From contig JAFGGP010000041.1 in assembly GCA_016930485.1 (NCBI GenBank), forward strand, positions 68,005-114,383: a stretch of 46,379 nt of DNA. Reading direction: 5' to 3'. Source of the stretch: Candidatus Omnitrophota bacterium (lineage in GTDB: Bacteria; Omnitrophota; Gorgyraeia; JAFGGP01). Position numbers and translations under genes: made by a program. Below, piece after piece: positions 1 through 46,379 of this stretch. Under the pieces are notes generated by a model. That model did not search any database and was not told the DNA's origin. It worked only from the letters and a program-made list of their open reading frames with translations. Each line of letters begins with the position of its first letter. The stretch's first letter is position 1.

Positions 1-344
1 AAAGGGGTGAAATCCGAGAGTAAAAAAATGCAACCAAATATGTAGCCAGACCTTACTAATTTCCGTTGCTTCCTGTGCTGTCCAAGCAGTGCCAAAATAT
101 GGTGCAAATAAAAGATAGGGATAAAAATAGCGCCTGCCATCAGCCCTCGTGTACAAAAAAGTGCCGTATCGGCATTATCGGCGATTTGCCATGCATAATA
201 AAAAAAACTCCATACAGCTATGCTGAAACAGAAAAGAACATAAATAACGTACTGTGCCCTCTTTCTGTTTTTTATAAAAACAAAAATGCCCATAACGGTA
301 CTCGTTATACCATTGACGAGGGCACTAAAAGCATAGAAGTTCAT
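1..344 (-). CDS. Partial membrane protein resembling the N-terminal 7TM region of sensor histidine kinases; runs off the window start
   Basis: Own reverse-strand translation from ATG at 344: MNFYAFSALVNGITSTVMGIFVFIKNRKRAQYVIYVLFCFSIAVWSFFYYAWQIADNADTALFCTRG...; open to base 1; absent from the ORF track. Confidence 0.6.
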   Translation of the reverse strand, partial: MNFYAFSALVNGITSTVMGIFVFIKNRKRAQYVIYVLFCFSIAVWSFFYYAWQIADNADTALFCTRGLMAGAIFIPIFYLHHILALLGQHRKQRKLVRSGYIFGCIFLLSDFTP

Positions 345-355
345 AAGGCGGGATC

Positions 356-2494
356 CTAACGTTTTTTTGAGGCGACTGCCACATTAACCTGATTGCCCAA
401 TGATCTAAAAATTTTTACCTTTTCCCCTCCTGCAATAACAAGAAGCATTTTGAGCTCTTTTTCGGTATAAAAGTGATAGTGTCCTGCGTTACCCTTTTGT
501 TTAATTTTACCAGCGTTGCTCAATAACTTTCGTGCTTCTATAATTTCAGTTTCTGTATTAGCAGCAGATACAAAGTTTCTGTATATCTGCGAAAGATCGG
601 CAAAAGGTTTTAGAGAGCTTACGACTATAGTACCCCCACGCTTTAAGACCCTCATTAACTCCTGCATGGTTACCATCGGATTATCGAGATAAGAGATAAG
701 CAGGCTGCAACAGATTTTGTCAAAATAACTATCCTCGAATGGAAGATCGTTGTTTAAATCATAATTTTCATAAAAGCAGGGGAAGAAACTTTTGATTTTA
801 TGGGGGGCCTTTCTCTTTGTTAAAAACCGTATTTTCATATCTTCATGATCTTTCTGTGCTGCCTTTAATGCGGCATCAACAAAATCGACCCCGTAATAGC
901 GGGAATGTGAATGCGTATTGGGAAATGCTGTCAAGTTTTTGTGTTCCAGCTCTGTGAATACAGTGTTCAGCAGCCAGGCACCAAAGTAACCCACTCCACA
1001 ACCGGCATCCAGGATATACGATCCATCTTTAGGTTTTTCAAGCAACTCGGTTAAAAGGTTTAGATAGGAACGGTAATCCGGAGATTTATTAATAATAGTG
1101 AAACTGGTCAGATATTCGCTCCAAAATTCCTTTTCTTGTTTGATGGTAACTATCTCTGATAATCTTGCCCTTTCTTTCTCTATCCGGTTTTGCAGGGCAA
1201 TCTCCCTTAGATTTGGTTCCACCACATCTTCATGCTTCATCTTCTTCCTTAAGAGATAGTTTGCGCTGCTGCACACCACCTGTTTTTGTGCTGTTCGAGC
1301 AGCCTTGGGATTTTCGAATACCTGATGTAAGGCTCCCGCTATGACATGAAGTTCCTTTTTTTGGGTTTTAACTTTTTCAATAACGAGTTTCACGTCTTCT
1401 AACTTGACCCAAACGTCATTTTCTGCTACTAAAAAGACTATCGGGATACGAAGATTTTTTACATCATCGAGGGTGGTTGTTAAATTATGAAAATTGTCAC
1501 TAATAGCAGTTTCAAGAAAGTTGCCGCTTACCTCAAAACCCAATACATCTGTTACAGGCCACCTTTTCCCCGCGAGCGTGGTGCCGATCATGTCTTCTCT
1601 ATATACAGCTGCTAATGTGTGTTGCAAATCGACCACCCCTACAATACCAAGGAGAAAATGTATTTTTTGATTTTCTTTAGCAGCCTTTATAGCGACACGC
1701 TTTGCTAAACTGCTTGCTACCATTCCAATGTGCTTGGGCCCAAAAGTTTTTTTGACATAATCAATAGTTGCCAGTATATCTTCTTTCATTTTGCGCATGG
1801 TTGCATTAACCATGTCGCCTTCGCTTTCACCAACATGGTCGGTGGCATCATACCGTATGACATTAAATCCGTTTTTGGCAAGATAGTAGGCCGTCGAGAG
1901 GGCATCGCGTTTTGTCTCCCCGTATCCTGGCGGCATTATAATAAAAGGGTTTTTAAGGGCGGTCCCTTTCATGTGATCGAAGTATCCGACAATCTTCTGT
2001 TTATATTTGTTGCGATATATTATAGGCTCGCTGATTATCGCATTTCTTTTCTCGACCGAGGAGCCCTTGATTAACCGGCGTCGTATAGAACGAAGCATGC
2101 TCCTAAGCACGGCTTCTGTTTTTCTGGCAATAAACAACTCGGTATAAGGAAGAAAAATATGTTTTCCCCATTCCAAAGTAACCGCAAGTTTTATAATACT
2201 TCCTTTCCCGTCGCCGAGCACCTCCCACATTCCTTCATATCGGTCAAAATCGCCGGCAAGGGCCTTAAAACATATTTTGTGATTTTTGTCGTCACACTGA
2301 CTTTGTTGCCGCCATTTGATTAATGTGCCGTTTACGTTGATCTCCCAGTCAGCAATGATGTCAGCTTTCGATTTTTGTACCGTACGTATACTCTCGACAC
2401 CGAGCATAAAAGTAGGGTATTGTTCGAATTTCTTAAGAAGTTTATACACCGAGGTCTTCGGAGTCTCGAGGAAGATAGAGGTTTTTATAAACAT
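356..2494 (-). CDS. Trifunctional fusion: SRPBCC/polyketide-cyclase-like domain + LuxD-like acyltransferase (alpha/beta hydrolase) + SAM methyltransferase
   Basis: N-terminal FEQYPTFMLGVESIRTV...; middle GFNVIRYDATDHVGESEGDM...GMVASSLAKRVA...GIVGVVDLQHTL...NDVWVKLED; C-terminal YILDAGCGVGYFGAWL and DLPFEDSYFDKICCSL. Confidence 0.75.
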   Translation of the reverse strand: MFIKTSIFLETPKTSVYKLLKKFEQYPTFMLGVESIRTVQKSKADIIADWEINVNGTLIKWRQQSQCDDKNHKICFKALAGDFDRYEGMWEVLGDGKGSIIKLAVTLEWGKHIFLPYTELFIARKTEAVLRSMLRSIRRRLIKGSSVEKRNAIISEPIIYRNKYKQKIVGYFDHMKGTALKNPFIIMPPGYGETKRDALSTAYYLAKNGFNVIRYDATDHVGESEGDMVNATMRKMKEDILATIDYVKKTFGPKHIGMVASSLAKRVAIKAAKENQKIHFLLGIVGVVDLQHTLAAVYREDMIGTTLAGKRWPVTDVLGFEVSGNFLETAISDNFHNLTTTLDDVKNLRIPIVFLVAENDVWVKLEDVKLVIEKVKTQKKELHVIAGALHQVFENPKAARTAQKQVVCSSANYLLRKKMKHEDVVEPNLREIALQNRIEKERARLSEIVTIKQEKEFWSEYLTSFTIINKSPDYRSYLNLLTELLEKPKDGSYILDAGCGVGYFGAWLLNTVFTELEHKNLTAFPNTHSHSRYYGVDFVDAALKAAQKDHEDMKIRFLTKRKAPHKIKSFFPCFYENYDLNNDLPFEDSYFDKICCSLLISYLDNPMVTMQELMRVLKRGGTIVVSSLKPFADLSQIYRNFVSAANTETEIIEARKLLSNAGKIKQKGNAGHYHFYTEKELKMLLVIAGGEKVKIFRSLGNQVNVAVASKKR

Positions 2495-2619
2495 GGGGTC
2501 CTTTCGACGAATGCGCGCCCTTCTGACTAACGCCTGAGGACATCTTTAAGCCAATTGCAGAAAAAGGGCGCTCATCTATTGGCTATTTGTGCACCGGATT
2601 GTTTCTTAACAAGATAACC

Positions 2620-2820
2620 CTATTTCCGATAGCTGCCTTCCGAAAAATCTTTATACTGGCTTTCCAACCATTTATCGATATCTCTCTTTTGAAACCGCCA
2701 ATGCCTGCCAACCTTCGCCCCCGGGATATCCCCGTTTTGGGCAAGATAATAAAGCGTGGCCTTGGGTATCTTAAGATACTCGTGGAGCTCAGTGATAGTT
2801 AGAATCTCGTCTGTCTGCAT
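2620..2820 (-). CDS. Excisionase/MerR-like helix-turn-helix DNA-binding protein
   Basis: ILTITELHEYLKIPKATLYYLAQNGDIPGAKVGRHWRFQKRDIDKWLES is the HTH_17 (excisionase family) pattern. Confidence 0.85.
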   Translation of the reverse strand: MQTDEILTITELHEYLKIPKATLYYLAQNGDIPGAKVGRHWRFQKRDIDKWLESQYKDFSEGSYRK

Positions 2821-2994
2821 AGCTGTTGCCCATGAATATCACAGTTATTGCTAAAAAGTGCTTATTATTATAAAACTTTATCATTAAATGTCAATAGCAA
2901 AAAAGTGCTAACGCTTTTGCGCTTTTTTACATATATTTACCTATTTTTAAGAAAGAATCATCACGGGAAGAAAATCAGGGGAGATGGGCAAGGG

Positions 2995-3168
2995 TTATAT
3001 TTTATGATGTTGTTCGCTATCGTAGCACAGATCGCACAGGTAGAGTTCAGGATCCATATCTTGTATGGTAACACCCTCCTGGTAAAGCGCCTTTGCGCCG
3101 TGTCGTTCCAGCCACAGCCGGGAAAGCCAAAGTGTATCTGTTTCTGCGCCGCATCGTTGACACTTCAT
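2995..3168 (-). CDS. 57-aa CxxC...CxxC zinc-ribbon-like mini-protein
   Basis: Own translation: MKCQRCGAETDTLWLSRLWLERHGAKALYQEGVTIQDMDPELYLCDLCYDSEQHHKI*; start overlaps the upstream stop as ATGA (3165-3168). Confidence 0.6.
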   Translation of the reverse strand: MKCQRCGAETDTLWLSRLWLERHGAKALYQEGVTIQDMDPELYLCDLCYDSEQHHKI

Positions 3169-3605
3169 GAAGCCCCCTTCTCTTTTTTGTGCCTAGCGAT
3201 AGCAACGCCACCGCCTGATGGGGGCTGAGATTGATTGCGCGTGGAGCGTTGATTTACCGCATAGAGAAGAGCAGAAATCCGTGCGGCCAACTTGGTACTT
3301 TGCTCGGATAACAGGGTTAGGTTGGGGGGAGAGGTTCCTTCAATGAGCTCACAAGTCTTTATAATAGTGATAGTTTTGTATAATGCTTCGCGCGCACGCG
3401 AAAGACGCTCAGAAAATTCATGTGATGAATACGCCCCTTTTCCCTGGGCAACATAGAGCGGCACCTCAAGGCTAGCTTTCCTGAGTTCATCAATATAAAA
3501 AGGGGTCGTTACCCGCTTTAAACTCAGTGTATAGTCAAATACCTCCTTGGTATACGCCAGGGCCTCGGTCCAGACATTGAGCTTCTCAAGTACTGAAAGA
3601 GTCAT
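3165..3605 (-). CDS. Four-helix-bundle protein (23S rRNA intervening-sequence protein family)
   Basis: EKLNVWTEALAYTKEVFDYT...RKASLEVPLYVAQGKGAYSSHEFSERLSRAREALYKTITIIKTCELI fits the S23/four-helix family. Confidence 0.75.
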   Translation of the reverse strand: MTLSVLEKLNVWTEALAYTKEVFDYTLSLKRVTTPFYIDELRKASLEVPLYVAQGKGAYSSHEFSERLSRAREALYKTITIIKTCELIEGTSPPNLTLLSEQSTKLAARISALLYAVNQRSTRNQSQPPSGGGVAIARHKKEKGAS

Positions 3606-3711
3606 CGGTTATAAGAAAGTAACGGAGGGGTCAAACAGGCCCGAAGTTATGCAGCCTTCCTTTAGATTGCCTTTTCTAGCCCCTACTCATTTAACCCCTC
3701 CACTGAAAACT

Positions 3712-3730
3712 ATACACGATAATTGTGTAT
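3712..3730. promoter_or_regulatory. Candidate operator palindrome ATACAC-GATAATT-GTGTAT
   Basis: Perfect 6 bp arms in the divergent intergenic region between the four-helix gene (-) and the XRE-cupin gene (+). Confidence 0.4.
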
Positions 3731-3870
3731 TTGTCAATGTTTTATTGATAAAAATTCAAATATTATTGGGGGAACTTCAACCCGCTTTGATTTTTACGCA
3801 ACCTGTGATATGCTAATGGGGGGTAGGTTGTCACCCTGGCTAATCTTCAGCCTATATCTAAGGAGGGGGT

Positions 3871-4425
3871 ATGATGCGAATAGGAAACAGATTAAGAGAT
3901 ATCAGAAAATCGAAGCATATTACCCTTGTGGAACTGGCAAAAAAGTCCGGGATAGACCAGGCAACACTCAGTCGAATCGAAACAGGTAAAATGACCGGCA
4001 CCCTCCAATCGCACATGACTCTGTGCGGTGCCCTGGGAATTACCCTGTCCGATCTCTATAAAGATATCTCGAATACAGTACAGGCGATTGAACACCAATC
4101 GGCCTTTGTCCGCGAAATAGACGTGGCTAAAAATGAACACGCCTCTATAAAACCCCTGACTAAAAACAGCCTGCAGAAAACCATGATGGCATACCTGCTC
4201 TTTATCGAACCTCAGGGAAAATATCGGGAAAAGAAAAAATCGGCACATACAGAAAAATTTATGTATATGCTGGAGGGTGCCGTCGAGATGGATGTGGAAG
4301 GAGAAAAATATACACTCAAGAAAGGCGAATCATTATACTGCAATGCCTCATTATCCCACGAAATAAAAAACCTGAAAAATGCAACCGCAAAGTGTCTTTG
4401 TGTCCTCTCTCCTCCGGCACTCTGA
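3871..4425 (+). CDS. XRE-family HTH + cupin transcriptional regulator
   Basis: N-terminal IGNRLRDIRKSKHITLVELAKKSGIDQATLSRIETGK; C-terminal cupin MYMLEGAVEMDVEGEKYTLKKGESLYCNASLSHEIKN; SD aggaggggg upstream. Confidence 0.9.
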   Translation: MMRIGNRLRDIRKSKHITLVELAKKSGIDQATLSRIETGKMTGTLQSHMTLCGALGITLSDLYKDISNTVQAIEHQSAFVREIDVAKNEHASIKPLTKNSLQKTMMAYLLFIEPQGKYREKKKSAHTEKFMYMLEGAVEMDVEGEKYTLKKGESLYCNASLSHEIKNLKNATAKCLCVLSPPAL

Positions 4426-4460
4426 GAAGATCTTTCGTGCTATCGGACGAAGACCGCCCA

Positions 4461-5102
4461 CTAGCAGTGAGCAGTATCCTCCTCTTCGCCATAGGCCTTG
4501 ACCAGATTTCTGCCCGCCGCCTTAGCCTGATAGAGCGCCCGATCGGCTTCATTAATTAATCTGCTCTCCGTATAGGTAGAATCCATGCCCCCACCATACG
4601 AAGAAATGCCGATAGAGATCGTGACCCACATTTTTTTCTGCGGATCCAGGAATGTTACTTCTACGGCCCGGCGGAGCCGCTCCGCCAAAACATGCGCACC
4701 CTTCTGATCCGTTTCAGGCAAGAGGACCGCAAACTCTTCTCCCCCATACCGTGCAGCAATATCGACCTTACGCGTCCCGGTCTTTATGATCCATCCAATT
4801 TTACGTAGGAGGTCGTCGCCTTTCTGGTGACCAAAGGTATCGTTGAAATCCTTAAAATGATCGATATCGATCATCAGAAAGCCCAGCGGATGCCCGTATC
4901 GTTTGCTCCTCTCCATTTCCTCGGAGATTCTCATATGAAAATACCGGCGATTGTAGAGCTCTGTCAGGCCGTCGGTAATCGCCTCCATATAGAGTTGATC
5001 GATGATTGTCTGAGAAGTCTGGCGGTATCGAAGGAGATAGAGAAGGATAAAGAAAAGGGATAAAATGACAAATATATCTAATCCGATTAAAAATGATATC
5101 AT
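4461..5102 (-). CDS. GGDEF-domain diguanylate cyclase
   Basis: DGLTELYNRRYF..., IDIDHFKDFNDTFGHQKGDDLL, RYGGEEFAVLLPETD; N-terminal TM segment. Confidence 0.92.
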   Translation of the reverse strand: MISFLIGLDIFVILSLFFILLYLLRYRQTSQTIIDQLYMEAITDGLTELYNRRYFHMRISEEMERSKRYGHPLGFLMIDIDHFKDFNDTFGHQKGDDLLRKIGWIIKTGTRKVDIAARYGGEEFAVLLPETDQKGAHVLAERLRRAVEVTFLDPQKKMWVTISIGISSYGGGMDSTYTESRLINEADRALYQAKAAGRNLVKAYGEEEDTAHC

Positions 5103-5134
5103 GTGATGCCTTCGACCGTACGAAGAAGCCTATG

Positions 5135-6079
5135 TTAACCTGCCGTCACCTCGTGTAAAAGAGAATCGATATCTTTCAGGCTCTCTATAGTATATACAGT
5201 CAGGGCCGGGTCAATCTTGCGCAGGAGACCCTTCAGGACGCGTCCGGGGCCGATTTCGATAAAGGTGTCTACCCCCCGGCTTTTCATCTGAAGTACGGAA
5301 TCCATCCATCTGACCGGAACCTTCATTTGCTGTGCGAGATTATCTCTGATTTTTCCCGGATCCACTGTATAGGCAGCATCGACATTGCTGATGACTGGAA
5401 TCCTCGGCCGGCAAAATGCTTCTTTTCGTAACACCTCCGCGAAACGACTGCTTGCTTCATCCATCAGGGATGTATGAAAGGCTCCCGAGACCTTCAGCCG
5501 TATGACGCGGCGGGCCCCTTCGCGAAGACAACGTTCCTCTGCCTGTGCGACTGAGGCGGGCTCACCGGAAATAACTGTCTGGTGCGGTGTATTCAGATTG
5601 GCAACAAAACACCCTGCCTCACCGCAAATAGCCTGTATCTTTTCAAGATTCAGACCTATCACCGAACTCATCGTCCCGGCCCTTCCCTGCGCCGCTTCAT
5701 CCATGAATTCGGCACGCTTCCTGATGCAGTATACGCCCTGATCAACACTTAACGCCCCCGCAGCAACTAAAGCAGCCATCTCGCCGACACTGAGACCGCA
5801 TGAGACGACCGGCTCAAAAAGTGTATTCTTCTCTTCAAAGATCTTAAGGAGTGCGATACTCATCAAAAAAATAGCCGGCTGCGTATTAATCGTCTTGGTC
5901 AATTCGTCTTCCGGTCCTTCAAATAAAATGCTGAGAAACTCCTCCCCATAGAGCCTTGACGTCTTATCAAAAATCTCTTTTCCGAGACTGGACTCATCAT
6001 AAATCTCCCTGCCCATACCTACAAATTGCGTTCCTTGACCGGGAAATAAATAGGCGGCTTTTCTCATTATCTGCTCCAC
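5135..6079 (-). CDS. fabD: Malonyl-CoA:ACP transacylase
   Basis: LFPGQGTQFVGMG, CGLSVGEMAALVAAGAL, VSGAFHTSLM. Confidence 0.95.
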   Translation of the reverse strand: MEQIMRKAAYLFPGQGTQFVGMGREIYDESSLGKEIFDKTSRLYGEEFLSILFEGPEDELTKTINTQPAIFLMSIALLKIFEEKNTLFEPVVSCGLSVGEMAALVAAGALSVDQGVYCIRKRAEFMDEAAQGRAGTMSSVIGLNLEKIQAICGEAGCFVANLNTPHQTVISGEPASVAQAEERCLREGARRVIRLKVSGAFHTSLMDEASSRFAEVLRKEAFCRPRIPVISNVDAAYTVDPGKIRDNLAQQMKVPVRWMDSVLQMKSRGVDTFIEIGPGRVLKGLLRKIDPALTVYTIESLKDIDSLLHEVTAG

Positions 6080-7074
6080 TCAAGCACCATCGAGCTCCAC
6101 ACCAAGCCGCTACCGAACGCGACCAACAGCACTCTGTCCCCTTTCCGAATGCGGCCTTTCTTGACCGCCTCCGTCAGGGCGACAACCGTTGAGGCGCTCG
6201 ACATATTGCCATACTTATTCACATTCATATACACCTTTTTTAAATCGATGCCCAGTCGTGAGGCAGTGGCATTGATAATGCGGTAATTTGCCTGGTGGGG
6301 AATGACACAATCGATATCCCGACATTCTATTCCTGCTAATGCAACCGCCTTATTCCCGGCCTCGGCCATCATCTTGACCGCCAGCTTGAATACCTCGTTT
6401 CCGCGCATCTTAATATAGTGTAACCGTTCGTCGACGGTCAGGTGGGAGGCAGGCATTCGAGACCCTCCCGCCGGTATCTCAAGGAGATCCTTCCAGGTGC
6501 CGTCCGATGCCATATAACTCGAAAGGATGCCCCCCGTGCGCACCTTCCCTACAACACAGGCACCCGCCCCGTCTCCGAATAAAACACAGGTATTTCTGTC
6601 GGTCCAGTCGACAACCTTGGAAAGGACCTCAGCGGCCACCACCAGTACCCTCTGGTAGGTGCCGGCCAGTACATAGTGATAGGCGGTATTCAGTGCAAAA
6701 ATAAAACCGCAACACGCCGCGGCTATATCAAAGGCCGCCGCACCCTTTGCCCGTAATTTCTGCTGTATAATGCAGGCGGTTGAGGGAAAAAACATATCTT
6801 GGGTAGTGGTGGCAACGATGATTAAATCGATCTCCCGTGCGGTAATGCCGGCATCGCGTAATGCCTTTTTTGCGGCCCGGTACCCAAGGAGGCTGGTGGA
6901 AACATCCGGTTCGGCGATCCTGCGTTGTTTAATGCCTGTCCTGGTGGTAATCCATTCGTTGGATGTATCAACCATTTTTTCAAGGTCGCTGTTCCTTAAG
7001 ATCTTCGGTGGCACATAATATCCCATGCCAAGAATTCCCACCTTCGATCCCTGTGTTAAGCTGCGTCTCGCCAA
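6067..7074 (-). CDS. fabH: Beta-ketoacyl-ACP synthase III
   Basis: SNEWITTRTGIKQRRIAEPD, FDIAAACCGFIFAL, CVIPHQANYRIINA, KYGNMSSAS. Confidence 0.95.
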   Translation of the reverse strand: MARRSLTQGSKVGILGMGYYVPPKILRNSDLEKMVDTSNEWITTRTGIKQRRIAEPDVSTSLLGYRAAKKALRDAGITAREIDLIIVATTTQDMFFPSTACIIQQKLRAKGAAAFDIAAACCGFIFALNTAYHYVLAGTYQRVLVVAAEVLSKVVDWTDRNTCVLFGDGAGACVVGKVRTGGILSSYMASDGTWKDLLEIPAGGSRMPASHLTVDERLHYIKMRGNEVFKLAVKMMAEAGNKAVALAGIECRDIDCVIPHQANYRIINATASRLGIDLKKVYMNVNKYGNMSSASTVVALTEAVKKGRIRKGDRVLLVAFGSGLVWSSMVLEWSR

Positions 7075-7123
7075 TGGTGTTTTCCTCCTCTAGGACCACG
7101 TTTCACACATAGTATACACCCAA

Positions 7124-7160
7124 AACCTATCTCATAAATAGTTTCGTTATGAGATAGGTT
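7124..7160. repeat. Perfect 14 bp inverted repeat between plsX and fabH
   Basis: AACCTATCTCATAA - 9 nt - TTATGAGATAGGTT. Confidence 0.7.
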
Positions 7161-8150
7161 CTAATGCCTGTGTAAGGCCTCAAGAATATGCGTATTCACT
7201 CCCCTGTTAATAAAATATCCGGCAAGCCGTATCGCATTTTTAATAGCCTTGCCAGACGAGGAGCCGTGACAGATAATACATGTTCCGTCAATACCTAAAA
7301 GAGGCGCCCCGCCATACTCCGCATAATCCATCTTTTCCCTTAATGCGCGAAAGGCTGAAAAACTTAAGAGTGCCCCAAGCCTGTTCAGAAGCCCCTTAGA
7401 CAACTCTGTCTTTAAAAATAGCCCCATTGTCTCTGCAAGGCTCTCTGAGACCTTAAGTGCGACATTCCCCGCGAAACCATCACATACGATAACCTCGCAC
7501 TCGCCGCGAAAAAGGTCATGTCCTTCCACATTGCCTACAAACTTAACCGCCGCGTCCTCCAGCAGCTTGTATGTCTCTTTAATAAAATCGGTCCCCTTAG
7601 CGTCCTCCTCCCCCACATTCAACAGACCTACCTTAGGATTCTCGCATCCCAATATGTAGCGATAAAATGCGTCCCCCATGATACCGTACTGACAGAGATG
7701 AGATGGCTTTGCATCGATATTTGCCCCCGCATCGATTAAAAGTGTCATGCCCTTCAGGGTCGGAAAAAGAACCCCGATACCTGCGCGCTCAATACCGGGC
7801 AAAAGCCGCAGGTATAGCGTCGCCGCACAGACGAACGCGCCGGTATTGCCTGCGCTCACTACGGCCTCAACCTTCTTCTCTTGTGCAAGCCTCACCGCCA
7901 CGTTGATAGAGGCGTTTCGTTTCTTTCGTATACTCAAGGCCGGGGATTCATTCATCCCTATCGACTCCGGGGCATGGTAAACAGAGATCGTCTTCGGAAC
8001 CCCCTTGTGCCGGGAAAGATGTTCTTCTAAACTATCCTGAGCCCCTACAAGCACGATCTCGTAGGGTAATTCATGCGCCGCCGCAATTGCCCCCTCGACC
8101 ACCACGGCAGGGGCATGATCGCCCCCCATGGCATCAACCGCTATCTTCAT
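7161..8150 (-). CDS. plsX: Phosphate acyltransferase PlsX
   Basis: MKIAVDAMGGDHAPAVVVEGA..., VSAGNTGAFV, CDGFAGNVALKVSES. Confidence 0.95.
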   Translation of the reverse strand: MKIAVDAMGGDHAPAVVVEGAIAAAHELPYEIVLVGAQDSLEEHLSRHKGVPKTISVYHAPESIGMNESPALSIRKKRNASINVAVRLAQEKKVEAVVSAGNTGAFVCAATLYLRLLPGIERAGIGVLFPTLKGMTLLIDAGANIDAKPSHLCQYGIMGDAFYRYILGCENPKVGLLNVGEEDAKGTDFIKETYKLLEDAAVKFVGNVEGHDLFRGECEVIVCDGFAGNVALKVSESLAETMGLFLKTELSKGLLNRLGALLSFSAFRALREKMDYAEYGGAPLLGIDGTCIICHGSSSGKAIKNAIRLAGYFINRGVNTHILEALHRH

Positions 8151-8356
8151 TATGGTTTTCCCTTCTCACCTTTCTTCTGTTTGTCTACCCGGATTACCTG
8201 TCTCCCTTTGTATTGGCCGCAGTGAGGACACACCCGGTGAGGCAATGCGGGAAGCTTGCAGCTGGGGCAGAGAGAAAGGCTCGGCTTATTGACCTTGACA
8301 TGGGTTCTTCTTTTCGCCTGCCTGGTGCTTGAATGTCGTCGTTTCGGTAATGGCAT
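8150..8356 (-). CDS. rpmF: 50S ribosomal protein L32
   Basis: MPLPKRRHSSTRQAKRRTH...CPSCKLPALPHRVCPHCGQYKGRQVI. Confidence 0.95.
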   Translation of the reverse strand: MPLPKRRHSSTRQAKRRTHVKVNKPSLSLCPSCKLPALPHRVCPHCGQYKGRQVIRVDKQKKGEKGKP

Positions 8357-8403
8357 ACACCTATTCCTCCGTTTCAGATTGTATTCGTTGTCCTGTCACA
8401 GTA

Positions 8404-8820
8404 TCATGCCTGTGACGGGTTATGCTCACATGTCCCTGTATTGAGATTCTGGCCGCACGTTGCACATAACCCCTTACAGTCCGATGCGCATAACGGCTTG
8501 AGCGGATACTCCATAAAAATTTCGTTTCTGATATCATTGGTGATATCAAGAAAATGCTCCGATACATGCGCATAAAATAGATCTATCGTCTTATTCATCT
8601 CCTGCGTATAATTCTCTAAACAGCGCGAACACGTTAACGTTGTCGCATACGACATGGTAACCCTGACGGAAATGTCCCTGTTATTCTTTGCCACCTGTAT
8701 GTGTGCGGCTACAGGGCCTTCATAGCGCAGATACTCTATGTTCAGCTCCAACAGATCAGGATCATACGTCGTATCAATGGTTAAACCCTCGGCAGGTATG
8801 GCAGTAAGGTCGATTCTCAC
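8404..8820 (-). CDS. DUF177/YceD family protein
   Basis: Position upstream of rpmF; TCSRCLENYTQEM...PLCASDCKGLCATCGQNLN. Confidence 0.88.
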   Translation of the reverse strand: MRIDLTAIPAEGLTIDTTYDPDLLELNIEYLRYEGPVAAHIQVAKNNRDISVRVTMSYATTLTCSRCLENYTQEMNKTIDLFYAHVSEHFLDITNDIRNEIFMEYPLKPLCASDCKGLCATCGQNLNTGTCEHNPSQA

Positions 8821-8835
8821 GAAAATATACCCCTT

Positions 8836-9345
8836 TTATCGCCTGTGCAGTTTTCTCTGCAGCCTCTCTTCGACAAATGCAGGTATAAAACTCACCAGGC
8901 CAGTTGCCCCCAGTCCGGCTGCTTCTTTGATGAGTTTTGAGGAGAGAAATGAATACTGTTCGGAAGGCATCATGAAAATGGTCTCGATAGTATCGTCGAG
9001 CCTTCTGTTTGTGAGCGCCATTTGAAATTCGTATTCAAAATCAGAGATCATCCGCAATCCCCGAATCATCACGTTTATTTTTTTAGTCCGTACAAAATCG
9101 ACCACCAGGCCATAAAACGGTTCGACAGAAACACCGGCTATGCCCTCGGTCGCCTCGCGCAGCATCGCGATACGCTCTTCCAGGGTAAAAAGCGTGGCCT
9201 TCTCGGCATTTTCGGCACACGCTACAATGACCTCATCAAACAGCAGGTGCGCCCTTTTGATAATATCGATGTGTCCGTAGGTCACCGGGTCAAAGGTTCC
9301 GGGATATACCGCCCGTGATGTTTGAGATGCCCTCTCCATGCACAA
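8836..9345 (-). CDS. coaD: Phosphopantetheine adenylyltransferase
   Basis: AVYPGTFDPVTYGHIDIIKRA, VMIRGLRMISDFEYEFQMALTNR, YSFLSSKLIKE. Confidence 0.96.
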   Translation of the reverse strand: MCMERASQTSRAVYPGTFDPVTYGHIDIIKRAHLLFDEVIVACAENAEKATLFTLEERIAMLREATEGIAGVSVEPFYGLVVDFVRTKKINVMIRGLRMISDFEYEFQMALTNRRLDDTIETIFMMPSEQYSFLSSKLIKEAAGLGATGLVSFIPAFVEERLQRKLHRR

Positions 9346-9372
9346 CCCCTGTGTTATTCCTGGGTAATAGTA

Positions 9373-9918
9373 CTATATCGATAAAAAGGAAACAGCGGTA
9401 TCACCGTACCTTTGCGTTCTAATTAATTGAAAATTAGCGAGTTGCGTCAAAGGATGTTTGTGGGGGTGTTCGACAATCACTAGTGCATTGGGGTTGAGTA
9501 TAGCACAGTCGCCTATATATGGCAAACACTTTTTGTATACATCAGTTACGTACGGCGGATCGATAAAAAGAAGGTCGAATCTGGCCCCTTGACTGCCCAG
9601 TCTTTGAATAGCCTGTGCCGCATCTGCACAGACGACGCTGACGCGGTCGCCAAGAGAAACATCAAGTGTGCGCGCATTGAGGGTAATAACCCGCGCACAC
9701 TGCCTGCTTTTATCGACAAAGACCACCCGTTTCGCACCCCGAGACAGTGCCTCAAAGCCAACCGCACCGCTTCCGGCGCACAGTTCTAAAAGTGCCGCAT
9801 CACCCACCCGATTCCCCAGGATGTCGAAGATAGCCGAACGCACCCGTTCAGCAGTCGGCCGTATACCGGGAGGAACCTTAATCTGTCTCCCCTTATAGAT
9901 CCCTGAGCTGATTCTCAT
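9373..9918 (-). CDS. rsmD: 16S rRNA (guanine966-N2)-methyltransferase
   Basis: MRISSGIYKGRQIKVPPG-RPTAERVRSAIFDIL, DPPYV motif. Confidence 0.93.
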   Translation of the reverse strand: MRISSGIYKGRQIKVPPGIRPTAERVRSAIFDILGNRVGDAALLELCAGSGAVGFEALSRGAKRVVFVDKSRQCARVITLNARTLDVSLGDRVSVVCADAAQAIQRLGSQGARFDLLFIDPPYVTDVYKKCLPYIGDCAILNPNALVIVEHPHKHPLTQLANFQLIRTQRYGDTAVSFLSI

Positions 9919-9924
9919 CTTGTG

Positions 9925-12054
9925 CTAACTCACCCTCACCAGGTCTGTGCGCACCCCCTGAAACCGTTTGAGGAGCTCTTCTCTCAAAGGTCCGTGCTCT
10001 TTTGCCTGCAGTAATCTGTCGCGGTGTATGAGTTCAAATGCCTCCTCTCGCGCACGTTCCAAGAGAGGGGCATCCCGTATAATATTTGCTATTCTGAGCT
10101 CGGGTAACCCATGTTGCCTGACGCCAAAAAACTCGCCCGGACCGCGCAGCCGCAGATCCTCCTCGGCTATCTTAAATCCATCGGTTGTTTCGGTCATTAC
10201 CTGTAACCGCGCCGTGGCGACGTCGCTTGTATCGTCGGAGATAAGAAAACAGTATGAGGTGGCTGTGCCCCGCCCCACCCTTCCCCGGAGCTGGTGAAGC
10301 TGTGAGAGGCCAAAGCGATGGGCATTCTCTATCACAATGACAGTCGCATTGGGGATATCAATCCCCACCTCGATAACTACCGTAGACACTAATACATCAA
10401 TCTCGCCCTGTTTAAATGCCCTCATGACGTACTCTTTTTCATCGGAGGACATCCTACCATGAAGAAGACCGACAACAAAATCGGCCAATACCTCATTCTT
10501 CAACACCTCATACATGGCCGTCGCCGCCTTTACGTCCAGCTTCTCAGACTCCTCGACTAGGGGATAGACGATATAGGCCTGCCGTTTCTCGCGTAACTGG
10601 GCCTCCACCAACTCGTACACCCGGCGATGTTCATCTTCCTTAAACCACCTGGTCACAATACTTCCCCTACCCGGCGGCAATTCACGGAGTGTAGAGATAT
10701 TCAGATCCCCGTATACCGTTAAGGCCAGCGTCCGGGGAATCGGCGTGGCGGTCATAATAAGGACGTCTGGATGAAGCCCCTTCTCCTGCAACTGGGCCCG
10801 CTGCATAACGCCAAACTTATGTTGCTCGTCAATGATAACCAGCCCGAGATTGCGGAATTCGACACCCTCTTGAATCAAGGCGTGGGTGCCGATGATAATA
10901 TCTGCCTTACCTGTCCTTGCCTTCTCGTACAAAAACTCCCTGTCTTTTTCAAGGGTCGCGCTTGTCATAAGGCATATTCGGATGCCAAGGTCCTCAAAAA
11001 GCTCCCGCAAGGTAAAATAGTGCTGCTCGGCGAGAATCTCGGTCGGCGCCATACATGCCACCTGATACCCGCCCTGAATAGCCACGGTCATGGCGCAGGC
11101 CGCCACAACGGTCTTTCCGCTGCCGACATCCCCCTGCAGCAGACGATTCATGCGCTGGGGGCTCACCAGATCATGGGTAATATCGTCGATTGCCCTTTGC
11201 TGATCACCCGTCAGCGTAAACGGCAGGGTTGAACGGAAACACGAATAGAGAGGGCCGTCGCATGTGTGCTGGATGCCCCCCGTATCCTGTTCTACCTGAG
11301 ACTTTTTGATCGCAATCCCAAGTTGCAGCAGAAAGAATTCATCAAACACCAGCCGCCTCTGGGCCTCGGCCTGCCCTTCGGATGACCGGGGAAAATGCAT
11401 TTGTTCAATGGCCTCTGAAAGCGGCATAAGTCTGTGCTTCTCTTTGACGGAGGCGGGAAGAAAATCGCATACCGCGTGACAGTACTGATCGATCGCCCGT
11501 TTTGCGATTGTCCTTATGTACCGCTGCCTCAACTCCTGAGTCAGCGGATAAATGGGAACAATCCTTCCGGTATGAACGGTTGCATCCTCTGTGGAATCAG
11601 CGGCAAGAATTTCATAGTCCGGGGAAACGATCTGGGGACGCCCGAAATACATCTCTATCTTCCCGTAAAAAATCACCTCCTGACCTTCTTTAAAATAGTC
11701 TTTCATATACGGCTGATTAAACCAGGTTACCTGGATGACTCCGCTCTGGTCACCGACAACCAGCTGAAAAATACCTTTCCCCTTCTTAGACGCCCTCATA
11801 GACTTGGTAAGAACCGTCGCCCTAACGGTCTCTGTGCTGCCGACGGCAAGCTCCGAGATCTTCTTGAGACTGCTCCGATCCTCGTATCTCCTTGGAATAT
11901 AATAGAAAAGATCCTTGATGGAGTGGATATCGAGAGAGGAAAAAAGCTTGGCCCGGGCAGGGCCAACGCCCTTGATATAACGGATAGGACTTTCGAGCGG
12001 TGATGTTCTATTTTTTTTAACTTGCATTTTGCAGGTCTTTTTGTTACTATTCAT
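9925..12054 (-). CDS. recG: ATP-dependent DNA helicase RecG (ORF opens at 12144; start near 12054/12027 preferred)
   Basis: IRYIKGVGPARAKL, QGDVGSGKTVVA, IDEQHKFGV, LRGRVGRGTATSYC. Confidence 0.95.
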   Translation of the reverse strand: MNSNKKTCKMQVKKNRTSPLESPIRYIKGVGPARAKLFSSLDIHSIKDLFYYIPRRYEDRSSLKKISELAVGSTETVRATVLTKSMRASKKGKGIFQLVVGDQSGVIQVTWFNQPYMKDYFKEGQEVIFYGKIEMYFGRPQIVSPDYEILAADSTEDATVHTGRIVPIYPLTQELRQRYIRTIAKRAIDQYCHAVCDFLPASVKEKHRLMPLSEAIEQMHFPRSSEGQAEAQRRLVFDEFFLLQLGIAIKKSQVEQDTGGIQHTCDGPLYSCFRSTLPFTLTGDQQRAIDDITHDLVSPQRMNRLLQGDVGSGKTVVAACAMTVAIQGGYQVACMAPTEILAEQHYFTLRELFEDLGIRICLMTSATLEKDREFLYEKARTGKADIIIGTHALIQEGVEFRNLGLVIIDEQHKFGVMQRAQLQEKGLHPDVLIMTATPIPRTLALTVYGDLNISTLRELPPGRGSIVTRWFKEDEHRRVYELVEAQLREKRQAYIVYPLVEESEKLDVKAATAMYEVLKNEVLADFVVGLLHGRMSSDEKEYVMRAFKQGEIDVLVSTVVIEVGIDIPNATVIVIENAHRFGLSQLHQLRGRVGRGTATSYCFLISDDTSDVATARLQVMTETTDGFKIAEEDLRLRGPGEFFGVRQHGLPELRIANIIRDAPLLERAREEAFELIHRDRLLQAKEHGPLREELLKRFQGVRTDLVRVS

Positions 12055-12174
12055 AAACGCCTCACAAGGCCGGTACAATATACGGGATGAGCGGTGTGAG
12101 AACGGTAACATCCTGGTCTCAAATAAGTTCCGATAACCAATCAAACAGATCTATCATACAAGGAGTCGACAGGC

Positions 12175-12405
12175 ATGTCAAGAACGTGTGACGTATGCGG
12201 TAAAGGGCCGAGTGCAGGAAGCAATATTTCGCAAAGAGGTCTGGCAAAGAAAAAAGGTGGTGTAGGAAGACGGACCACCCGGGTCACTAAAAGAAGATTC
12301 CTGCCAAACCTCCAGTCGGTCAGGGCGGTGATTAACGGTCAGACTAAAAAGATAAAAATTTGCACCGGATGCCTCAAGGGTGGAAAGGTGCAAAAGGCGG
12401 GTTAA
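12175..12405 (+). CDS. rpmB: 50S ribosomal protein L28
   Basis: MSRTCDVCGKGPSAGSNISQRG...TRVTKRRFLPNLQSVRAV. Confidence 0.96.
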   Translation: MSRTCDVCGKGPSAGSNISQRGLAKKKGGVGRRTTRVTKRRFLPNLQSVRAVINGQTKKIKICTGCLKGGKVQKAG

Positions 12406-14104
12406 GGGGTCGGGCGGCTGCCCGCATGTCTTTCAGTTTCACCGTAATGGACGTGGTCCCTCCCCACTCATTGAGGGACGGATATCCTAATATATCAAAG
12501 TGCCCGGCGCCATCAAAATCAAACGCCCGCACTACCTCACCGGAAAAATCAAGGGCCTCCACGTAGTGTCTACCGTCCGTAACCCACAAGGCAACTCCAT
12601 TGGCTCCCAGCGAACGGGTCGGACGTTTTAATGAAAGACGCGGGATAAGGAAAAGCGGTTGCGGGTTCTGGACGCCGAAGGGGCTCAATTTTTCACACTC
12701 CATGATAAGATCCGTTGTGACATCGCTCAATGAGACTACAAGGTCTACATCGATCTTCGGCACAAGGTCATCAACGGTGATCATCTCTGTGGCAACCCGG
12801 TTAATGGCCTGTCGAAACTCCCGCAAATTTTCCTTGGCGATTGTCAATCCCACCGCGTGTTTATGCCCCCCGTACTCCACCAAATGCTCCGAACACCTCT
12901 CGAGTGCCTCAAAAAGATGGAAGTTCGGTATCGACCGGCCCGACCCCTTGCCACTCTGACCCTGGGTAGAGACAATAATGGTAGGCCTGAAAAACCGTTC
13001 TGCGATCCGGGAGGCAACGATGCCGATAACCCCGGGATGCCAGCCTTCATCGTAAATAACTATTACCTTCTCGTGCTTAAAGTTTGTCTTGTCCTCTATC
13101 TGTGTAAGGGCCTCTTTTAAAATACGATTCCCCACCTGCTGCCGGGAGCGGTTAATCCGGTCGAGCTTTGTCGACAAACGGGCCGCCTCGTCGGGATTGT
13201 CTGTCAAAAGCAGACGGCACGATTCATCGGCAGAACCAATCCTCCCTGAGGCGTTGATCCGGGGCCCCAGTATAAAACCGATGTGCGTCGTCGTAATCCG
13301 TTTTGAGGCGATCCCCCCCACCCGGGCAAGCGCCCGGATGCCGGTGCGGGGGGCACTGTTGATAACCTTTAACCCTTCGCTGACCAGGATTCTATTCTCG
13401 CCCACCAAAGGCACAACATCACAGACCGTCCCCAATGCCACTAAATCCAAAAACTCTCTCAGGAGTTCCGCGTCCTCATCAAAAAAGGCCTGTATCAGCT
13501 TAAACGCAACGCCGACACCCGCAAGATCCCTGAAGGGATATGATGAGTCTTTTCTCCATGGATCGACGACCGCGTCGGCCAATGGCAACGTTTCAGCAGG
13601 GCGGTGATGATCGGTAATAATTACCTTAATCCCTGCCTCCTTCAGCTGGGCCACTTCCCGATGGGAGGTAATGCCGCAGTCAACGCTGATAAAAAGCCGG
13701 GCATTATGCTGGCGCGCCACGGCAACGCAGTCCTCGTTCAAACCGTAGCCGTCCTCGACGCGCCTGGGTATATGAAAACTGACGCGTGCGCCGGCACGGT
13801 TGAGACCAGTAATGAGCAGGGCGCAACTCGAAACGCCATCTACATCATAATCACCCCATACCAGAACATTCTCCCTGCGGCTGATTGCCGCCTGTATGAG
13901 TTCACAGGCCTGATCAATATCGTTCAGAAGGTGCGGATTGTGTAAATGAGAGAGAGAGGGCGATAAGAACTGTTCTGCCTCGATAACATCGCCGATCCCC
14001 CGATTGATCAGAAGCTGCCCCAGAATATCAGAAACACCCAGGGTATGAGCAATGGTATGAGCTAAGGGAGAGCTATCTTCTTTAACGTTCCATATCTTTT
14101 TCAT
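12374..14104 (-). CDS. recJ: Single-stranded-DNA-specific exonuclease RecJ
   Basis: VWGDYDVDGVSSCALL, ITDHHRPAETLPLADAVVDP, GGHKHAVGLTI. Confidence 0.95.
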   Translation of the reverse strand: MKKIWNVKEDSSPLAHTIAHTLGVSDILGQLLINRGIGDVIEAEQFLSPSLSHLHNPHLLNDIDQACELIQAAISRRENVLVWGDYDVDGVSSCALLITGLNRAGARVSFHIPRRVEDGYGLNEDCVAVARQHNARLFISVDCGITSHREVAQLKEAGIKVIITDHHRPAETLPLADAVVDPWRKDSSYPFRDLAGVGVAFKLIQAFFDEDAELLREFLDLVALGTVCDVVPLVGENRILVSEGLKVINSAPRTGIRALARVGGIASKRITTTHIGFILGPRINASGRIGSADESCRLLLTDNPDEAARLSTKLDRINRSRQQVGNRILKEALTQIEDKTNFKHEKVIVIYDEGWHPGVIGIVASRIAERFFRPTIIVSTQGQSGKGSGRSIPNFHLFEALERCSEHLVEYGGHKHAVGLTIAKENLREFRQAINRVATEMITVDDLVPKIDVDLVVSLSDVTTDLIMECEKLSPFGVQNPQPLFLIPRLSLKRPTRSLGANGVALWVTDGRHYVEALDFSGEVVRAFDFDGAGHFDILGYPSLNEWGGTTSITVKLKDMRAAARPLNPPFAPFHP

Positions 14105-14170
14105 CGCATGCCGGATTAAAGTATCGCCCTTTGCCTCCTAAAAAGGGGTACGTCGCCCCACACTGCGTCG

Positions 14171-16357
14171 TTATCGTTTCTTCTTTGAGTTAACCACACC
14201 GCCGGACCAATCGATGACTAAGGGGCAGGCTACAAAAATAGTCGAATAAGTTCCGGAGATAATACCCACAAGCAGCACAAATGCAAAATCGTTGATAACG
14301 GCCCCGCCCAGCACAAACAGTGCTAGCACAACAAAGAGGGTCGTAAGAGAAGTGAGGAATGTCCTTGAGAGAGTCTGGTTCATGCTCACATTCATAACCT
14401 CGGCCAGCGAGCTCTTCTTGAGGGACTTGAGATTTTCCCTGACCCTATCAAATATAACGATCGTATCATTAATCGAGTAACCGATAATGGTCAGAATAGC
14501 CGCAATCACCGTAACCGATATTTCGCGAGAAGTAAGACTTATGGCCGCGATGCTCACTAAGGCGTCGTGTGCCAAGGCGACGATAGCGGCTATTGAGTAT
14601 TTAAATTGAAACCGGATAGTAACATACAGGCATATGCCAATAAGAGAGTACAAGACTGCCATAAGGGCCTTTTTTCTCAGGTCAGCCCCGACCGAAGGAC
14701 CGACCTCCTCCATTCTTAACAGTTCAAACGGATTGTGAGAAAAATCCTTGCGTATATGATCAAGCACCGTTTCGCCTGCCTGGCTGTACACCCTGATTAA
14801 AAACTCCCGGTCCTCCTTGCCTATCCGTTGAATATACACCTTGCTCATTCCTATCTTGCTCAGACTCACCCGAAGTTCTTCCGCCGTCATCGGTTTCTCG
14901 AACAGTATCTGCTGCATGGTCCCGCCGGAAAAATCGACGCCGTAGTTCGCCTCGCCTCTTTTATAAAATGAGATAAGGCCCGCTGCGATGACTAATAAAG
15001 AGAGGACGTACGCAATGTGTCGCTTTGCTATAAAGTCTATCTTCTGTGCCTTAAAAAACTGCAGCATCATCGTCTGTTTAAGCCATCCAGCGAGAATCAT
15101 CCATTCAAATATGAGGCGCGTGACAAAAATGGCGGAAAACATGCTCGAGAGAATACCCATAATCAACGTTATAGCAAAACCCCGGACGGGTCCTGTGCCA
15201 AAGTAAAACAGTACGACTCCCGTGATCAACGTTGTCAAATTTGAATCCAGAATGGTGAGCATTGCCCTCTGGTATCCATTTTTTAATGCCGTCACCAAAC
15301 TCCTGCCTAAGGTAATCTCCTCCCTGATTCTCTCAAAAATCAATACGTTCGCATCTACCGCCATACCGACGGTAAGGACGATACCCGCGATGCCCGGTAA
15401 GGTAAGGGTGAAACCGAAAAAGGCCAGGGCGCCCATAATCAGGACAAGGTTAAGGAGAAGGGCGATAACGGCAACAACGCCCCATATAAGATAGTAGCCG
15501 ATCATGAAGGCCACCACGCACACCCCGCCTACCTTAAGCGAAAAGATACCGCGATCGATCGAATCCCTTCCCAAGAGCGCACCCACGGTCCGTTCTTCCT
15601 CCAGTATAACCGGGGCAGGCAGGGCACCGGCCCGCAATATCGTAGCCAGGTCGTTTGCCTCCTCCACGGTAAAACGGCCGGAAATCTGTGCGCGCCCTGA
15701 GGGGATCTTCTCCTGTATCACCGGTGCCGACTGGACCTTCCCGTCAAGGACTATAGCAAGCCGTCTTCCGACGCTCTCGCCGGTTATCCGAGAGAAGATT
15801 CTCCCTCCTTTAGTATTAAATTCGAGCGATACGTACGGTTCATTAAACCGGGACTGATTAAAACTGACATCAGCCGTCACCAGGGTATCGCCGGTCAAAA
15901 CCGCTGTCTTTTCAAGAAGGAGCGGCTGCTCATCAAGCTCTTTCAGCTCATACCCCGCCGGCACGCTGCCCGCCAGGGCGCGCGAGATGAGCTTGTTGTC
16001 ATCCGCCACCAGCTTAAATTCGAGATGCGCCGTCTGCTTAACGATATTAATTGCGCGCTCGCGATCCGTTACGCCGGGGAGCTGGATAATAATCTTATCC
16101 CTCCCCTGGAGTTGGATAGAAGGCTCCTTTACGCCGAACTGATCGATCCTGTTTCTGATAACCTCAAGGACCCGCGCCGGGGCATCCTTCCGTGCCTCAT
16201 CCGAGAGCTCACGGGTGTCAACCTTAAGCACCAAATGCATCCCTCCCTGCAGGTCTAACCCGAGGCTGATCTTTTCGTTAATCGGATACGCCTGCCAGAG
16301 GGCAATGCCGATAACCGCCAGTGCCAACAACACCTTCCCTTTATAGTACTTACTCAT
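14171..16357 (-). CDS. secDF: SecD-SecF fusion protein-export membrane protein
   Basis: LGLDLQGGMHLVLKVD; GMAVDANVLIFERIREE; second half YGVDFSGGTMQQI... and SINDTIVIFDRVREN. Confidence 0.96.
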   Translation of the reverse strand: MSKYYKGKVLLALAVIGIALWQAYPINEKISLGLDLQGGMHLVLKVDTRELSDEARKDAPARVLEVIRNRIDQFGVKEPSIQLQGRDKIIIQLPGVTDRERAINIVKQTAHLEFKLVADDNKLISRALAGSVPAGYELKELDEQPLLLEKTAVLTGDTLVTADVSFNQSRFNEPYVSLEFNTKGGRIFSRITGESVGRRLAIVLDGKVQSAPVIQEKIPSGRAQISGRFTVEEANDLATILRAGALPAPVILEEERTVGALLGRDSIDRGIFSLKVGGVCVVAFMIGYYLIWGVVAVIALLLNLVLIMGALAFFGFTLTLPGIAGIVLTVGMAVDANVLIFERIREEITLGRSLVTALKNGYQRAMLTILDSNLTTLITGVVLFYFGTGPVRGFAITLIMGILSSMFSAIFVTRLIFEWMILAGWLKQTMMLQFFKAQKIDFIAKRHIAYVLSLLVIAAGLISFYKRGEANYGVDFSGGTMQQILFEKPMTAEELRVSLSKIGMSKVYIQRIGKEDREFLIRVYSQAGETVLDHIRKDFSHNPFELLRMEEVGPSVGADLRKKALMAVLYSLIGICLYVTIRFQFKYSIAAIVALAHDALVSIAAISLTSREISVTVIAAILTIIGYSINDTIVIFDRVRENLKSLKKSSLAEVMNVSMNQTLSRTFLTSLTTLFVVLALFVLGGAVINDFAFVLLVGIISGTYSTIFVACPLVIDWSGGVVNSKKKR

Positions 16358-16372
16358 CGATGTTCCTTTCGT

Positions 16373-16723
16373 TTAATCCTGAGTGGCCGCATCTTTAGTC
16401 CTGCTTTTGACAACGCGCACAATCGATGAACGCTCAACCTCGATTTTGACGTTATCATCGATGCGCAACATGACCGTTGATTCTTTCAATGCCACAATAG
16501 TGCCGTAAATACCACCCGTGGTTACGACAATATCATTTTTGGAGAGACGCTGGATCATCTCCTGATGCTGTCGCTGCTTGGTTTGCTGCGGGCGGATAAT
16601 AAGAAAATAAAAAACCATAAAGATAATAAAAATCGGGATCATGCTTACAATCGGAGCGGGACCGTTTGCCTGCTGAGATGTCGGCGGTGCCGCAAATGCG
16701 AAAAGAGATCTTAGTAGCCCCAT
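16373..16723 (-). CDS. yajC: Preprotein translocase subunit YajC
   Basis: IPIFIIFMVFYFLIIRPQQTKQRQHQEMIQRLSKNDIVVTTGGIYGTI. Confidence 0.95.
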   Translation of the reverse strand: MGLLRSLFAFAAPPTSQQANGPAPIVSMIPIFIIFMVFYFLIIRPQQTKQRQHQEMIQRLSKNDIVVTTGGIYGTIVALKESTVMLRIDDNVKIEVERSSIVRVVKSRTKDAATQD

Positions 16724-16855
16724 AATGCCTCCTCATAGCGCATCCTGGAATTCGGAGCCCGTTGGTTCCATCCTCCGTATTCCGTATGCCGTAATGAACG
16801 GTATAGTACTATAGTCGTGTTTATTATAGCCATTATAAGGAATTTTGCAAGCATA

Positions 16856-17155
16856 TCACTTTACGATAGTCTGGTTGTGGGCATATCTGACATAGGCGCA
16901 GGTGCTCTTGCCGCTCCATGTCTTATGAAGAATATTCCGGATGGGGACACATACAATTTCGTTGCCGCCCACCGTTTTTCTCAGCCCAAAGCGGTCATTA
17001 TATATGGTGCAAAAAAAGGTGCCGTCTGCCGCACGTCTCAGGTGTTCACACGGATCGCCGTCTTTTACACCGCAGCACGCCCCGCATCTCCGACAGAGCG
17101 CCTCGTACTCTTCCTGTTTCTGCTTGAGATATTCCCAGTATTCTCTATCATCCAT
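16856..17155 (-). CDS. YkgJ-family cysteine cluster protein
   Basis: CRRCGACCGVKDGDPCEHLRRAADGTFFCTIYNDR. Confidence 0.8.
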   Translation of the reverse strand: MDDREYWEYLKQKQEEYEALCRRCGACCGVKDGDPCEHLRRAADGTFFCTIYNDRFGLRKTVGGNEIVCVPIRNILHKTWSGKSTCAYVRYAHNQTIVK

Positions 17156-17264
17156 AATTTTTTAGCTTTCCGCTGTCGGTCATCAGCCCTCAGCAGCTGT
17201 CCGCCACACCGCGTGGCGAGATCTCGCCTTTGGCGGAAAAGCTGATAGCTGAAGGCTTGATACA

Positions 17265-17305
17265 TTCTACGAAGCCATGCATGAAAATAGCATGGCGAAG
17301 TAGAA
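17265..17305. repeat. 41 bp imperfect palindrome, copy 1
   Basis: TTCTACGAAGCCATGCATGAAAATAGCATGGCGAAGTAGAA; 38/41 identical to 31896-31936. Confidence 0.85.
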
Positions 17306-17306
17306 C

Positions 17307-17558
17307 GCGCCCGGCTGGAATCGGCGCCCTCTGGGTCGGCCACCCGCCTGCCATTGGCCGCCGACACATGGTCGGCCTTAATAAAAAATAAGATGTGGGG
17401 CGCTCACCATCTCGCGCCCATCGACAAACTTGCGCTCCTTACTCGTCGCGCATCGATTCCTTCGATTCCCGCCTCTGCATTACCACTTTGTCAACGAACT
17501 CACCTTATTAAACACCATACCTCATGCAGCAGCATTACAGTGCGCCCGGCTGGAATCG
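17307..17558 (-). mobile_element. RNA-gene 3'-end element, copy A (host tRNA-Arg UCG); 17 bp direct repeats 17307-17323 and 17542-17558, unit 235 bp
   Basis: gcgcccggctggaatcg at both ends; interior shares the core GGAATCGAYGCGCGACGRGTAAGGAGCGC...TTGTCGATGGGCGCGAGATGGTGRGCGCCCC with copies B and C. Confidence 0.65.
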
Positions 17559-17614
17559 AACCAGCGACCTCCAGATTCGAAGTCTGTCACTCTATCCAAC
17601 TGAGCTACGGGCGC
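17541..17614 (-). tRNA. tRNA-Arg(UCG)
   Basis: GCGCCCGTAGCTCAGTTGGATAGAGTGACAGACTTCGAATCTGGAGGTCGCTGGTTCGATTCCAGCCGGGCGCA; loop CTTCGAA; CCA not encoded. Confidence 0.93.
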
Positions 17615-17633
17615 ACGGTACCGGATAAAACAG

Positions 17634-18632
17634 CTATATATGCCACTGCCCCCGCTTTTCTCTAACCTCCTCAGGACGTATGTGTTCCTTGGCAAAAACG
17701 CGGGGACCCTGCTTTGTCATAACCGCAACCGTGTCTGCCTTATCCCAGTTTTTCTTGTTTGTATAGGAGGCTATCAACCCGATCGCCCTCCTTATATACG
17801 TAGAGGATGCCTCTCCGAGAACGCATGCGCTCGGTCCTGTAAATTCCGGAATAAGCATCTCGGCAACGTGTGCGGAAAACTGCTCGAGCGCGCTATTCTC
17901 GGCCTCGTTTCTGCCCACCACAACCACGGTCGTCTTATCCACCCTGAAGTGCCGGCCGAATGCGAGAAGACGCAGCCGCCATTCAGGAAGAACCCCCCTT
18001 TCATTCTCTAAGAGATCGGTGAGACGCCTGGCAAAGGCCTTATCTGTCAGCAGGCAACCGCCTGCCGGAGTGCGGTAGTGAACAATGCCGTACCGGCGGG
18101 CCAGCATGAGCTGCTGCTTTCTTGAACGGCCTGCGATATCGCCGAGTTTTTTGCGATCAATGATGCCTTCTTCCTCCATGCGGGTGGGTTTCAGGCACCT
18201 GGCAGAAAGGGGCCGCAATAAAATACCCTGGAGTGAAGATCTCTGCTCAATCACATCTAGTGTCCGCCTCATCTGGCTCATCGGCCGCTGCCCGATAACC
18301 TCGCCGGTGGCCACAAAAGAGGCGCCGACAACGCCCATATACTCTTTGGCCTTTTTGAGCATTGCTATCTTGCAGTCAATGCAGGGATTTATGTATCGGC
18401 CGTGCCCAAAGGCAGGGGCCCGGATAATATCAATCATTTCGTTTCCGAGCCGCATCTCCTTCAAGGAAACGCCGAGCTCGCTGGCAAGATGCTTTACGTC
18501 AGCAGGGTCCTGAGCCTCCCACGGATGAGAAATATGGAGTGCGCTAATCTCGATACCCCGCTCCAAAAGCAGGCGCGCTGCCAGGGCGCTGTCCAGCCCG
18601 CCCGACAAAAGCATGACACAGTGTCTCTTCAT
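17634..18632 (-). CDS. PP-loop ThiI/thiouridylase-like tRNA sulfurtransferase domain protein
   Basis: VMLLSGGLDSALAARLLLERG, CIDCKIAMLKKAKEYM, ATGEVIGQRPMSQ, LLRPLSA, TPAGGCLLTD. Confidence 0.8.
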   Translation of the reverse strand: MKRHCVMLLSGGLDSALAARLLLERGIEISALHISHPWEAQDPADVKHLASELGVSLKEMRLGNEMIDIIRAPAFGHGRYINPCIDCKIAMLKKAKEYMGVVGASFVATGEVIGQRPMSQMRRTLDVIEQRSSLQGILLRPLSARCLKPTRMEEEGIIDRKKLGDIAGRSRKQQLMLARRYGIVHYRTPAGGCLLTDKAFARRLTDLLENERGVLPEWRLRLLAFGRHFRVDKTTVVVVGRNEAENSALEQFSAHVAEMLIPEFTGPSACVLGEASSTYIRRAIGLIASYTNKKNWDKADTVAVMTKQGPRVFAKEHIRPEEVREKRGQWHI

Positions 18633-19513
18633 CGTCTTTTCTTCCGATATTTGGTGCGGGATAATCCTATCACGCGGAGGGGATATGGCGCGTTTTTAAC
18701 CTGAAGCAATGCCTTATAACCGAATGGATAACATACCCGCGGCCCGTCAATACAGAGTGCGCCGCGTTCCATCAGTGAGGTAATAGAGAGGCCCTCGCCT
18801 CCCGCTATAATACCCTTTCTGAGGGAGTAACGCTTACGCACAGCATAGAGTTCACGTGCCACAAACTGAATTTTTTTTGATGTAAGCGGCATAACGTGCC
18901 CCCCTGCCGAATGTATTGCCGCTGTAGAACCGCTCCCTGTCGCGACCCAGACCCCGGATCCCTTCTGTTCCTCGACAGGACCCCGCCGTCCCAGCCGTAT
19001 AATATATCGTGAGGTCGCCCCGGGCTCTGGATGACACACCAGGGCATCGTTCAAGGCAAGCTCCCGAAGAGGCCTGCCGTTAATGCTGCACTGTAACCGA
19101 TTCAGCAAAAGGGGTTCGGGCAGCTTCTCGAGAAGCTGCAAAAGAGGTCTGCCTATATCAAAACGGTTCAAACCGGCGAAAAAACCTTCGCTGTAACTTG
19201 GAGAAGAATTGATGCCGAGAATCGGGGTTGTGCCAATACAGTGCGCCACATCCAGAAAAGTGCCGTCCCCCCCAACCGTAACGATGAGCGAATACGCGCT
19301 CGCTTTAACCAGGAAACGTTTAGCTAAAGGAATAAAGGTGCATCTTATACCGGTTTTGTTGAGGAGGGTCTTCAATGTCTTCAGGGTATCCAGATGCGCC
19401 TCTTTTACGCGCATCAATCTCTGTATATTTGCATCGTCTCTGTGGCGCGCATAATTCCTGATAAGACTGTGATATGGTTTATCTTTATATACAATAAGTA
19501 TATTATGAAACAT
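18629..19513 (-). CDS. nadK: NAD(+) kinase
   Basis: LIVTVGGDGTFLDVAH, ATGSGSTAAIHSAGG; start of downstream gene overlaps. Confidence 0.9.
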   Translation of the reverse strand: MFHNILIVYKDKPYHSLIRNYARHRDDANIQRLMRVKEAHLDTLKTLKTLLNKTGIRCTFIPLAKRFLVKASAYSLIVTVGGDGTFLDVAHCIGTTPILGINSSPSYSEGFFAGLNRFDIGRPLLQLLEKLPEPLLLNRLQCSINGRPLRELALNDALVCHPEPGATSRYIIRLGRRGPVEEQKGSGVWVATGSGSTAAIHSAGGHVMPLTSKKIQFVARELYAVRKRYSLRKGIIAGGEGLSITSLMERGALCIDGPRVCYPFGYKALLQVKNAPYPLRVIGLSRTKYRKKRR

Positions 19514-19526
19514 AATATGAGTGGAT

Positions 19527-19570
19527 TAAAAAAAGAGGGCCTTGCCCCGGAACTCGAAAGGTAGGCCCTC
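19527..19570 (-). terminator. Intrinsic terminator downstream of the ferredoxin gene
   Basis: Minus strand GAGGGCCT...AGGCCCTC followed by TTTTTTT. Confidence 0.75.
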
Positions 19571-19596
19571 GTTATGGCTTATGAAATCTTTTTTTA

Positions 19597-19830
19597 TTAT
19601 GCGCCGTCGGATCCAATAGCATCTACCGGACAGTCGTTCTGTGCTTCTTCACATTGTCTCCGCTCTTCCTCATTCTCCGGCTGCTTCATTACATATGCAT
19701 GGCCCTCACTTTCGTTGCGTCCAAGATTGTTTGGCGCAGTCTGACGACATAAATCACAATCAATGCACTGGTCATCAACATAAAACGGGCCCGGTACGTT
19801 ATCGGCCTGCTTCTTTGTCCTATCAGCCAT
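19597..19830 (-). CDS. Small ferredoxin, single 4Fe-4S-type cysteine pattern
   Basis: FYVDDQCIDCDLCRQTAPNN...NDCPVDAIGSDG. Confidence 0.88.
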   Translation of the reverse strand: MADRTKKQADNVPGPFYVDDQCIDCDLCRQTAPNNLGRNESEGHAYVMKQPENEEERRQCEEAQNDCPVDAIGSDGA

Positions 19831-19919
19831 CGCCCCTCCTTTGTTTAACGACTATGACACTGGGCTAAATTATACTAAAAAGCCCTGCACGATGCAAATA
19901 AAATGTTGCCGCTATCCTT

Positions 19920-20999
19920 TCATCGGCCGCTGATTTCGAGCATGCGTCTGAGCGCTGCCGTCGCCCCCACTTTTGTTGCTTCGGGTATCTCAACGACATT
20001 CACCCTTCCTAAATGCTCGAGACAAAAGAGAAGGTCGTGAAGGCTGATTTTGAACATATTAGGGCACATTGAGTAAGAAAGCGGTATAATCTTTTTTTCG
20101 GGAAACCGCGCCGAAAGACGCTTTACCAGATGTATCTCTGTCCCCACGGCAATAACCGTACCCGGGGGCGTCTGTTCTACATATGAGATGATAAAAGAGG
20201 TTGACCCGAATCCGTCGGCAAGCCGGACCACCTCTTCCCGGCATTCGCCATGCACGACAACCCGTGCATCCGGATACTCGGCCTTTATTGTCTGGATATC
20301 CTCGGGACGGAATCGAAAATGGACATGACAGTACCCATTCCAAACAAGCACCCGTGCCCGCTTCAGGTGTTCAACCGTATTACCCCCCAGCGCCTCTGTC
20401 GGTCTCCATACCGCGATCTCTTCGGGTCCTATCCCCAGAGAATGTGCCGTATTCGCACCCAGGTACCGGTCGGGAAAAAAGAAAATTTTCTCACCCTGCG
20501 AAAGGGCCCAGGTAAATATTTTGCCGGCGTTCGATGAGGTACATGCCGATCCCCCGTTTTTGCCGGTAAAGGCCTTGAGCTCGATATCTGAGTTGACATA
20601 CGTTACAGGAATCACCCGCTGACCGGGAATCGCCCTGGCAAGCTGACCCCAGGCATCTTCAATAAGGGACGGATCGCCCATATCGGCCAGCGGGCACCCG
20701 GCAGAGACGTCAGGAAGAATGACTTTCTGGTCCTTACTGACCAGGGCACAGGCACTCTGGGCCATAAACATCACACCGCAGAATACAATAAACCTTCTCT
20801 CCTTCTCGCCAGCGGCATATCGGGCCAGGGCCAACGAATCGCCGACATAGTCGGCAAAATCAACGATGGCCTGCCCCTGATAGTGATGGACCAGAAAAAG
20901 CACCTCTTGTGCGTGTCTTTTCTTGAGCTCGGCAATGCGTCGCACGACCACATCCTCATCCAAACTATAATACTCAGCGTGTGCAGCCGAACAGGTCAT
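19920..20999 (-). CDS. nadA: Quinolinate synthase
   Basis: HHYQGQAIVDFADYVGDSLALARYA, CGVMFMAQSA, YVNSDIELKAFTG, HGECREEVV. Confidence 0.95.
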   Translation of the reverse strand: MTCSAAHAEYYSLDEDVVVRRIAELKKRHAQEVLFLVHHYQGQAIVDFADYVGDSLALARYAAGEKERRFIVFCGVMFMAQSACALVSKDQKVILPDVSAGCPLADMGDPSLIEDAWGQLARAIPGQRVIPVTYVNSDIELKAFTGKNGGSACTSSNAGKIFTWALSQGEKIFFFPDRYLGANTAHSLGIGPEEIAVWRPTEALGGNTVEHLKRARVLVWNGYCHVHFRFRPEDIQTIKAEYPDARVVVHGECREEVVRLADGFGSTSFIISYVEQTPPGTVIAVGTEIHLVKRLSARFPEKKIIPLSYSMCPNMFKISLHDLLFCLEHLGRVNVVEIPEATKVGATAALRRMLEISGR

Positions 21000-21565
21000 G
21001 TTGCGTGTGCCTCATTTTTTATGGCGCTGGAAAATTTCAACTTGAGTCTGCTGAGATTCTTCTGCAGAAAATTCTGGTAATCAATAATCAATTTTCCGTC
21101 TAGATGATCCAATTCGTGCTGGATCACCCGCGCAAACAGATTTTCTGCCTTAAACTCCACGGATTTTCCGTCGCCGCGCTTGCACCTGACCACTACCCTC
21201 TTCGCCCGTTTTACCTCTGTTTCGATATCAGGAACACTGAGACATCCTTCCAGTGCCGTTTCCTCCTCCTGTTTCTCGAGAATAACGGGGTCAAGTAAGA
21301 CAAGCGGTTTTATAGCGGAATCGATCGGACTGAGATCGACAATAACCATGCGGACTGAATAGCCGACCTGCGGGGCCGCCAGACCAATGCCTGAGGCCGC
21401 CTTTACCGTGTCCAGCATATCCGATGCAAGACCAGCCACCCGCCCAAGGTCTTCTCCTATCGGCTCTGCCACCCGATGCAACACTGGACAACCATAGGTA
21501 ACGATCTGTAATTTAGCCATGGCTCTTGTCGTTAAGTAAGTGGTTTGTGCCCCTATGAGAGGCAA
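20996..21565 (-). CDS. def: Peptide deformylase
   Basis: GIGLAAPQVG, EGCLSVPDIE, QHELDHLDGKLIID. Confidence 0.95.
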   Translation of the reverse strand: MPLIGAQTTYLTTRAMAKLQIVTYGCPVLHRVAEPIGEDLGRVAGLASDMLDTVKAASGIGLAAPQVGYSVRMVIVDLSPIDSAIKPLVLLDPVILEKQEEETALEGCLSVPDIETEVKRAKRVVVRCKRGDGKSVEFKAENLFARVIQHELDHLDGKLIIDYQNFLQKNLSRLKLKFSSAIKNEAHAT

Positions 21566-22359
21566 TAGGTCTTGACTGCCTGCCTCTTTTGAAAAAGAAT
21601 GGCCTCGCGATAGCCGGCGGCTAGTGCAAGCTGCCGGCAGGCCTCGAAATCCATACCTACCTCATCCGGGGCATGGGCATCAGAACCAAAGACAATAGAA
21701 ACGTCGTGAGCATGAAAGATCTGCAAGACCGCTGGTGACGGGTATATCTCCTGGGCCTCTTTTCTCAGACCTGAGGAATTGATCTCGATCGCAACTCCTG
21801 TCTGTTTAAGAATCAATGCCAAGCGTCTCCACTCCTCGGCAAGGAATCTCTGGGGTCGATAGCCAAATTTTTTTACAAGGTCGACGTGCCCCAAAAAATC
21901 AAAGAATCCTGTCTTTGCCGCGTCACCCAAAAGCGCGATATACCTGGCGTAGATATCCTCGACATCAAGTGCCTGCCAGTCGCTTTTCGCCTCGTTCTTA
22001 TCAAATGCCCACCCGTCGATAAAATGAATGGAGCCGCAGATAAAATCGAAAGGATACTGATGTATCAGCTCTCTCGTCTTCTCCTCAAAACCCGGGAAAA
22101 AATCAGCCTCTATTCCTAAGGTAACAACGATCTCGGAACGGTACTCACTCCGCGCCGCCATAACCTCGTCAACATACCGTGACAGATCGTCCCGACTCAT
22201 CGTGTAGTCTTTTTCGGCAGTCCCAACAAGCGGCAGATGATCACAAAATCCGACCTCTCTAAGCCCCTTTTCAAGGGCCGCTGTAATATATTCCCGTATC
22301 TGACCGACCGCATGCGGACAAAATCCAGTATGAACATGATAATCTGCCAGTGGTTTCAT
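21553..22359 (-). CDS. PHP-family histidinol-phosphatase-like protein
   Basis: DYHVHTGFCPHAVGQIREYI, GFCDHLPL, GSIHFIDGWAFD, GSDAHAPDEVG. Confidence 0.85.
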   Translation of the reverse strand: MKPLADYHVHTGFCPHAVGQIREYITAALEKGLREVGFCDHLPLVGTAEKDYTMSRDDLSRYVDEVMAARSEYRSEIVVTLGIEADFFPGFEEKTRELIHQYPFDFICGSIHFIDGWAFDKNEAKSDWQALDVEDIYARYIALLGDAAKTGFFDFLGHVDLVKKFGYRPQRFLAEEWRRLALILKQTGVAIEINSSGLRKEAQEIYPSPAVLQIFHAHDVSIVFGSDAHAPDEVGMDFEACRQLALAAGYREAILFQKRQAVKTYCLS

Positions 22360-22362
22360 AAT

Positions 22363-22749
22363 CTACAGAAGCCCGTTCTTCTGCCGATAATTGGTAACCG
22401 CGGCCTGTATCGCCTCTTCTGCCAGAACAGAACAGTGAACCTTGGCGGGTGGTAGTTCAAGCGCCTCTGCAATCTGGGCATTTTTGATTTGAAGCGCCTC
22501 ATCCAGAGAACGGCCTATCAGCCACTCTGTAGCAAGACTTGCGCTCGCAATAGCGCTGCCGCAACCGAACGTTCTAAATTTAACATCCACGATAATACCG
22601 TTGCCGTTGACCTTTATATAAAACTGCATGGTATCCCCGCATACGGGGGATCCGATCGTCGCGCTACCAACGGCAGTATCGGCTGTATCAAGATCCCCCA
22701 CATTCCTGGGGTTCATAAAATGGTCCTTTAACCTCTCTGAATATTCCAC
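22363..22749 (-). CDS. iscU: Fe-S cluster scaffold IscU/NifU-like (ORF track starts at 22905; GTG start at 22749 or 22758 preferred)
   Basis: EYSERLKDHFMNPRNVGDLDTADT...GSPVCGDTMQFYIKV...RTFGCGSAIASAS...KVHCSVLAEEAI. Confidence 0.93.
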   Translation of the reverse strand: MEYSERLKDHFMNPRNVGDLDTADTAVGSATIGSPVCGDTMQFYIKVNGNGIIVDVKFRTFGCGSAIASASLATEWLIGRSLDEALQIKNAQIAEALELPPAKVHCSVLAEEAIQAAVTNYRQKNGLL

Positions 22750-22750
22750 G

Positions 22751-23227
22751 TTACACACCCGCCGTACACGGCCTCTGATAAGGGGTTTCTTTCCCCGTAT
22801 GACAAGAGCCGTCTGAAAGGAGCGCATCCACGGTAACAGTCCCCAAATAGCTGTTGATAACACTGCCGAGCTCTGTCCACACGAACCGTAAACTGCATCG
22901 GCCATCTGCCGAAACAGGAATACACCGCTTTGTCCTCATCGACTCCTCTTCGCAGATTAACTTATACGCACCGCCATCCAGTGCGTCGCATATATCCCTA
23001 ACGGTAAGCTCTGAAGGATGGCGGGCTAGAAGATACCCTCCCTTCGCCCCCCGCACACTACGCACAATGCCGGAGCGTTTGAGGCGGCATAATAACTTTT
23101 CAACGTATTGCCGCGGCAGTTTCTCTGACTGAGCAATATCGCTTGCGGACGCCGGGTCACCCACCTGTAACCGGGCGAGCGCCACTATACAACAAAGTCC
23201 ATATTCCAATTGTGTGGTAACCTTCAT
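22751..23227 (-). CDS. Rrf2-family transcriptional regulator (IscR-like)
   Basis: MKVTTQLEYGLCCIVALARLQ...IAQSEKLPRQYVEKLLCRLKRSGIVRSVRGAKGGYLLAR; start trimmed from 23308. Confidence 0.9.
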   Translation of the reverse strand: MKVTTQLEYGLCCIVALARLQVGDPASASDIAQSEKLPRQYVEKLLCRLKRSGIVRSVRGAKGGYLLARHPSELTVRDICDALDGGAYKLICEEESMRTKRCIPVSADGRCSLRFVWTELGSVINSYLGTVTVDALLSDGSCHTGKETPYQRPCTAGV

Positions 23228-23356
23228 AACCCCTCTTCTATCGCCCCTTAGGGGAGAAGAATACCATACCCGACTATTTTTGTCAAGTTTTGCTGAACCA
23301 GTGTACATAGCTACTGTTTGACATTTGGGTAAGAGATTGCTAGAATTTATCGTCTA

Positions 23357-23434
23357 CGGGGCGTAGCGCAGTTTGGCTAGCGCGCCTGCTTTGGGAGCAG
23401 GAGGTCGACGGTTCGAATCCGTCCGCCCCGACCA
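23357..23434 (+). tRNA. tRNA-Pro(UGG)
   Basis: CGGGGCGTAGCGCAG...CTGCTTTGGGAGCAG...GGTTCGAATCCGTCCGCCCCGACCA; CCA encoded; no element attached. Confidence 0.97.
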
Positions 23435-23581
23435 TAACAAATAAGTCGCAAAGTCACCGGTGACTTTTCAATAACAAATGACAAATTCTCCTTCTACGCT
23501 ATGCTACTTCCGTGTATAGCTTCGAAGGGCAGGCAAAACCCAAATGAAATCCAAATAACCTACAAAAGAGCGCACATGCGT

Positions 23582-23603
23582 CATTCCGGACTCGATCCGG
23601 AAT
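23582..23603. repeat. Common palindromic intergenic repeat type (ATTCCGGActcgaTCCGGAAT)
   Basis: tcattccggactcgatccggaatc; spurious translation RHSGLDPES. Confidence 0.7.
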
Positions 23604-23608
23604 CTATT

Positions 23609-23634
23609 TTTCCCCACATTAAAATGTGGGCTAC
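23609..23634. repeat. TTTCCCCACATTnAAATGTGGnCTAC repeat, copy 1
   Basis: Matches 31763-31788 with few differences; forms CCACATT/AATGTGG hairpin. Confidence 0.7.
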
Positions 23635-23761
23635 ACATTTTTTGTTATTCGAAATTAAAATGATTCGTTTGAAATCTGACATTTGGATTTGGGACTTAAA
23701 GACTGGTAACTTGGTGACATGGTGGCTCATAAAAGGCCCAAAATTGGGCTAGTCAAAACAT

Positions 23762-23835
23762 GCGCCCGTAGCTCATCTGGATAGAGCATCTGCCTTCTAA
23801 GCAGAGGGTAGCAGGTTCGAGTCCTGCCGGGCGCG
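23762..23835 (+). tRNA. tRNA-Arg(UCU)
   Basis: GCGCCCGTAGCTCATCTGGATAGAGCATCTGCCTTCTAAGCAGAGGGTAGCAGGTTCGAGTCCTGCCGGGCGCG. Confidence 0.95.
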
Positions 23836-24112
23836 TTGTAATGCTGCTGCATACTGTGTGGTGTTGGATGAGGTAAGTTCGTTGACAGAGTGGCAATGCA
23901 TGGGCAGAACGAGAAGGAATCGACGCGCGACGAGTAAGGAGCGCGCGCTTGTCGATGGGCGCGAGATGGTGAGCGCCCCACACCTTATTTTTTATTAACG
24001 CCGACCACAGGGAGGATAAGGGCGTAAGTTAGGAATGACCGCCCGTCAGTGGGCGGGTGGCCGACCTGACGTGCAAAGCACGGAAGGCGCCGAGTCCTGC
24101 CGGGCGCGTTGT
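23818..24112 (+). mobile_element. RNA-gene 3'-end element, copy B (host tRNA-Arg UCU); 22 bp direct repeats 23818-23839 and 24091-24112, unit 273 bp
   Basis: CGAGTCCTGCCGGGCGCGTTGT at both ends; interior closely similar to copy A over its first ~150 bp. Confidence 0.68.
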
Positions 24113-24158
24113 TGTGTTCTGTTATTTGTTAGATAAATCTTGTTGTAGATCAAATCGT

Positions 24159-24233
24159 GGTGAGAGTAGCTCAGTTGGTTAGAGCACCTGACTGTGGCTC
24201 AGGGGGTCGCGGGTTCAAATCCCGTCTCTCACC
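24159..24233 (+). tRNA. tRNA-His(GUG)
   Basis: GGTGAGAGTAGCTCAGTTGGTTAGAGCACCTGACTGTGGCTCAGG...GGGTTCAAATCCCGTCTCTCACC with G-1. Confidence 0.95.
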
Positions 24234-24270
24234 CCTGTTTTTAAAAGCAGGTTATTGAGATTGCAGCAAT

Positions 24271-24304
24271 AAAAAAGCTCCGCATATAAAAGCGGAGCTT
24301 TTTT
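24271..24304. terminator. Bidirectional intrinsic terminator
   Basis: AAAAAAGCTCCGC-ATATAAAA-GCGGAGCTTTTTT. Confidence 0.88.
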
Positions 24305-24369
24305 ACGGTATGCCATAAATAAATCTGCTCCTTGGACTAAACCCTGGGGAAGTCTGCAAGCCGATTACA

Positions 24370-25473
24370 TCAGTTATCCCGCGTGCCTGCAATAAAATCC
24401 TCGGTCATCTGATAGGCCTTATCATCGCTGTGCTGCTGAAGCGGGTGTTTCATAAAGTATGCGGAAGGCGAATGCAAAACCCCTCCTATTCCCCGTTCAA
24501 GGGCCAGTTTGCAGCATCTGATAGCATCAATAGCCACCCCCGCCGAATTCGGTGAATCCTCTACCGAAAGACGCAGTTCGAGATTCATTGGAACGTCGCC
24601 GAATAACTTCCCTTCCATCCGAATAAAACATACCTTATTATCTTTCTGCCAAGGCACATAGTCACTCGGACCGATATGAATACTGTCATCCTCTAGTCTC
24701 TCGGAAAGAACCGATTGCACCGCCTCGGTTTTTGATTTTTTCTTTGAGGCAAGACGCTGCCGGTTAAGCATATTCAAAAAATCGGTATTGCCTCCTGTAT
24801 TGAGCTGGTATGTCCGTTCCAGTTTGACGCCCCGCTTTTTAAATAGATTGGCCAGTGTCCGATGGGTAATCGTTGCGCCGAGCTGGGCCTTGATGTCATC
24901 GCCGATAATGGGGATCTTTCTTTCGGCAAACCTCGCGGCCCAGGCAGGATCGCTCGCAATAAAAACGGGTATACAATTAATAAATGCCGCACCCGCCTCA
25001 AGGGCGCACTCGGCATAGAATCGCGTGGCCTCCTCAGAGCCGACAGGGAGATAGTTGAGCATAATCTCGGTCCCTGCCTTTGTAAGGGTCGCAATAATGT
25101 CTTTTTTGCCTCTCTCTTTTTGACGGCTAAGAACAAACGTATGGCTCTCGTCATAATGCTGCATATGTTCCGAAAAACCATCCAGTATTCGACCCATCTG
25201 CACAACCACACCGGTCCTAGGCATGCCGTTACAAAAAATCATGGTATTATTCGGCGCCTGAAAAATGGCCTCGATTACATCCTTGCCCACCTTGCGCTCA
25301 TCAATGTCAAACGCGGCTACCACGTCGATCTGGTGCGGTTCGTAACCACCGATCTCCCGATGCATCAAACCGTTGGCCTCGTGGCCATTTTGTTTTTTGT
25401 AGTATGCAATACCTTGTAGTAGCGAGCTCGCGCAATTGCCGACACCGACGATTGCTATCTTAATATGTTCCAT
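24370..25473 (-). CDS. ino1: Myo-inositol-1-phosphate synthase
   Basis: IKIAIVGVGNCASSLLQGI, AAFDIDERKVGKD, LNYLPVGSEEATRFYAECAL, LNTGGNTDFLNM. Confidence 0.92.
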   Translation of the reverse strand: MEHIKIAIVGVGNCASSLLQGIAYYKKQNGHEANGLMHREIGGYEPHQIDVVAAFDIDERKVGKDVIEAIFQAPNNTMIFCNGMPRTGVVVQMGRILDGFSEHMQHYDESHTFVLSRQKERGKKDIIATLTKAGTEIMLNYLPVGSEEATRFYAECALEAGAAFINCIPVFIASDPAWAARFAERKIPIIGDDIKAQLGATITHRTLANLFKKRGVKLERTYQLNTGGNTDFLNMLNRQRLASKKKSKTEAVQSVLSERLEDDSIHIGPSDYVPWQKDNKVCFIRMEGKLFGDVPMNLELRLSVEDSPNSAGVAIDAIRCCKLALERGIGGVLHSPSAYFMKHPLQQHSDDKAYQMTEDFIAGTRDN

Positions 25474-25627
25474 TGATGCCTATCTCCTTCAATAAACAGT
25501 CGCTGTGCGATGAAAGATTGTAACAGGTAACACTCTTTTTTGCCGTACCCCCCTGCGCATCCATCCTCTATCCGCCTAAGTTTCCTTACTTCAAAAACTT
25601 CAAACATATCATTGAGATGCAGGGTAA

Positions 25628-25972
25628 TTATCGTATCAAGACTAAAAGCATCTGAAAGCGTTCTACTGCCTTAAGCGAATGAGGTTCATTCGCCGGCATT
25701 ATAATCATCTCTCCCGTCCCCAGCATATATGGCTGGTTGGAAATAACAATTTCTGCCCTGCCCTCAAGCAGGTATACCAAGGCATCGAATGGGGCGGTGT
25801 GTTCACTTAATCCCTGTCCTTTATCAAAGGCAAACAGTGTGACCGTCCCGCTCGGCTTATCGATTAAACTCCTGCTGACCACAGCCCCTTTCTGATATTC
25901 CAATATATGATTCAATGAAACGTTAGGCTGTTTTGCTGATGCGGTCGTATAGGGCTCATCCACGTCTGACAT
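25628..25972 (-). CDS. Cupin-domain protein (start trimmed from 26011)
   Basis: LSEHTAPFDALVYLLEGRAEIVISNQPYMLGTGEMIIMPANEPHSLKAVERFQMLLVLIR. Confidence 0.85.
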   Translation of the reverse strand: MSDVDEPYTTASAKQPNVSLNHILEYQKGAVVSRSLIDKPSGTVTLFAFDKGQGLSEHTAPFDALVYLLEGRAEIVISNQPYMLGTGEMIIMPANEPHSLKAVERFQMLLVLIR

Positions 25973-26157
25973 TCTCCCCGTCCCAAAATTAAGAATGATA
26001 TTATAGCACAAAACGGCCTTTTCTCTACTATTTTCTTGCGGAAAGGTTATATTTTGCTATAATAAGATAACCTCTTTAATTAAAAGAAGAAACCTCGCCT
26101 ACTGATTCAAAAGATGGGCTCTGAGAGGCCCCCGGCCAAGAAAAAAGGAAAGTCGTC

Positions 26158-27735
26158 ATGTTAGCTAATAAAACAGGCAAAGTCCTTATCATTACGATTA
26201 TTATCGGCCTTGCCTGCGGCATTCTCTTGTGGTACGGCCTTCAGTGGTTGCTTGCCTCATACGTCAAACCCCGCATCGAAGACCAGATCCAAAAAGTGGT
26301 TAAGCGTACTGTCGTCATCGAAGAAATCGGTTGCCGGCTGGATGCTGGGGTATATATAAAAAATCTGGCCATCTTTGCCAAGGACAATCAAACCGTCGAT
26401 TATATGGTTAATACCATTCGCTGTAAGTTCCCTCCTATAGAGCTCCTTCGTAATAGAATGCTCCGGTTCGACGCCATGCTCAGGAGCGAGCGCGTTTCTT
26501 CCGGCTGGATTATGATAAAGGGTGCATACTCTTTCTCTTCGGGGGCGTTCGAAAGCTCCACATCGATAACGCTCGGGGCTCAACCGATCCTGATAAAAAT
26601 AACAAGTCCCTCCCTGCACAAGCTGAATGCCGTTCATTTCTCGCTTACATCAAAACAGATACTGCTTGCCGGAAGCCTGGACATTTCCGATGAAACCGTT
26701 ACTCTGAAAGATGCGGCACTCACCTTGGGAAAATCCCGGCTTGCGCTTGCCGGTTCTGTCCGCAACATAAAAACAGCGCCGCTCTGCGATCTCTCCTGTA
26801 AAGGGACGATCAACCTTGGCAATGCAAAAGATCTCCTGGTGCAAGAAAGAAACGTACTGCTCACCTGTCCCCTTTCAGGTAATGTAACAACTACCGTCTC
26901 CGCAGAGATGCCTCTCGCTGATCCCTCCAAGCTCGCCGTCCGTTACGTCCTGTCTGCCGAAACGCTCCTGATTCAAAAAATAAACCTGAATCACATCATG
27001 TTAAGCGGTAGCTGGCAAAATTACGGTTCCCGGGATGTCGCTCTTGAGGCAGCTGCATATGGCGGCACCATGCGTCTATTCGGTGAAATCCTCAATGAAA
27101 ATACTCTCTGGAAATACACCACCACTACGCAGGCATCTGAGATCAACCTGGAAAAACTTGCCAAGGATATAGCACCACAAAAGAAAAATATCGCAGGGAC
27201 ATTAAATGCACAGCTGACACTCCAAGGTAGCGGCCTCGACAAAAAAAACGTGCGGGGGCAGGGTTGGTGTGTAATCACCGAAGGTCGACTGGGTGAGTTG
27301 CGGCTTCTGGGGGATGTTGCCGCATTGCTTGATCTGCCCCGTCTGAAAACTATCACATTTGAAGAAGCCCAGACAACCTTTACAATTGCCGAAGAAAAAA
27401 TCAGTACCGACGATCTTGTCCTGAAAAGCCCTCAGGTTGTTCTTAACGGGGCGGGGTCGCTCGGCTTCGATCAAACCCTGCGTTTTGACGTCAGCACCCA
27501 GATGTCGCAGGAAATATACGAGGATGAAACTGCCCCGCAGAAACTGGCGGGATTTCTGATTATGCGGGCGGGGACACTTGCGAGTGATTTCACGGTCACG
27601 GGAACACTCTCAGAACCAAAACTGAAACTGAAACCCGTACCCGTTGATAAGGCTATCGGTCAGATATTTCAGTTCTTTCAAGATATTCGACAAGCAACCT
27701 CCTCGCCTGAACAAGCGCCCGAAACCGGTGACTAA
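26158..27735 (+). CDS. AsmA-like/DUF748-like envelope protein with N-terminal TM anchor
   Basis: N-terminal TM, long beta-rich region, C-terminal LGELRLLGDVAALLDLPRLKTITFEEAQTTFTI... typical of AsmA-like C-termini. Confidence 0.65.
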   Translation: MLANKTGKVLIITIIIGLACGILLWYGLQWLLASYVKPRIEDQIQKVVKRTVVIEEIGCRLDAGVYIKNLAIFAKDNQTVDYMVNTIRCKFPPIELLRNRMLRFDAMLRSERVSSGWIMIKGAYSFSSGAFESSTSITLGAQPILIKITSPSLHKLNAVHFSLTSKQILLAGSLDISDETVTLKDAALTLGKSRLALAGSVRNIKTAPLCDLSCKGTINLGNAKDLLVQERNVLLTCPLSGNVTTTVSAEMPLADPSKLAVRYVLSAETLLIQKINLNHIMLSGSWQNYGSRDVALEAAAYGGTMRLFGEILNENTLWKYTTTTQASEINLEKLAKDIAPQKKNIAGTLNAQLTLQGSGLDKKNVRGQGWCVITEGRLGELRLLGDVAALLDLPRLKTITFEEAQTTFTIAEEKISTDDLVLKSPQVVLNGAGSLGFDQTLRFDVSTQMSQEIYEDETAPQKLAGFLIMRAGTLASDFTVTGTLSEPKLKLKPVPVDKAIGQIFQFFQDIRQATSSPEQAPETGD

Positions 27736-28273
27736 TACCATTCTTTACCGATGCATCTAATTCAGCAAAGGTCTTTCCGTAACCGGGCAGAAAAAAAAGC
27801 GGGTCATACCCAAAGCCGTTATTACCCTTCGGCGCATCCGCGATCACCCCGTCCACCCTTCCCTCAGCCACATCGATAATGCCATGCCTGTCGGCAATAG
27901 CTACCGCACAGATAAAATGAGCGCCTCGCTTTTCGGATGGCGTTCCCGCAAGCAGATGTCTTAGTTTTGCGATATTTGCAGCATCATCGGCAGCCATGCC
28001 GGCAAAACGCGAAGAATAGACCCCTGGTTTGCCGTCCAGTGCATCAACGCATAACCCGGAATCATCGGCAAGGCTAAGCTCTCCTGTATACGAGCTAACG
28101 GCCAGCGCCTTTATGATAGCGTTTTCCCGAAAGGTGTCCCCCGTCTCCTCTATCGGGCCAATCCCCGGATAAGCCGCCAAATGAACGACCTCAAGAAGCG
28201 GAAGGTCACCTAATATGCGAATCAACTCCTCGTACTTCCTGTCATTTCTTGTTGCAATAACCAGTTTCTTCAT
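27653..28273 (-). CDS. rdgB: XTP/dITP diphosphatase
   Basis: KLVIATRNDRKYEELIRIL, LADDSGLCVDALDGKPGVYSSRFAG, GFGYDPLFFLPGYGKTFAEL. Confidence 0.95.
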   Translation of the reverse strand: MKKLVIATRNDRKYEELIRILGDLPLLEVVHLAAYPGIGPIEETGDTFRENAIIKALAVSSYTGELSLADDSGLCVDALDGKPGVYSSRFAGMAADDAANIAKLRHLLAGTPSEKRGAHFICAVAIADRHGIIDVAEGRVDGVIADAPKGNNGFGYDPLFFLPGYGKTFAELDASVKNGISHRFRALVQARRLLVEYLERTEISDR

Positions 28274-28285
28274 AGAACGGGACCC

Positions 28286-29005
28286 TTATAACCCCAAGGC
28301 CTTTTTCTGATGCCGGATAAGCTCACCGATACCCTTCTTTGCCAGAAGAATCATCTGATCAAATTCTTTTTTGCTGAACGACCTGCCTTCACCGGTGCCC
28401 TGGATTTCAACAAACCTGCCGGATGCAGTCATAACCACATTCATATCTACCTCACATGCCACATCCTCCTGATAATTCAGGTCCAGGAGAGAACACGAAT
28501 CAAGTATGCCAACACTAATGGCAGAAAGTACGCCCTGGCAGGGATTCTTATGAATGACCCCGTTCTTCACCAGATGCCTCAGTGCATCATAGAGCGCCAC
28601 GAAACCGCCGGTAATGCTTGCGGTCCTCGTCCCCCCATCCGCCTGCATCACGTCGCAATCTACCCAGATAGTCCGAGGTCCGAGCATGTCAAGATTAACC
28701 GCCTGGCGCAGGCTGCGTCCGATAAGGCGCTGTATCTCCTGGGTCCTGCCGCCAATTTTGCCGCGACCGGCCTCCCGCTGCGTTCGACTGACGCACGACC
28801 GTGGCAACATCCCGTATTCAGCGGTTACCCACCCCTTCCCGGAATCGCGCAAAAAAAGAGGCACCTGCTCTTCCACCGATGCGGTACACATAACCCTGGT
28901 ATGCCCGATCTGTATCAGACAAGACCCCTCGGCAAACTTATTAACCCTTCGGGTCATTTTGACCCGCCGGATCTGTCCCGGCGTACGACCATCTGTTCTC
29001 TTCAT
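28286..29005 (-). CDS. rph: Ribonuclease PH (start trimmed from 29182)
   Basis: [77 protein letters not shown]. Confidence 0.95.
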
Positions 29006-29232
29006 GCTCTGCTCCTTGATCGGAATCAACCCCCCGACTTTTTCTTTAGCACCTCGTGTACAGTAAAACCCGTGAGCCCCCATAAAAACCGGGGCTTCCT
29101 TTTGTGTCTTAAATGCAACAGTATAGTATCCCAGGCTTTGAAAAGCAGGGCTTTCTGGGTCTAACGGGGTAAAAACGCGCAATTCGAATTACTCGCTGCT
29201 CGTTACAATGAACCGGCGGATATGCTAATGCT

Positions 29233-29922
29233 TCAGCGCCAGCCTGCCATTTTATGTACCTGGGGAATCATTCGAATATCCTTCAGGTGAAATCCGGCAA
29301 TCCGGAGCAATGCCTCGCCTCGCTGAAGGGCCTCGCGCGGTATCCCGTTACCGTGGCTGACCGGCTGAATCACCAGAGGGATATGGGGGGATTGCCGGGC
29401 AATCAGTTCTGCCGCCTGCGCAAACTCCTTATCGGTCGTTGCCGCATCGACCACAATCTTCACAAATAAAGAACTGCTGGCCGCGGTCTTCAAAAACCGG
29501 GTATGTTCAGCCCAAAATTCCCTGCCGCCGACAGCAGAGGGCAGTTTAATATCCATCGCTATAACACTCACCCAGTCGATAATCTCCTCTAACGCAGAGG
29601 CATAAATCCCGTTGGTCTCAAGGTAAATAGCAAAACCTGCCCTCTCCAAGAGGGGCAAAAGTTCCTTGAGGAAGGCGCCGCAGAGAAGCGGCTCCCCCCC
29701 CGTAATGGCAACACTCGAAACAGACCCTGCCAAAGACCGCACCCTATCCAGGACGTCAGAAGCAGTCATTATCCCTTGCGGCTCCTTGAGGCGTTCGTCG
29801 CACCACACGCAAGAGAGGTCGCATCCGCTCAATCGCACAAATATCTGTGGTAGGCCGACAAAAATGCCTTCTCCCTGCAGAGAAAAAAATATCTCGGATA
29901 TAAAGGCGGTCTGAGATATCAT
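29233..29922 (-). CDS. queE: 7-carboxy-7-deazaguanine synthase QueE (radical SAM; start trimmed)
   Basis: EIFFSLQGEGIFVGLPQIFVRLSGCDLSCVWCDE, ITGGEPLL. Confidence 0.92.
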   Translation of the reverse strand: MISQTAFISEIFFSLQGEGIFVGLPQIFVRLSGCDLSCVWCDERLKEPQGIMTASDVLDRVRSLAGSVSSVAITGGEPLLCGAFLKELLPLLERAGFAIYLETNGIYASALEEIIDWVSVIAMDIKLPSAVGGREFWAEHTRFLKTAASSSLFVKIVVDAATTDKEFAQAAELIARQSPHIPLVIQPVSHGNGIPREALQRGEALLRIAGFHLKDIRMIPQVHKMAGWR

Positions 29923-29956
29923 GGTTGATCTCTCGGTGGTAAACCTCCAACCGTTG

Positions 29957-30643
29957 CTACCGATCTCTTTCTGGGTTGTGCACCGCAATCAGTGGGTCCT
30001 CTCTTCCTGCCCGGGCAAAACCCATAGCACGGAATCTGCACGAGTCGCATTCACCGCACGGATGCTGCCCTCCCCGATAACAGGACCATGTGAGGGCAAA
30101 CGGTACCCCTAGTTCACTTCCTCTGGCAATAATGTTTTCCTTGGTCATGTATAAAAGCGGCGCAACGATGACAGGCACATGCCCTTCTGTGCCAGCCTTT
30201 GTCCCGAAGCGAAGCAGTTCTTGCCAGACATCAAAGTAGCCGCTACGGCAATCGGGATAACCCGAATAATCAATCTGATTGGCCCCGATAAAAATCGCAT
30301 CGGCTCCGATGGCCTCAGCAAACGATGCGGCAAAGCTTAAAAATATCGTATTGCGCGCAGGGACATACGTAGGGGGTATGCTGCGAGGGCAATCGGCCCT
30401 GTCTGTCGGAAGGTCGGTGTTCTTATCTAACAGAACGCTACCGCCCCATGGTAAGGCAATAGTAATAATCTCTATCGGAACTCCTGCATGCTCCGCTATG
30501 GCACGCGCAGCCGCCAGTTCACGGTCGTGGCGCTGCCCATAGGAAAAGGTCAGACAATAGCAACGGTACCCCTCCTCCCTTGCTATATACAGGGTTGTTG
30601 CCGAATCCAGTCCTCCCGAAAGCAATATGACCGCCTTATGCAC
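29957..30643 (-). CDS. queC: 7-cyano-7-deazaguanine synthase QueC
   Basis: VILLSGGLDSATTLYIAREEG, YVPARNTIFLSFA, CGECDSCRFRAMGF. Confidence 0.95.
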   Translation of the reverse strand: MHKAVILLSGGLDSATTLYIAREEGYRCYCLTFSYGQRHDRELAAARAIAEHAGVPIEIITIALPWGGSVLLDKNTDLPTDRADCPRSIPPTYVPARNTIFLSFAASFAEAIGADAIFIGANQIDYSGYPDCRSGYFDVWQELLRFGTKAGTEGHVPVIVAPLLYMTKENIIARGSELGVPFALTWSCYRGGQHPCGECDSCRFRAMGFARAGREDPLIAVHNPERDR

Positions 30644-30653
30644 AGCCTGCCCC

Positions 30654-31475
30654 TTACCTGTTTACGATATACCGCTCGATCTCCACCTTCTCCACCGCCC
30701 TAATGGTCGTGCCCAAAAATTTCTCGCCCGTATCCTGAAAACGGCGCGGCTCATCGCTTACGTAAAACCGGCAATTATTAACCCTTGTCTTCCAGGTATC
30801 GTCATTCGTATAGCTCAATCGATAATCCTTGCCGATCTCACCAGCCACCGCATACGCAGAATCAACAACCGTAATATCTCTTCCGGCAACTTCCTTAATA
30901 ATGCCCTTTAAAAGCGGGTAGTGCGTGCAGCCGAGTACCAGCACGTCAATGCCCAACGCGACCAACGGATCAAGATAACGATGCGCCACCTGTCTGCTTA
31001 TCGAATCGTCCAGCCATCCCTCTTCTGCCAACGGCACAAAGAGCGGGCAGCTCTTACTTATCAGCTCTATCTCAGGGGCAACTGCCGCAAGCTCCTTTCC
31101 GTATGCATTGCTGGAGATGGTTGACGACGTACCAATAACCCCTATTTTCCTCTTCCTGGTTAACGCCACGGCCTGCTTTACACCGGGCTGGATAACGCCG
31201 CGCACAGGAACGGGAGAGCTGTCCTTGAGTGAGGCAAGCGCCAGGCTCGAAGCCGTATGACAGGCCACGACAACCTCATTCACCTCAAAACGAAGCAGAA
31301 ACTCCATAATTTCCTGGGTAAACTTAATAACGGTCGCTGCGGACTTGGTTCCGTAGGGAACCCGCGCGGTATCTCCGAAGTAAACAATCTGTGGCATCTC
31401 CTGGGCAGAAAGCTTGAGCAGCTGTTTCACTACCGTTAAACCACCGATTCCTGAATCAAATACCCCGATCTTCAT
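30654..31475 (-). CDS. murI: Glutamate racemase (start trimmed)
   Basis: IGVFDSGIGGLTVVKQL, YFGDTARVPYGTKS, VLGCTHYPLL. Confidence 0.95.
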   Translation of the reverse strand: MKIGVFDSGIGGLTVVKQLLKLSAQEMPQIVYFGDTARVPYGTKSAATVIKFTQEIMEFLLRFEVNEVVVACHTASSLALASLKDSSPVPVRGVIQPGVKQAVALTRKRKIGVIGTSSTISSNAYGKELAAVAPEIELISKSCPLFVPLAEEGWLDDSISRQVAHRYLDPLVALGIDVLVLGCTHYPLLKGIIKEVAGRDITVVDSAYAVAGEIGKDYRLSYTNDDTWKTRVNNCRFYVSDEPRRFQDTGEKFLGTTIRAVEKVEIERYIVNR

Positions 31476-31591
31476 ACGGCATCCTTCTCCGAATATCCTT
31501 TGCCCATTCATATAACTACAGAGCGGGTGAAACGATAATAAAAAAACCGCATTTACACTGCGGCTCTCGATTGGGCCCGCTCTCTGTTAAT

Positions 31592-31730
31592 AGGTTTCGT
31601 GAGGTTACATCAGGTTACGTAATGTTGCGTGACGTTACCTTAAAAAGAAACATCCGGCTTTCTGGTTTGTAGGTAATCTTCCGAAACCTTGCGAAACATG
31701 ACGAAACATGACGAAACATTACGAAACCTC
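31592..31730. repeat. Inverted pair of decamer-repeat arrays (consensus ANGTTWCGTN)
   Basis: Left arm aggtttcgtg/aggttacatc/aggttacgta/atgttgcgtg/acgttacctt; right arm reverse complement AGGTTTCGTA/ATGTTTCGTC/ATGTTTCGTC/ATGTTTCGCA/AGGTTTC. Confidence 0.85.
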
Positions 31731-31762
31731 ATCGAGAATAAGTCCGGCCCTCGAAATAACCT

Positions 31763-31788
31763 TTTCCCCACATTGAAATGTGGACTAC
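31763..31788. repeat. TTTCCCCACATTnAAATGTGGnCTAC repeat, copy 2
   Basis: See 23609-23634. Confidence 0.7.
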
Positions 31789-31895
31789 TTTGCCTTTGGT
31801 GTATGTTGTGGTGGAGGTGTGCTCCTTCGCCGAGATACTTTCCTTCTCGGCTGCGAAGAACTCCCCTTGCACTACTTTATTTCTTAAATGGCTTG

Positions 31896-31936
31896 CTCTA
31901 CGAAGCCATGCACGAAAATAGCATGGCGAAGTAGAG
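31896..31936. repeat. 41 bp imperfect palindrome, copy 2
   Basis: CTCTACGAAGCCATGCACGAAAATAGCATGGCGAAGTAGAG; outermost pair changed from T-A to C-G relative to copy 1. Confidence 0.85.
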
Positions 31937-32185
31937 TGGAGGCGCCGGGACTCGGCGCCTTCCGTGCTTTGCACGTCAGGTCGGCCACCCGCCTCGCAAA
32001 CTAGATGCTCCTCTTCGTCGCTGTTCGGGGGCGCCCACCATCTCGCGCCCATCGACAAGCTTGCGCTCCTTACCCGTCGCGCGTCGATTCCTTCGAGTCC
32101 CGTCTCTCTATGCAGTATGGCAGCGAACGAAGCCAACTCAACCCACAACACCCCGGCAAAAAAATGGTGGAGGCGCCGGGACTCG
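31936..32185 (-). mobile_element. RNA-gene 3'-end element, copy C (host tmRNA); 19 bp direct repeats 31936-31954 and 32167-32185, unit 231 bp
   Basis: gtggaggcgccgggactcg at both ends; right-end sequence GGCGGGTGGCCGACCTGACGTGCAAAGCACGGAAGGCGC identical to copy B. Confidence 0.65.
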
Positions 32186-32559
32186 AACCCGGGTCCTTAA
32201 ACGCTCGACTGATGCCTCTACATGCTTAGTTTATTTTTTAAATCTCACCCTCTTAAGCTCCAATAAACAGGATCCCAAAAGGGCCAGCCCCTGCACCCTT
32301 CTCACCCAACCCCCAGAGACACAAGATTGGGCCAGCCTGCAAGAGGTCGTCTCTCCACCGCGCAGGCCCATGCAGAGAAACGGGTTGCCTAAGTGTTAGG
32401 CAACAGCTGTCGCCAACTCGGCCTCGGCCAAGATAGTCTCGGCCTCAGCAACTGGGTTGTAGTCGGCATTTGTGTAGTGTTCAGGTTTTTTACGAGGCCA
32501 CCTGAAACCTCGGCATGCCACATTCAATCATCACGCATAAGTCGAATCCAATCGCCCCC
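32165..32559 (-). ncRNA. ssrA: tmRNA; predicted tag ADYNPVAEAETILAEAELATAVA*
   Basis: 5' GGGGGCGATTGGATTCGAC...; 3' GGACCCGGGTTCGAGTCCCGGCGCCTCCACCA; tag stop inside hairpin GTTGCCTAA-CAC-TTAGGCAAC; adjacent smpB. Confidence 0.93.
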
Positions 32560-32576
32560 GTTCTAATCTAGCCATC

Positions 32577-33035
32577 TCAGAGACCCTTCTGTCTCTGTCT
32601 GAGTGCCCTGTCTATTTCTCTCTGGGTCTCTTTCTTTCGAATCGTTTCCCGTTTATCGTACGTCCGTTTGCCGCGCACGATACCCAGTTCAATTTTTGCA
32701 TAACCTCTTTTAAAATATAAAGTTAAAGGAACTAACGTAAATCCCTTCTGCCCTACCTTTTCCTTGAGCGTCCTGATCTGCCCCCTCTTTAACAGAAGCC
32801 TCCTCACCCGTTCCGGTTCATGGTTATGGATATTGCCGTAGGCATAGGGGCTTATATGAATATTATATAGAAAAACCTCGTCTTTTTCAACCCGGGCAAA
32901 TCCGTCCTTGAGGTTTGCCCCGTTCTCACGCAGGCTTTTTACCTCTGTCCCCCGAAGCTCTATGCCGCATTCCACCGTCTCCAAGACATGATAATCTCTG
33001 TGTGCCTTTCTATTGGTCGCCACTATTTTCATCAT
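32577..33035 (-). CDS. smpB: SsrA-binding protein SmpB
   Basis: ATNRKAHRDYHVLETVECGIELRGTEVKSLRENGANLKDGFARVE. Confidence 0.97.
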   Translation of the reverse strand: MMKIVATNRKAHRDYHVLETVECGIELRGTEVKSLRENGANLKDGFARVEKDEVFLYNIHISPYAYGNIHNHEPERVRRLLLKRGQIRTLKEKVGQKGFTLVPLTLYFKRGYAKIELGIVRGKRTYDKRETIRKKETQREIDRALRQRQKGL

Positions 33036-33089
33036 GTCACCTTACCCCCAGCCCCCCTTCCACAAAACCCCATAGACATGCCGATGCAT

Positions 33090-33464
33090 TCAGATTAACT
33101 GGTTGAGAATCTTCGGCAGAACATCCCGTTCGAGATAGTCAAGACTGAAAGGTTTAATGACGTATTCAAAGGCCCCCTGTTCCTTTGCATAATCGATAGA
33201 TGCGGGGTCGTCATTTGCCGTCATCATGATAACCGCAACAGTGTCATTCCGCGATTTGAGCCGCTGCAAAATCTCAAGCCCCGAGGCATGACCCTTGCCG
33301 AGATCAACATCCAAAAAGACGATATGGGGATTATACGTTTCTGCAACCTCTATCCCGTCTTCACCGCTGAGCGCCCACTTAGCCTCGTACCCCTTTTTGG
33401 TAAGATACATCTTCAAAAAATCGCATGTCGGTAAATCATCGTCTATGATCAAGACCCGCGCCAT
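33090..33464 (-). CDS. Response regulator receiver-domain protein (start trimmed)
   Basis: RVLIIDDDLPTCDFLKMYL, HIVFLDVDLGKG, VIKPFSLDYLE. Confidence 0.93.
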   Translation of the reverse strand: MARVLIIDDDLPTCDFLKMYLTKKGYEAKWALSGEDGIEVAETYNPHIVFLDVDLGKGHASGLEILQRLKSRNDTVAVIMMTANDDPASIDYAKEQGAFEYVIKPFSLDYLERDVLPKILNQLI

Positions 33465-34077
33465 ACCGCCTCCTTTTTTTGCTGTTGCCACAGCCAGCAT
33501 TCAATACGCCCATCAGCAGTTCGTCCACACGCACCAGAGGAAGGCCAACCACATTGAAAAAATCGCCCTCTATCCGCCGGATGAGCAGATCGCCATTCTC
33601 CTGAATGGCGTATCCACCTGCCTTATCCAGAGGAGATGTCACCGTAAAATACCGTTCTACGGCCTTATCGGAGATATCGCGAAAATAAACCTTTGTCTTC
33701 TCGTAATCGGCGATCGAAATGGCCCGCTTTGTATCGATCAATGCGACCCCCGTATATACCCAATGGGGTGCCCGCTTTAAGGTAAGAAGCATCCGGTGTG
33801 CCGCCCGAAGCGATCCGGGTTTACCGAATACACGCCCTTTTTGAAATACAATGGTGTCCGCGCCGATAATAACCGCGTCCGGGAACCGGCTAGAGACCCA
33901 CCGGGCCTTTGTCAGGGCATTGCGCATAACCAGTGCCCCAGGGGCACTGGTGCGCCTCGGGGAAACCTCTTCCGCCCTCGGCTCAACCACCCTGAAGGAA
34001 ACGCCCAGTCGCTTAAAGAGTTGCCTCCTGCGCGGCGAGCGGGAGGCAAGTATGATTGTGCGGTTCTGTTTTTTCAT
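33436..34077 (-). CDS. maf: Maf family nucleotide pyrophosphatase
   Basis: IILASRSPRRRQLFKRLGVSFRVVEP, VIIGADTIV, KAGGYAIQENGDLLIRRIEGDFFNVVGLPL. Confidence 0.94.
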   Translation of the reverse strand: MKKQNRTIILASRSPRRRQLFKRLGVSFRVVEPRAEEVSPRRTSAPGALVMRNALTKARWVSSRFPDAVIIGADTIVFQKGRVFGKPGSLRAAHRMLLTLKRAPHWVYTGVALIDTKRAISIADYEKTKVYFRDISDKAVERYFTVTSPLDKAGGYAIQENGDLLIRRIEGDFFNVVGLPLVRVDELLMGVLNAGCGNSKKRRRYGAGLDHRR

Positions 34078-34239
34078 AACTACATCCTGACGAATAAGTT
34101 TGATTTATTGTACCCAAAAAATCATCCGGTGTCCATGTGTAATTCTATCTGTCTGAAGCCCTGCACGATATGTGCCACTCGACGATTGACAACCCTAGTC
34201 ATTTCCTATATACTTTTAGCAACATAGCACTAAGAAAAA

Positions 34240-34326
34240 GCCGAAGTGGCGGAATTGGCAGACGCGCTAGCTTCAGGAGCTAGTGGGGGCAACCTCGTGG
34301 GGGTTCAACTCCCCCCTTCGGCACCA
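34240..34326 (+). tRNA. tRNA-Leu(CAG)
   Basis: GCCGAAGTGGCGGAATTGGCAGACGCGCTAGCTTCAGGAGCTAGTGGGGGCAACCTCGTGGGGGTTCAACTCCCCCCTTCGGCACCA. Confidence 0.97.
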
Positions 34327-34362
34327 TCTCCTTCTCGGTGAAAAACCGCATAAGAGGACGGT

Positions 34363-34725
34363 ATGGGCAAAAAAATACTGCTTATCGACGACGAACCTGC
34401 TTTATCAAGATCACTGAGTGTTCTTCTGGAAAAACAGGGTTTTGAAATCATTGTCGCCGAGGACGGATTGAGCGGGCTGGAATATGCACGCAGCCTCAAC
34501 CCGGATCTCATCCTGCTCGACCTCATGCTCCCGAAATTAGACGGCCACAAGGTATGCCAGCTGCTGAAAGCAGACAGCAGGTACCGCGGGATACCCATCG
34601 TTATGTGGTCTGCCTCAGGGACCCAAGAGGATAAGGACTGGGCAAAGAAAGTGGGTGCCGATGGTTTTATCGAAAAAGGTGCCCCGATCGATGATACCCT
34701 GAATGTTATCAAGGCGCTCCTCTAG
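34363..34725 (+). CDS. Single-domain response regulator
   Basis: KKILLIDDEPALSRSLSVLLEKQG, LILLDLMLPKLDGH. Confidence 0.93.
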   Translation: MGKKILLIDDEPALSRSLSVLLEKQGFEIIVAEDGLSGLEYARSLNPDLILLDLMLPKLDGHKVCQLLKADSRYRGIPIVMWSASGTQEDKDWAKKVGADGFIEKGAPIDDTLNVIKALL

Positions 34726-34754
34726 GCGCAGGACAACCTTACGGTGACGTATCC

Positions 34755-36446
34755 ATGAACGAAAATCTCTTAAAAAAGCTACGAACACTTGAGCTCATCT
34801 CGGAATCCCAGTATACGGAGATTCTCGAGAAACTGCTTAATCAAAAAATCCCTCTTCCTCAGATCCTCCTTGAGACCGGCCTCTTTGATCAGGAGAGGCT
34901 TGCGGCAACGGTAAAATGTCTCTCTGAAACACCGGTTATCGAGCTGGAAGATTTCAACATTGATTATTCGCTCTTTGGTCTGCTCTCCGACGATATTATT
35001 AAAAAATATAAGATCATACCCCTTTTTAAAATCAGGGATACGTTGACCGTTGCCATCTCAAATCCAACGGACGTTACCGCAATCTACGAGGCAGAAAAGT
35101 ACACCGGCATCAGCATCGATATCGTCCTCAGCCCCCCCAAGCATATCGCCCGCGCCATAGAACGTTACCTCGGCGAAGGCCAGGAAATCGAGGGTGTTGA
35201 CGACCTCATCGAGGTAAGCGATACGGAGAGGACCGATGACGCAGAGGATATTATAGACATTAACGAATTACAAAAGATTGCCAAGGAGGCGCCGCTGGTC
35301 AGGCTGGTAAATATCATTATATTTCAGGCAGCGCAGGAAGGCGTAAGCGATATCCATATTGAACCCGAAAAAAGCACCCTGAAGATCCGGTACCGGATTG
35401 ACGGCGTACTCCAGGAGGTACGTACCCTGCCCAGGCAAATGAAAGCGCCCGTTATCGCGCGGATAAAGATCATGTCGCATCTGGACATCATCGAAAAACG
35501 CAAACCGCAGGACGGACGCATCTCGATGAAGTTTAAAGACCTGAAGGATGTGGATCTGAGGGTCTCGACCTTTCCTACGACAAACGGCGAAAAGGTGGTC
35601 ATCCGCATCCTGGATAAGAGTAAGGGGATTCCGGGACTCGACAAGATCGGCCTCACCGAGGAGATGCTCGTTCAGTTCAGGGAGCTGATCAGCAAACCAA
35701 ACGGCATCATCCTGGTTACCGGCCCCACGGGCAGCGGAAAGACTTCTACTTTATACTCTGCCTTAAATGAAATCAATACCGTAAGCAGCAACATCGTCAC
35801 CCTTGAGGACCCCGTGGAATTCGAAATTGAGGGGCTTAATCAGGGAAACATTAACACGCGGGTTGGCTTTACCTTTGCGAGCGGACTCCGTTCAATACTC
35901 AGACAGGACCCGAATGTGATCTTTGTCGGTGAAGTCAGAGACGTGGAAACAGCGCAGATATCGATCAGGGCCTCCCTGACCGGTCATCTGGTTTTTTCAT
36001 CGCTTCATACCAACGACGCACCCAGCACCATAGCCCGCCTCATCGATATGGGTGTCGAGCCGTTTCTCCTTGCCTCGTCAATACGGGGAATCCTTGCCCA
36101 GAGGCTTGTCAGGGTCAACTGCCCTGACTGCGCCGAGGAGTATACCCCGCCCCAAGAAGTGCTGGAGCGACTCCATATCACGCCCCGGAAAGATTCCGTC
36201 TTCCTGAGAGGTAAAGGCTGCGCCCATTGCAGAAAAACCGGGTATAAGGGAAGGACAGGGATCTTTGAGCTATTGATCATTAACGACCCTATCAAAGAGG
36301 CAATCATTAAACAGGGATCGCCGACTACCCTCAGGGATATAGCCCTCGCCAATAATATGACCATCATCCAGCAGCATGGAATCGCAAAGGCCCTTGCCGG
36401 AACTACGACGCTCGAGGAAGTGCTCAGGGTAACACAGGAAGAATAA
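34755..36446 (+). CDS. Type IV pilus/type II secretion assembly ATPase (PilB/GspE)
   Basis: Walker A GPTGSGKTSTLYSAL, Walker B/Asp box, CPDCAEEY...CAHCRKTGYKGRTGIFELL zinc motif. Confidence 0.95.
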   Translation: MNENLLKKLRTLELISESQYTEILEKLLNQKIPLPQILLETGLFDQERLAATVKCLSETPVIELEDFNIDYSLFGLLSDDIIKKYKIIPLFKIRDTLTVAISNPTDVTAIYEAEKYTGISIDIVLSPPKHIARAIERYLGEGQEIEGVDDLIEVSDTERTDDAEDIIDINELQKIAKEAPLVRLVNIIIFQAAQEGVSDIHIEPEKSTLKIRYRIDGVLQEVRTLPRQMKAPVIARIKIMSHLDIIEKRKPQDGRISMKFKDLKDVDLRVSTFPTTNGEKVVIRILDKSKGIPGLDKIGLTEEMLVQFRELISKPNGIILVTGPTGSGKTSTLYSALNEINTVSSNIVTLEDPVEFEIEGLNQGNINTRVGFTFASGLRSILRQDPNVIFVGEVRDVETAQISIRASLTGHLVFSSLHTNDAPSTIARLIDMGVEPFLLASSIRGILAQRLVRVNCPDCAEEYTPPQEVLERLHITPRKDSVFLRGKGCAHCRKTGYKGRTGIFELLIINDPIKEAIIKQGSPTTLRDIALANNMTIIQQHGIAKALAGTTTLEEVLRVTQEE

Positions 36447-36492
36447 CTCTTCTTTAAAAACCGCACCCGCCGCCGTCATCCACCCCAGTTGT

Positions 36493-37020
36493 TCATCTGC
36501 TCTGTTGTTTTACCGCGATAAATTGTCTTTTGACATTCGGGTGCGACAGAAAAAGGAGGGTTATTACAGAAAAGACAAGCGTAAGGAGCGAGTCCGAAAA
36601 GGCGAAAAGCGTGTATTCGCCGGGAAAGACAACATTCAATACGACCGTTGTAACAAAAAAACTTAAGGCAGCGACAGCGACCAAAAGCATCGTCATGCGT
36701 GCCCAGCCCCTGCGCCTGAAAAGCCCCATTCCTACAAAGGCGAGGCAGGAGGAGACGACAAAAATCGCCAGAATCATCCACCACATATCTTCGATACGCC
36801 CGATCGAGAACGTAATCTGATCGTGGAGCTCCTGGGCTCTTGCGCGATTGAACCGTGCTGTCGGATTCTGCAGTTTTGCCCCCAGCACAACCAGCATATG
36901 CTTAAACCTTACCAGCTGGAAACAGGCATTAAAGAGCCAGAACCCGCTGAAGACAAGATAGAGCACGCAGACAATCAAAAAACCAACCGCATAAACAGTA
37001 ATTACCCGCGATGAATGCAT
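36493..37020 (-). CDS. Hypothetical multi-TM membrane protein
   Basis: Long ORF with several hydrophobic segments. Confidence 0.6.
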   Translation of the reverse strand: MHSSRVITVYAVGFLIVCVLYLVFSGFWLFNACFQLVRFKHMLVVLGAKLQNPTARFNRARAQELHDQITFSIGRIEDMWWMILAIFVVSSCLAFVGMGLFRRRGWARMTMLLVAVAALSFFVTTVVLNVVFPGEYTLFAFSDSLLTLVFSVITLLFLSHPNVKRQFIAVKQQSR

Positions 37021-37058
37021 GACTTATTATACCCCCGCTGGTATGGTTTTTGAAAGAA

Positions 37059-37095
37059 AATACCCAGCCAATCAAAAACTGATTGGCTGGGTATT
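37059..37095. terminator. Terminator-like hairpin with perfect 15 bp stem
   Basis: AATACCCAGCCAATC-aaaaact-GATTGGCTGGGTATT downstream of the 250-aa gene. Confidence 0.8.
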
Positions 37096-37119
37096 ATGAG
37101 GCCTTGGTAATACGCAGAA

Positions 37120-37872
37120 TTACTGATCAACGGTTACCGTCTTCTCCTCCACACCGGTCAATTCTACCTTGCCGGTCGCTGGATTGTAGCTATAGCCGAC
37201 CGGGGCAACCTTCTCCCTGACTACCTGTTCCACCTTATTGCCAAGGGCCATGTCTACCAGATCTGTGCCCTCAGCGGTAGCCGCGGCTATCAGCCGGTCC
37301 CCCTGAGCAGTAGCCTCCTCAATCAACATCTGTCTCTCGGCCTTTGAGAGTTTTCTGGCCGCCTGCTTGGCCTCGCCGATTAGCTTGTTTTTCTGTTTCT
37401 GAGCCTCGGCCTTCAGCCTCTTTGCCTCATTCTGCGCATCCTTGATGCGTTGCTGCGCAGCCTTGACAAGGGCATTATACTCGGCTTTTGCCTTCTTGAT
37501 GGCCGCGTTGTACGTTGCCTTTGCCGCGCTGACCGATGCCTTTCTGGTATTCTCGGCATGTTTCTTGGCGGCATTCACCGTATTTTTGGCAGCGCTAATC
37601 GCCGCGTTTTTCTGCGCCTTGGGCAGCTTGTTCGCTGCCTTGACCGCGGCATTATACTCTGCCTGGGCAGCCTTTACCGCCGCATTCTTGGCTGCGTTGG
37701 CTGCCTTGACCGCGTCATTGTACGTTGCCTTTGCCTGAGCAGAGGCCTTATCGCAGGCAGCCTTTCCTTGTTCCTTTGCCTGCTTCAGGCCCAGTGCCGC
37801 CCATGCATCACCGGTCACAAAGACAACACAGAGAATAAGAACAAAACAGAAGATCAACGTGCTCCGTCCCAT
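37120..37872 (-). CDS. Secreted Ala/Lys-rich 11-mer repeat protein with C-terminal VAPVGYSYNPATGKVELTGVEEK motif
   Basis: Signal peptide; repeats KATYNDAVKAA/QAEYNAAVKAA/KATYNAAIKKA/KAEYNALVKAA; reverse-frame ORFs judged spurious. Confidence 0.75.
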   Translation of the reverse strand: MGRSTLIFCFVLILCVVFVTGDAWAALGLKQAKEQGKAACDKASAQAKATYNDAVKAANAAKNAAVKAAQAEYNAAVKAANKLPKAQKNAAISAAKNTVNAAKKHAENTRKASVSAAKATYNAAIKKAKAEYNALVKAAQQRIKDAQNEAKRLKAEAQKQKNKLIGEAKQAARKLSKAERQMLIEEATAQGDRLIAAATAEGTDLVDMALGNKVEQVVREKVAPVGYSYNPATGKVELTGVEEKTVTVDQ

Positions 37873-38235
37873 GTTTTCACCTCCTTCCCGTCTGTAGTAT
37901 TAATATGATACCTATAATACCCCTTTTTGATAACATCCTCAAGAAAAAAGCCCTTGATTTTTCCTGGTGAAGGACCGCCAAGGCATATTGCCCGCCCCTC
38001 CTCTTTTAATCTCGAGATGATAGTCTATTCTCCTCTTATCTCCCAAGAAACTGAGGGGCCGGCGCAAAGCAGATGGAGCCCCACGGGCAAGCCCGTGGTA
38101 TCTTTTTTGCATTTCGCCCCTCAATGCTTAAATGTCTCATACCTCGACATCCACCGAAGCTTACATATGTTGCTGCATTTGATCATTTCTTCGCATTCAT
38201 CTACGGGTATAGATATCGCGCAAAGGTGGATAAAA

Positions 38236-38275
38236 CAAATACCCAACCAACTTAATATAGTTGGTTGGGTATTTG
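38236..38275. terminator. Terminator-like hairpin with perfect 15 bp stem
   Basis: CAAATACCCAACCAA-CTTAATATAG-TTGGTTGGGTATTTG downstream of the 117-aa gene. Confidence 0.8.
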
Positions 38276-38297
38276 TGACCCACTAGAGAAAACGGCA

Positions 38298-38651
38298 TTA
38301 TTCCGTTGCCTTCTCTTCCATGCCGGTCAGCTCAACCTCTCCGGTTGCCGGATTGTACGTATATCCGATAGGGGCAACCTTTTCTTTTGTTGGCTTTGAC
38401 TGTTCTTGTGCCAGCGGCTCTTGCGCTGTCGACTCTTCCGCAATAATCTCGGGCTCGGCTATCACTTCTTGGACTTCTGCCACACTCTCTTCCTCCACGA
38501 TAGCCGCATCCTCGGAACGCTTAAAGGCCGCATTTTCATTGGCCCTCTCATGTGCTTTAGCACTTGCCGCAAAGGCATCGGCAGCAGCAAAAACAACACA
38601 GAGGACAATGATAAAACACAATGCTGTTTTTTTTCGCTCCATATCCCTCAC
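38298..38651 (-). CDS. Secreted acidic small protein with the same C-terminal motif (VAPIGYTYNPATGEVELTGMEEK)
   Basis: Signal peptide CFIIVLCVVFAAADAFA; C-terminus aligns with the 37120-37872 product. Confidence 0.7.
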   Translation of the reverse strand: MRDMERKKTALCFIIVLCVVFAAADAFAASAKAHERANENAAFKRSEDAAIVEEESVAEVQEVIAEPEIIAEESTAQEPLAQEQSKPTKEKVAPIGYTYNPATGEVELTGMEEKATE

Positions 38652-38733
38652 CTCCCTTCCGTATATTCTCGATCAAAAAAACCCGTGCTTCCCATTGCAT
38701 GGCCAGTGCCATGTTCCTTCTGCCTTCTTTCTC

Positions 38734-39102
38734 TTACGGATTCACCTGTCCATCGTCATACTTATAGCCACCGCCCTCCTCCCACTCCAGACTCCATGCA
38801 AGCTGTCCTTCGAGCTCCTCGGCTGTTTCAGGAAAGCGCGCCTCTTCAAGATTGGAGTTCAGGCCGGTTACCGCATAAAAGATGTATGTTGCGGCACGTA
38901 GTGCCCCAACATTACCCAATCCACGCGCCTCATAGGCAGAATCCGCAAGGCTGATAAACTTGGGGATAGCAATAATCGCAATAATAGAGATCAAAAGAAT
39001 GATATTGGCAATCTCTACGATGGTAAACCCCTCTAGAGATTTCTTATGTTTCTTCTCTAATGGAGTATATCCTCTCTGAGTAGAAGACGTTCTTCTCTTC
39101 AT
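38734..39102 (-). CDS. Type IV prepilin/pseudopilin-like protein
   Basis: KKSLEGFTIVEIANIILLISIIAIIAIPKFISLADSAYEA matches the G|FT-IVE class III signal. Confidence 0.85.
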   Translation of the reverse strand: MKRRTSSTQRGYTPLEKKHKKSLEGFTIVEIANIILLISIIAIIAIPKFISLADSAYEARGLGNVGALRAATYIFYAVTGLNSNLEEARFPETAEELEGQLAWSLEWEEGGGYKYDDGQVNP

Positions 39103-39269
39103 AAGCGCACTTTTTTATACTCTACTATCAATCTTTATAGCAATTTTAGTAATACACTTTAATTATAACACAAAAATAAACAAAATGCAAATATGTAACT
39201 ATTTTCATGACAATAAGTTATAGAAATTAAGCCCTCGCCCCTGCCAGATCCCTCCCTTTGTGTAACCGC

Positions 39270-39746
39270 CTATGGAAAAAGCCGTTTTGCAAAAACCGCC
39301 ATCCTCTTTCCGTAACGCGTGCACTGCCTGGTGCTTCTTGTGTCCGGTCTTCCGATTGACACAGGTCCGTAATGATCGCCGCTCGGGTCGCCCTGCACTA
39401 CCATCCCGTGAATGAGCAATGCGTTGACAATGTCAAGAATGGTCGTCTCATTGCCGCCTCCGATATTAGCAGCCGAGGAAAATGCCCCGCCGAGCTTACC
39501 GTCAAGGGACCCGTGAAAAGCGACACTCTCATCCAGTAGTTTCTTGAGCTCCCAGGCCATCGTGCCGTAGTATGTAGGAGAACCGATAATGAGGACATCA
39601 TAATCACGAAATGCCTCGGCCTTAACCTCTCCGGGGTGTCGTACGTCAACCGCACACCCCTCAGACTTCATGGCCTCGGCTATCGCCTGGGCCATCTTCT
39701 GCGTATTGCCTGTCTGTGAGTAATATAAAATTAATACCCTTGGCAT
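39270..39746 (-). CDS. Flavodoxin/WrbA-like NAD(P)H:quinone oxidoreductase (start trimmed)
   Basis: MPRVLILYYSQTGNTQKMAQAIAEAM, IIGSPTYYGTMAWELK, FSSAANIGGGNETT. Confidence 0.88.
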   Translation of the reverse strand: MPRVLILYYSQTGNTQKMAQAIAEAMKSEGCAVDVRHPGEVKAEAFRDYDVLIIGSPTYYGTMAWELKKLLDESVAFHGSLDGKLGGAFSSAANIGGGNETTILDIVNALLIHGMVVQGDPSGDHYGPVSIGRPDTRSTRQCTRYGKRMAVFAKRLFP

Positions 39747-39841
39747 GATGCCTCCTTTGATCAAACCAGAGTTCCGGTTACGCAAGAAAATAACCACCCC
39801 CGCCTTGCGGTAACGTCCCGCCATGCAATGCGGCGGGTGTG

Positions 39842-40519
39842 TCAGCGCTCTCCCTTCCCGGTCCCGTCATCAGGCCCCATCGGATAGGTGACCCTTCGCT
39901 CAACGTTCGCCGGACGATTCGGTCCCAACCCTCCAGACCGGTCAAATCCCTTATCCATGACACCGTCAAAATCAGAATCCCACTCCATCTTAACCGTCCT
40001 ACCGTTCTCGTAAAATGAACGCCTGTCGATAATGCCGTCAAGATTCTGATCGATTTCAAGCCGTGTCTTCTGGCCCCTGTCATAATGTGATATCATATCA
40101 GGCTTCATGTCGTGATTTCTGTCGACCTCGAGACGTCTCAGGCTCTTTTTTTCGTAAAAGCGCCATACGTCTACCACCCCATCGGCATCGTTGTCGTTCT
40201 CTATCAGGACCGGCTCTTCCCCAATCGTGTATTTCCAGCTATCCATGGTGCCGTCGTTATTCTCGTCCGTCGCAAGAACGCTCGCCCGATCGACAATGAT
40301 ATGTCCCTTGTTATCTTTACGGGAAAAATCTATGGTCTCCCAGAGTGTCGGGGCCATCGTCTCTGAGGGGCCGCTGCTCAATCGATCCGACAACGAATCA
40401 ATATTGTACCAGTTGAGAAGATAGGAGGCCCTTCCTTTTTCCTCTCTTTCTTCGGCGAGCAAGGCCGGACACAGCGACAGTATGAGTATCATGAAAACTG
40501 CGAAACTGCCACCTCGCAT
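39842..40519 (-). CDS. Secreted protein with EF-hand-like D-x-[DN]-x-D-G repeats
   Basis: DENNDGTMDSW, DNDADGVVDVW, DRNHDMKPDM, DQNLDGIIDRR, DSDFDGVMDKG after an N-terminal signal peptide. Confidence 0.75.
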   Translation of the reverse strand: MRGGSFAVFMILILSLCPALLAEEREEKGRASYLLNWYNIDSLSDRLSSGPSETMAPTLWETIDFSRKDNKGHIIVDRASVLATDENNDGTMDSWKYTIGEEPVLIENDNDADGVVDVWRFYEKKSLRRLEVDRNHDMKPDMISHYDRGQKTRLEIDQNLDGIIDRRSFYENGRTVKMEWDSDFDGVMDKGFDRSGGLGPNRPANVERRVTYPMGPDDGTGKGER

Positions 40520-40540
40520 GCACGGCCCCCTTTAACAGTT

Positions 40541-40564
40541 CACCCGGCAACACGATGCCGGGTG
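40541..40564. terminator. Hairpin (possible terminator)
   Basis: CACCCGGCA-acacga-TGCCGGGTG; T-tract weak. Confidence 0.4.
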
Positions 40565-40643
40565 TTATTTGCTGAGAGCGTCCTGTTTTCTTCCGCAAAG
40601 TATGCCTGCGCCCTTAACCGAGGCGCTGTTCATCTCGTCGCGC

Positions 40644-41003
40644 TTAAGACTCGATGGTCCTTGAGACGACAATCTCCTCAAGATGTTCCAGACTGAACGG
40701 TTTGATAATGTAGTCTTCTGCGCCATACTGCAGGGCAAGATCGATCATATCGTCGTTTTCGATGGCTGTGACCATGATTATCTTCATATCCGGATGCCCT
40801 TCCTTCGCCTTCTTGAGCACCTCGATACCGTTCATCCCCGGCATCCGGATATCCAACAGCACAATCTTCGGGTTTTCCTCTTCGATGAGGCGCATGGCCT
40901 CTTCGCCTCGATTGGCAACACATACATCGTATCCGCGCTCGGCAAAGAAACCCCGTAAAAAATCGCAGATCCCCGACTCATCATCGACGACTAACAGCTT
41001 CAC
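40644..41003 (-). CDS. Single-domain response regulator
   Basis: KLLVVDDESGICDFLRGFFAERGY, IVLLDIRMPGMNGIEVLK, YIIKPFSLEHL. Confidence 0.94.
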   Translation of the reverse strand: MKLLVVDDESGICDFLRGFFAERGYDVCVANRGEEAMRLIEEENPKIVLLDIRMPGMNGIEVLKKAKEGHPDMKIIMVTAIENDDMIDLALQYGAEDYIIKPFSLEHLEEIVVSRTIES

Positions 41004-41015
41004 GATTGTCTCACC

Positions 41016-41624
41016 TTACTCAAGGACGTACTTTGCAAATTCATCGTTGAGCCGAATCAGCGCCTCTTCGAGTTGCCGCAGCTGCTCCTGCAATCGGACG
41101 TCATGCGCATATGCATCAAGGGAGGCAATATACTCCTTGCAACCCTGGTACTCCCTGAGGGCCTTTTCGGCACGCTGCTTATTTTCGTCCGTCAGGTTTT
41201 TGAGATTTTCCGTAGTTACATTTACGATCTCGGCAATGTCCTTCAGTTCGTCTTTCCTGCGAAGATACATCTTAACGTTAAAATTACCTTTGCTCACTTC
41301 CCACAGGACACGCTCCAGGCGATACAGCGGCCCCGCGATCCGATGGGAAAAAATCAGACTGAAGATGATAATAATCGGGGTAAGGAGGGCAAGATTAAAC
41401 AGTACGATTGCGTTCGTCGTCTTCAGTATGTCGATAAGCTGTCCCTGGGGATAGACCTGAGCGAGTTTTTCTCCCAAAAAAGTCCAGCTTGTTTGAAAAA
41501 TGGTATACCCCGTAAGAAAGGCAACCAGAAAGGCAAAAAAGAGCACCAGGGCAACATATTTAATCTGCAGGGATCTCTTCACTAAATAACGACGTCTCTT
41601 AAAAGCGTTTTGTTGTTGGGTCAT
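41016..41624 (-). CDS. Two-TM HAMP-like membrane protein with C-terminal coiled coil
   Basis: TM near YVALVLFFAFLVAFLTGYTIF; second TM IIIIFSLIFSHRIAGPLYRLERVLWEVSKGNF; no kinase or MCP domain visible. Confidence 0.7.
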   Translation of the reverse strand: MTQQQNAFKRRRYLVKRSLQIKYVALVLFFAFLVAFLTGYTIFQTSWTFLGEKLAQVYPQGQLIDILKTTNAIVLFNLALLTPIIIIFSLIFSHRIAGPLYRLERVLWEVSKGNFNVKMYLRRKDELKDIAEIVNVTTENLKNLTDENKQRAEKALREYQGCKEYIASLDAYAHDVRLQEQLRQLEEALIRLNDEFAKYVLE

Positions 41625-42742
41625 TTCAATTCACCTCGCATTAACCACATAGTTCTCTGTACCGTAATATCCAGAGGCACATCTTTCCCCTTCATGGCGT
41701 TCGCGACCTGCGACAGAGACATGTAGCGAACCGTTGCCCCGTTAACACCAACAAGATAATCATGCTTGAGCACACCGCTCTTTTCGGCAAGAGAGCCTTT
41801 CTTGAGGGAAACGATTTCGATCCCCGACGGCTCCTGTTGCAGCGTTACCCCCAGCGCCTTCAGGGGTGCGGTGGCGAAACGCGCGTCTTGCCGTTCGATC
41901 CGCAGCGTCCGTTCGATGACAAGTTTGATCTGACTGAACCGGGGGCCGATCAGCTTATCAATCACCGCATCCAGCCCTTCGTACCGCGCAGATTCTCCCC
42001 AGATCTCGACGATTCTGTCGCCCGTCTGAAATGTATTGTGAAAAGGACGGGGAAGACGTAACGTATTTTTTACCACGGGAAATAATCCGTCCTGTTCGAT
42101 TTCAATCCCCAGCTGCCTGTGTAGTATCGTGTTTTTCTCTTCCTGTGGCAGATCATAGAGAGACTTCTCCAGAGGCTCTACATTCCAGCGCTGTAAGGCA
42201 CCCTCTTTCTGGTCGATTTTCTTCTGTGAGAGGTGTTCCTGCTCATATCGCGCCAGCGACCGCAAATACACAATCCTATCCTTTGCCTTCGTAAACTGGG
42301 AATTAACAGTAATGGCCTGCTGATAGAGATCGATTGCCTTGGCGCGGTTACCCTGGCGTTCCAGCTGGAGTCCCGTATGAAACAGGTTTTTCTCCGGCTG
42401 GTCGTATTCAATGTCGGTAACGCCGTCAAAAAAGAACTCTTTTTCTCCCTCAGCAGTGCTCATAATCACCGACTTCTGGGTCTCTTCTAGAATAACGCCT
42501 TTTTGACTAGATCCCTCCTTCAGGTATACGGTATCGGCTGAGGCAATGGGTGCAGAAAGACAGAAAAGGCAGGATACAATACATACCAACCATGCAATCG
42601 TACGTATGGATAGTGACCTGTAAGGGGGTGCAAACTCTTGACTGTGCATAAGCTCTTCAAAGTAATTTAGTAACGTCATTTTAGCAAAAAGAAAAAGGAA
42701 AGTCAAATGAAACCAATGAACTTTCCGGCAACGGACCTGCAC
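41621..42742 (-). CDS. PDZ-domain protein with signal peptide and TPR-like segment
   Basis: LGVTLQQEPSGIEIVSLKKGSLAEKSGVLKHDYLVGVNGATV; middle NRAKAIDLYQQAITVNSQFTKAKDRI. Confidence 0.75.
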   Translation of the reverse strand: MQVRCRKVHWFHLTFLFLFAKMTLLNYFEELMHSQEFAPPYRSLSIRTIAWLVCIVSCLFCLSAPIASADTVYLKEGSSQKGVILEETQKSVIMSTAEGEKEFFFDGVTDIEYDQPEKNLFHTGLQLERQGNRAKAIDLYQQAITVNSQFTKAKDRIVYLRSLARYEQEHLSQKKIDQKEGALQRWNVEPLEKSLYDLPQEEKNTILHRQLGIEIEQDGLFPVVKNTLRLPRPFHNTFQTGDRIVEIWGESARYEGLDAVIDKLIGPRFSQIKLVIERTLRIERQDARFATAPLKALGVTLQQEPSGIEIVSLKKGSLAEKSGVLKHDYLVGVNGATVRYMSLSQVANAMKGKDVPLDITVQRTMWLMRGELK

Positions 42743-42900
42743 ATATCCGTTTCATAAGGCCCGCTTGTATTTGACCAGAAAGCAACTTGTGTGGTATAAC
42801 ACCACCTATATCCGGTATATACAAGGAGAGTGACATCCCTTCTCTTGGCTCATGCCCCGGTCATGCATCAATGCGTATCTTCCCACAAAAGGAGGCGTTC

Positions 42901-43320
42901 ATGAAGATTATCCAGGAAAGGTTCTCGATCAAAACAAAAGGATTCAATGACTGTGTCGACCTCACCGATATTCTGACTCAAACTCTGCATGCCTCGCGCA
43001 TACAATCAGGGCTGATCCATATATTTATACCGGGTTCAACGGCGGGGGTGACCACCATCGAGTATGAAAGCGGCGCTGTCGCAGATTTGAAGGCGGCCAT
43101 AGCGCGAATGGCCCCTGAAAACATGCACTATAATCACGATGCCAGATGGGGCGACGGTAACGGCTTTTCCCACGTCCGGTCCGCGCTTATCGGCCCTTCC
43201 CTCACCGTGCCTGTCGCTGACGGCAGGCCCGTGCTCGGCACATGGCAGCAGGTAATTCTTATTGATTGTGATAACCGACCGCGAAATCGTTCCTGCATGA
43301 TTACCGTAATGGGGATATAA
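42901..43320 (+). CDS. YjbQ/UPF0047 family protein (start trimmed from 42787)
   Basis: MKIIQERFSIKTKGFNDCVDLTDILTQ..., FIPGSTAGVTTIEYE, HDARWGDGNGFSHVRSALIGPSLTVPV, GTWQQVILIDCDNRPRNR. Confidence 0.92.
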   Translation: MKIIQERFSIKTKGFNDCVDLTDILTQTLHASRIQSGLIHIFIPGSTAGVTTIEYESGAVADLKAAIARMAPENMHYNHDARWGDGNGFSHVRSALIGPSLTVPVADGRPVLGTWQQVILIDCDNRPRNRSCMITVMGI

Positions 43321-43342
43321 CAGGAAGGAAAAAAGGTGAGAT

Positions 43343-45700
43343 TTATCTGCCCAACTGCCCGAGCATCTTCTTGATATCCTGAAGCTGTTTCTCTAACAAG
43401 GCCTTGGCCTGTTCTTTCTCGGATAGCTGTACTTCTAGACTGTGTACTGTATTCTCTAACTCGGACTGTTTTTGCCTGAGCTCGCCAACGAGGGCCTGTG
43501 ATGAATCAAGCCTCGACAGCAATTCTTTTTTCTCCCTATCGGCCTGACTGCGCCCCTTCTCGAGAACCGCTACCTGCTGGCTGATCTGCTCTAATGCGCT
43601 CTGCGTCTCCTTCAATTGAGACTGGTATGAGGCCACCTCCTTTTCTAACGACCTGTTGAGCCTTTGGGAATCAGAAAGACTATCCTGCAACGACCTAATC
43701 CGTTCGTTTAAACGGTCCTCTTCGTCCTTGCGTTCCTGAATCTGGCCGATCAACGTCAGATTTCCGTCCTGTGCCTTCTTGAGTTCTGCCTCGAGCGAGG
43801 CAATGCGCTTTTGAGAGTTATGAAGTTCGAGATCCAGCCCCTTGCATGCCGCCTCGTTCTCTGTCAATAAAGAACTCAAACGCTGTCTTTCTTCCTCGGC
43901 GCCCTGATTTTTCTGCTGTAATAATTCTATCTGCTTACCGAAGGAGCCCCTCTGGGCGGTGAGATCGGTTGTCTGCTTCTTAAGGACATTCCTTTCCAGT
44001 TCAATCTTCTGAGAGGCACGCATCAGTTCCTCAATCTCCGCTTTATTCCTCTGCAACTCCTTCTCCTGATCCTCCATCTTCTGTTCATAGGCAAGCTGTT
44101 TTTTCTGAAGCTCCTCGATGGACCGGTTAAAGGCAGCAATCTCTTCGGCGCGAGTCTTAAGCTCTTTCTGCAACTGTTCTTTCTGAATAAGCAGTGTTCC
44201 ACGCTCACTCGATGCCTCGCCTAAACTCTTATTCAGAGAGGCAACCTCCTTTTCGAGTCGTTCGCCCCTCCCCTGGGCGCTCAGCAACGATTTGTTCAGC
44301 GCCGCGTTATCTCCGGTCAATGTCTTTACCTGAGCCTCCAGCCGGGTATTTGTGTCCTTTTGTGAGGTGTTTTGCTGGCGAAGCCCATCCAATTCTTTTT
44401 TCAGGCTATCCACGTTAAGGGCGATTTTTTCTAACTTGGCAACCGTCGTTTTTAATGAGACGTTTTCTTTTTGTGCCTCACTCAGGTTTTTCTCCGTAAC
44501 AGCCCGTTCCTCGGCTATGGCTCCTTTTGCCTCTTCTAAGAAAGAGATTTTTTTCTTTGTCTCCTCTATCAGCACCTCCTGTCTCCCGAAACGGGTGCGA
44601 AGGGATTCCAGTTCCTGAGTCAGGGCTGCCCCGGAGTCGGTTAAGCCCTTTACCTGTGCCCGGGCAACCGACAGCTCCTTCTGAAGCGTCGCTGCCAGAG
44701 CCTCCTTTTCCTGTAACATCCTCTGAGTCTCGGAAAATTCCTCTTTTGTCTGAGTAAACATCGCATCCTTTTTTTCGGCGTCCCGCCTCATCTCTTCCAA
44801 CTGCCTGCTCAAACGGGCCTTGTCTTCTTCCAGTACACTTACATACTGGTCTCTTTGCGCCAGTTCGCGCGAAAGTCCGGCACACTCCTCCTTGACACCC
44901 TTGACCTCCCTTCCAAGTATAACACCCTTCTCTCTGTAATCCGCGTTCTCCTCCCTCATAGCGGCAAGCAACTGTTTCATCTCGGCATTGTCCTTCGCAA
45001 AGGCTGCATTTTCGTCTTTCAGTGCGGTCTGTTTCTGTGAGGAGTCATACAGCCGGGCCATTATCTCCTCCAAAGCATCATCTTTCTGCTGGAGTTGCTG
45101 CTTCAACACCTCGATCTGCGCGTCCTGCGCCGAAAGCTGTTCCTGCATAGTGTCGCGGTTCTTCTGGAGCTGGGAAAAACGATCGGATAACTCTGTTAAT
45201 TCCCGCTCTTTTTTTTCGAGCTGACCCGTTAAACGGCCAACCATCCTGACATTCAGTTCGTTTAATTTAGATATCCTCTCAAGGGTCTCGCTTAAACCAA
45301 GCACCCCCTGTGCACCCTCTTCCGACTGCACCGGCCTTGCCTCAGTAGAGACAAGCGGAAATCGGGACTCTAACAGACAGACGGCATCGGAAACGCGAAT
45401 ACGGGAAAACTGAGACGGGTCAAGGGGGGCGACGAGCGATGAATCCGGAAAGACATCCACAGCAACAACCCTGGTTATCTCTGCGTTATCACGGATAACC
45501 GTCAAGACCGCCCCCTCGCTTATCGGGGAATTTTCTGAGCCGAGGTCAATCAGACCCTTCGCATCCTCGGGAGAAACCTCTACAAAGACCCCTTTTATCT
45601 CACTGGATGCGGCGGCAACACAAAAGTCCGTATAAAAAAACAGGGGGCAAACAGCAATTCCTGTTGCTATCGTAAGTCGGATAGTTTTATGTATTGGCAT
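43343..45700 (-). CDS. Secreted/envelope long coiled-coil protein (785 aa)
   Basis: N-terminal signal peptide, then near-continuous heptads rich in E/K/Q/L. Confidence 0.75.
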   Translation of the reverse strand: MPIHKTIRLTIATGIAVCPLFFYTDFCVAAASSEIKGVFVEVSPEDAKGLIDLGSENSPISEGAVLTVIRDNAEITRVVAVDVFPDSSLVAPLDPSQFSRIRVSDAVCLLESRFPLVSTEARPVQSEEGAQGVLGLSETLERISKLNELNVRMVGRLTGQLEKKERELTELSDRFSQLQKNRDTMQEQLSAQDAQIEVLKQQLQQKDDALEEIMARLYDSSQKQTALKDENAAFAKDNAEMKQLLAAMREENADYREKGVILGREVKGVKEECAGLSRELAQRDQYVSVLEEDKARLSRQLEEMRRDAEKKDAMFTQTKEEFSETQRMLQEKEALAATLQKELSVARAQVKGLTDSGAALTQELESLRTRFGRQEVLIEETKKKISFLEEAKGAIAEERAVTEKNLSEAQKENVSLKTTVAKLEKIALNVDSLKKELDGLRQQNTSQKDTNTRLEAQVKTLTGDNAALNKSLLSAQGRGERLEKEVASLNKSLGEASSERGTLLIQKEQLQKELKTRAEEIAAFNRSIEELQKKQLAYEQKMEDQEKELQRNKAEIEELMRASQKIELERNVLKKQTTDLTAQRGSFGKQIELLQQKNQGAEEERQRLSSLLTENEAACKGLDLELHNSQKRIASLEAELKKAQDGNLTLIGQIQERKDEEDRLNERIRSLQDSLSDSQRLNRSLEKEVASYQSQLKETQSALEQISQQVAVLEKGRSQADREKKELLSRLDSSQALVGELRQKQSELENTVHSLEVQLSEKEQAKALLEKQLQDIKKMLGQLGR

Positions 45701-45727
45701 GGATAATAGACACCCCGGGATGAGGCA

Positions 45728-46378
45728 TTACAGCCCATCACTGATATGGATCGCCTTTTCTAGCTGTTCTTCCAGTGAAGTCTTCAATCGCAGCGTCTTT
45801 TCAAAGCGTTTCTCAAGCATTGCTTTCTCTTCCATAAGCTGGGCATACTGTTTGTGTGCCTCCTCGAGTTCTTTCTCCAATCGGCTGCGCAGCGATGATA
45901 AACCGTTCGTCTCTTTCTGCAAAAGAACCTTTTGAGAAGTTAAGGCAACAATTGTCTCCTGCGCGGTCTGGAATTTTTCCTCTAAGGTTCCTAGTTCCTG
46001 CTCGGAACGCCGTAAGGATGCCTCGGTCTTTTCCAAGATATCCTCTTTTTTTGCCAAAGAATTCTGTAGCTCTTTTATGGTCTGATACGTCCCCGATAAT
46101 ACATCCTTGTTCTTTGCCAGTTCCTGCTCAAGGTCTGCCTTTGCCGATCGAAGATTCTCCGTTGTGCCCTCGAGCCGCCTGCCGAGCGCACGTTCGCTCT
46201 CCAGTTCCCGTTGAGTATCCGCCAGCTGCTTCCTGAGCTTCTCCTGCTCTGCCTTTAGCGAAGAAAGGGTTTTGGTGAGGGTGTCCCGGTCGGCGGCTGT
46301 CTGAGAAAGTGACTCCTCTATTTTCCTAACTGCCTGTGTCAGCTCATCGATCTTCGCCTCGCGCTGTGTAAGGGCAGC
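45728..46378 (-). CDS. Second long coiled-coil protein, partial (no start in window)
   Basis: The ORF-track start at 46057 is internal; own translation continues in frame to the edge: ALTQREAKIDELTQAVRKIEESLSQTAADRDTLTKTLSSLKAEQEKLRKQLADTQRELE... Confidence 0.85.
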   Translation of the reverse strand, partial: AALTQREAKIDELTQAVRKIEESLSQTAADRDTLTKTLSSLKAEQEKLRKQLADTQRELESERALGRRLEGTTENLRSAKADLEQELAKNKDVLSGTYQTIKELQNSLAKKEDILEKTEASLRRSEQELGTLEEKFQTAQETIVALTSQKVLLQKETNGLSSLRSRLEKELEEAHKQYAQLMEEKAMLEKRFEKTLRLKTSLEEQLEKAIHISDGL

Positions 46379-46379
46379 C

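Follow-up and report, generated by a model that had tools for sequence, protein, structure and literature searches.

LuxD (PF02273; PDB: 1tht) acts in lux operons as a myristoyl-ACP thioesterase/acyltransferase. In the Rpf/DSF system of Xanthomonas, RpfF, an acyl-ACP thioesterase/dehydratase supplied by FAS (PMC4542539), is accompanied by the sensor kinase RpfC and the REC-HD-GYP regulator RpfG. The phcBSRQ operon of Ralstonia has a methyltransferase-kinase-regulator-regulator layout (PMC8578825) and encodes the methyltransferase PhcB, the kinase PhcS, and the regulators PhcR and PhcQ. The acyl-ACP reductase AAR (TIGR04058) and the N-terminal reductase of PigE also handle acyl thioesters.

The window analysed here, a 46,379-nucleotide stretch of an Omnitrophota genome, encodes a fusion protein that has the family and Ser-Asp-His triad of LuxD, as well as the same non-GxSxG serine motif (ASSLxx) and D-x-W motif. 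Unlike LuxD, it is joined to an SRPBCC domain and a methyltransferase, and its gene lies in an operon with sensor kinases. The fusion scores 121 bits against the NCBIfam LuxD equivalog NF052253, which has a cut-off of 420, and neither LuxC (PF05893) nor luciferase (PF00296) has a match in the 89%-complete source genome. The fusion is therefore a member of the LuxD family (PF02273) and not the LuxD of a lux system; a lux bioluminescence reading was dropped because the latter two families are missing. It is improbable that the enzyme belongs to a route to fatty aldehydes, alcohols or hydrocarbons, with the LuxD domain supplying a fatty-acid reductase, as it does in bioluminescent lux systems, and an unrelated role for the methyltransferase. 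The LuxD homology agrees with such a route, as does a second Omnitrophota genome (G174), in which the fusion comes after an acyl-ACP-reductase-like gene, but the source genome, at its 89% completeness, yielded no AAR in addition to lacking LuxC and a luciferase-family gene.

The locus resembles Phc in that a SAM methyltransferase gene is followed by a kinase and receiver-domain regulators, and in having a fatty-acid-derived product, which for the fusion is proposed. It differs from Phc in the acyl-releasing domain on the methyltransferase, the 7TM-GAF kinase, and the HD-GYP output; the likeness is one of layout and does not demonstrate orthology to PhcB. The Rpf/DSF system is alike in its acyl-ACP thioesterase product of FAS, as proposed for the fusion, its sensor kinase, and its REC-HD-GYP regulator, whereas RpfF has a crotonase fold and not that of LuxD, Rpf is without a methyltransferase, and RpfC is a hybrid kinase with another type of sensor. 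Searches of Pfam and NCBIfam gave no crotonase match for the fusion protein. In layout, the locus appears to work like Phc and Rpf and is filed as neither, in the case of Rpf because RpfF has a different fold. The AAR-like domain of Omnitrophota is partnered by the same SRPBCC domain and, like the fusion, has a kinase gene as its neighbour, whereas AAR and the PigE reductase reduce their substrates instead of hydrolysing them.

Domains of the fusion protein

The fusion gene is present in one copy in its genome. Its open reading frame has an ATG start, an AAAGGA ribosome-binding-like sequence a few nucleotides 5', and no internal stop (Table 1). The first-pass annotation had read SRPBCC, LuxD-type, and class I SAM methyltransferase domains in one protein, which is confirmed by the reading frame and by the Pfam and PDB matches.

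Table 1. Features of the fusion locus. Positions refer to the window unless preceded by a locus name.
Feature	Position	Strand	Basis or remark
HK1 5' end, HisKA_7TM-GAF-HisKA-HATPase sensor kinase	1..344	-	runs beyond the window, L002 10160-12349
Fusion of SRPBCC, LuxD-type acyltransferase/thioesterase, and class I SAM methyltransferase, whole gene	356..2494	-	712 aa; ORF and translation, Pfam/NCBIfam/PDB
Domain 3, class I SAM methyltransferase, residues 476-712	359..1069	-	Methyltransf_11/23, SAM motif LDAGCGxGxFG
Domain 2, LuxD, residues 178-436	1187..1963	-	PF02273, 1tht alignment, tree
Catalytic triad	Ser262 1709-1711, Asp360 1415-1417, His390 1325-1327	-	aligned with 1tht and luxCDE LuxD
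Domain 1, SRPBCC, residues 1-146	2057..2494	-	PF03364, COQ10/RatA-like lipid-binding fold
66-aa excisionase/MerR-like helix-turn-helix ORF, directly 5' of the fusion	2620..2820	-	translation; putative operon member
Four-helix 23S rRNA intervening-sequence-type protein, stand-alone gene	3165-3605	-	PF05635
GGDEF diguanylate cyclase, 3' of fabD and 5' of the fusion	4461..5102	-	PF00990, 163 bits
fabD, fabH, plsX, the FASII genes 5' of the insertion	5135..8150	-	TIGR00128, TIGR00747, TIGR00182 above cut-off
REC-HD-GYP regulator	L002 6954-7964		Response_reg and HD_5

The SRPBCC domain matches the Pfam family PF03364 (Polyketide_cyc) over residues 12-108 with 45 bits, and the best PDB match of the N-terminus is the SRPBCC structure 2d4r (E 2e-15). 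Compared with the SRPBCC part of SRPBCC-AAR proteins from Omnitrophota, the domain scores 92-95 bits. In a tree of SRPBCC domains, it is located on a long branch and is unplaced, the bootstrap having run without convergence.

The middle domain matches PF02273 (Acyl_transf_2, LuxD) in Pfam over residues 180-436 with 126 bits, relative to a cut-off of 20.3, and its best PDB match is Vibrio LuxD (1tht, 4e-27). Ser262, Asp360, and His390 are invariant across the four homologues, which are all the LuxD-methyltransferase fusions found. A tree, in which LuxD has a long branch, places the domain with authentic luxCDE LuxD and apart from general alpha/beta hydrolases (support 99/99); the reference LuxD was taken from a plasmid record of E. 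coli K-12, and the general hydrolases are those that also scored. The LuxD identity had been put forward by the same annotation, which named a grouping with ordinary dienelactone hydrolases or loss of the triad as evidence against it. Because the domain groups with LuxD and keeps the triad, neither applies.

Methyltransf_11/23 matches lie within residues 476-686 (Pfam, 47 bits), and the SAM motif is invariant across the four homologues. The PDB matches of this domain are weak class I methyltransferases, with LahSB as the best profile match (3.5e-9), and all its matches in Pfam, NCBIfam, and PDB are to generic families, compatible with O-, N- or C-methylation. AlphaFold2 prediction based on the four-sequence alignment of the fusions reached a mean pLDDT of 48 and a pTM of 0.37, values too low to support a fold search.

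Gene neighbourhood and related fusions

In reading order, the 5' side of the locus consists of plsX-fabH-fabD, the GGDEF gene, a cupin-HTH gene on the opposite strand, the gene of the 23S rRNA intervening-sequence-type protein, the small helix-turn-helix ORF, and the fusion gene. On the 3' side, the fusion gene is separated by 11 bp from HK1, and HK1 by 4 bp from HK2, which overlaps the REC-HD-GYP gene; fabG, acpP, fabF, and an acyl-CoA dehydrogenase gene follow. The signalling genes sit between plsX-fabH-fabD and fabG-acpP-fabF, on opposite sides of the inserted block, and thus split the usual FASII order. HK1 and HK2 have the same HisKA_7TM-GAF-HisKA-HATPase organization, with PF16927 scores of 49 and 44 bits, respectively (cut-off 28.6), and belong to HisKA_7TM by their 7TM N-terminal domain combined with HisKA and HATPase_c.

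No polyketide or PUFA synthase, for which the first-pass annotation had suggested a neighbourhood survey, is present nearby, and the acyl source would be ordinary FASII. The suggested purpose of acyl release and methylation of a lipid-like molecule fits all the data, but it left out the kinase and HD-GYP setting. The gene, located between the halves of the FASII cluster, is linked to 7TM kinases and an HD-GYP output, so a purpose in signalling has the better support.

The third 7TM kinase of the source genome (L124 8855-11044, contig C50) has a gene for a methyltransferase of a separate family, here called PhcB-like, directly 5', and the stretch read around this pair is without FAS genes.

A scan of genome contigs with the fusion protein alone as the query found no relatives. 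A profile built from a two-row alignment and applied to 85,462 species genomes identified three full-length LuxD-methyltransferase proteins with 41-45% identity, two from Omnitrophota, including G174, and one from a contig filed as Nitrospira japonica. As the LuxD-methyltransferase fusion recurs in three other contigs, it is not an assembly accident. The N-terminal SRPBCC domain is fused to it in the source genome only and is absent from the other three proteins. In G174, the SRPBCC domain is carried by the upstream neighbour, where it is joined to an acyl-ACP-reductase-like domain, and the LuxD-methyltransferase fusion comes next. All four loci have a HisKA_7TM kinase directly 3' of the LuxD-methyltransferase gene, and FAS or KS genes nearby. 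The kinase is followed by a plain receiver regulator in G174 and L049, and by a second kinase and a REC-HD-GYP protein in the source genome and L048.

The contig labelled Nitrospira japonica (L048, DYHX01000078.1) has a GC content of 41%, and two further contigs of its assembly have 43-45%. The GC content of Nitrospira is usually higher, and the taxon label or binning of this assembly may be wrong.

The position of the gene within a FASII cluster would also suit a housekeeping enzyme that trims or recycles acyl-ACP and has kinases as chance neighbours. This is the least probable of the explanations considered, and very unlikely: PF02273 is rare, occurring in 2 of 386 genomes of the phylum, yet the kinase linkage is present in all four carriers of the gene and extends phylum-wide for SRPBCC-AAR genes.

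SRPBCC-AAR loci and 7TM kinases across the Omnitrophota

Across the phylum, the SRPBCC domain is usually joined to an acyl-ACP-reductase-like enzyme. The SRPBCC-AAR profile matches 111 of the 386 genomes; in the source genome, it matches the SRPBCC part of the fusion alone. Flanks were taken for 44 SRPBCC-AAR loci, of which 39 were testable, and 36 of these have the start of a 7TM kinase gene no more than 6 kb 3' on the same strand, in 20 cases within 100 bp. Such a kinase is present at 29 of 30 loci in one retrieved subset of them. Since genomes contain just one to six PF16927 kinases each, chance adjacency is very unlikely. A test of 18 genomes gave 18 adjacent pairs relative to 0.09 expected (P ~5e-43), a value that ignores shared ancestry, as do the adjacency P values in general, the loci being related by descent and not independent trials. 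Most of the 18 genomes were chosen after their kinases had been seen; therefore, we do not rely on this figure and consider 29 of 30 the fairer one.

The recurrent module (L087-L121, L035-L043) consists of PlsC, an SRPBCC/acyl-ACP-reductase fusion, a variable tailoring enzyme, a 7TM kinase, and REC, often together with genes for a PhcB-like methyltransferase, a second kinase, and HD-GYP. A literature search returned no account of this module. Three to four tandem 7TM kinases are located 3' of a single SRPBCC-AAR gene in L110 (10022-15517) and L114 (10344-17075). A class III aminotransferase gene is directly 3' of SRPBCC-AAR in L108 (10253-12552) and L111 (7209-8579), with a formyltransferase in addition in L108; the arrangement recalls PigE, in which a reductase and an aminotransferase are joined. 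ALDH-like and FabK/nitronate-monooxygenase-like proteins, recognized by eye, are encoded 5' of a second 7TM kinase in L087 (1339-4019) and L090 (1883-5358), and in L090 a methyltransferase is apparently fused to the FabK/nitronate-monooxygenase-like protein.

The composition of the clusters brings in the main competing explanation, which we consider possible but doubtful: a specialised pathway for an unusual membrane or envelope lipid, derived from an ester, aldehyde or amine. In this pathway, the LuxD-methyltransferase would be a tailoring enzyme instead of a signal synthase, and the kinases would respond to the state of lipids or of the membrane and adjust FASII flux, in the manner of DesK-type systems. 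A PlsC-type acyltransferase gene is located directly 5' of most SRPBCC-AAR genes, which fits glycerolipid synthesis and is the main reason for caution about a signal; the kinases could sense membrane state instead of a released molecule. The lipid pathway is also favoured by KS, ACP, FabZ, and FabG in many of the clusters, and by the variety of tailoring genes between enzyme and kinase (GMC oxidoreductase, SDR, class III aminotransferase, formyltransferase, radical SAM, or LuxD-methyltransferase). However, up to four tandem kinases 3' of one reductase (L114) would be unexpected for it, three methyltransferase-kinase pairs (L124, L126, L130) have no lipid genes in the stretch read, and it would be surprising if the sensor clades of regulators of a single lipid pathway tracked the type of the adjoining enzyme.

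Such tracking was observed in a tree built from the N-termini of 65 kinases, each labelled by the gene directly upstream. The labels are clustered, with 21 changes relative to a mean of 37.5 in shuffled data and no value as low in 200 shuffles. All 12 methyltransferase-linked kinases, four with LuxD-methyltransferase and eight with PhcB-like genes, are in one 20-row clade with support of 99/98 (naive P 3e-8), in which the four LuxD-linked kinases would fall by chance with P ~0.001; kinship among kinases inflates these statistics. Reductase-linked kinases are mostly in other sensor clades. The grouping of sensors by enzyme is the strongest hint of a molecule common to kinase and enzyme.

The name PhcB-like is our own label, and the family has no NCBIfam name. 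A Paraburkholderia relative with 27% identity is in an operon of the phcBSRQ layout. The methyltransferase of the fusion has the general class I fold alone in common with this family. PhcB-like methyltransferases in L042 (14066-15430), L091 (1478-2830), and L105 (16860-17999) have N-termini that by eye look like PilZ, which suggests c-di-GMP control of the methyltransferase in the same clusters.

Proposed function as an acyl-signal synthase

We give roughly even odds (about 50%) to the reading that the fusion is a synthase that detaches an acyl chain from ACP before methylating it, yielding a lipid signal read by a cognate kinase. The SRPBCC domain would cradle the acyl chain, and the LuxD-type serine hydrolase would remove it from acyl-ACP supplied by the FASII enzymes encoded around it, a substrate suggested by LuxD biochemistry and the FASII setting. 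The methyltransferase would then methylate the freed product, in the simplest outcome to a fatty acid methyl ester, which the 7TM histidine kinase encoded downstream would sense, and the second kinase and REC-HD-GYP protein would relay the signal to c-di-GMP. Such a scheme would work like PhcB-PhcS, with its methyl 3-hydroxy fatty acid and kinase, and like RpfF-RpfC-RpfG, from different enzyme parts. From the genes we infer the acyl-ACP substrate, the methyl ester product, its binding by the kinase, and its export or diffusion.

More tentatively, and at clearly less than even odds, the Omnitrophota may possess phylum-wide, chemically diversified fatty-acyl signalling, in which SRPBCC-partnered enzymes that off-load acyl-ACP are paired with co-diversified 7TM sensor kinases. 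The off-loading enzymes would then comprise the reductase, the LuxD-methyltransferase, and others with oxidase, aminotransferase or formyltransferase tailoring, and the fusion gene would be the variant with SRPBCC on the LuxD-methyltransferase and not on the reductase.

The Omnitrophota had not been isolated and were poorly understood (PMC10066038), and our literature search found no report of an AAR-kinase pairing or of cell-cell signalling in the phylum. The synthase-kinase pairs are open to cloning and testing in a laboratory strain, with no need to grow the organism itself, and because sensor domains group with enzyme types, the product that each kinase should read can be predicted. If the proposal is true, LuxD combined with a methyltransferase would be a new enzymatic path to a lipid signal, the fusion would be one recognizable member of a broad family of such pairs, and the Omnitrophota would use a variant of bacterial chemical signalling not seen before.
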